Source: Dehalococcoidia bacterium
GTDB lineage: Bacteria; Chloroflexota; Dehalococcoidia; Dehalococcoidales; W111
DNA length: 34,958 bases
Assembly: GCA_011191985.1 (NCBI GenBank)
Contig: DUEU01000083.1
Span: 1 to 34,958, forward strand
Direction: 5' to 3'
A program made the position numbers and the translations under genes. Below, piece after piece: positions 1 to 34,958 of this stretch; the first letter of the stretch is position 1; the number at the start of each line of letters is the position of its first letter. The notes below the pieces were generated by a model that did no database searches, was not told where the DNA came from, and saw nothing but the letters and a program-made list of their open reading frames with translations.

Positions 1-11
1 CCACCACGGGG

Positions 12-446
12 ATGCCGGCTACCTTCTCGGTAACCTCGCTGGCGATTGACCCCGCAGAAGCCGACATCGGACAAGCGGTGGTCGTTAATGTCATCGTGGC
101 CAACACCGGCGACGGCGCCGGTAAATACCAGGCGAAACTCATGGTGGATGGCACCGTAGTCGCCACCAAAGAGGTCACCATAGCCGGCCATACCGATATG
201 ACGGTAACCTTCAGCCTTACTCAGGATGCGGCCGGCACCTATTCCGTCTCTATCGACGGCCAGTCGGTCTCTCTCGTCGTCAAAGCGGCACCGGCACCAC
301 CAGGACCACCAACTCCTCCGGAACCACCGGTAGAACCGACACCAGCGCCCACGCCCATCAACTGGTGGCTCATCGGCGGTATCATTGTTGCTGTTATGAT
401 TGCCGCCACGGTCGTCTACCTGACCGTCATTCGCCAGAGAGCCTAA
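12..446 (+). CDS. C-terminal part of a CARDB/Ig-like surface protein with Pro-rich linker and C-terminal TM anchor (frame open to the left edge, so probably 5'-truncated)
   Basis: FSVTSLAIDPAEADIGQAVVVNVIVANTGDGAG repeat style, PPGPPTPPEPPVEPTPAPTP linker, WWLIGGIIVAVMIAATVVYLTVI helix then basic tail; no stop upstream of the ATG in frame. Confidence 0.65.
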   Translation: MPATFSVTSLAIDPAEADIGQAVVVNVIVANTGDGAGKYQAKLMVDGTVVATKEVTIAGHTDMTVTFSLTQDAAGTYSVSIDGQSVSLVVKAAPAPPGPPTPPEPPVEPTPAPTPINWWLIGGIIVAVMIAATVVYLTVIRQRA

Positions 447-458
447 GCGAATTCAAGC

Positions 459-508
459 ACAGGGATATGGGACCAGTGATAATTCACCCCTATCCCTGTA
501 TCTTTTTT
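459..508 (+). terminator. Rho-independent terminator after ORF 1
   Basis: ACAGGGATA (459-467) pairs with TATCCCTGT (491-499), followed by ATCTTTTTT. Confidence 0.7.
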
Positions 509-611
509 AACATTTTCCCTTCATGAGGTCTGCGCCGGAACGCTTCTTGTGCCGGCCACGGTGCCACCTCACTAGGTAGCTGTGTCAACTGTCACTATTC
601 AGGCATGTATA

Positions 612-640
612 TTGACATTTGTCTTTTTCCGTCATATAAT
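612..640 (+). promoter_or_regulatory. Exact consensus sigma70-type promoter for the HTH gene
   Basis: TTGACA (612-617), 17 nt, TATAAT (635-640). Confidence 0.8.
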
Positions 641-706
641 ATTACTTATGCTGAAGATAAGCCATCAAAAAAGTACCTGCAAAGCACCTTGTGTAAGGAT
701 CATGCT

Positions 707-898
707 ATGGACACATTCCGGGAAAAGATAAAGGCACTGCGAATAAAGAAAGGCTGGGCACAAGAGGACCTGGCCCGGGAGATAGACGTCAGCCTATCCA
801 CTGTCCAGAGATGGGAAGGTAAAGGGGCCAAGCCGACCCGACACGCCCGCCGGGCACTCGACCGACTCTGGCACGAAGTCGGCATCGACAGTGATTGA
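707..898 (+). CDS. XRE-type HTH transcriptional regulator (63 aa; start corrected from 605)
   Basis: MDTFREKIKALRIKKGWAQEDLAREIDVSLSTVQRWEGKGAKPTRHARRALDRL; the consensus promoter lies inside the longer ORF call, so ATG 707 is preferred. Confidence 0.75.
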   Translation: MDTFREKIKALRIKKGWAQEDLAREIDVSLSTVQRWEGKGAKPTRHARRALDRLWHEVGIDSD

Positions 899-1031
899 TA
901 CCTCAGCCACCAGCCAAAGACTTTAACTGACCCTTAATATGTCTCCAACAGGATAGTCTCCTGTCGCTGTGGTAGTCGCCGAGCATAAGGTGCCTGCCCT
1001 GGCAGAAAGCGGTCGCCAAGCTTTCTTAAGG

Positions 1032-1060
1032 TTGAACACCCTCCTAAAATAACCTATAAT
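1032..1060 (+). promoter_or_regulatory. Promoter of the hyp operon
   Basis: TTGAAC (1032-1037), 17 nt, TATAAT (1055-1060), only 9 nt before the hypA ATG. Confidence 0.7.
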
Positions 1061-1069
1061 TTAACCAGG

Positions 1070-1411
1070 ATGCACGAGTTCAGTATTACCCAGAGTATTT
1101 TGTCCATCGTGCTGGAGAAGGCTGACGAGGCCCGGGCCAGCAAGATATCTAAAATCAACCTGGTTATCGGTGACCTGGCGGGTATTGTTGACGATTGTGT
1201 CGAGTTCTACTTTAGCTTTCTCAGTAAAGACACCGCAGCCGCCGGGGCCGTACTCTCCTTCCATCGTCCGCAAACTCAGCTAAGCTGCCGCGACTGCGGG
1301 GCGGTCTTCTCCCCGACCAACGGGAACTGGTCATGCCCCAGCTGTCGTGGGCCGAGTGTGGACATAATCTCGGGACGAGAACTGTATGTTGAAAGTATCG
1401 AGGTGGAGTAG
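1070..1411 (+). CDS. hypA: Hydrogenase maturation nickel metallochaperone HypA
   Basis: MHEFSITQSIL N-terminus, CRDCG...CPSC zinc motif, genomic context. Confidence 0.95.
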   Translation: MHEFSITQSILSIVLEKADEARASKISKINLVIGDLAGIVDDCVEFYFSFLSKDTAAAGAVLSFHRPQTQLSCRDCGAVFSPTNGNWSCPSCRGPSVDIISGRELYVESIEVE

Positions 1412-2077
1412 TTGAGTGTAAAGGTTTTAACAATACAAGAATCTATTCTGGGTGCCAACGAGGAGAAAGCCGCCAGCAACCGGGAGTTGCTAAATAAGCA
1501 CGGTATCCTGGCGGTCAATATTATGTCATCACCGGGCGCCGGTAAGACCAGCCTTATCCTGCAAACGACTGGCCACTTCCAGGGGAAGGCCCGGCTCGCG
1601 GTCATAGAGGGAGATGTTGCCTCCACGGTAGATGCCGACAAGGTGAGTGAACGGGGGATACCAGTAGTCCAGATAAACACCGAAGGCGGCTGCCACCTCG
1701 ACGCTAACATGACCAGCCGTGCTCTCGACAACCTGCCACTCAACGAAATCGACCTGCTGTTCATAGAAAATGTGGGTAATCTCATCTGCCCGGCCGAGTT
1801 TGCCCTTGGCGAGCACAAAAAAGTAATGCTGCTGAGCGCCCCCGAGGGTGATGACAAGCCGTATAAATACCCGCCGATGTTCGCCGGGGTCGATGTGGTG
1901 CTGGTAAACAAGACTGATCTTCTGCCCTACCTGGAATTTGATATGACAGCCTTCAACAAGGCGGTCAGCGGCCTAAACCCCAACGCCAGGATATTCCCCG
2001 TCTCCTGCAAGACCGGCGAGGGGCTGGAGAAGTGGTTTTCCTGGCTTGAGACCGAGATGAAAAGGGGTCATCAATAA
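1412..2077 (+). CDS. hypB: Hydrogenase nickel incorporation GTPase HypB (TTG start abutting the hypA stop)
   Basis: NIMSSPGAGKTSLI P-loop, EGGCHLDANM, LVNKTDLLPY. Confidence 0.95.
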   Translation: MSVKVLTIQESILGANEEKAASNRELLNKHGILAVNIMSSPGAGKTSLILQTTGHFQGKARLAVIEGDVASTVDADKVSERGIPVVQINTEGGCHLDANMTSRALDNLPLNEIDLLFIENVGNLICPAEFALGEHKKVMLLSAPEGDDKPYKYPPMFAGVDVVLVNKTDLLPYLEFDMTAFNKAVSGLNPNARIFPVSCKTGEGLEKWFSWLETEMKRGHQ

Positions 2078-2131
2078 AAATCGGCAGCAATTTGACCCAA
2101 AACTATCAACTAACTGCTTACAGGAGTGCAT

Positions 2132-2389
2132 ATGTGTCTGGCCATTCCGGCCCTGGTTAAGTCAATGGACGGCTACTTTGCCGAGGTAGAGATAGGTGGC
2201 CTCACCCGCCAGGCCAGTCTTCAACTCACCCCCGAAGCCAGGGTCGGCGACTACGTACTGCTACATACCGGCTACGCCATAAGCATCATTGACCAGAGAG
2301 AGGCCGAGGAAACCCTCAAGCTGCTGGAGGAGATGGCCAACCAGCCAGATGATTACCACCAGGGGCAGCTTTACACCATGGTGGACTAG
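2132..2389 (+). CDS. hypC: Hydrogenase assembly chaperone HypC/HupF
   Basis: MCLAIPALVKSMDG...AEVEIGG...VGDYVLLHTGYAI; ORF call starts at 2126 but MCLAIP start is at 2132. Confidence 0.94.
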   Translation: MCLAIPALVKSMDGYFAEVEIGGLTRQASLQLTPEARVGDYVLLHTGYAISIIDQREAEETLKLLEEMANQPDDYHQGQLYTMVD

Positions 2390-2392
2390 GGG

Positions 2393-3487
2393 ATGAAGTT
2401 TATCGACGATTACCGTGACCCGAAGCTAGGCCAGAGACTGATAGACCGCATTCAGCACCTCTCGACCACGCCGGTCCGGTTTATGGAGTTCTGCGGCGGG
2501 CATACTGTAGCTATCTTCCGGCACGGCATACGGCAGCTCCTTCCCAGGACTATCGAGATGCTCTCCGGTCCTGGCTGCCCGGTATGTGTCACTGCCAACC
2601 AGGATCTGGATAAAGCCATTGCCCTGGCCAGGCAGCCCGGTGTCATCATCGCCAGCTTCGGCGACATGCTGCGCGTACCCGGCAGCCATTCCAGCCTGCA
2701 GCAGGCCAAGGCCGAAGGCGGTGATGTCAGGGTGGTCTACTCCACCCAGGACGCCCTGGCCATAGCGAGGGAAAATCCGGATAAGGCACTTGTCTTCATC
2801 GGCATCGGCTTCGAGACCACTGCCCCGACCATCGCCGCTTCCATCATCCAGGCGGAGGCCGAGGGCATCAATAACTACTATGTCCTGTCCTTCCACAAAC
2901 TGTGCCCGCCGGTAATGAAGGCCATCCTCGACCTAGGTGAAGTGAGCTTAAGCGGTATTATCTGCCCGGGACATGTCAGCGCCATCATCGGCTCCCATCC
3001 CTACGATTTTATCCCCCAGGACTACGGTATTGCCTGCGCCGTTGCCGGGTTCGAGCCGCTGGACATACTGCTCAGCATCGACATGCTGATCAACCAAATT
3101 GAAACGGAACAGTACCGGGTAGAAATCGCCTACCGCCGCGGGGTGAGGCCGGAAGGCAATCACCAAGCGCTGAAGCTGATGGACTCCGTCTTCGAGACCG
3201 GTGACGCCAACTGGCGCGGTATCGGGATAGTGCCGGCCAGCGGGCTAAAGCTCAGCCAGAAATACCAGCGCTTCGACGCCGAAAGCAACTTCGCTATCGA
3301 CCCCGGACCGGCCCGGGAGCCGGCGGGATGCATCTGCGGCAGTATCCTGCGTGGTATCAGCACCCCTGCCGACTGCCGGCTCTTCAAAAACAGCTGCACT
3401 CCGGAAGACCCGGTCGGCCCGTGCATGGTATCATCAGAGGGCGCCTGTGCTACCTACTATCACTACGGAGACACCGGTGGCGGATAG
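2393..3487 (+). CDS. hypD: Hydrogenase formation protein HypD
   Basis: MEFCGGHTVAIFRHGI, LSGPGCPVCVT, C-terminal Cys-rich FeS region. Confidence 0.95.
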   Translation: MKFIDDYRDPKLGQRLIDRIQHLSTTPVRFMEFCGGHTVAIFRHGIRQLLPRTIEMLSGPGCPVCVTANQDLDKAIALARQPGVIIASFGDMLRVPGSHSSLQQAKAEGGDVRVVYSTQDALAIARENPDKALVFIGIGFETTAPTIAASIIQAEAEGINNYYVLSFHKLCPPVMKAILDLGEVSLSGIICPGHVSAIIGSHPYDFIPQDYGIACAVAGFEPLDILLSIDMLINQIETEQYRVEIAYRRGVRPEGNHQALKLMDSVFETGDANWRGIGIVPASGLKLSQKYQRFDAESNFAIDPGPAREPAGCICGSILRGISTPADCRLFKNSCTPEDPVGPCMVSSEGACATYYHYGDTGGG

Positions 3488-4475
3488 AGTGCTCCTGGCC
3501 CATGGCAGCGGCGGCAAGCTCAGCCACGACCTAGTGGCCAAGAGTCTGGTAGCCGTCCTCGGCAACACGATACTGGACAGGCTGGATGACTCAGCGGTAC
3601 TGGAGGCCAGCGGCCGCCTTGCCTTCACCACCGACAGCTATACTGTCAGCCCCATCTTTTTCCCCGGTGGCGACATCGGCAAGCTGTCGGTCTGCGGCAC
3701 GGTGAACGATTTGGCCATGAGCGGGGCCGCCCCGTTATACTTGAGCCTTTCATTAATTATTGAAGAGGGCCTGCCGCTGGCGGAGCTGGAAACGATAGTC
3801 GCTTCCATCCACCAGGCCGCCAGCGAGGCCGGCGTACAGATTGTCACCGGCGATACCAAGGTAGTCAACCAGGGGAGCGCCGACAAGCTGTTTATCAACA
3901 CCTCGGGTATCGGTATTATCCCCGAGGGGTTAGACATAGCCGGGGCCAACGCCCGGCCGGGCGATAAGGTCATCATCAGCGGCACCATCGGCGACCACGG
4001 CATTGCCATAATGAGCCAGCGTGAGGGTATAGAGTTCAAGGTGCCGATAGTTAGTGACTGCGCCCCGCTAAACAAGCTGGTTGCTGAGATAGTGTCACCG
4101 AATGTCCATTGCCTGCGAGACCCGACCCGGGGTGGCCTGGCGGCCACCCTTAACGAGCTGGCGGGCCAGTCCCGAGTAGGCATCAGGATTGATGAGGTGA
4201 GCCTGCCGGTAGAGGAAGCGGTGCGGGCCGCCTGCGAACTCCTCGGTTTCGATCCCCTCTACATTGCCAACGAGGGCAAGCTGGTAGCCATGGTCGCGCC
4301 CGATGAGGCCGAAGGTATTCTGACTAAAATGCGGCAGAACAAATACGGAACCGGAGCAGCCGCCATCGGTGAGGTTGTCAGTGACCACCCGGGCCGGGTA
4401 ATCATGAAGACACGCCTCGGCTCATCGCGCATCGTGGATATGCCGGTTGGTGAACTGCTACCCAGAATATGCTAG
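3447..4475 (+). CDS. hypE: Carbamoyl dehydratase HypE (GTG start at 3447 or 3477, overlapping hypD)
   Basis: VLLAHGSGGKLSHDLV, DPTRGGLAATLNELA, C-terminal PRIC. Confidence 0.93.
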   Translation: MLPTITTETPVADRVLLAHGSGGKLSHDLVAKSLVAVLGNTILDRLDDSAVLEASGRLAFTTDSYTVSPIFFPGGDIGKLSVCGTVNDLAMSGAAPLYLSLSLIIEEGLPLAELETIVASIHQAASEAGVQIVTGDTKVVNQGSADKLFINTSGIGIIPEGLDIAGANARPGDKVIISGTIGDHGIAIMSQREGIEFKVPIVSDCAPLNKLVAEIVSPNVHCLRDPTRGGLAATLNELAGQSRVGIRIDEVSLPVEEAVRAACELLGFDPLYIANEGKLVAMVAPDEAEGILTKMRQNKYGTGAAAIGEVVSDHPGRVIMKTRLGSSRIVDMPVGELLPRIC

Positions 4476-4486
4476 GATAATAACCT

Positions 4487-4945
4487 ATGACATCGAACCG
4501 GATAGCCGTGGTCGGGGTGGGCAACCTGCTGCTCAAGGACGAAGGGATAGGTATCCATGTCGTCCATGCCCTACAGGAGTCGACCCTGCCGGATGGCGTC
4601 GTTGTAATCGACGGCGGCACGTCACCAGACGTACTGGACTACCTTGAGCCGGCCGATAAACTGGTCATTATTGATGCCGCCGAGGCCGGCGGCGTACCGG
4701 GGGCGATTTACCGCTTCCACCCCGACGACGTAACCCTTGAGACCGGAGAGGCGATCTCGCTCCACGAGCTAGGCCTGGTATCAAACCTGAAGACGATGAG
4801 TCTGCTGGGGAAAACACCGTCGGAGGTTATCATTATCGGCATTCAGCCCAAGGAGATAGCATGGGGCATGGAGCTGTCACCTGAACTCAAGGAAAAGGTG
4901 CCCGAAATCGTAAAGGTAGTGCTGAAGGAGACCGGGCAGCGATGA
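4487..4945 (+). CDS. [NiFe]-hydrogenase maturation protease (HycI/HyaD/HybD family, M52)
   Basis: VVGVGNLLLKDEGIGIHVVHAL, DGGTSPDVLDYLEPADKLVIIDA. Confidence 0.9.
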   Translation: MTSNRIAVVGVGNLLLKDEGIGIHVVHALQESTLPDGVVVIDGGTSPDVLDYLEPADKLVIIDAAEAGGVPGAIYRFHPDDVTLETGEAISLHELGLVSNLKTMSLLGKTPSEVIIIGIQPKEIAWGMELSPELKEKVPEIVKVVLKETGQR

Positions 4946-5331
4946 CCCAGTACATCGGCGTTGACATCATCGAGATAGACCGCATCCGGCAGGCTATCGT
5001 CCGCTGGGGCGACCGTTTCCTCAGCCGGGTGTATACCGGGGACGAACTCAAGCGGTATGGCAATAAGCCGGCGTCACTGGCCTCCCGTTTCGCTGCCAAG
5101 GAAGCGGTAGTCAAGGCCCTCCAGCAGACTGACGGTATCAGCTGGCAGCATATTGAAATCATCTCCGCAGCCAACGGCAGGCCGCTGCTGAACCTCTACG
5201 GCCGGGCTAAAGAGCAGGCCGATAACCTTGGCCTGGCAAGTCTGGATATCTCGCTGGCCCACTCCCGCGATTACGCTATCGCCTTCGTAATCGGCAGCAC
5301 CGGTTCGGAGCCTACTCCAGAAGCTCCATGA
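4942..5331 (+). CDS. acpS: Holo-[acyl-carrier-protein] synthase
   Basis: IGVDIIEIDRIRQAI, ASRFAAKEAVVKAL, ISLAHSRDYAIAFV; ATGA overlap with preceding gene. Confidence 0.93.
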   Translation: MTQYIGVDIIEIDRIRQAIVRWGDRFLSRVYTGDELKRYGNKPASLASRFAAKEAVVKALQQTDGISWQHIEIISAANGRPLLNLYGRAKEQADNLGLASLDISLAHSRDYAIAFVIGSTGSEPTPEAP

Positions 5332-6595
5332 TATGCATCACCTTCACCGGGCTGTCGTGGCGCATGGTGGTATCAATCAGTTGAAATTCACAGCCGGGGC
5401 AGTCAGTAACTACGATATCGGCCCCGGTAGCATCGATGCCGGCCATCTTCTTATCGGCAATCTTCTGAGAGACATCATAGAAATAGATGCTGAAGCTACC
5501 GGCCATACCACAGCAGCGGTCAGCGTTAGGCATCTCAACGTACTCAATATCCGGAATGGACTTTAAAATCTCTCTCGGCTGCCGGGTTATGCCCATATGG
5601 CGGTTGAGATGGCACGGGTCGTGCCAGGTAACCTTCTTGCCTTTAGCCTCGGGCACCGCCCGGTAGGCCGAAGGCGGTAGTTTAAGCACGTCCACCAGAA
5701 ACTCGGTGATGTCCTTAATTTTCCCGGCAAACTTGGTATAGGCCTCCTGGCGCTCCGGAGTATCCGCCAGGAACTTCACATAGTCCTTCATCGCCGAACT
5801 GCAGGTAGCACAATCGGCGACAACGTAATCAAAATCGGCGAACGCCTTAACATTGGTATCGGCCATCTTCCGGCCGGTAGCCAGGTCACCGGCGCCCAGG
5901 AACACCGGGGCACCACAGCAGCCCTGCTCCCGAGGGACAACAACTTCTACCCCGTGCCGGGTCAGGAAATTGATAACCTTCTTACCCACCTCGGGAAAGA
6001 CAAAATCGGTCATGCAGCCAGTGAAATAGCCGACCCTGATGCCAGTCTCATTGGCCACCGTCGGTTTGTTGACCATCGGCACCATCTGCCGCAGGAACCG
6101 CGGGGCAATCTGCGGGATATAGCGGCCTTTACCCAGCGCTGAGAGGAACATGGACAGGTGCCTGATTGTCCCCTGGGTCTTGGGCAGGAAAATTCCCTGA
6201 AACCAGGAAGCGAACCGCACCACGTTACCGAACAGCTTCCGTCGCGGCAGCAGCCAGCGGTAAACAATGTTATATGGGAAGGCTACCCCCTTGGCCTTAA
6301 CTTTGTCCGCCCGAGCGGCAACGATAATATTGGGGATATTGGCCTTAGCCGGGCAGTTGGCGGTACAGGTCATGCACAGGGTACACTTGTTCAGCCGCTC
6401 CGCATACTCCTTGGTGTACTCCAGGTCACCGGCCAGGAGCGCCCGCACCATCATGTTCTTGCCCCGGGCAACCGATGATTCTATGCGCTCTTCCTGGTAT
6501 ACCGGGCACCAGAACGTGCAAAAGCCGCACTTCATGCACTGGCCGAGGTCTTTCTCGAACTTTTTAACCTCTTCAAATTCGGCCTTGCTGGTCAT
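5312..6595 (-). CDS. GlcF/HdrD-like FeS protein: two 4Fe-4S ferredoxin motifs and two CCG domains
   Basis: CMKCGFCTFWCP, CTLCMTCTANCP, GCCGAPVFLGAG, CCGMAGSF. Confidence 0.88.
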   Translation of the reverse strand: MTSKAEFEEVKKFEKDLGQCMKCGFCTFWCPVYQEERIESSVARGKNMMVRALLAGDLEYTKEYAERLNKCTLCMTCTANCPAKANIPNIIVAARADKVKAKGVAFPYNIVYRWLLPRRKLFGNVVRFASWFQGIFLPKTQGTIRHLSMFLSALGKGRYIPQIAPRFLRQMVPMVNKPTVANETGIRVGYFTGCMTDFVFPEVGKKVINFLTRHGVEVVVPREQGCCGAPVFLGAGDLATGRKMADTNVKAFADFDYVVADCATCSSAMKDYVKFLADTPERQEAYTKFAGKIKDITEFLVDVLKLPPSAYRAVPEAKGKKVTWHDPCHLNRHMGITRQPREILKSIPDIEYVEMPNADRCCGMAGSFSIYFYDVSQKIADKKMAGIDATGADIVVTDCPGCEFQLIDTTMRHDSPVKVMHIMELLE

Positions 6596-6596
6596 G

Positions 6597-7988
6597 CTAT
6601 GCCCCTTCCTCTTCCCATATCTTGCCGGGGTTAAGGATGTTGTTGGGGTCCACCATCTTCTTTATCTGCTTCATCAATTCAAGGGCAACCGGGTCCATAG
6701 CCCGGCTGAAGAAGCGTTTTTTCTCCAGGCCAATGCCGTGTTCCCCGGAAAGGACACCGCCCAGCGAAAGCGCTGCTTCAAATATCTCTTCCATCGCCTT
6801 TTCAGCGCGGGCAAACTCCTCCTTATTATTTATATCAGTGAATATCGCCGGATGGAGATTACCATCCCCGGCATGGCCCAGGTACTGGATGAAAAAGCCG
6901 GTCCGCTCCGATATCTCACCCAGCTTCTTAATAAATTCGGCCAGCTTGTCACGGGGCACGGCCACGTCCTCAGCCATAACGGTCTTGGCGGCGCCGAAAA
7001 CGGCGGCGAAGCCAGCGCTACGCATCTTCCAGTAGGCCATTGCCTCGTCGGCATCCTTGGCCACTTTTACCTCTCTAGCCCCGCTCTCTTTAAGGATATC
7101 GACAATCTGTACGTACTCGGCCTCCACGGCGGCCGGAGAACCGTCGGTCTGCAGCAGGATAAGGCAGTTGGCATCCACTGGCAGGCCCATCGGGGTCATC
7201 TCCTCGATACGCCGGATGACAAAGTTGTCCACAAACTCGACCTTGGCCGGCACCACCCCGGCCGCCAAGATGTTGGACACCGCCTGCCCGCCGGCGACCA
7301 TATCATCAAAGATAGCCATCATCGTCTTGCTGGCCTTGGGCAGCGGTATAAGCCGCACCGTTATCTTGGTGATTACCCCCAGAGTCCCCTCGGAGCCGGT
7401 GAACAGCATCATCAGCTCGTAACCGGTGCGGTTCTTCACGGTTACCCCACCGAGCTTCATAATGTGGCCGCTGGCCAGAACCACCTCCAGACCAACGACA
7501 TACTGCTTGGTCACCCCGTATTTCACGCAGTAGGGGCCGCCGGCGTTCTCGGCCACGGTACCCCCCATGGTACAGCCGAGAAAGCTCTGTGGGTCGGGCG
7601 GGTAGAACAGGCCCTCTTTGGCCAGGGCCAAGTTAAAGTCCTGAAGGACCACGCCGGGCTCGACCGTGGCCACCATGTTGCCCTTGCTAATCTCCAGGAT
7701 GCGGTTCATCCTGGTGGTGCACAGCACGATGCCTCCCTTTATGGGGATGGAACCGCCGCTGACATTGATACCCGCCCCCCGCGGGGTTACCGGTATTCGA
7801 TTTTCGTTGGCCAGCTTCAGAGTGCGGGAAATCTGCTCCGCAGTTGTCGGCAGCACCACCACATCGGGCAGGTGTGCCCAGGTCGCAGTGCCATCATAGG
7901 AATAGCTGGTAAGGTCTTCCTTGGCGGTGAGTACCGCCGGCTTGCCGACAATCTCCTGTAACTGGGTGATAATCTCTGGTCTCAGCAT
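6597..7988 (-). CDS. GlcD-like FAD-linked oxidase (D-2-hydroxyacid/glycolate dehydrogenase family)
   Basis: PTTAEQISRTLKLANENRIPVTPRGAGINVSGGSIP FAD-binding motif, C-terminal GVLSGEHGIGLEKKRFF. Confidence 0.9.
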   Translation of the reverse strand: MLRPEIITQLQEIVGKPAVLTAKEDLTSYSYDGTATWAHLPDVVVLPTTAEQISRTLKLANENRIPVTPRGAGINVSGGSIPIKGGIVLCTTRMNRILEISKGNMVATVEPGVVLQDFNLALAKEGLFYPPDPQSFLGCTMGGTVAENAGGPYCVKYGVTKQYVVGLEVVLASGHIMKLGGVTVKNRTGYELMMLFTGSEGTLGVITKITVRLIPLPKASKTMMAIFDDMVAGGQAVSNILAAGVVPAKVEFVDNFVIRRIEEMTPMGLPVDANCLILLQTDGSPAAVEAEYVQIVDILKESGAREVKVAKDADEAMAYWKMRSAGFAAVFGAAKTVMAEDVAVPRDKLAEFIKKLGEISERTGFFIQYLGHAGDGNLHPAIFTDINNKEEFARAEKAMEEIFEAALSLGGVLSGEHGIGLEKKRFFSRAMDPVALELMKQIKKMVDPNNILNPGKIWEEEGA

Positions 7989-8012
7989 ATTGCCCCCCTT
8001 TAGCGGTTTCTA

Positions 8013-8840
8013 TCAACTGCGGCTCTTACCAACCGCCACCTTATCTTCAGCCATCAGGGCCGCCCCCAGGGCGGCCACCAGTTGCGGCTCATCGGGAACG
8101 AGAACGTCAACTCCAACACCTTCTTCAATACTCTTTACCAGGCTGGTATTCTTGGCACCGCCACCGGCCAGGGCACAATCGGGGGCGAATTTAAGCCGTT
8201 CCACCAGGCTCTGTGCCTTGGCGGCCAGCGCCCGATAGACTCCAGCGGCAATGTCTTCCCGGCTCTCGCCTTCAGCAATCCGGGAGACCACCTCCGATTC
8301 GGTGAACACGGCGCAACTGGTAGTGAAATCGACCTTCTTTTTCGACTCCCGAGCCAGCCGATCCATCTCATCAAGGTCAATCTGCAGCACGCGGGCGATT
8401 ATAGCCAGCAAACGGCCGCTGCCGCCGGCGCACTTTTCGCTGAGCACAAAGGCAACCACGTGTCCTGCACCGTCAAGCCGGAAGGCCCGGGTAAACTGGG
8501 CCCCGATATCAACCACCGTCCGTGCCGAGGGGAAGAGATAGGCAATACCCCGGCCCTGGCAGGACAGGTCGCTGGACGACTGGCTGGCTGAGGCGACGCT
8601 GGCCGCCCCGTAACCGGTAGCACTGACACCGGCAATATCCTCAGCAGCAACGCCCGCTCTGGCTAAAGCCTGGTTTATCACTTCATCGGCCACCGCTCGG
8701 TAACTGCCTACCGAGGGTAAAATCGCCCAGGAAATGATGGTCCCGCCCGATAATACCACGGCTTTAGAGAAGCTGGAACCGATATCAACCCCGATAACCG
8801 CTGGGCGGTAACCAGAGCTATCATTATCACTTGCGCTCAT
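8013..8840 (-). CDS. BadF/BadG/BcrA/BcrD-family ATPase (275 aa), BCR subunit or dehydratase activator
   Basis: GVDIGSSFSKAVVL, VVDIGAQFTRAF, EKCAGGSGRLLAI and TTSCAVFTESEVVS (two FeS Cys). Confidence 0.9.
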   Translation of the reverse strand: MSASDNDSSGYRPAVIGVDIGSSFSKAVVLSGGTIISWAILPSVGSYRAVADEVINQALARAGVAAEDIAGVSATGYGAASVASASQSSSDLSCQGRGIAYLFPSARTVVDIGAQFTRAFRLDGAGHVVAFVLSEKCAGGSGRLLAIIARVLQIDLDEMDRLARESKKKVDFTTSCAVFTESEVVSRIAEGESREDIAAGVYRALAAKAQSLVERLKFAPDCALAGGGAKNTSLVKSIEEGVGVDVLVPDEPQLVAALGAALMAEDKVAVGKSRS

Positions 8841-8859
8841 TACCTGTCTCCAGAAAGAC

Positions 8860-9708
8860 CTACGAAAAGAAGGTCGCCTCTTTCAGTGGCTGACGGCTTC
8901 TGGTCACGGGAATACCCTTCTCGGCAGCATCACGCACCGTATCCTTACCCAGAAGGGCCGCGCCGATAGCACCACTAAGTAACGGCTCAGGCGATACCAG
9001 GAGGGGAAGGCCCAGTTTTGTCTCCAGGGCCCTGACCAGTCCGGTATTCAGGGCCCCACCCCCGGTTACTACCACCTCCCTTTCTACCTTCAGGCGCCGG
9101 ACCATCCCGTGTATCCGGGTAGCAATCGCCTTATGGACACCGACCGCCAGGTCGGCCACGGCCACACCTTCGGCCAGCTTCGCCACCACCTCCTGTTCCG
9201 CGAACACGGTACAGGTGTTACTGATTTCAATATCATGCTGAGACTGTAGTGACAGCTCGCCCATCTCCTCCAGAGACAGGCCAAGGGCTTCGGCAATCAC
9301 CTCAAGGAAACGACCGGTGCCGGCGGCACATTTATCATTCATGACGAAATCAACCGCCCGCCCGTCCTTCAGCTTTATCCCCTTACAGTCCTGGCCGCCG
9401 ATATCAATCACCGTCCGAGCCGCCGGCACCAGGCTGGCTACCCCCCGGGCATGACAGGATATCTCGGTAATCTGCCGGTCGGCAAAGGGGACATTAATCC
9501 GGCCATACCCGGTGGCCACGACATAGGCAATATCGCTAAAACCAAGGCCGGCATCAGCCAGGGCCGATTCCATCACCCGGTTAGCCAGCCGGCGGTGCTC
9601 CGGGCCGGAAGCACCGACCACCCGGGCGACCACCGCGTCAGCCATTATTACCACCTTGGTCATAGTGGAGCCAATATCGACCCCGGCGAAATACTCAGTC
9701 ATAGCCAC
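8860..9708 (-). CDS. BadF/BadG/BcrA/BcrD-family ATPase (282 aa), second BCR subunit or dehydratase activator
   Basis: GVDIGSTMTKVVIM, VIDIGGQDCKGIKL, DKCAAGTGRFLEV and SNTCTVFAEQEVV. Confidence 0.92.
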   Translation of the reverse strand: MAMTEYFAGVDIGSTMTKVVIMADAVVARVVGASGPEHRRLANRVMESALADAGLGFSDIAYVVATGYGRINVPFADRQITEISCHARGVASLVPAARTVIDIGGQDCKGIKLKDGRAVDFVMNDKCAAGTGRFLEVIAEALGLSLEEMGELSLQSQHDIEISNTCTVFAEQEVVAKLAEGVAVADLAVGVHKAIATRIHGMVRRLKVEREVVVTGGGALNTGLVRALETKLGLPLLVSPEPLLSGAIGAALLGKDTVRDAAEKGIPVTRSRQPLKEATFFS

Positions 9709-9721
9709 TCCAGCAGGCGCT

Positions 9722-11074
9722 TTAACCTGCCCGGCTTTTCACCGCCTCCAGGGTATCAATAAAGGCGTCTATCCTGGCCCGGGTATCGGCCTCATTGTAG
9801 GAACTGATATCAATAATATCGCTTTCCAGAACCAGGGAGGGGATGTCGCGATATATCTTCTTCAGCAGGTTCAGCTGCCAAATAAGGCCGACATGCCAGC
9901 TGCGGCAGGAAAAGGCCTCATGCATAACCACACCGTCTATCTGGTAATCCTCAATATAATCAATGAGCCGCTCAACATCAGGGTGCGAGCCGGGACGCTG
10001 CCGGGTCTTGTCATAGCGGCAGGTCCAGAACTTCAGCCACCGCCAGGCGATATGCTCCAGAGGGTCGGTTATCCGAGCGAAATCAATATCAAAGTTGTAC
10101 AGCGCCTCCACCATTCGATAGGTAGTCTCCGCCGGGAAGACCGCGCCCTTACTGTTGAAGTAGTTGAAGTCCGTCAGGGCAAACCAGGACGGCAAACCGC
10201 CACCCCAGAGCAGGCGATATTTCTCATCGGGGATAACACCCTCTTTCCGGGCAATCTTCTGCTGCAATTCGTCATACAGCTCTTTAAAAAAGTCATAGCC
10301 CTGCTGAGTGCCCATCATAAAGCTCAAGGGCACCATGGTATTCATGGCGTCACCGGTGCCCATCGGCGTCGGCACCGCTCGGCGCAACTCATACGCCTCA
10401 TGGACCAGGTTCCAGGTCCGGTCGGTCAGGTCAACCAGCTCGCTGAGCCGGTCCCAGTCCATCTTGCGATTGGTATGTCTTTCCAGGAATTCGACCAGAC
10501 CCCGGAGTTGCGCCACCATGTATTTTACATAGTCGTCCTGGACCTCACGGTAATCGTAATCTTCCTCATAGGGCGGCCAGGGCAGGTTCAGGTCATAGGT
10601 CGGGACATCAGGCATATAGTGCTGGGCGGCCTGAAACCACTTGTTGCGCGGGTCGCAGAGCATCTGACCACTGCCCAGCATTACATCCGGTTTCACCTGC
10701 CCCCCCCAGGGGGCATCTGGCGGCATCTCTCCCCCCAACTCCTCGCGCCAGGCATCAAAGCCGAGACCACAGAGGGCATAGGTGCACAGGGAACGGGAGA
10801 GGTTCTCTGCCTCCGCCCTCTCCAGGAACCGCTGGGCATCACGCTTGGCACCACAGATACCGGCATAGTTCTCGACCCAATGAGGGGTAATATCCATAGC
10901 GCGGATAATCTCGTCGTAACAGCAGCAGATAAAGGAGTAAGCTATAGGCCTCCCTTCTCCCTTGGCCTGCGGCACATTAGCCAGCATGGCTTTAGTCATG
11001 GAGCCGACCCGGCCGGCGGCCTCGGTTGCTGTCCTTCTCTTCTTTCTCTCCTCCGGTTTCTTCTCTTCTGTCAT
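9722..11074 (-). CDS. Benzoyl-CoA reductase/2-hydroxyacyl-CoA dehydratase large subunit (BcrB/BzdO/HgdB superfamily, 450 aa)
   Basis: PIAYSFICCCYDEIIRAMDITPHWVENYAGICGAKRD, SLCTYALCGLG, WGGGLPSWFALTDFNYFNSKGA; adjacency to activator ATPases. Confidence 0.85.
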   Translation of the reverse strand: MTEEKKPEERKKRRTATEAAGRVGSMTKAMLANVPQAKGEGRPIAYSFICCCYDEIIRAMDITPHWVENYAGICGAKRDAQRFLERAEAENLSRSLCTYALCGLGFDAWREELGGEMPPDAPWGGQVKPDVMLGSGQMLCDPRNKWFQAAQHYMPDVPTYDLNLPWPPYEEDYDYREVQDDYVKYMVAQLRGLVEFLERHTNRKMDWDRLSELVDLTDRTWNLVHEAYELRRAVPTPMGTGDAMNTMVPLSFMMGTQQGYDFFKELYDELQQKIARKEGVIPDEKYRLLWGGGLPSWFALTDFNYFNSKGAVFPAETTYRMVEALYNFDIDFARITDPLEHIAWRWLKFWTCRYDKTRQRPGSHPDVERLIDYIEDYQIDGVVMHEAFSCRSWHVGLIWQLNLLKKIYRDIPSLVLESDIIDISSYNEADTRARIDAFIDTLEAVKSRAG

Positions 11075-11103
11075 TTACCTCTCCCGCTAGTCATCACTGC
11101 CGA

Positions 11104-12264
11104 TTACTTCGCACCAAGTAACTCCAGGAATGCCTGGACTCTGGTCCGCAACCGGCCAATTGTCGACTTTGAATACTCGTCCTCAAGGTAGAGCACCGGC
11201 GTACCCAGCGACTCTATATAGCTTTTAACAGCCGGCACCTCGAAGCCGAACGGGTCACAATACTTATAGATGTAGAGGATAACACCATCGACCGCAAAAT
11301 CTCTGATGAAACCGCCGATATGACCGAACCGCTCCTCAAGATACTCAGGGTATGTCCCCTTTTGCTCACGGTAGGTCCGGGCGCACTTTATCTTCTGCAG
11401 GTAGCGCTCGGCCAGGCCGTCTATCGGGTCGGCGGTAATATCCGCGTCAGGCCAGAACTCCCGGGTACCCGGACATAGGTCATCAGCAACCACCCAGGCA
11501 CCGCTGTCTTCGATCAGCCGGATAAAGGTATCATCGTCAAGCTGGGCACCAACCACCATTATCCGCGGCTTCTCTACCCCGGTAGCGCTCGCCCTCGGCT
11601 TCACTTCAGCAATAACGTCACCCAGCAGACTGATTGATTCCTCCACGGGGATACTCATGATAGCAATCAAGGCCCTGGCCAGCTCCTCGCCCGAGATGAG
11701 GGGCGGGTCAGACCTACGCAAGCCGGCAAGTTGCCGCACCCGGGCCCGGTTCTCGTTGTGCTGCTTGATTGCCTGAAGCAGGCTATCATCCGATATCTCC
11801 CGGCCGGCGAACTTGCCCAGGCTTTTACGGAAGGTATTCAGTACCGTCTTATAGAACTCCAGTGATGTGTCGTTATCGCTATGGGGCATGTTGATGAAGT
11901 GAGAATAGGGCAAGCCAAGCGTATATTTCCAGACATCATAGGTTCGACAGATACTGTCACAGGCATGGGGTATAACCAGGCCATCCAGGAACTCGTACCG
12001 ACCCTTGACCGCCAGGTCAAAGCAACTGCGTACCAGTGGGCAGACGATGGTCTCCATCTCAACATCGGCCCGGGTAATGGGCTCACTGACACTACCTTTT
12101 ATTCGAAACGGGACAAACCCGGCAGCGGTGATTATCTCCACGGGAACGTAGGCGCATAAACCGCCAATTATCTTTCTGCCCTGACCTTTCAGCTCCCGGG
12201 CACGACTGCCGTAATCCTGGCAGTATTTATCCACCAGGGCCATCCCGCCAGCTTCAACTTTCAT
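11104..12264 (-). CDS. Benzoyl-CoA reductase/2-hydroxyacyl-CoA dehydratase second subunit (BcrC/BzdN/HgdA superfamily, 386 aa)
   Basis: CPLVRSCFDLAVKG, VIPHACDSICRTYDVWKY, LYIYKYCDPFGFEVPAVKSYIESLGTPVLYLEDEYSKSTIGRLRTRVQAFLE. Confidence 0.88.
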   Translation of the reverse strand: MKVEAGGMALVDKYCQDYGSRARELKGQGRKIIGGLCAYVPVEIITAAGFVPFRIKGSVSEPITRADVEMETIVCPLVRSCFDLAVKGRYEFLDGLVIPHACDSICRTYDVWKYTLGLPYSHFINMPHSDNDTSLEFYKTVLNTFRKSLGKFAGREISDDSLLQAIKQHNENRARVRQLAGLRRSDPPLISGEELARALIAIMSIPVEESISLLGDVIAEVKPRASATGVEKPRIMVVGAQLDDDTFIRLIEDSGAWVVADDLCPGTREFWPDADITADPIDGLAERYLQKIKCARTYREQKGTYPEYLEERFGHIGGFIRDFAVDGVILYIYKYCDPFGFEVPAVKSYIESLGTPVLYLEDEYSKSTIGRLRTRVQAFLELLGAK

Positions 12265-12294
12265 GAATCGTCCCGACTCCTTTCCTTATTTGGC

Positions 12295-13503
12295 TCAAAT
12301 AATTACCTCCTCCTCTTTGAGCTTGGCGATGTCTTCCCAAGTATAGCCGAGTTCCAGCAGTATCTCCTCAGTATGCTGCCCGAATTCGGGCGCCTCGCGC
12401 CGCCACTCGGCCGGCGTATTGCTGAAGTCCCAGGGGAAGCCGACCATCTTTATCCGGCCCCACACCGGGTGGTCAACGTATATGAAGTAGTTATTGGCTA
12501 TGGCCTGCTCATCATTGGACACCTCTATCGGGGACTGAATCGGGGTACAGATACAACCTTCCTTCCGTAGAATCTGCAGCCATTCGTCCCGGGGCTTGGC
12601 GCCGAACTTCTTGTCCATGATGGCCACCAACTCTTTGGTATTTTCGGCCCTGGCCTCAATGGAATTAAAGCGGAGGTCTTTCTCAAGCTCGGTGATACCC
12701 AGTGCCCGGCAGACATTCGGCCAGTACCGGTCCGGCTGCAGGTGAGCTATAGCAATCCATTTATCGTCCTGACAGCGGTAGTGATTGTATATCGGATTAC
12801 CTGCCTGGGCCCGGACTGCCCTGGGAAACTCCTGACCCAGTATTGCCGGGGCGGCCATAATCAGGCCGAGCATGGCAATCAGGCTGCCCATCAGCGAAGT
12901 GTCCACCATCTGCCCCTTGCCGGTCTTTTCCCGCCCGTAGAGGGCCGCAGTAACCGCCCAGGCGCAGACAAGCCCCCCCAGCTCATCGCCCATCCCGGGC
13001 AGAATCTGGGCCGGCGGCCCGCCACGCTCGCCACAGGACATCATCAGTCCGGACCGGGCAATTCCGGTGTAATCAAAGGAGTAATCATTGGCATCGGGGC
13101 CTTTACGACCCCAGCCTGAGGCCTGAGCATAAATGAGCCGCGGATTCCGGGCCATGAGCACATCCGGGCCAATGCCCATTCTTATCGGCGCTTCGATACT
13201 CATGTTATTCAGGAAAACGTCAGCCTCATCAATAAGCTTGAAGAACACTTCCTTGCCTTTTGCCGTCGTCATATCAATGACAATGCTCCGCTTGTTACGG
13301 TTATTGTTCTCAAAGTAGTAGTTCCGCCCCTTAAGGCCAGCCTCGACGCCAATAATCCTCATGAACCCCCGCGCCGGGTCCCCGGTCTTTGGCTCTACCT
13401 TGATGACATCGGCACCCAGGTCTCCCAGCCTCATCCCCGCCACCGGTCCCTGCTGAAACATGGATATCTCTACTACCTTAACCCCTGTTAAAGGTCCAGC
13501 CAT
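12295..13503 (-). CDS. CaiB/BaiF class III CoA-transferase (start corrected from 13533)
   Basis: MAGPLTGVKVVEISMFQQGPVAGMRLGDLGADVIKVEP, NRNKRSIVIDMTTAKGKEVF; GAGGAGG RBS upstream of ATG 13503. Confidence 0.93.
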   Translation of the reverse strand: MAGPLTGVKVVEISMFQQGPVAGMRLGDLGADVIKVEPKTGDPARGFMRIIGVEAGLKGRNYYFENNNRNKRSIVIDMTTAKGKEVFFKLIDEADVFLNNMSIEAPIRMGIGPDVLMARNPRLIYAQASGWGRKGPDANDYSFDYTGIARSGLMMSCGERGGPPAQILPGMGDELGGLVCAWAVTAALYGREKTGKGQMVDTSLMGSLIAMLGLIMAAPAILGQEFPRAVRAQAGNPIYNHYRCQDDKWIAIAHLQPDRYWPNVCRALGITELEKDLRFNSIEARAENTKELVAIMDKKFGAKPRDEWLQILRKEGCICTPIQSPIEVSNDEQAIANNYFIYVDHPVWGRIKMVGFPWDFSNTPAEWRREAPEFGQHTEEILLELGYTWEDIAKLKEEEVII

Positions 13504-13552
13504 AAATCGATACCTCCTCTGGCTATTAGGCAAATAGTGCCTCTGCTCCTTT

Positions 13553-13582
13553 AGTATAAGGCTCTTGGGGAAACCACGTCAA
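13553..13582 (-). promoter_or_regulatory. Promoter of the CoA-transferase/BCR-like/GlcDF operon
   Basis: Minus strand TTGACG (13582-13577), 18 nt, TATACT (13558-13553). Confidence 0.65.
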
Positions 13583-13690
13583 TTCAGCCGCCACGGACAC
13601 AACCACTGCCGATGTAAAGATAACCAACCGCGAATGGCTAAATGGAAAGCAAAACGTCCGAGGAACCGTAAGCCAGTGGCTGCGGGCCGC

Positions 13691-14338
13691 CTAATCACCT
13701 GGCTTGCGGCCGCGTATTTCGGTGAAGACGAAGGCCCTGATACCACCGGCCCTGGCCCAGGCGGCCCGGGCAGTAGGCAGAAACCGCAGGCCAACCAGGA
13801 CACCCACGGCCACGGTCATAAATATTGCCTGTAGTGATCCAATCATAAAAATGGCGATAAAGAGCAGGGCCACCATACCCAGCGCCAGAGACAGGGTTAA
13901 GTTACGGGTAATAGCCATACCGACCAGAATCACCCCCAGGACTATCACCAGCCCTAGCCTGTAACCGTAAACAGGCAGCAAGACAGCCAGGGCCCCGACG
14001 GCCGCAGCCATGCCCTTACCCCCGCTGAATTTGAGAAATAGCATCCAGTTGTGCCCCACCACTGCGACAAAGCCGGCGAGCATGACAAACAGGGGGGAAA
14101 CATCCAGCAGCCAGTAGGCAATGGCCACGGCCGCAGCCCCTTTACCAACATCAACAACACCCACCAGCAGGGCCGGCCCCACACCAACCTCGCGAAAGGT
14201 GTTATACCCGCCAACATTACCACCACCCAGCCGGCGTATATCCTTGCCCGCGAAAATACGTGCCGCCAGATAGGCCGCCGGTATAGAGCCTAATAGATAG
14301 CCCAGAACCAAGGCGATTATCTCATTAAGCATGGTCAT
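13691..14338 (-). CDS. plsY: Acyl-phosphate:glycerol-3-phosphate acyltransferase PlsY
   Basis: VLGYLLGSIPAAYLAARI, GGGNVGGYNTFREVG, GHNWMLFLKFSGGKGMA; ATGA overlap with degV stop. Confidence 0.88.
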   Translation of the reverse strand: MTMLNEIIALVLGYLLGSIPAAYLAARIFAGKDIRRLGGGNVGGYNTFREVGVGPALLVGVVDVGKGAAAVAIAYWLLDVSPLFVMLAGFVAVVGHNWMLFLKFSGGKGMAAAVGALAVLLPVYGYRLGLVIVLGVILVGMAITRNLTLSLALGMVALLFIAIFMIGSLQAIFMTVAVGVLVGLRFLPTARAAWARAGGIRAFVFTEIRGRKPGD

Positions 14339-15201
14339 TCCTCCGTGTAGAAAGCCAGCCCAAGGGTCCCGGTACCACAAGCATAGCCCATCAGCGGGCT
14401 GAACTCGGTAAGCCAGAGCTCAACACAATCAAATTCAGCAGCCACTTTAGCCATCAGCTGCTCGGCTTCATCAAGAGCATAAGCATGCATCACGGCCACA
14501 TGAATGGGATGCCGACCTGCCTTCTCCCGAAGTATCCGGAACACGCGCTCGATGCCGTGCTCCCGACTGCGCACAGCACCCTTAAAACACAGCGCTCCCG
14601 CAGACATGGAAAGCAGCGGCCTGATATTGAGCATCGAACCAGCCTGAGATGCTATCTTGGGGATGCGCCCCGAGCGGTATACATAGCGTACAGTATCCAA
14701 AAGAACCAGGAAATTTACCTTTCCCTTCATCTCTTCCGCGGTCTTAACCACCTCGGCCAAGCTCTTCCCGGCCATCGCCTCCCTCGCCGCCGCCAGAACG
14801 ATGAAACCCTGAGCAGCGGCAGCCGCCCGCGAGTCCACCACCTCTATTGAGACTTCAGGAAGCTCATCCCCGACCTGTTCCCGGGCGATACAGGCCACGT
14901 TATACGTGGTACTCAACTTTGACGACAGGGTAATACAGAGGACATTCCGGGTTCGAGCGCCCACTTCCCGATAAGCCTTTAGATACTCCGTGGCCGAGGG
15001 AGGGGATGTATAGAAGCTCTCGGGGTCTTTCAAGAACAGCTCGTAAGCCTCGGTAGGAGTTATATCCACCCAATCGCGGTAATTCCGGTCACCGAAATGG
15101 AAATTCAGCGGGATAATCCGGATCCCGTACTCTGCCACCAGTTCCCGGGTGAGGCAGGCTATACTATCAGTAATGACCCCGACCTTATTACTACCCGCCA
15201 T
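14335..15201 (-). CDS. DegV/FakB family fatty-acid-binding protein
   Basis: VGVITDSIACLTRELVAEYGIRIIPLNFHFGDRNYRDWVDIT, FYTSPPSATEYL. Confidence 0.9.
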   Translation of the reverse strand: MAGSNKVGVITDSIACLTRELVAEYGIRIIPLNFHFGDRNYRDWVDITPTEAYELFLKDPESFYTSPPSATEYLKAYREVGARTRNVLCITLSSKLSTTYNVACIAREQVGDELPEVSIEVVDSRAAAAAQGFIVLAAAREAMAGKSLAEVVKTAEEMKGKVNFLVLLDTVRYVYRSGRIPKIASQAGSMLNIRPLLSMSAGALCFKGAVRSREHGIERVFRILREKAGRHPIHVAVMHAYALDEAEQLMAKVAAEFDCVELWLTEFSPLMGYACGTGTLGLAFYTEE

Positions 15202-16090
15202 GCCTTCGCCCCCGTTCTACCAACGCCGGGCTCAACAGAAGGTTAAACATGATGACAATCAATATCAAGAAGGCGGGTAGAGTGAGCCGGCCGCCGGTAT
15301 AATAGGCAATCATGGTTAAAGTCACCAGCCCGGAGAAAATAAGCACCGAAACTTTTAACCACCGCTGCCGCAGGCGAATGAACGTAGCCGCAGTTATGCC
15401 CAGTGCCAGAAAGCTGAGCCCTATCCACGGTGCGAAATAGTAAATTCGGTCGCCCCAGTACTCAGGATAATATGCCACCGGTTCCACCGCCAGGAACCAG
15501 CCGACTATCGTTGGTACCGGCAACAGCATCAGCGAGCTGTACAGCCAGTCCCGCTTTATAGTCCGCACCGTAATGGTATACAGCAGCCATAACACCAGCG
15601 GGATGTACAGAAGAACCGCCAGCCAGGACCACCCGGTAGGGAGGTACAGCAGCAGCAGGCCGGCGGCCACTACCGGCAACAGACAGTAACCCAGCCAGGG
15701 GAAAAGCCAGGCCGGTTTACCCCGCCACCAGCCGTAAACGGCCATACCAAGAATCAGGGCAAGCACCACCAGCAGCCAACCGATACCCCGCCACCAGTTC
15801 AGAGCGAACAGCAGACCGAAAAGCAGGTGTGGTGTTGAGGCTAACAATGCCTGCCGCCAGGTTCCCTGGCTGTGAGCCTCGTATATCTGACGGGCTACCA
15901 GCTTGGCCGAGCCTAGGAGCCGCACACAGGCACTGGCGGCTTCCTCTTCGGACAGCCCCGCTTCCCTCAACTCCTGAAACCGGTCGTCAACATGCGTCTT
16001 GAGCTCGCGGATGACCTCCTGCTCTGAGGAGAGGTCAAGCCTCAGATAGTCTCTAACGACATCAAGGTAATGGCCCAGTGCCGTTGCCAC
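15191..16090 (-). CDS. HAAS-type N-terminal domain fused to multi-TM membrane protein
   Basis: HYLDVVRDYLRL...VIRELKTHVDDRFQELREAGLSEEEAASACVRLLGSAKLVARQIYEAHS followed by many hydrophobic helices; next to PadR. Confidence 0.75.
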   Translation of the reverse strand: MATALGHYLDVVRDYLRLDLSSEQEVIRELKTHVDDRFQELREAGLSEEEAASACVRLLGSAKLVARQIYEAHSQGTWRQALLASTPHLLFGLLFALNWWRGIGWLLVVLALILGMAVYGWWRGKPAWLFPWLGYCLLPVVAAGLLLLYLPTGWSWLAVLLYIPLVLWLLYTITVRTIKRDWLYSSLMLLPVPTIVGWFLAVEPVAYYPEYWGDRIYYFAPWIGLSFLALGITAATFIRLRQRWLKVSVLIFSGLVTLTMIAYYTGGRLTLPAFLILIVIMFNLLLSPALVERGRRHGG

Positions 16091-16104
16091 ATCACTACCT
16101 CATA

Positions 16105-16440
16105 TTAAGCGTTCGCCGGCTGAATAACGAGGTTCATGGCCACCAGATAGTCCTGCCACTGGCTCCTCTTCTCCGCCAGCTTCAACAGCCCTTTTTCGGT
16201 GATATGATAGTACTTCCGCTGCTGCCCGCTGGGCAGCAGCTGCCACCCGCCGCTTATCAGGCCGGCCTCCTCCATACGGTGGAGAGCCGGATAAAGAGTA
16301 CCTTCCCTCAACCTGAAGTAGCCCTGACTTTGCTGCTCCAGTTCTTTAATAATCTGATAGCCGTACATCGGTTTCTGGCCGATCAGGGAAAGGAGCAGGG
16401 AATCTATGCTGCCTTTAATCAATGCCCGCCGGTGCGCCAT
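16105..16440 (-). CDS. PadR-family transcriptional regulator
   Basis: SIDSLLLSLIGQKPMYGYQIIKELEQQSQGYFRLREGTLYPALHRMEEAGLI. Confidence 0.93.
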   Translation of the reverse strand: MAHRRALIKGSIDSLLLSLIGQKPMYGYQIIKELEQQSQGYFRLREGTLYPALHRMEEAGLISGGWQLLPSGQQRKYYHITEKGLLKLAEKRSQWQDYLVAMNLVIQPANA

Positions 16441-16470
16441 TTATACTACCTCGCTTATTACAGTACCTAG

Positions 16471-16491
16471 ACATACTATGTATCAATTATA
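16471..16491 (-). promoter_or_regulatory. Putative padR promoter (-10) and overlapping palindrome
   Basis: Minus-strand TATAAT at 16491-16486; ACATA-C-TATGT palindrome 16471-16481 at the predicted start site; no good -35. Confidence 0.4.
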
Positions 16492-16590
16492 ACACATATT
16501 TTCCATTATTATTAAAGAAATATGAAGAAATATTTTAGTGGAGTGCAATCTGCATTCGGCTGGTACGTCACTAACCGCGTGTGTCAGCTA

Positions 16591-17838
16591 TCAGGGTGAG
16601 GGAAAGCGGCTAACAATGAGGGTACCGTTGGTACTGCCGAAACCGAAGGAATTGGAGAGTACTATGTCTACCTTTTCTTCCCGGGCTGTATTCGGCACAT
16701 AGTCAAGGTCACACTCCGGGTCAGGGGTCTGGTAATTGGCGGTGGGCGGGATGATACCTCGAACGATGGTCAGGACGCTGAATACTATCTCCAGAGCCCC
16801 GGAACCAGCCCACAGATGACCGGTCACCGACTTGTTCGCACTTACCGGTATGCGGCGGCTGTACTCACCGAAGACGCTCTTTATCGCCCGGGTTTCCGAG
16901 AGGTCATTAAGCGCGGTAGAGGTGCCGTGGGCGTTGATATAGTCGACCTTGTCGGTGGAGATGGCGGCGTCGTTAAGCGCCATTTCCATACAGGCGGCGG
17001 CTCCTTCGCCACCGGGATCGGGGGCCGTTATATGGTAGGCATCACTGTTATGCCCGTAGCCCAGCACCTCGGCATAAATCCTGGCGCCCCGCTCCAGGGC
17101 AAACTCCATCTCTTCCAAGATAACCATGGCCGCGCCCTCGCTGATAACAAAACCATCACGGTCTTTATCAAATGGCCGGCTTGCCTTTCCCGGCTCATCA
17201 TTCCTGGCCGACATAACCTTAAGGACATCCAGGCCGGCAAACACCACCGGGTTGATAGCTGCCTCCGACCCCCCGGCAATCATGACCTCGGCCTCACCCC
17301 GCTGTATAGCCTGAAAAGCATCACCGACAGCATGGGTGCCCGAAGCACAGGCAGTTACTGAGCACATGTTTGGCCCTCTGGCGCCGAAATAGATAGCGAC
17401 CTGCCCCACGGCCATGTTGCAGATAAAGGAAGGAATAAAGAAGGGTGAAATCTGGTTATAGGCACCCTTGAGCACTAGCTCCTGATTTTTCTCCAGGCTC
17501 TCCACCCCACCCATCGCCGTCCCCACCGACGTGCCAACATGGTCATTATTGGCCATGTCGATAGTCAACCCAGCATCATCCACCGCCATCTGAGCGGCGG
17601 CGATGGCGTAGTGGATAAACCGGCTGCTGCGTCTCACCAGTTTGCTGGTCATAAAATCGGTGGGATTGAAGCCGTTCACCTCCCCGGCAATCTTGGTGCG
17701 GAAAGGGCTGGCATCAAACCTGGCAACCGGGCCAATACCGGACCTACCCTGACATAACGAAAGCCAGCTGGCCTCCACACCAACCCCAAGCGGAGTTACC
17801 ACCCCCAGGCCGGTTATCACCACCCGTCTCTTCATCAC
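16591..17838 (-). CDS. fabF: Beta-ketoacyl-ACP synthase II (FabF-type)
   Basis: RRVVITGLGVVTPLG, VTACASGTHAVGDA, NAHGTSTALND, NKSVTGHLWAGSG: Cys-His-His triad present. Confidence 0.93.
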   Translation of the reverse strand: MMKRRVVITGLGVVTPLGVGVEASWLSLCQGRSGIGPVARFDASPFRTKIAGEVNGFNPTDFMTSKLVRRSSRFIHYAIAAAQMAVDDAGLTIDMANNDHVGTSVGTAMGGVESLEKNQELVLKGAYNQISPFFIPSFICNMAVGQVAIYFGARGPNMCSVTACASGTHAVGDAFQAIQRGEAEVMIAGGSEAAINPVVFAGLDVLKVMSARNDEPGKASRPFDKDRDGFVISEGAAMVILEEMEFALERGARIYAEVLGYGHNSDAYHITAPDPGGEGAAACMEMALNDAAISTDKVDYINAHGTSTALNDLSETRAIKSVFGEYSRRIPVSANKSVTGHLWAGSGALEIVFSVLTIVRGIIPPTANYQTPDPECDLDYVPNTAREEKVDIVLSNSFGFGSTNGTLIVSRFPSP

Positions 17839-19337
17839 AGCGCATCCTTGTTGATCTCGCCCGCCGCCGTTCTCGGCATGGAATCGACAAACACGAACTG
17901 CTTGGGCACCTTATAATTGGCCAGGCGGTCAAGGCACAGGCGTTTTAGTGCCAGCTCCTCAGCCACCTGCCCGTCCTGCAACTGGATGACTGCTTTGATA
18001 ATCTGCCCCCGTGCTTTATCTGGCACCCCCACCACCGCCGCCTCGGCTACACCGGGATAGCTGCGCAGAACCTCCTCTATATCACTGGGGTAGATATTCT
18101 GCCCTTTGGCATTAATCATGTCTTTATTTATACCGGTAAGAAACAGGTCACCGTTTTCATCGACCATACCAAGGTCACCGGTATAGAGCCAGCTATCCTT
18201 TATCGCCCGGGCAGTGGCCTCGGGCTGACGGTAGTACCCCGTCATTATCGGCCCTCGAACGGCGATCTCGCCCGACTGGCCCGGTGGTAGCTCCTGCCCC
18301 CTATCGTCGCATATCTTAAGCTCCCAGCCAGGCAAAGCCCGGCCCACGCAACCCGGTTTAAGGACGTCGCCGATGGCGGTACAGGTAACGTAGCCCGAGG
18401 ACTCGGTCTGGCCCCAGAAATCAACGATATCCATCTCCAGGTAACTATTGTATTTCTGGGCAATATCAAGCGGCAGCGCCGCCCCGGCGCTGCCGCACAG
18501 GCATAGCGAGCTCAAGTCGTACTTTATCCCCTCCTGCTCTACCCAGTTGACGACCATGGCATGGATAAAGGGAACCCCCATGAACATGGTCACTTTTTCC
18601 CGCTCAATCAACTCCATAAGATTGTTAATGGACAGCCCCGATAGCATGACCACCGTGCTACCTTTATATATGGAAGTAAACAGAACTACCACCAGGCCGA
18701 AGGCATGATGTAAAGGCAAGGCAAATAAGGCTACTTTATCCTTATCGGTCTGCTGAAACCCTTGGGCCGATATCTTCGCCTCAGCCACCAGATTCCCGTG
18801 AGACAACACCACCCCCCTGGGCCGGAGCGTTGGCCCCGAAGTATAGGCAATGTGCGCCGTGTCTCCGGGCGATATTGCCACCTCGGGCGGCGCCGCCGGA
18901 CCGGCGGCAAAGAGTTCTTCATAGTCGAGAAACTCGCCCCTATCGCCGGCGCCGGCCTCTACCACCTGTTCAATCGACGGCCACCCCGGTAGTAGCGAGA
19001 CTATTAGCGGTAGCAGTGAACTCTCAGTTGCTAGCAGCTTCGGCTGACAATCAGCAAAGAGGGCGGTCAACTCAGTCGGCTTATACTTGGTGTCCAGAGG
19101 AACGGCAATAGCACCAATCTTAACGATACCGAAGTAGATGGTGATGAACTCTATGCTGTTGAAAAGCAGCATGGCTACCCGGTCGCCCTTATTCACTCCT
19201 AGGTTCATCAGCGCATTGGCCACCCTGTTCGAATCTTCGTCCAGCCGGGCATAAGACAGCCTTCTTTGCCCACAGGAAATAGCTGCCTTATCCCGATACT
19301 GCCGAGCGGCTTCCCCTAACATCAATTTCAGGTTCAC
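17835..19337 (-). CDS. AMP-dependent synthetase/ligase family protein with altered A3 and A10 motifs
   Basis: FWGQTESSGYVT, YTGDLGMVDENGDLFLTG, KGQNIYPSDIEEVL; A3 reads YTSGPTLRPRGV and A10 reads PRTAAGEINK. Confidence 0.9.
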   Translation of the reverse strand: MNLKLMLGEAARQYRDKAAISCGQRRLSYARLDEDSNRVANALMNLGVNKGDRVAMLLFNSIEFITIYFGIVKIGAIAVPLDTKYKPTELTALFADCQPKLLATESSLLPLIVSLLPGWPSIEQVVEAGAGDRGEFLDYEELFAAGPAAPPEVAISPGDTAHIAYTSGPTLRPRGVVLSHGNLVAEAKISAQGFQQTDKDKVALFALPLHHAFGLVVVLFTSIYKGSTVVMLSGLSINNLMELIEREKVTMFMGVPFIHAMVVNWVEQEGIKYDLSSLCLCGSAGAALPLDIAQKYNSYLEMDIVDFWGQTESSGYVTCTAIGDVLKPGCVGRALPGWELKICDDRGQELPPGQSGEIAVRGPIMTGYYRQPEATARAIKDSWLYTGDLGMVDENGDLFLTGINKDMINAKGQNIYPSDIEEVLRSYPGVAEAAVVGVPDKARGQIIKAVIQLQDGQVAEELALKRLCLDRLANYKVPKQFVFVDSMPRTAAGEINKDAL

Positions 19338-20041
19338 TGAGTATCATCCTCAAGTATTACCCTGGCATCCACGGCCACCGCCCCATCACTGTAGGCGAAA
19401 ATGGGGTTTATATCCAGCTCCTTTATCTCCGGCGTCGCCTCCACCAAGCGGGAGACCTTCAGCAGCAACTCCTCCAGATACGAGACATCGGCCGGCTCCT
19501 GCCCCCGGTAGCCCTCAAGCAAGGGGTAACCCTTTATCTCTCTGACCATCTCGTGGGTATCCCACCGGTTCAAGGGGACAACGCGGAAGGAAACATCCTT
19601 TAAAACTTCTACCAGTATCCCGCCAAGGCCAAACATCAGCACCGGGCCGAACTGCACATCCTTGGACATGCCGATAATCACCTCCACGCCGGGACGGGCC
19701 ATCTTCTGCACCGAAACCCCCTGGACCACCGCCTCCGGATGCCCCTGCTTAACCGCGGTGAGGATATCGTCATAGGCCCTGGCCACCTGTCTGGCTGTTC
19801 TCAATCCCAGCCTGACGCCGCCACTATCGCTCTTATGGGTAACATCGGCTGAAGCTATCTTCAAAGCTACCGGGAAAGCGAGCTTCCGGCTTATTGATAC
19901 CGCCTCCTCCCGGGATATGGCAAGGCGGGTATCATTGACCGCTATACCCGCCTGCCCCAGAAGTTCCTTGGCCTCTATCTCGGTCAACACCGTCCGCGCC
20001 TCGCCCCTGACCCGGTCTATTATCGGCTGCCTGGCTGGCAC
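19334..20041 (-). CDS. Stand-alone ATP-grasp (beta) subunit of ADP-forming acyl-CoA synthetase (GTG start)
   Basis: LTEIEAKELLGQAGI, VALKIASADVTHKSDSGGVRLGL, FGPVLMFGLGGILVEVLKDVSFRVVPL, ELDINPIFAY. Confidence 0.9.
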   Translation of the reverse strand: MPARQPIIDRVRGEARTVLTEIEAKELLGQAGIAVNDTRLAISREEAVSISRKLAFPVALKIASADVTHKSDSGGVRLGLRTARQVARAYDDILTAVKQGHPEAVVQGVSVQKMARPGVEVIIGMSKDVQFGPVLMFGLGGILVEVLKDVSFRVVPLNRWDTHEMVREIKGYPLLEGYRGQEPADVSYLEELLLKVSRLVEATPEIKELDINPIFAYSDGAVAVDARVILEDDTQ

Positions 20042-20184
20042 TTTTTATAGCACTCCCCTTTGCCCAAACTCAAAGTCTAGTTTAGCAGCATCTGCCTCCA
20101 TTTGCAAAGCCACGCCAAAAGGCGGTCAGCAGCACGGGACGGGAAAAGGGCCGTATCAAATGCCAGCCCCCGGCCGAACAGCTA

Positions 20185-20214
20185 TTGACAAACGATAAAC
20201 ATCCCGTTTATATT
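20185..20214 (+). promoter_or_regulatory. Promoter of the TrpB2-like gene with overlapping inverted repeat
   Basis: TTGACA (20185-20190), 18 nt, TATATT (20209-20214); ATAAAC-N5-GTTTAT at 20195-20211. Confidence 0.65.
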
Positions 20215-20301
20215 TAATAACAAACAGAAAAGGGCAAATGCCCAAGCCCTGAAGCGGAAAGAGAGTAGTTATCTTTGCGACAGAGTACATACCGGGAATG
20301 A

Positions 20302-20389
20302 TGAGAACGGCGGTAACGGACTTCCCCACCCCTTTAGGGGGGAGGAGGTTTTCTTTTTAGGAAGACCGTTTCTCACCACCGTGTTACCG
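20302..20389 (+). other. Structured leader RNA candidate with terminator-like hairpin and alternative pairings
   Basis: TGAGAA/ACGGACTTCC (20302-20325) versus GGAAGACCGTTTCTCA (20360-20375); inner CCCC-TTTA-GGGG hairpin followed by TTTTCTTTTT; alternative CGGTAAC (20311-20317) with GTTACCG (20383-20389). Confidence 0.45.
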
Positions 20390-20449
20390 TACCAGCCACT
20401 AGAGATAGCAACAACCAGTCTGTAAAATCAAAAAAAGGAGGCAAAGAAT

Positions 20450-21823
20450 ATGGAGAGAGCCATGTATTTTCTAGACCAGAAGGATATGCCGACCCACTGG
20501 TACAATATCATCCCTGATTTACCCGAGCCGCTGCCACCTCTGGTCCATCCGGCTACCAAGGAACCCCTGCCAAAGGAAGGCCCCCTGCCGCCACCCCTCT
20601 TTACGGATTCGGTCAACAAGCAGGAGTTCAGCCAGGAGCGCTATATTGAAATCCCCGACGAAGTGCTGGAAGCCTATCGCACCTACCGGCCGACAGTCCT
20701 GCACCGGGCGTTTCGGCTGGAGAAGGCCCTGGACACACCAGCCAAGATTTTCTACAAATATGAAGGTACCAGCCAAGCCGGCAGCCACAAGCCCAACACA
20801 GCCATAGCCCAGGCCTACTACGCTAAAAAGGAAGGAGTCAAGCGTTTAACCACCGAGACCGGCGCTGGACAGTGGGGTAGCGCCCTCGCTTTCGGCTGCG
20901 CCTTCTTCGGTCTGGAATGCAAGGTCTACATGGTCCGGGTAAGCTACAACCAGAAGCCGTACCGCCGTATCCTGATGGAGACCTGGGGAGCCCAGGCCGT
21001 CCCCAGCCCCAGCCCGGATACCGAGGTCGGCCGCCGCTTTCTGGCAGAGAATCCCGAACACACTGGGAGCCTGGGGATTGCTATCAGTGAAGCCTGCGAG
21101 GATGCTTACGCCAACGACGATACCAAGTACACCATCGGCAGCGTCGTCAACCACGTCCTGCTCCACCAGACCATCATCGGTGAGGAGACCCGGAAGCAGA
21201 TGGAGATGGCCGATGCCTACCCGGATATTATTGTCGGCTGCATTGGTGGCGGCTCCAACTTCGCCGGCCAGTTCCTGCCCTGGATAAGGGACAAGCTAAG
21301 CGGTAAGAAGCCGGATATGCGCATTATTTGCGTTGAACCATATGCCGCCCCCACCCTGACCAAGGGGCCCTACGCCTGGGACTACGGCGATATTGCCGGT
21401 CTGGCGCCGATAGTGAGAATGTACACCCTGGGACATGATTTTATCCCGCCGCCAGTCCATGCCGGTGGTCTGCGCTATCATGGCATGGCGCCCATTATCT
21501 GCCACCTTTACAAGCTTGGCTTTGTCGAGGCCCAGGCGGTGCACCAGGTAGCTACATTCGAAGCCGGGGTTACGTTTGCCCGAACTGAAGGTATTATTAC
21601 CGCCCCGGAACCCTGCCACGACCTCAGGGTAGCCATTGACGAGGCCCTCAAGTGCAAGGAGTCAGGTGAGTCGAAGACCATCCTTATTGCCCATAGCGGG
21701 CACGGACACTTCGACCTGGCTGCCTATGACGAATACCTATCCGGCCGGCTACAGGACTATGAATACCCGGAGGAAAAGGTAAAGGAAGCCCTGAAAAACC
21801 TGCCCGAGGTGCCCGCCTTTTAA
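20450..21823 (+). CDS. TrpB2-type tryptophan synthase beta-like PLP enzyme
   Basis: [90 protein letters not shown]. Confidence 0.92.
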
Positions 21824-21844
21824 CCGCCAGGTTCATAGACAGAG

Positions 21845-21875
21845 GGGCCGGGGGTATCCCCGGCCCTTTTTATTT
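21845..21875 (+). terminator. Strong Rho-independent terminator after the TrpB2-like gene
   Basis: GGGCCGGGG-GTAT-CCCCGGCCC then TTTTTATTT. Confidence 0.92.
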
Positions 21876-21926
21876 CTGAGAAAGACCTGATATTCTTAAT
21901 AAAATCTTAATGATTTTACGTTATGC

Positions 21927-21932
21927 TATAAT
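21927..21932 (+). promoter_or_regulatory. Extended -10 element (TGCTATAAT) for the htrA-like gene
   Basis: TGCTATAAT ending 10 nt before the ATG at 21943. Confidence 0.55.
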
Positions 21933-21942
21933 ATAGATAGCC

Positions 21943-23073
21943 ATGAAAAGAGTGATTATCAGCTGCCTGGCCATCTGTATTACTCTGGTACTGTTGCTGG
22001 TACCAAGCGCCGGCTGCCAGCTGATGCCCGATATTGATATTTCAACTCCACCACCCACCACCAGCCAGCCTCCCACCAGCACGGCCACCCCGCTAGACCC
22101 CGACTGGGCACTGCCGACCACCCAAGGCCAGCTACCGACTCTGCCCAGTATTGCCGATGTCGTGGCCAAGGTCAGGCCGGCCGTGGTCGCCATCAACACC
22201 GAGGTGGTGACCTTTGACATCTTCAACCGAGCGTTCACCCAAGAAGGGGCCGGCTCGGGATGGATAATAGACGAGAGCGGCATTATCGTTACCAATAACC
22301 ACGTGGTCGAGGGCGCCGAAAGCGTGACCGTAACCCTGAGCGATGACCGGGTCTTTCTGGTAGAGATGGTGCGGACCGACCCTTTGAATGACCTTGCCGT
22401 GGGTAAGATAAACGCCGAAGGTCTGACCACCGTCCCCATCGGTGATTCTTCCAGTCTGCGGGTCGGCGATTGGGTAGTGGCCATCGGTAACCCGCTGGGA
22501 CTGGGTATCAGTGCCAAAGAGGGAATTGTCAGCCGTATCGGCGTCCCGATATCGCTATCCGCAGGGCAATCACTCTACAACCTTATTGAAACCAGCGCCG
22601 CCATTAATCCGGGCAACAGCGGTGGCCCGCTGGTGAACATGGCCGGAGAGGTCATCGGTATCACCAGCGCCAAGATTGCCACGGTCGGCGTCGAGGGCCT
22701 GGGCTATGCCATCAACATCAATGATGCCGCGCCGATCATCCAGGAACTAGTAACCACCGGCTACGTGATCCGACCCTGGTTGGGGGTTGTCTTTTACATC
22801 GTTGACGAGGGAGTGGCCGCCAGATATGGACTGGCGGTGAACCAGGGTGCACTAGTCACCGAAGTGGGCCCGGGTAGCCCCGCCGATAAGGCCGGGCTCA
22901 GGAGCGGCGATGTCATCATCGCTTTTGGGGGTAAGGAAATAACCAACCGCCAGGACTTATTGCAGGCGATACACTCCAGTCAGATTGGGCAAAGCGTAAC
23001 CATAACCTACTGGCGCGAAGACACCAGACAGACCACCACCGCAACGCTCATCGAAAGCCCACCCCCCCCCTAA
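21943..23073 (+). CDS. HtrA/DegP-like S1C serine protease with PDZ domain, predicted lipoprotein
   Basis: Lipobox-like VPSAGC; triad His (TNNHVVEGA), Asp (DPLNDLAV), Ser (INPGNSGGPL); C-terminal PDZ (VGPGSPADKAGLRSGDVIIAFGGKEI). Confidence 0.93.
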   Translation: MKRVIISCLAICITLVLLLVPSAGCQLMPDIDISTPPPTTSQPPTSTATPLDPDWALPTTQGQLPTLPSIADVVAKVRPAVVAINTEVVTFDIFNRAFTQEGAGSGWIIDESGIIVTNNHVVEGAESVTVTLSDDRVFLVEMVRTDPLNDLAVGKINAEGLTTVPIGDSSSLRVGDWVVAIGNPLGLGISAKEGIVSRIGVPISLSAGQSLYNLIETSAAINPGNSGGPLVNMAGEVIGITSAKIATVGVEGLGYAININDAAPIIQELVTTGYVIRPWLGVVFYIVDEGVAARYGLAVNQGALVTEVGPGSPADKAGLRSGDVIIAFGGKEITNRQDLLQAIHSSQIGQSVTITYWREDTRQTTTATLIESPPPP

Positions 23074-26000
23074 TCAGCCGGTCTCCTTTCTTACCCCCAG
23101 CATTACCTCGTGGCCGCTCAGCCGGTAGCTCTCAGTATAAACACCCTCTTCAGGCACACCATCAACCAGCTGCCGAGACAGTGTCTCCTGCTGGATATAG
23201 GCGGCAAAATCGGTTAATACCCGCCTTATGTAATCGTCCCCTTGATAACAGGTGACGATGTAATCGGCGATATCAAATCCAGCCGAGCGGCGCATCGTTT
23301 GCAGGCGGTGCACTATCTCCCGCGCCATCCCCTCAACTTCAAGCTCAGGGGGAATTACGGTAGGAATGGCAACCGAGTAGCCGCCTTCTGAGCTAACAAC
23401 ATAGCCCTCTTTTTCCAGCTTACCAACATCATCGACTAGCTGCAGGTCTTTTATGTTAAGCTCTTCCAGTATCTGTGGTTTGACCCTCTCTAGAGCCCTA
23501 TGCTCCCACTTTGAAACAAGAGTGGTGCTGGCTTCAGCTAGAGGCTGGCGCACCTTGATGCCCGCCTTGCTGCGGGCCGCCCGCCCCAGGCTGGAAATTC
23601 TCATCGCCAGCCGGGTACTGTCTGATAATTCCTTATCAATCTTCGACTCATCGGCTATTGGGAAATCGGTCAGGTGGACGCTGTCTGGCGCATCGTGATA
23701 GACAGAGAGTACCAGGTTCTGATACAACTCCTCGGCCAGGAACGGGGCCAGCGGCGCCAGCAGCCTTGACAGCGTTACCAGACACTCGTAGAGGGTGGTG
23801 TACGCCGACAGCTTATCAGCATCACTTTCACTCTTCCAGAACCGACGCCGGCTGCGCCGCACATACCAGTTCGACAGGCCGTCGATAAAGGTCTCTATCT
23901 TCCTTCCCGCCTCGGTCGGGTTATAGCCGTCCAGCGCAGCATCAACATCAACTATGAGCTGGTTAAGCTCGGAGACAATCCACCGGTCTAGCTCTGACTG
24001 ATACTGGGGGGCCCCACTGGCGCCGGGGTCAAAGCGGTCAATGTTGGCATAGGTCACAAAGAACGAATAAACATTCCACAGCGTAAGCAGGTGCCGCCGT
24101 ACTATCTCGGCAACGGTATCATCCGAGTAGCGGCGCACGTTGCCCGGCGGCGAAGAGGTGAGACAGTACCAGCGCAGGGCGTCGGCCCCAAATTTGTTAA
24201 TCACCGCCCAGGGCTCGACCACGTTCCCTTTCGCCTTGCTCATCTTATCCCCTCTGGCATCGAGGATATGCCCCAGGCAGATGACGTTCCGGTAGCAGGG
24301 CTGGTCGAAAAGCAGGGTGGATATAGCATGCAGACTGTAGAACCAGCCCCTGGTCTGGTCGACCGCTTCGCAGATGTAATCGGCCGGGAAGCGCCCGTCC
24401 TCGCGCATGGTATCATTCTCAAAGGGATAGTGGTACTGCCCGATAGGCATCGCCCCGGAATCAAACCAGCAGTCAATCACCTCCGGCACGCGCCTCATCC
24501 TACCCCCACACTCAGGACAATCGAAGGTAAGCTCATCAACAAAGGGGCGGTGTAGGTCCAGAGGCTCGGCAAACCCAGAAAACCCGGCCTTTTTCTCCAA
24601 ATTAGCCAGCCCGCCGATACACTCCAAGTGGCCGCACTTTGGGTTATCACAACGCCAGACTGGCAAGGGCGTGCCCCAGTACCGCTCCCGTGAGAACGCC
24701 CAGTCAACATTGTTTTGCAGCCAGTCGCCAAAGCGCCCATATTTTATATGCTCAGGGTACCAGTTTATGGCGTCGTTCCCCGAGAGCAAATTATCTTTAA
24801 CCGCGGTCGTCCGGATATACCACGTCTGCTTGGCATAGTAGAGAAGAGGAGAATCGCAGCGCCAGCAGAAGGGGTAGGTATGGCGAGTGGTCTCATGGCG
24901 GTATAGGAGACCTCTACTATCCAGGTCAGCAAGAATATCTTTATCGGCATCTTTGACAAATTTACCCGCAAAGGGATAAGTCCCGATGACTTTACCCTGC
25001 AAGTCCACTGGCTGGACAAAATCCAGGCAATAATCGGGATGCATTCCAACTTCAAAGTCAACCTCACCAAAAGCAGGGGCAACATGTACTATGCCGGTTC
25101 CTTCCTCCATAGACACAAAATCAGCAGTGACTACTTTATAGGTCAATTTTTCATCGGCTTCCTGCGATTGCAGTTCCGATTTCCCCTGAAACTTTCTCCG
25201 CTCCACCCCAAAATCGTGGGGATTATACAGTGGCTCATATTTCACGCCATCAAACTCTGCTAAATCACTTCCCTCCAGCCTCTCCACTACCTTGGCATCG
25301 CCAAGTCTAACCGATTCAAGCAAGGCTGAAGCCAAAATAAGATATTCATTATCTACCTCCACCACTGAATATTCAGCATCAGCCGCCACCGCCAGCGCCG
25401 TATTGCCCGGCAGCGTCCATGGCGTGGTCGTCCAGGCGAGTAGATAAACCGGCCGCCCACCCTGTAAAAGATTATCAAGCTTCTTCTGTCCAGTCGAATA
25501 AATAAATGGCCATGGTAAAACCTTAAACTTTATGTAAATAGATGGGTCTTCGGTATCGTCCTGGTAGCCTAGGGCGACCTCATGGGAGCTCAGCGAGGTG
25601 CCGCAGCGGGGGCAGTGGGGGGTTACCCGGTAGCCCTGGTACACCAGCCCCCTGTCCCACATCTGCTTTATCGCCCACCATACCGTCTCTATGTACTCGT
25701 TCCTCATGGTTACGTAGGCGTTATCCAGGTCGACCCAAAAGGCAATCCGCTCCGTGAGCTCGTTCCACTCCTTCAGGTAGCGGAAGACACTCTCCCGGCA
25801 ACGGTCATTGAACCGGGCGATACCATACTCTTCTATCTGACTCTTGCTGGTAAGGCCCAGTTCCTTCTCCACCTCCAGCTCTACCGGCAGACCGTGGGTA
25901 TCCCAGCCAGCGATGCGCGGGGCGTAATAGCCCTTCATCGCCTTGTAGCGGGGGATAACGTCCTTGAAGACACGGGCCAGCACATGGTGGATACCCGGGC

Positions 26001-26157
26001 TGCCGTTGGCTGTTGGCGGACCCTCGTAAAGGGTAAACCGCGATGCCCCTTGCCGGGCTTCTACACTCCGCTCGAAGGCACGGTTCTGCCGCCAAAGGCT
26101 GAGTATCTTTTCATCAAGCTGCGGGAAATTCACCTTGCTAGTAACCGGCTGGAACAT
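23074..26157 (-). CDS. ileS: Isoleucyl-tRNA synthetase
   Basis: YEGPPTANGSPGIHHVLARVFKDVIPRYKAMKGYYAPRIAGWDTHGLPVE, KMSKAKGNVVEPW, zinc Cys motifs. Confidence 0.96.
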   Translation of the reverse strand: MFQPVTSKVNFPQLDEKILSLWRQNRAFERSVEARQGASRFTLYEGPPTANGSPGIHHVLARVFKDVIPRYKAMKGYYAPRIAGWDTHGLPVELEVEKELGLTSKSQIEEYGIARFNDRCRESVFRYLKEWNELTERIAFWVDLDNAYVTMRNEYIETVWWAIKQMWDRGLVYQGYRVTPHCPRCGTSLSSHEVALGYQDDTEDPSIYIKFKVLPWPFIYSTGQKKLDNLLQGGRPVYLLAWTTTPWTLPGNTALAVAADAEYSVVEVDNEYLILASALLESVRLGDAKVVERLEGSDLAEFDGVKYEPLYNPHDFGVERRKFQGKSELQSQEADEKLTYKVVTADFVSMEEGTGIVHVAPAFGEVDFEVGMHPDYCLDFVQPVDLQGKVIGTYPFAGKFVKDADKDILADLDSRGLLYRHETTRHTYPFCWRCDSPLLYYAKQTWYIRTTAVKDNLLSGNDAINWYPEHIKYGRFGDWLQNNVDWAFSRERYWGTPLPVWRCDNPKCGHLECIGGLANLEKKAGFSGFAEPLDLHRPFVDELTFDCPECGGRMRRVPEVIDCWFDSGAMPIGQYHYPFENDTMREDGRFPADYICEAVDQTRGWFYSLHAISTLLFDQPCYRNVICLGHILDARGDKMSKAKGNVVEPWAVINKFGADALRWYCLTSSPPGNVRRYSDDTVAEIVRRHLLTLWNVYSFFVTYANIDRFDPGASGAPQYQSELDRWIVSELNQLIVDVDAALDGYNPTEAGRKIETFIDGLSNWYVRRSRRRFWKSESDADKLSAYTTLYECLVTLSRLLAPLAPFLAEELYQNLVLSVYHDAPDSVHLTDFPIADESKIDKELSDSTRLAMRISSLGRAARSKAGIKVRQPLAEASTTLVSKWEHRALERVKPQILEELNIKDLQLVDDVGKLEKEGYVVSSEGGYSVAIPTVIPPELEVEGMAREIVHRLQTMRRSAGFDIADYIVTCYQGDDYIRRVLTDFAAYIQQETLSRQLVDGVPEEGVYTESYRLSGHEVMLGVRKETG

Positions 26158-26175
26158 AATAAACCTTCCTGATAA

Positions 26176-26440
26176 AACAAATCCCGTCCCCTAGGGACGG
26201 GAGCTAAACCCGCGGTACCACCCTAATTCCCCCGCCATGGCAGGGGCACTCATCCAGAGCACACCATCATGCCCTCGTCGCTGATAACGGCCGACGAAAC
26301 CGACCAAGTCTACTGGGCAGCCACCCGACCGCCGTTCGGTTGGTGACTCGGGAGGGATTTTCGGCGGGCAACCACATCTGCTCACACCACACCAGACTCG
26401 CTGCGTGACTGTTATCCGCCTACTCTTCTCCGTCAACGCC
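26176..26440 (-). ncRNA. T-box leader (tRNA-Ile sensing) upstream of ileS
   Basis: Minus strand GGAGAAGAGTAGGCGG...CCGCCGAAAATCCCTCC stem I with AUC specifier (26358-26356); T-box AGGGTGGTACCGCGG; terminator CCCGTCCCTAGGGGACGGG...TTTGTTTT. Confidence 0.92.
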
Positions 26441-26446
26441 TTGCTG

Positions 26447-26475
26447 ATTAGAGATTAACACAATCCTGCTGACAA
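26447..26475 (-). promoter_or_regulatory. Promoter of the T-box/ileS transcript
   Basis: Minus strand TTGTCA (26475-26470), 17 nt, TCTAAT (26452-26447). Confidence 0.55.
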
Positions 26476-26543
26476 ATCAACTGGCCCAATATCACTGAAG
26501 GAAAGGGCATGAGGCTATATAGAGCCGGCCTGCCGGCCGCTGC

Positions 26544-27179
26544 CTAACCCTTGGGGATGATAACCACCTTTCGGGCCTCGTCCTGACCAACGCTCTGGGT
26601 GGTAACATCAGGGTGATCGGCCAGGGCAAGGTGGATAATACGCCGCTCATAAGCCGGCATCGGCTCCAGGGTAAAGGGCATTTTTTTCTCCCTCACCCGT
26701 TCCGCCATGCGGTAGGCCAGGGCCTGCAGTGCCCGATAGCGGCGCTGCTTGTACTCCTCAACGTCAATGACTATGGGCAGCCACTCCTCTGAGTGGTGGG
26801 CCACGATAAGTCTGACGATATATTGCAGGCTGGCCAGGGTCTGTCCGCGCCGCCCAATCAGGATGCCCAGGTCATCGCCTCGAATATTGAGGGTTATCGG
26901 GTCAGTATCCACCTGGGCCACCGAAGCACTTATCCCCATCCCCGTCAACAGTGCCTCCAGCACCTCCTTCGCCGCCCGGGCCAGGTCACCCTCCTTACTC
27001 TCTACAGGAACCAGAGTAGTCACCCGCACCCTCGCTTCCTCGCCACCCAGACCCAGTATCCCGGACTTACCTTCGTTTAGGATAGCGACGTCTACTTGAT
27101 CGCGGCTGACGCCTAATTTGTCTAATGCTTTTTGGATAGCCTGCTCCACGGTCTTGCCGCTTATCTCCAGCTCCTGCAC
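26544..27179 (-). CDS. jag: Jag/KhpB RNA-binding protein (Jag-N, KH, R3H); GTG start proposed at 27179
   Basis: VQELEISGKTVEQAIQKALDKLGVSRDQVDVAIL, ILIGRRGQTLASLQYIVRLI, MPAYERRIIHLAL; AGGAGGGGGGAAAGGAAAGTG RBS. Confidence 0.9.
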   Translation of the reverse strand: MQELEISGKTVEQAIQKALDKLGVSRDQVDVAILNEGKSGILGLGGEEARVRVTTLVPVESKEGDLARAAKEVLEALLTGMGISASVAQVDTDPITLNIRGDDLGILIGRRGQTLASLQYIVRLIVAHHSEEWLPIVIDVEEYKQRRYRALQALAYRMAERVREKKMPFTLEPMPAYERRIIHLALADHPDVTTQSVGQDEARKVVIIPKG

Positions 27180-28029
27180 TTTCCTTTCCCCCCTCCTGCG
27201 CTGTGCTTGGCTCAACGATATCCGCCTCAATCGCCTCTGTTTCGGCGACAGGCGCCTGCTCTACGCGGGCGATACGACTCCTGTACTTCTTGTCTCTGGT
27301 TGCCTGCCCGGCCTCCCTTCCTGGTAACAAAGACCCCCAGCCAGTGATGAAATACTGCATGGCAATACCGATAACTGTTGATGCCAGCCAGTAAAGGGCC
27401 AGGCCATTATAGAACCAGAGCGAGAAGAAGAAGAACATCATCGGCATCATCCATACCATCATCTGGGTCGTTTGTTGCTGTCTCGGGTCAACCGCCGGCG
27501 GGGTTGTCATCTTCTGCTGTACCCACATGCTGGCACCCACCAGCAGCGCCAGTATAAAATTACCGGTCGCTGCCAGATCCAATCCCAGGAAGTTACTGTT
27601 CAGGGGCATCATAGAATACACTGCCGGCCAGGGGTACAGGTAACGTGAAAGGTTCAGCAAACCCTCCGGAGCAATGGCCAGCGCCAGCATGATTGACTGG
27701 TAGACGGCTATCCAGATGGGCATCTGGACCAGCATCGGCACCAGGCAACCCGCCGGGCTAATGCCAGCCTCTTTGTACAGCTTCATCTGCTCCTGAGCCA
27801 GCGCATTCCTGTCCTTGGCATACTTCTTCTGGAGCTCGGCAATCTTGGGCTGAAGGCTCTGCATCGCCTTGGTAGAGCGAAGCTGTCGGGCGGTAAGAGG
27901 ATAAGTTATCAGCCGCATGAGAATCGTCAGGGCAATGATGCTGGCCCCGAAGCTATTAAATAAATAGTAGGACAGCCAGATAAGGATGTTTAACACCGGC
28001 TGCAGTATGATTAGCTCCCAGGGATTCAA
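27067..28029 (-). CDS. yidC: Membrane protein insertase YidC/Oxa1 family
   Basis: SFGASIIALTILMRLITYPLTARQLRSTKAMQSLQPKIAELQKKYAKDR, GCLVPMLVQMPIWIAVYQSI; basic C-terminal tail. Confidence 0.95.
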   Translation of the reverse strand: MNPWELIILQPVLNILIWLSYYLFNSFGASIIALTILMRLITYPLTARQLRSTKAMQSLQPKIAELQKKYAKDRNALAQEQMKLYKEAGISPAGCLVPMLVQMPIWIAVYQSIMLALAIAPEGLLNLSRYLYPWPAVYSMMPLNSNFLGLDLAATGNFILALLVGASMWVQQKMTTPPAVDPRQQQTTQMMVWMMPMMFFFFSLWFYNGLALYWLASTVIGIAMQYFITGWGSLLPGREAGQATRDKKYRSRIARVEQAPVAETEAIEADIVEPSTAQEGGKESAGAGDKRQDRGAGYPKSIRQIRRQPRSSRRRYPKRR

Positions 28030-28040
28030 CGGAAATTACC

Positions 28041-29234
28041 TCACTCACCACTCTTTAAAGAGATAGTCGGCAACTCGGCCCCGCTGCTGGCATCCACAGC
28101 GTGAATCTTCAGGTCCTGGGTGTGAATATAAACGACTCCCTGGCTGGTGCTGAGAGGGCCGTATACCTCTGCTTCGATATCAACAAGCTGCCTTTTTTGC
28201 CCACTGCTAGTATCTATGGCGTATATCCCGCCTGCCTGTGAAGCCAGGACGATAGTGCTATCCACCAATACCGGCGAAGATGAGACCGGGCTGCCCAGGT
28301 CGTACTCATCAAGTTTAAGGCCACTTTCGGCATCAAGGGCATAAACCCTGCCGTCAAGACAGGGGGCATAAATAACACCCTCATAGACCAGCGGCGTTGC
28401 CCAGAACCAGTTTTCACCCATGAACTGCCATTTCAGGGTGCCGCTGGCGGCATCCACCGCATAAAGATGCCGGTCGAAAGACCCGATATAAACTGTGCCA
28501 TTATGGACCAGGGGGGTGGCCCCAATCGCCCCCTCAGCTTTAAACTCCCATAGCTTATTACCACTTTCAGCATCCAGAGCATAAAGCTTGTAGTCAAAAG
28601 AGCCAAAATATACCGTTTCACCGCTGACTACCGGCGTTGACCAGACTCTATCCCCGGTCCCAAACTGCCATCTCTCGTTGCCGGTAGCAGCATCCAGGGC
28701 ATAAAGCTTCCAGCTTTCTTTTGTATCCGCAGCACCAACATAGACTGTATCCTGGGCCGCTGCCGTGCCGCCGACAATCGGCTGAAGATTACCCTCGCGG
28801 GGGTATATCCTTCTTATCTGCAGGGTACTGGAATCAAAGGCGTATATCTTGCCATTATAGCCGGCGATATAAACCAGACCACCGGCCACGGCCGGAGTGC
28901 CGTATATCGCCACCCCGGTCGGCCCGCCGCCACAGCCACCGCCTGCCGCCGGGGTCCCGCAGCCGAACAAGCCGGCCCCCTGCCCCGACATCTTGAGCGC
29001 CTCTGACCACTGACGGCCGCCCTCAGCCAGATTAATGGCTACCAGCCGTCCCTCCTTGGAACCTACGAACAGGGTGTTATCGACGATGGCGCCCCCGGAC
29101 CAGCCAATCGCCTGTAAACCTCTAATGCATCCCAGACCGGACAGCCCGCCAGCGGTCACCAGAAGCACCACCATTAGCAGCAGGAGGGCCACCTTAACGG
29201 GTAATGCCTTATTTTGCCGAAACCGCATTTCCAT
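28041..29234 (-). CDS. PQQ-like beta-propeller (BamB-like) lipoprotein
   Basis: Signal/lipobox GGLSGLGC; repeated YALDAESG/LYAVDAASG/VYIGSFD blade motifs. Confidence 0.88.
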   Translation of the reverse strand: MEMRFRQNKALPVKVALLLLMVVLLVTAGGLSGLGCIRGLQAIGWSGGAIVDNTLFVGSKEGRLVAINLAEGGRQWSEALKMSGQGAGLFGCGTPAAGGGCGGGPTGVAIYGTPAVAGGLVYIAGYNGKIYAFDSSTLQIRRIYPREGNLQPIVGGTAAAQDTVYVGAADTKESWKLYALDAATGNERWQFGTGDRVWSTPVVSGETVYFGSFDYKLYALDAESGNKLWEFKAEGAIGATPLVHNGTVYIGSFDRHLYAVDAASGTLKWQFMGENWFWATPLVYEGVIYAPCLDGRVYALDAESGLKLDEYDLGSPVSSSPVLVDSTIVLASQAGGIYAIDTSSGQKRQLVDIEAEVYGPLSTSQGVVYIHTQDLKIHAVDASSGAELPTISLKSGE

Positions 29235-29248
29235 ATTTTCCCTAACTA

Positions 29249-29458
29249 TTAATGCAACGGGTCATAACCGCCCGAATGAAACGGATGACAGCGGAGAATT
29301 CGCCTTGCCCCCAGCCCTATCCCCTTGAAAAGACCGTATCTTTCGATAGCTTCGTAGGTATACTGTGAACAGGTGGGGATGAAGCGGCAGGAATGGGGCA
29401 GGACCTGCGATAAGGTCATCTGGTAAAGTCTAATCAATGCTAAGGGAAACCTCTTCAT
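29249..29458 (-). CDS. yidD: Membrane protein insertion efficiency factor YidD
   Basis: [56 protein letters not shown]; start corrected to 29458. Confidence 0.94.
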
Positions 29459-29798
29459 TCTCTTTCGCCAACAAGCACGCCCTTGAAAGCAACCCGGCCA
29501 CCGATTCTCTAAGAGCAGTATAATCAGCGTTAGCCGCGGCTGTCCTAGCGATGAGGACAATATCCCAGCCTGGCTCGAGCGAAGTCAAGCGCAGGATCTC
29601 GCGAAGCAGTCGCCGCACCCGATTCCTCACCACTGCCTTGCCCACTCGCCGACTAACCGAAAAGCCGTATCTCGAAAAGGGGAGTCCGTTAGGCAGCGAT
29701 TTCAGCACCAGCAGATTACTCACCCGCGTGCTACCTTTATCATAAACCAGCGCATATTGCCCCGACTTGGTAATAAGATGCTCGCCCCGCATGGCCAC
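29430..29798 (-). CDS. rnpA: Ribonuclease P protein component
   Basis: [30 protein letters not shown]. Confidence 0.95.
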
Positions 29799-29811
29799 CG
29801 CCCGCCGTTAG

Positions 29812-29952
29812 TCAGACTGGGGTCAATTTCGCACGTCCTTTAAGTCGTCTTGCTTTCAAGACAGCTTGACCACCCCGTGTGCTCATTCTGGCCCGAAAAC
29901 CGTGCCTTCGCTTCCGGGGAATACTTTTCGGTTGATAGGTCCTCTTCGGCAT
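29812..29952 (-). CDS. rpmH: 50S ribosomal protein bL34 (46 aa, absent from the ORF track)
   Basis: [46 protein letters not shown]. Confidence 0.97.
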
Positions 29953-29977
29953 TCTGACCCCTTGCTAGACTAAGGTG

Positions 29978-30007
29978 ATTATACTTCGACGGCTCATTAA
30001 GTGTCAA
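29978..30007 (-). promoter_or_regulatory. rpmH operon promoter
   Basis: Minus strand TTGACA (30007-30002), 18 nt, TATAAT (29983-29978). Confidence 0.8.
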
Positions 30008-30115
30008 TCAGAAAGGCAGCTTATCTGTACGGTAGCCCCGCCACAGCCATTACTATCAACCTTCCCTGATAATCCCTCGCTCGAAGATAGAAGAGGCCAT
30101 ATTGGATATAGAAGA

Positions 30116-30418
30116 CTACTCGCTTATACCGACGCCACCCGTTTTGCGGATATGAGCGGCAACATAGGGTAGAAGAGCTAGGTGACGCGCCCTCTTTATG
30201 GCTAACGCTAACGCACGCTGATGTTTGGCACAGGTGCCCGTTTTGCGGCGGGGCTCAATCTTGCCCCGCTCCGATACGTAACGGCGCAACTGAGAAGGCA
30301 CCTTGTAGTCGATTTCTTGTATCTTCTCGCTGCAAAATGAGCAGACTTTGCGCCGGGCAACATACCTGCCACCACCCCACCGCCTAGTTTTAGTCTTGGT
30401 AATTACTTTCCTAGCCAC
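30116..30418 (-). CDS. rpsR: 30S ribosomal protein bS18
   Basis: [60 protein letters not shown]. Confidence 0.96.
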
Positions 30419-30438
30419 TCACAATCACTCCTGCTTAG

Positions 30439-30849
30439 TCACTCAAACGGAATATCCTCGGGTTCCAACTCACTAGAGGTAGTCTCATCCACTTTATCAT
30501 CTGAGAAAGGTGCGGGCCCTCGCCTATCCAGAAATAGGACCCGGTTAGCCACTATCTCGGTACGGTAATGCCGCTGGCCATCCTGGCTCTCCCACATATG
30601 GGTACGCAAACGACCTTCAGCGTAGACACGCCGCCCCTTGGCTAAAAACTGGTTGCATTGCTCTGCCAGCCTGCCCCAGGCAACCACGGTAAACCACTCT
30701 GTTTCTTCGCGGCGCTCACCGTCGACAGTGGTGTAAGCCCGGTTGGTGGCCACACGAAAAGAAGTTACCGGATTGCCATTCGGGGTAAACCGCATCTCAG
30801 GTTCGTTGCCGATATTGCCGATAATCATTACCTTGTTCAAGCTTGCCAT
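30439..30849 (-). CDS. ssb: Single-stranded DNA-binding protein
   Basis: LNKVMIIGNIGNEPEMRFTPNGNPVTSFRVATNR, WFTVVAWGRLAEQC, C-terminal EDIPFE. Confidence 0.96.
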   Translation of the reverse strand: MASLNKVMIIGNIGNEPEMRFTPNGNPVTSFRVATNRAYTTVDGERREETEWFTVVAWGRLAEQCNQFLAKGRRVYAEGRLRTHMWESQDGQRHYRTEIVANRVLFLDRRGPAPFSDDKVDETTSSELEPEDIPFE

Positions 30850-30904
30850 CGCCCAAGACTCCTTTCACTCCCCGAACGCATCCAAGATATGAGTGTGCCT
30901 GTGT

Positions 30905-31240
30905 TTAATCACTCAATTTTACCAAGAGATGACGTAAAACCGCCTCCGAAATGCGCAGGTTCGCTTCAAGCTCCCCGGTCAATTTTGCACCTAACTTAAA
31001 GCGAACCAGAACATAGCTGCCCTCCGTAAAGTGCTTCAGGGGATAAGCTAGCTTCCTTTTGCCCCATTGCTCAACCGAGTCAATGGTGCCACCCTTATCG
31101 CCAATAAACTGGTTTATCTTACCAAGCGTCGCTTCAAGGTCGTCTTCAGCAATATCGGGATTTAAGATTACCACCAGCTCATAGTCTCGCAGTTCCTGTT
31201 CTTCTATCTTTGCTTTTTTTACCGCTACCTTCCTGGCCAT
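30905..31240 (-). CDS. rpsF: 30S ribosomal protein bS6
   Basis: LRDYELVVILNPDI, WGKRKLAYPLKHFTEGSYVLVRF. Confidence 0.95.
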   Translation of the reverse strand: MARKVAVKKAKIEEQELRDYELVVILNPDIAEDDLEATLGKINQFIGDKGGTIDSVEQWGKRKLAYPLKHFTEGSYVLVRFKLGAKLTGELEANLRISEAVLRHLLVKLSD

Positions 31241-31348
31241 TAATCACTTCCACAAATTTGCTGACATTATAACACACACCATAAAAGCGCACAACCTGTT
31301 GAGCACGAAAACTGTGTATCAATACATCATGCCGACCGGGCCTCCAGC

Positions 31349-31377
31349 TTGACATACCAACCAATCCTTGCTACACT
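31349..31377 (+). promoter_or_regulatory. Promoter of tRNA-Asp
   Basis: TTGACA (31349-31354), 17 nt, TACACT (31372-31377). Confidence 0.65.
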
Positions 31378-31429
31378 CTAGCTATTCACAGACTTACGTG
31401 CTGTCTCTCACAGCCTAGTCAACTGGAAC

Positions 31430-31503
31430 GGCCCCGTGGTGTAGCGGACTAACATGCCACCCTGTCACGGTGGAGATCGGGGGTTCGAATCCCCCCGGGG
31501 TCG
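31430..31503 (+). tRNA. tRNA-Asp (anticodon GTC)
   Basis: Cloverleaf: GGCCCCG/CGGGGTC acceptor, CCACCCTGTCACGGTGG anticodon arm, CGGGGGTTCGAATCCCCC T arm. Confidence 0.95.
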
Positions 31504-31564
31504 CTTGTTCAAACTTTTTCGTGACAAATTCCTTATAGTTTAGTTGGAAGAAAGGTCCTAATTC

Positions 31565-31596
31565 AGGTTGTGGTGTGACTGCCACAACCTTTTTTA
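31565..31596 (+). terminator. Rho-independent terminator downstream of tRNA-Asp
   Basis: AGGTTGTGG-TGTGACTG-CCACAACCT then TTTTTT. Confidence 0.85.
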
Positions 31597-31808
31597 TCTT
31601 TGATCCAAACGGTTTCGAAAAGGCAGCTTGCCAGGTGATTCTTCTGCTCCTGAGAAGACTTCTTCCAAGCTAGTGCCAGATCTTTGAGAAACGCAGCTAA
31701 AACAACATAATAAACAATTATAATAGACTCATACCTAGTTACACATTAAGTAACTGATTAACTTTGACTGATATGCTCACGGTCATATCCTAGCTGGGAC
31801 ATTCGCCT

Positions 31809-31907
31809 CTAATAGTAACCATCTCGATAGCCACAGAATAGGCAAAATTTGTCCTCACCATCTCTGAAAAGCGGCTGGCCACACCTAAGGCAATAGTCAC
31901 CATTCAT
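31809..31907 (-). CDS. 32-aa zinc-ribbon microprotein candidate (absent from ORF track)
   Basis: MNGDYCLRCGQPLFRDGEDKFCLFCGYRDGYY: CxxCG-N11-12-CxxCG. Confidence 0.55.
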   Translation of the reverse strand: MNGDYCLRCGQPLFRDGEDKFCLFCGYRDGYY

Positions 31908-32147
31908 AACTGATAAGCCGGCAATCAAGCACGCACGCTAGCAAAGCAGATTAAACTATGTTATAAGGGTTAATTTCTTCATTCATCTTGCCCTATTCAT
32001 TTCGTCATGTCTAAAATCTAGTTACTATTTGGATGTCTACGTCCCTCCCTCCATGAAAGACGTAAAAGGACTCTGGGAACCACAATCGGAGCCGATTTTT
32101 CGTTGACTTGGTGATGAGTGTCAACCTAACTGTCACCGGAGGTATGT

Positions 32148-32153
32148 TATAAT
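32148..32153 (+). promoter_or_regulatory. Extended -10 (TGTTATAAT) with upstream inverted repeat GTTGAC-N12-GTCAAC (32102-32125)
   Basis: Directly read; -35 match is weak and the repeat lies just upstream of the -35 position. Confidence 0.5.
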
Positions 32154-32190
32154 TGCCTAGCCATAAAAATTTCTAAAGGAAGGTAACTGT

Positions 32191-33087
32191 ATGCTGGCTC
32201 AAGTGCTTTTAACACCAACGGAATCTAAGAAGTTCATTGCCAAGGCGGTAGCCAAGACGGCTGTGGTGCAACGTGCCTTTAAAGAGGGCATAGTAGCCCT
32301 GCATCCGAGCACCAGCACTGTTTTTATCGTCGAAGAACTCACCGGAAAGACGCCGGATATCAAAGTATTGGTGTGCGGACTCAACTCCCCGGAGGGGGCC
32401 TCCGGCTCAGTGGAGGCGGACGAGGCGCTCGCCAAGGATTTTGAAGAACTTGCCAGGCTGCCCAAGGATGATATCAATGCTATCAGACAGTATCTCCGTG
32501 GGTTTCGCTTTACCTTAGTTGTGGAGAGGGGAAAGCTGGTAATAGGCATGACACTGGGTGAAATCATCGACAAAATGGGGCCTAACGATGTCTACATCAA
32601 GGGAGTAAACGCCGTTGACCCCGATGGTAATGTGGGGGTGCTCATTGGAAACCCGGTGGAAGGTGGTTCTATCGGGATAGTGATGTCCCAGTCCAGGAAC
32701 AAGGGGTTTAAGGTCGTTTTTCCGGTAGGTCTGGAAAAGCTGATTCCTGTCCCCGTCAAGCAGGCTGCCGAAGTCGCCAAAATGAGAAACCAGGTAAATT
32801 ACTCGATGGGAAGAGCCTGCGCCTTATGGCCGTGCGAGGGTATCGTTATAACGGAACTGAAAGCCGTTGAAATACTCAGCGGCGGAGCGACGGCTACTCC
32901 CATTAGTGCTGGTGGGCTCGCCGGTGCCGAAGGGGCGATTACTATGTTAATCAAGGGTGATAACGAGCAGGTAACCAGGGTCATCAAAGCTATTGAAGAG
33001 TGTAAAGGAGCCAAACTGCCCCGAGAGATACGTGCGCGGAAAATTGTCCACACGGGGTGGGACTGGCGTCAAGATGGGAAATCATAA
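32191..33087 (+). CDS. Conserved-looking protein of unrecognised family (298 aa)
   Basis: Full-length ORF with AAGGAAGG RBS; MGPNDVYIKGVNAVDPDGNVGVLIGNPVEGGSIGIVMSQ and PVGLEKLIPVPV segments look enzyme-like. Confidence 0.85.
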   Translation: MLAQVLLTPTESKKFIAKAVAKTAVVQRAFKEGIVALHPSTSTVFIVEELTGKTPDIKVLVCGLNSPEGASGSVEADEALAKDFEELARLPKDDINAIRQYLRGFRFTLVVERGKLVIGMTLGEIIDKMGPNDVYIKGVNAVDPDGNVGVLIGNPVEGGSIGIVMSQSRNKGFKVVFPVGLEKLIPVPVKQAAEVAKMRNQVNYSMGRACALWPCEGIVITELKAVEILSGGATATPISAGGLAGAEGAITMLIKGDNEQVTRVIKAIEECKGAKLPREIRARKIVHTGWDWRQDGKS

Positions 33088-33295
33088 TGGCCGAAATCTT
33101 CAGGACTTTCCTCGCCAGATACAGAGCTAGGTGGACAGGTTAATAATCGGGCCAGCTTTAATACCGGTCATTTAATAAATATGTTCTATAACTAGATAGC
33201 TCAAGCGATCCGGGCTGTTAAAAAACCGCGCCGCCACTCGTCTCGCTCAGTAGCCCAGCTAATATACACACTATTCACTATAAGAGGAGGCAGAT

Positions 33296-34129
33296 ATGAA
33301 AAGCCTTGAGGGTAAGGTCGCTCTGATTACTGGGGCCGGCAGCAAGAGGGGTATTGGACATGCCATCGCCCTGAGATTGGCCGGTGAGGGCGCTGACGTA
33401 GTTGTCACCGATAGATATACTGCCCCCCGGAGCCTTTTCCCAGGGGATGAAGAGTGGGGAGGTCTGGATGAGATAGTTGGCGAAATTGAATCTCTCGGCA
33501 GGAAAGCCCTGCCGGTAATGGCCGATGTCAGTAGCAGCCAAGAGGTCGATAAAGCTGTGGCCAAAGCCATGGAGAAATTCGGGAAGATAGATATCCTGGT
33601 CCATTGCGCCGGTATTGGGCCCCCCAAGGATATACCCATCACAGGACATACCGAAGAGGCATGGAGAACAGTTCTGGACACAAATCTAACAGGCTCGTTC
33701 CTAGTTTCCAGAGCGGTGGCCAGGAGCATGCGGGGCAGGGGACAAGGCGGCAAGATAGTACTTATCGCCTCTATAGCAGGCACCATGGGCTTACCAGGGC
33801 GTGGCGCGTACTGTGCTTCCAAGTGGGGTGTCATCGGACTGATGAAAACCATGGCACTTGAGTTGGTAAAATACGATATATGCGTCAACGCCATTAATCC
33901 AGGCCCCATTATCTCAAACATAAGAGACGCTGATTTTGCCAAATTACAGAAGGAGCTAAATATCACTTTCGAGGAAGCCCAAGAAATAGAATATCAGAAA
34001 TACCTTACCAATATACCAATGGGCCGGTTTGGCACTGCCGAAGAAGTAGCCGACCTAGCCCTGTTCCTAGTTTCCAACCAGTCCAGCTATATCACCGGAG
34101 AAACAATAAATATCAGCGGCGGTATATAG
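33296..34129 (+). CDS. Short-chain dehydrogenase/reductase (FabG-like)
   Basis: ALITGAGSKRGIGHAIALRLAGEGADVVVTD, LIASIAG, YCASKWGV, INISGGI; AGAGGAGG RBS. Confidence 0.93.
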   Translation: MKSLEGKVALITGAGSKRGIGHAIALRLAGEGADVVVTDRYTAPRSLFPGDEEWGGLDEIVGEIESLGRKALPVMADVSSSQEVDKAVAKAMEKFGKIDILVHCAGIGPPKDIPITGHTEEAWRTVLDTNLTGSFLVSRAVARSMRGRGQGGKIVLIASIAGTMGLPGRGAYCASKWGVIGLMKTMALELVKYDICVNAINPGPIISNIRDADFAKLQKELNITFEEAQEIEYQKYLTNIPMGRFGTAEEVADLALFLVSNQSSYITGETINISGGI

Positions 34130-34257
34130 TACACCTTAATGGGTTAGAGTTGATTGCGGTTAATGCTCATGGAGGTAAAAGCTTTTAGTATGAAATCTGC
34201 TAACATGCCGAAGGAGTTGGGTAAATAATGGTTCCTTTTTAACCGGCTCTAAGGCTA

Positions 34258-34286
34258 TTGACAATACCCAGATATGGTACTACACT
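34258..34286 (+). promoter_or_regulatory. Promoter of TPR lipoprotein gene
   Basis: TTGACA (34258-34263), 17 nt, TACACT (34281-34286). Confidence 0.55.
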
Positions 34287-34448
34287 AAAGTGCTCATATA
34301 TGAGCTATAAACTGAATAGCGAGTGGTGGGTTAGGGGAACTGGCGGGGAGACGTAGGGCACTGGTAACCGCTGTATATAGTGATAGCTGGTGCTCTTTTT
34401 ATTGATGCAGAATATCTCAAATGCCAATGAGAGAAGGCAGAGTAACAA

Positions 34449-34958
34449 ATGGAAAGAGCCAAGGGAGAATCCAGTATAGTAAAGCAGCGGAGGAGGGCAA
34501 CTGTGATAAATGCTGTTCCCATATTTCTACTCATTTTATGTTCAATATTATTTGCGGTATCATGCGCTAATCCAGCGCTAGAACACCTTGAACTGGGGGA
34601 TGTCTACAGTGAACAAGAGCAGTGGGACCTAGCCATCGATGAGTATAGCAAAGCCATTGAACTTGATCCGGAGTTGGCTTTAGCCTATAACAACCGAGGT
34701 TATGCTTACGGTGGTAAGGAGCGGTGGGATTTGGCCATCGCCGATTGCGATAAGGCTATAGAGCTAGACCCAGAGCTGACTATGGCCTATAGCAACCGGG
34801 GTTGGGCTTACGGTGGTAAGGAGCAGTGGGATTTGGCCATCGCCGATTGCGACAAAGCTATAGAGCTAGACCCAGAGCTGGCTATGGCCTATAGCAACCG
34901 GGGTTGGGCTTACGGTGGTAAGGAGCAGTGGGATTTGGCCATCGCCGATTGCGACAAA
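34449..34958 (+). CDS. TPR-repeat lipoprotein, truncated by the window edge (not in ORF track)
   Basis: MERAKGESSIVKQRRRATVINAVPIFLLILCSILFAVSC lipoprotein signal, then 34-aa TPR units WDLAIADCDKAIELDPELAMAYSNRGWAYGGKEQ; frame open to position 34958. Confidence 0.88.
   Translation, partial: MERAKGESSIVKQRRRATVINAVPIFLLILCSILFAVSCANPALEHLELGDVYSEQEQWDLAIDEYSKAIELDPELALAYNNRGYAYGGKERWDLAIADCDKAIELDPELTMAYSNRGWAYGGKEQWDLAIADCDKAIELDPELAMAYSNRGWAYGGKEQWDLAIADCDK
34710..34958 (+). repeat. Near-identical 102-bp tandem repeats within the TPR gene
   Basis: Units at 34710-34811, 34812-34913 and partial 34914-34958 differ at only a few positions. Confidence 0.9.

Follow-up and report, generated by a model that had tools for sequence, protein, structure and literature searches.

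A conserved seven-gene operon of Dehalococcoidia that may encode a previously undescribed lineage of ATP-driven class-I-type acyl-CoA reductase

Which reaction is encoded when a CoA-transferase, two HGD-D subunits, two ATPases and a GlcD/GlcF-type oxidase are found side by side? This question is raised by the window analyzed here, a 34,958-nt stretch of DNA from the genome, available as a 2.0-Mb bin, of a Dehalococcoidia bacterium related to Dehalococcoides. On the minus strand, seven genes without internal stops run from position 13503 to 5312 in the order CaiB-beta-alpha-ATPase1-ATPase2-GlcD-GlcF (Table 1). The first-pass annotation had described seven same-strand genes with gaps of 1 to 30 nt, and we measured intergenic gaps of 30, 29, 13, 19, 24, and 1 nt. 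The kinds of gene that it had named agree with the Pfam domains as well, which are, in order, CoA_transf_3; HGD-D in each of the two subunits; BcrAD_BadFG in each of the two ATPases; FAD_binding_4 and FAD-oxidase_C; and Fer4_8 and CCG. The single TTGACG-N18-TATACT promoter proposed for the operon is present ∼50 nt upstream of the CaiB ATG and is the best site of the region. However, this promoter alone is not beyond chance, as nine promoter-type sites were observed versus 5.4 ± 2.1 in shuffles, and shuffled sequence is not significantly poorer in such sites. We accept the operon as real because the identical gene order recurs in other genomes, which is stronger evidence than the promoter. The CaiB reading frame starts at an ATG preceded by AGGAGG, and an alternative TTG start, giving 412 aa, is unlikely. 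Its GMGD motif lies at the position expected for the catalytic Asp, and its closest PDB relatives are SUGCT, YfdW, and benzylsuccinate CoA-transferase.

Table 1. Features of the operon in the window
Feature	Position	Strand	Evidence
Sigma-70-like promoter, TTGACG-N18-TATACT	13553..13582	minus	top-scoring site of the region, 10/12 match
Class III (CaiB/BaiF) CoA-transferase, 402 aa	12295..13503	minus	Pfam CoA_transf_3, 2.5e-114
Beta subunit, 386 aa; predicted double-cubane [8Fe-9S] carrier	11104..12264	minus	HGD-D, 2.4e-85
Alpha subunit, 450 aa; predicted active-site [4Fe-4S] carrier	9722..11074	minus	HGD-D, 7.3e-58
Activase ATPase 1, 282 aa, GTG start	8860..9708	minus	CoA_E_activ, 275.8 bits (cut-off 125.4)
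Activase ATPase 2, 275 aa	8013..8840	minus	CoA_E_activ, 221.9 bits (cut-off 125.4)
GlcD-type FAD-linked 2-hydroxyacid oxidase/dehydrogenase, 463 aa	6597..7988	minus	FAD_binding_4 and FAD-oxidase_C
GlcF/LdhH-like iron-sulfur protein, 427 aa	5312..6595	minus	two 4Fe-4S motifs and two CCG domains

A survey of synteny, as the first-pass annotation had suggested, shows that the operon is conserved across genomes, including its link to GlcDF. The full order is found in at least six other genomes (loci L031, L036, L037, L038, L039, and L148), two of which have a metallo-beta-lactamase-fold gene inserted after CaiB and some of which carry a second or split CaiB. At L033 and L035 the operon is nearly complete where the contigs end. 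Identity to the window is 78 to 84% for alpha, 67 to 75% for beta, and 75 to 84% for GlcD and GlcF. We found no earlier description of this seven-gene context in the open literature. Desulfobacterota copies are arranged as ATPase2-beta-alpha-ATPase1, and in Syntrophaceae and relatives this core often lies downstream of genes for a LIV-type ABC transporter and an AMP-CoA-ligase. Among these copies, a CaiB with 72% identity was found at one locus (L061) and separate GlcD/GlcF genes at another (L040), and L055 and L063 encode, upstream, all or part of a fused GlcDF-type protein. NaphS2 has a further cluster (L129) in which only one HGD-D protein and one ATPase accompany a fused GlcD-GlcF; a CoA-ligase-like and a thiolase-like gene there were so named from their similarity to neighbours. 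These contexts imply that genes for CoA activation and GlcDF are repeatedly found next to members of this superfamily.

The first-pass annotation had also likened the gene set to Bzd-type reductases on the one hand and to Fld/Had pathways on the other, and had proposed phylogeny as a check. We built joint and separate alpha and beta trees with Bzd/Thn, Had/Hgd, Mbd, and DCCP as references, and it is against this set, without true Thauera-type BcrBC, that the lineage is judged new. Both subunits lie outside these characterized clades, in a single clade that also includes orthologues from Dehalococcoidia and Desulfobacterota (SH-aLRT 100 and 99) and whose sister is another unstudied Dehalococcoidia group (support 98-99). 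The alpha and beta trees concur on the separation from Bzd/Thn, Had/Hgd/Mbd, and DCCP, and the deep order of the three groups is without resolution in the alpha tree. The nearest kin of both subunits are unstudied Dehalococcoidia and Desulfobacterota clusters, and no assayed member of the clade was found in the literature.

Curated family models gave the same picture, with no NCBIfam equivalog at cut-off for beta or alpha. Scores and cut-offs, all missed, were 173/453.8 bits for BzdN, 100.7/448.6 for BzdO, and 163.8/380.2 for BzdQ; 81.4/486.6 for BcrB, 154.6/421 for BcrC, and 153.9/578 for BcrA of Thauera; and 97.1/750 for HadB and 154.9/700 for HadC. The window ATPases, of only 275 and 282 aa, also fall short of the long BcrA (∼430 aa). 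When the curated BcrB reference was searched against 85 genomes of the class of NaphS2, none was above cut-off, and the plasmid hits of this reference search were single-activator dehydratase types or divergent. Family models and trees together thus place the enzyme outside the Bzd, Bcr, Mbd, and Had families. The Bzd-like N-O-P-Q order and approximate sizes noted earlier do hold, as the beta-alpha-ATPase-ATPase layout matches bzdNOPQ, but membership in Bzd does not, and nothing sequence-specific ties the operon to Fld/Had. The suggestion of a new pathway is supported in part: the lineage lies outside the characterized branches sampled and the GlcDF link is conserved, and the enzyme belongs neither to Bzd nor to Fld/Had. 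A comparison within one organism is offered by NaphS2, a strict anaerobe in which an ATP-dependent class I relative, its Thn-type enzyme, co-exists with class II enzymes. We rejected the idea that the window-type copy of NaphS2 is its thn operon, since the thn genes are found elsewhere (L126) and fall with Bzd in the trees, and the locus of the window-type copy holds no thn genes.

The ligands of the metal clusters bear on the type of chemistry. In BzdN, the [8Fe-9S] double cubane is held by Cys36, Cys73, Cys100, Cys263, Cys293, and Cys327 (PMC11971306). Our phmmer alignments match these residues to C37, C75, C102, C264, C294, and C336 of beta, all six of which are invariant in 18 orthologues. 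For beta, AlphaFold gave a model (mean pLDDT 83.9) whose best match is BzdN (8s02_B), with a TM score of 0.89 and an E value of 1.5e-29. In contrast, at least two of the six Cys are missing from HadC, from an HgdB-like protein of Fusobacterium, and from the other beta subunits sampled in clusters with a single activator, and the dehydratase-type beta subunits sampled are without positions 36/263 or more, a reduction that the window beta does not share. MbdN, a subunit of a genuine aryl-CoA reductase, is itself without three of the six, so although the six-Cys test sets beta apart from the sampled dehydratases, it tracks reaction type imperfectly. The 3-methylbenzoyl-CoA reductase MbdONPQ (9g87) has two ATPases as the window operon does, but apart from this difference in Cys it is also distant in the trees.

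DCCP (6eno) shares the double-cubane ligands, and beta scores higher against the DCCP model (223 bits) than against BzdN, as might be expected of a low-potential small-molecule reductase or an electron-activating enzyme that takes no CoA substrate. We regard such a function as very improbable, since CaiB is part of the operon, CoA ligases stand beside the Desulfobacterota core, and the enzyme is a heterodimer with a catalytic-type alpha and two ATPases, whereas DCCP is a homodimer with one ATPase that groups elsewhere in the trees.

The alpha subunit is alike in part. Active-site residues of BzdO are Cys95, Cys128, Cys380, Glu65, His131 as acid/base, and Trp46 according to the BzdNO structure paper (PMC11971306). 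In a phmmer alignment to BzdO, alpha has C97, C140, and C390 at the positions of the [4Fe-4S] Cys and E68 at that of the catalytic Glu. The position of His131 is occupied by R143, an Arg in the clade of alpha and in most of the sister group, and Trp46 is not kept; the stretch aligned near it reads ICCC and includes Cys51. This residue is present in 44/45 orthologues, and two further extra Cys, Cys74 and Cys102, are each present in 45/45. With a mean pLDDT of 51.6, the AlphaFold model of alpha is too poor to locate these three Cys in the structure. The exchange of His131 for Arg and the loss of Trp46 suggest that the chemistry may differ from that of BzdO.

Two distinct ATPases rather than a single activator had been proposed, and this is borne out. 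ATPase 1 and ATPase 2 are 42% identical, and both belong to the acyl-CoA dehydratase activase/BadF-BcrA family by score and by paired cluster Cys. The pair predicted to bind an inter-subunit [4Fe-4S] cluster is C127 and C166 in ATPase 1 (37/37 orthologues) and C137 and C176 in ATPase 2 (29/29 orthologues). ATPase 1 is MbdQ/HadI/HgdC-like, with MbdQ as its closest PDB relative.

The last two genes point to oxidation of a 2-hydroxy acid. By its domains and its active-site motifs HAGDGNLH (HxxxxxxH) and GEHG, GlcD is a D-2-hydroxyacid dehydrogenase of the GlcD type, with a score for the GlcD equivalog (482.5 bits) that is under the cut-off of 567.9; its closest PDB relatives are glycolate oxidase (9qgz) and LctD (7qh2). 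The protein called GlcF is nearer to CCG proteins of the LdhH/TfrB/GlpC type than to GlcF. GlcDF may act on the substrate of the pathway or serve in electron supply; electrons from a 2-hydroxy acid are expected to be at too positive a potential to reduce ferredoxin directly.

CaiB and GlcDF would be natural partners in a dehydratase pathway for a 2-hydroxyacyl-CoA such as aryllactyl-CoA, in which GlcDF would interconvert 2-hydroxy and 2-oxo acid, CaiB would act like FldA, and alpha/beta would dehydrate. HadBC, HgdAB, and FldBC belong to one superfamily with the window enzyme, Fld likewise has a CaiB partner, and HadB, too, has no His at the position of His131. In Dehalococcoidia family f32, iorAB (above NCBIfam cut-offs) convergently adjoins the operon, and there IorAB would oxidize arylpyruvate and make reduced ferredoxin. 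Although this is the strongest rival explanation, we consider it rather unlikely. Those 2-hydroxyacyl-CoA dehydratases that were sampled have a single activator, incomplete double-cubane ligands, and a clade of their own, whereas the window operon encodes two different ATPases, not one homodimeric activator, and a beta with all six Cys. IorAB was dropped as a general partner, as it is adjacent in family f32 only and the genome of the window has no IOR_alpha match at E ≤ 1e-60.

The gene content of the hosts speaks to the pathway around the operon. The search for downstream had and oah genes found both above curated cut-offs (Had 468/338.7, Oah 518.9/464.5), adjacent to each other on another contig of the same genome. 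Oah above cut-off was found in 12/14 Desulfobacterota hosts, in 5/10 Dehalococcoidia hosts when the genome of the window is counted, and in 2/14 hosts of the sister group. Among 101 relatives, it was found in 5/8 hosts versus 6/93 others (Fisher p 2.8e-4, with kinship ignored). We had considered that the window enzyme might be the sole benzoyl-CoA reductase feeding Had/Oah, and dropped this idea as G053 and G572, which are without any other class-I-type alpha/beta pair, both carry class II BamB; that of G572 matches 4z3w with 1048.7 bits. BamB is present in the genome of the window as well. BamB and shared host ancestry account for at least part of the Oah link, which therefore shows an aromatic-degrading setting rather than the reaction; with BamB in the Had/Oah hosts, the window enzyme need not be the benzoyl-CoA reductase.

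It could still be a second, ordinary reductase of benzoyl-CoA (or hydroxy- or methylbenzoyl-CoA) that has diverged in sequence from Bzd or Mbd but does the same job. Had and Oah are at hand in the genome of the window, and class I and class II enzymes together in strict anaerobes are on record (PMC4148979; PMC6129605). The enzyme resembles Bzd (BzdNOPQ; 8s02) in gene order, the six double-cubane Cys, the three active-site Cys and Glu, and the top fold match of beta. We nonetheless rate this as quite unlikely, because the host already has BamB and a Bzd-like set (BzdQ above cut-off, BzdO 425 versus the cut-off of 448.6). Unlike Bzd, the window enzyme is far under the cut-offs, forms a separate clade, has Arg for His131, no Trp46, and extra conserved Cys. 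In addition, the operon has CaiB and GlcDF and no ferredoxin or ferredoxin-oxidoreductase gene, as is present in Bzd-like and Thn clusters.

Taken together, the likeliest reading, and one to which we give an even chance, is that of a class-I-type acyl-CoA reductase that is driven by ATP, probably acts on an aryl-CoA, and belongs to a lineage not described before; the reductase direction, the aryl substrate, and the roles of CaiB and GlcDF are what we infer. In favor of reduction are the invariant beta Cys and the BzdN-like model, the two ATPases with their cluster Cys, the alpha [4Fe-4S] ligands and Glu, a clade apart from Bzd/Thn and Had/Hgd, the conservation of all seven genes, the CoA-ligase context in Desulfobacterota, the co-occurrence with Oah, and the GlcD motifs. 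The same is true of genome G077, in which the neighbours of alpha/beta are a molybdenum enzyme resembling 4-hydroxybenzoyl-CoA reductase and an arylformamidase-like gene, each scoring under cut-off. Against it are Arg for His131, the lost Trp46, the deep order of the alpha tree, the Cys loss of MbdN, the explanation of the Oah link by BamB and kinship, and the fit of CaiB and GlcDF to a 2-hydroxyacyl-CoA pathway. Also against it is G153, where alpha/beta have no adjoining ATPases, CaiB, or GlcDF, and Oah is absent.

In established class I chemistry, electrons supplied by ferredoxin are energized by the ATPases and stored in the double cubane, and the alpha cluster reduces the CoA-bound substrate. 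For the proposed reductase, CaiB would transfer CoA to a carboxylic acid to form the thioester. The [4Fe-4S]-bridged heterodimer of ATPase 1 and ATPase 2 would push ATP-paid electrons into the double cubane of beta, from which they would pass to the [4Fe-4S] cluster of alpha and reduce the CoA-bound substrate in one-electron (Birch-like) steps. GlcD/GlcF would oxidize a 2-hydroxy acid linked to the pathway and hand the electrons on via CCG-type Fe-S clusters. Among candidate substrates, we favor an acyl-CoA with an aromatic or heteroaromatic ring, though not plain benzoyl-CoA, since many hosts also carry class II BamB, Had, and Oah. A bolder version, which we think unlikely, is a reduction so far attributed to no known enzyme: Birch-type reduction or removal of a ring substituent on a hydroxylated, amino-, or N-heteroaromatic acyl-CoA, in an active site changed by Arg for His131, Cys51, Cys74, and Cys102, with the GlcDF oxidation wired in. 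We found no hydroxynicotinoyl-, isonicotinoyl-, or aminobenzoyl-CoA reductases of the window type in the open literature.

To our knowledge, the reaction is known for few of the ATP-driven acyl-CoA reductases in this superfamily. The conserved clade spans two phyla and combines predicted double-cubane and active-site clusters with a rebuilt active site, and GlcDF is an operon partner not seen in the canonical clusters examined. The gene set is defined and expressible, and it offers a route to the substrates reduced by Dehalococcoidia of anoxic sediments and by Syntrophaceae, and it makes use of a low-potential double cubane outside benzoyl-CoA chemistry testable.

Lastly, L035 and L039 belong to records titled Deltaproteobacteria, and both hold a Dehalococcoidia-type operon in matching surroundings; these records may be mislabelled or mixed bins.

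Besides the window operon, its genome of origin, a Dehalococcoidales-like 2.0-Mb bin, contains several separate ring-reduction systems. One is a class I set of the Bzd-like kind, which has OYE-type flavoenzymes close by; had and oah form a pair elsewhere, and a further cluster is class II and bamBCDE-like. Across the whole genome we found 23 matches to HGD-D, the Pfam family of both alpha and beta, which make up about eleven pairs, together with 20 matches of the aldehyde-ferredoxin-oxidoreductase type. The cluster Cys are mostly lost in many beta subunits among these HGD-D pairs. Within the window itself, the hydrogenase maturation genes converge on the seven-gene operon.

Features outside the operon and their locations
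Feature	Location	Strand	Remark
TrpB-like (TrpB2) pyridoxal-phosphate enzyme	window 20450-21823	+	exceeds two NCBIfam cut-offs
Hydrogenase maturation genes	window 1412-4945	+	HypB-like, HypD, HypE-like, HycI-type protease
Bzd-like set	G000:C65 (L114, L115)		
had-oah pair	G000:C58 (L116)		
bamBCDE-like cluster	G000:C43 (L215)		
BamB frame in G053	L208:4821-6818		

In the sister clade, found in Dehalococcoidia (loci L131-L145), alpha/beta and two ATPases cluster beside genes for a B12-dependent acyl-CoA mutase, a MaoC-type hydratase, thiolase-like proteins and a CCG protein of ~700 aa. A possible lead for these clusters is a benzoyl-CoA-reductase/hydroxyglutaryl-CoA-dehydratase pair that acetone induces in Desulfosarcina cetonica (PMC7888143).

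A logic similar to that of the window operon was seen in one NaphS2 cluster (L129), where an 866-aa GlcD-GlcF fusion adjoins a lone HGD-D protein, accompanied by one ATPase, a CoA-ligase-like gene and a thiolase-like gene. On a Rhizobium leguminosarum plasmid (L154), two activases accompany an HGD-D pair that is divergent in both the alpha and beta trees; its neighbours encode an ABC substrate-binding protein, a rhodanese and transporters. Lastly, the BamB frame of G053, a host genome with a window-type pair, is broken by a single in-frame TAG at codon 418, which could be an assembly error, the mark of a pseudogene, or recoding.
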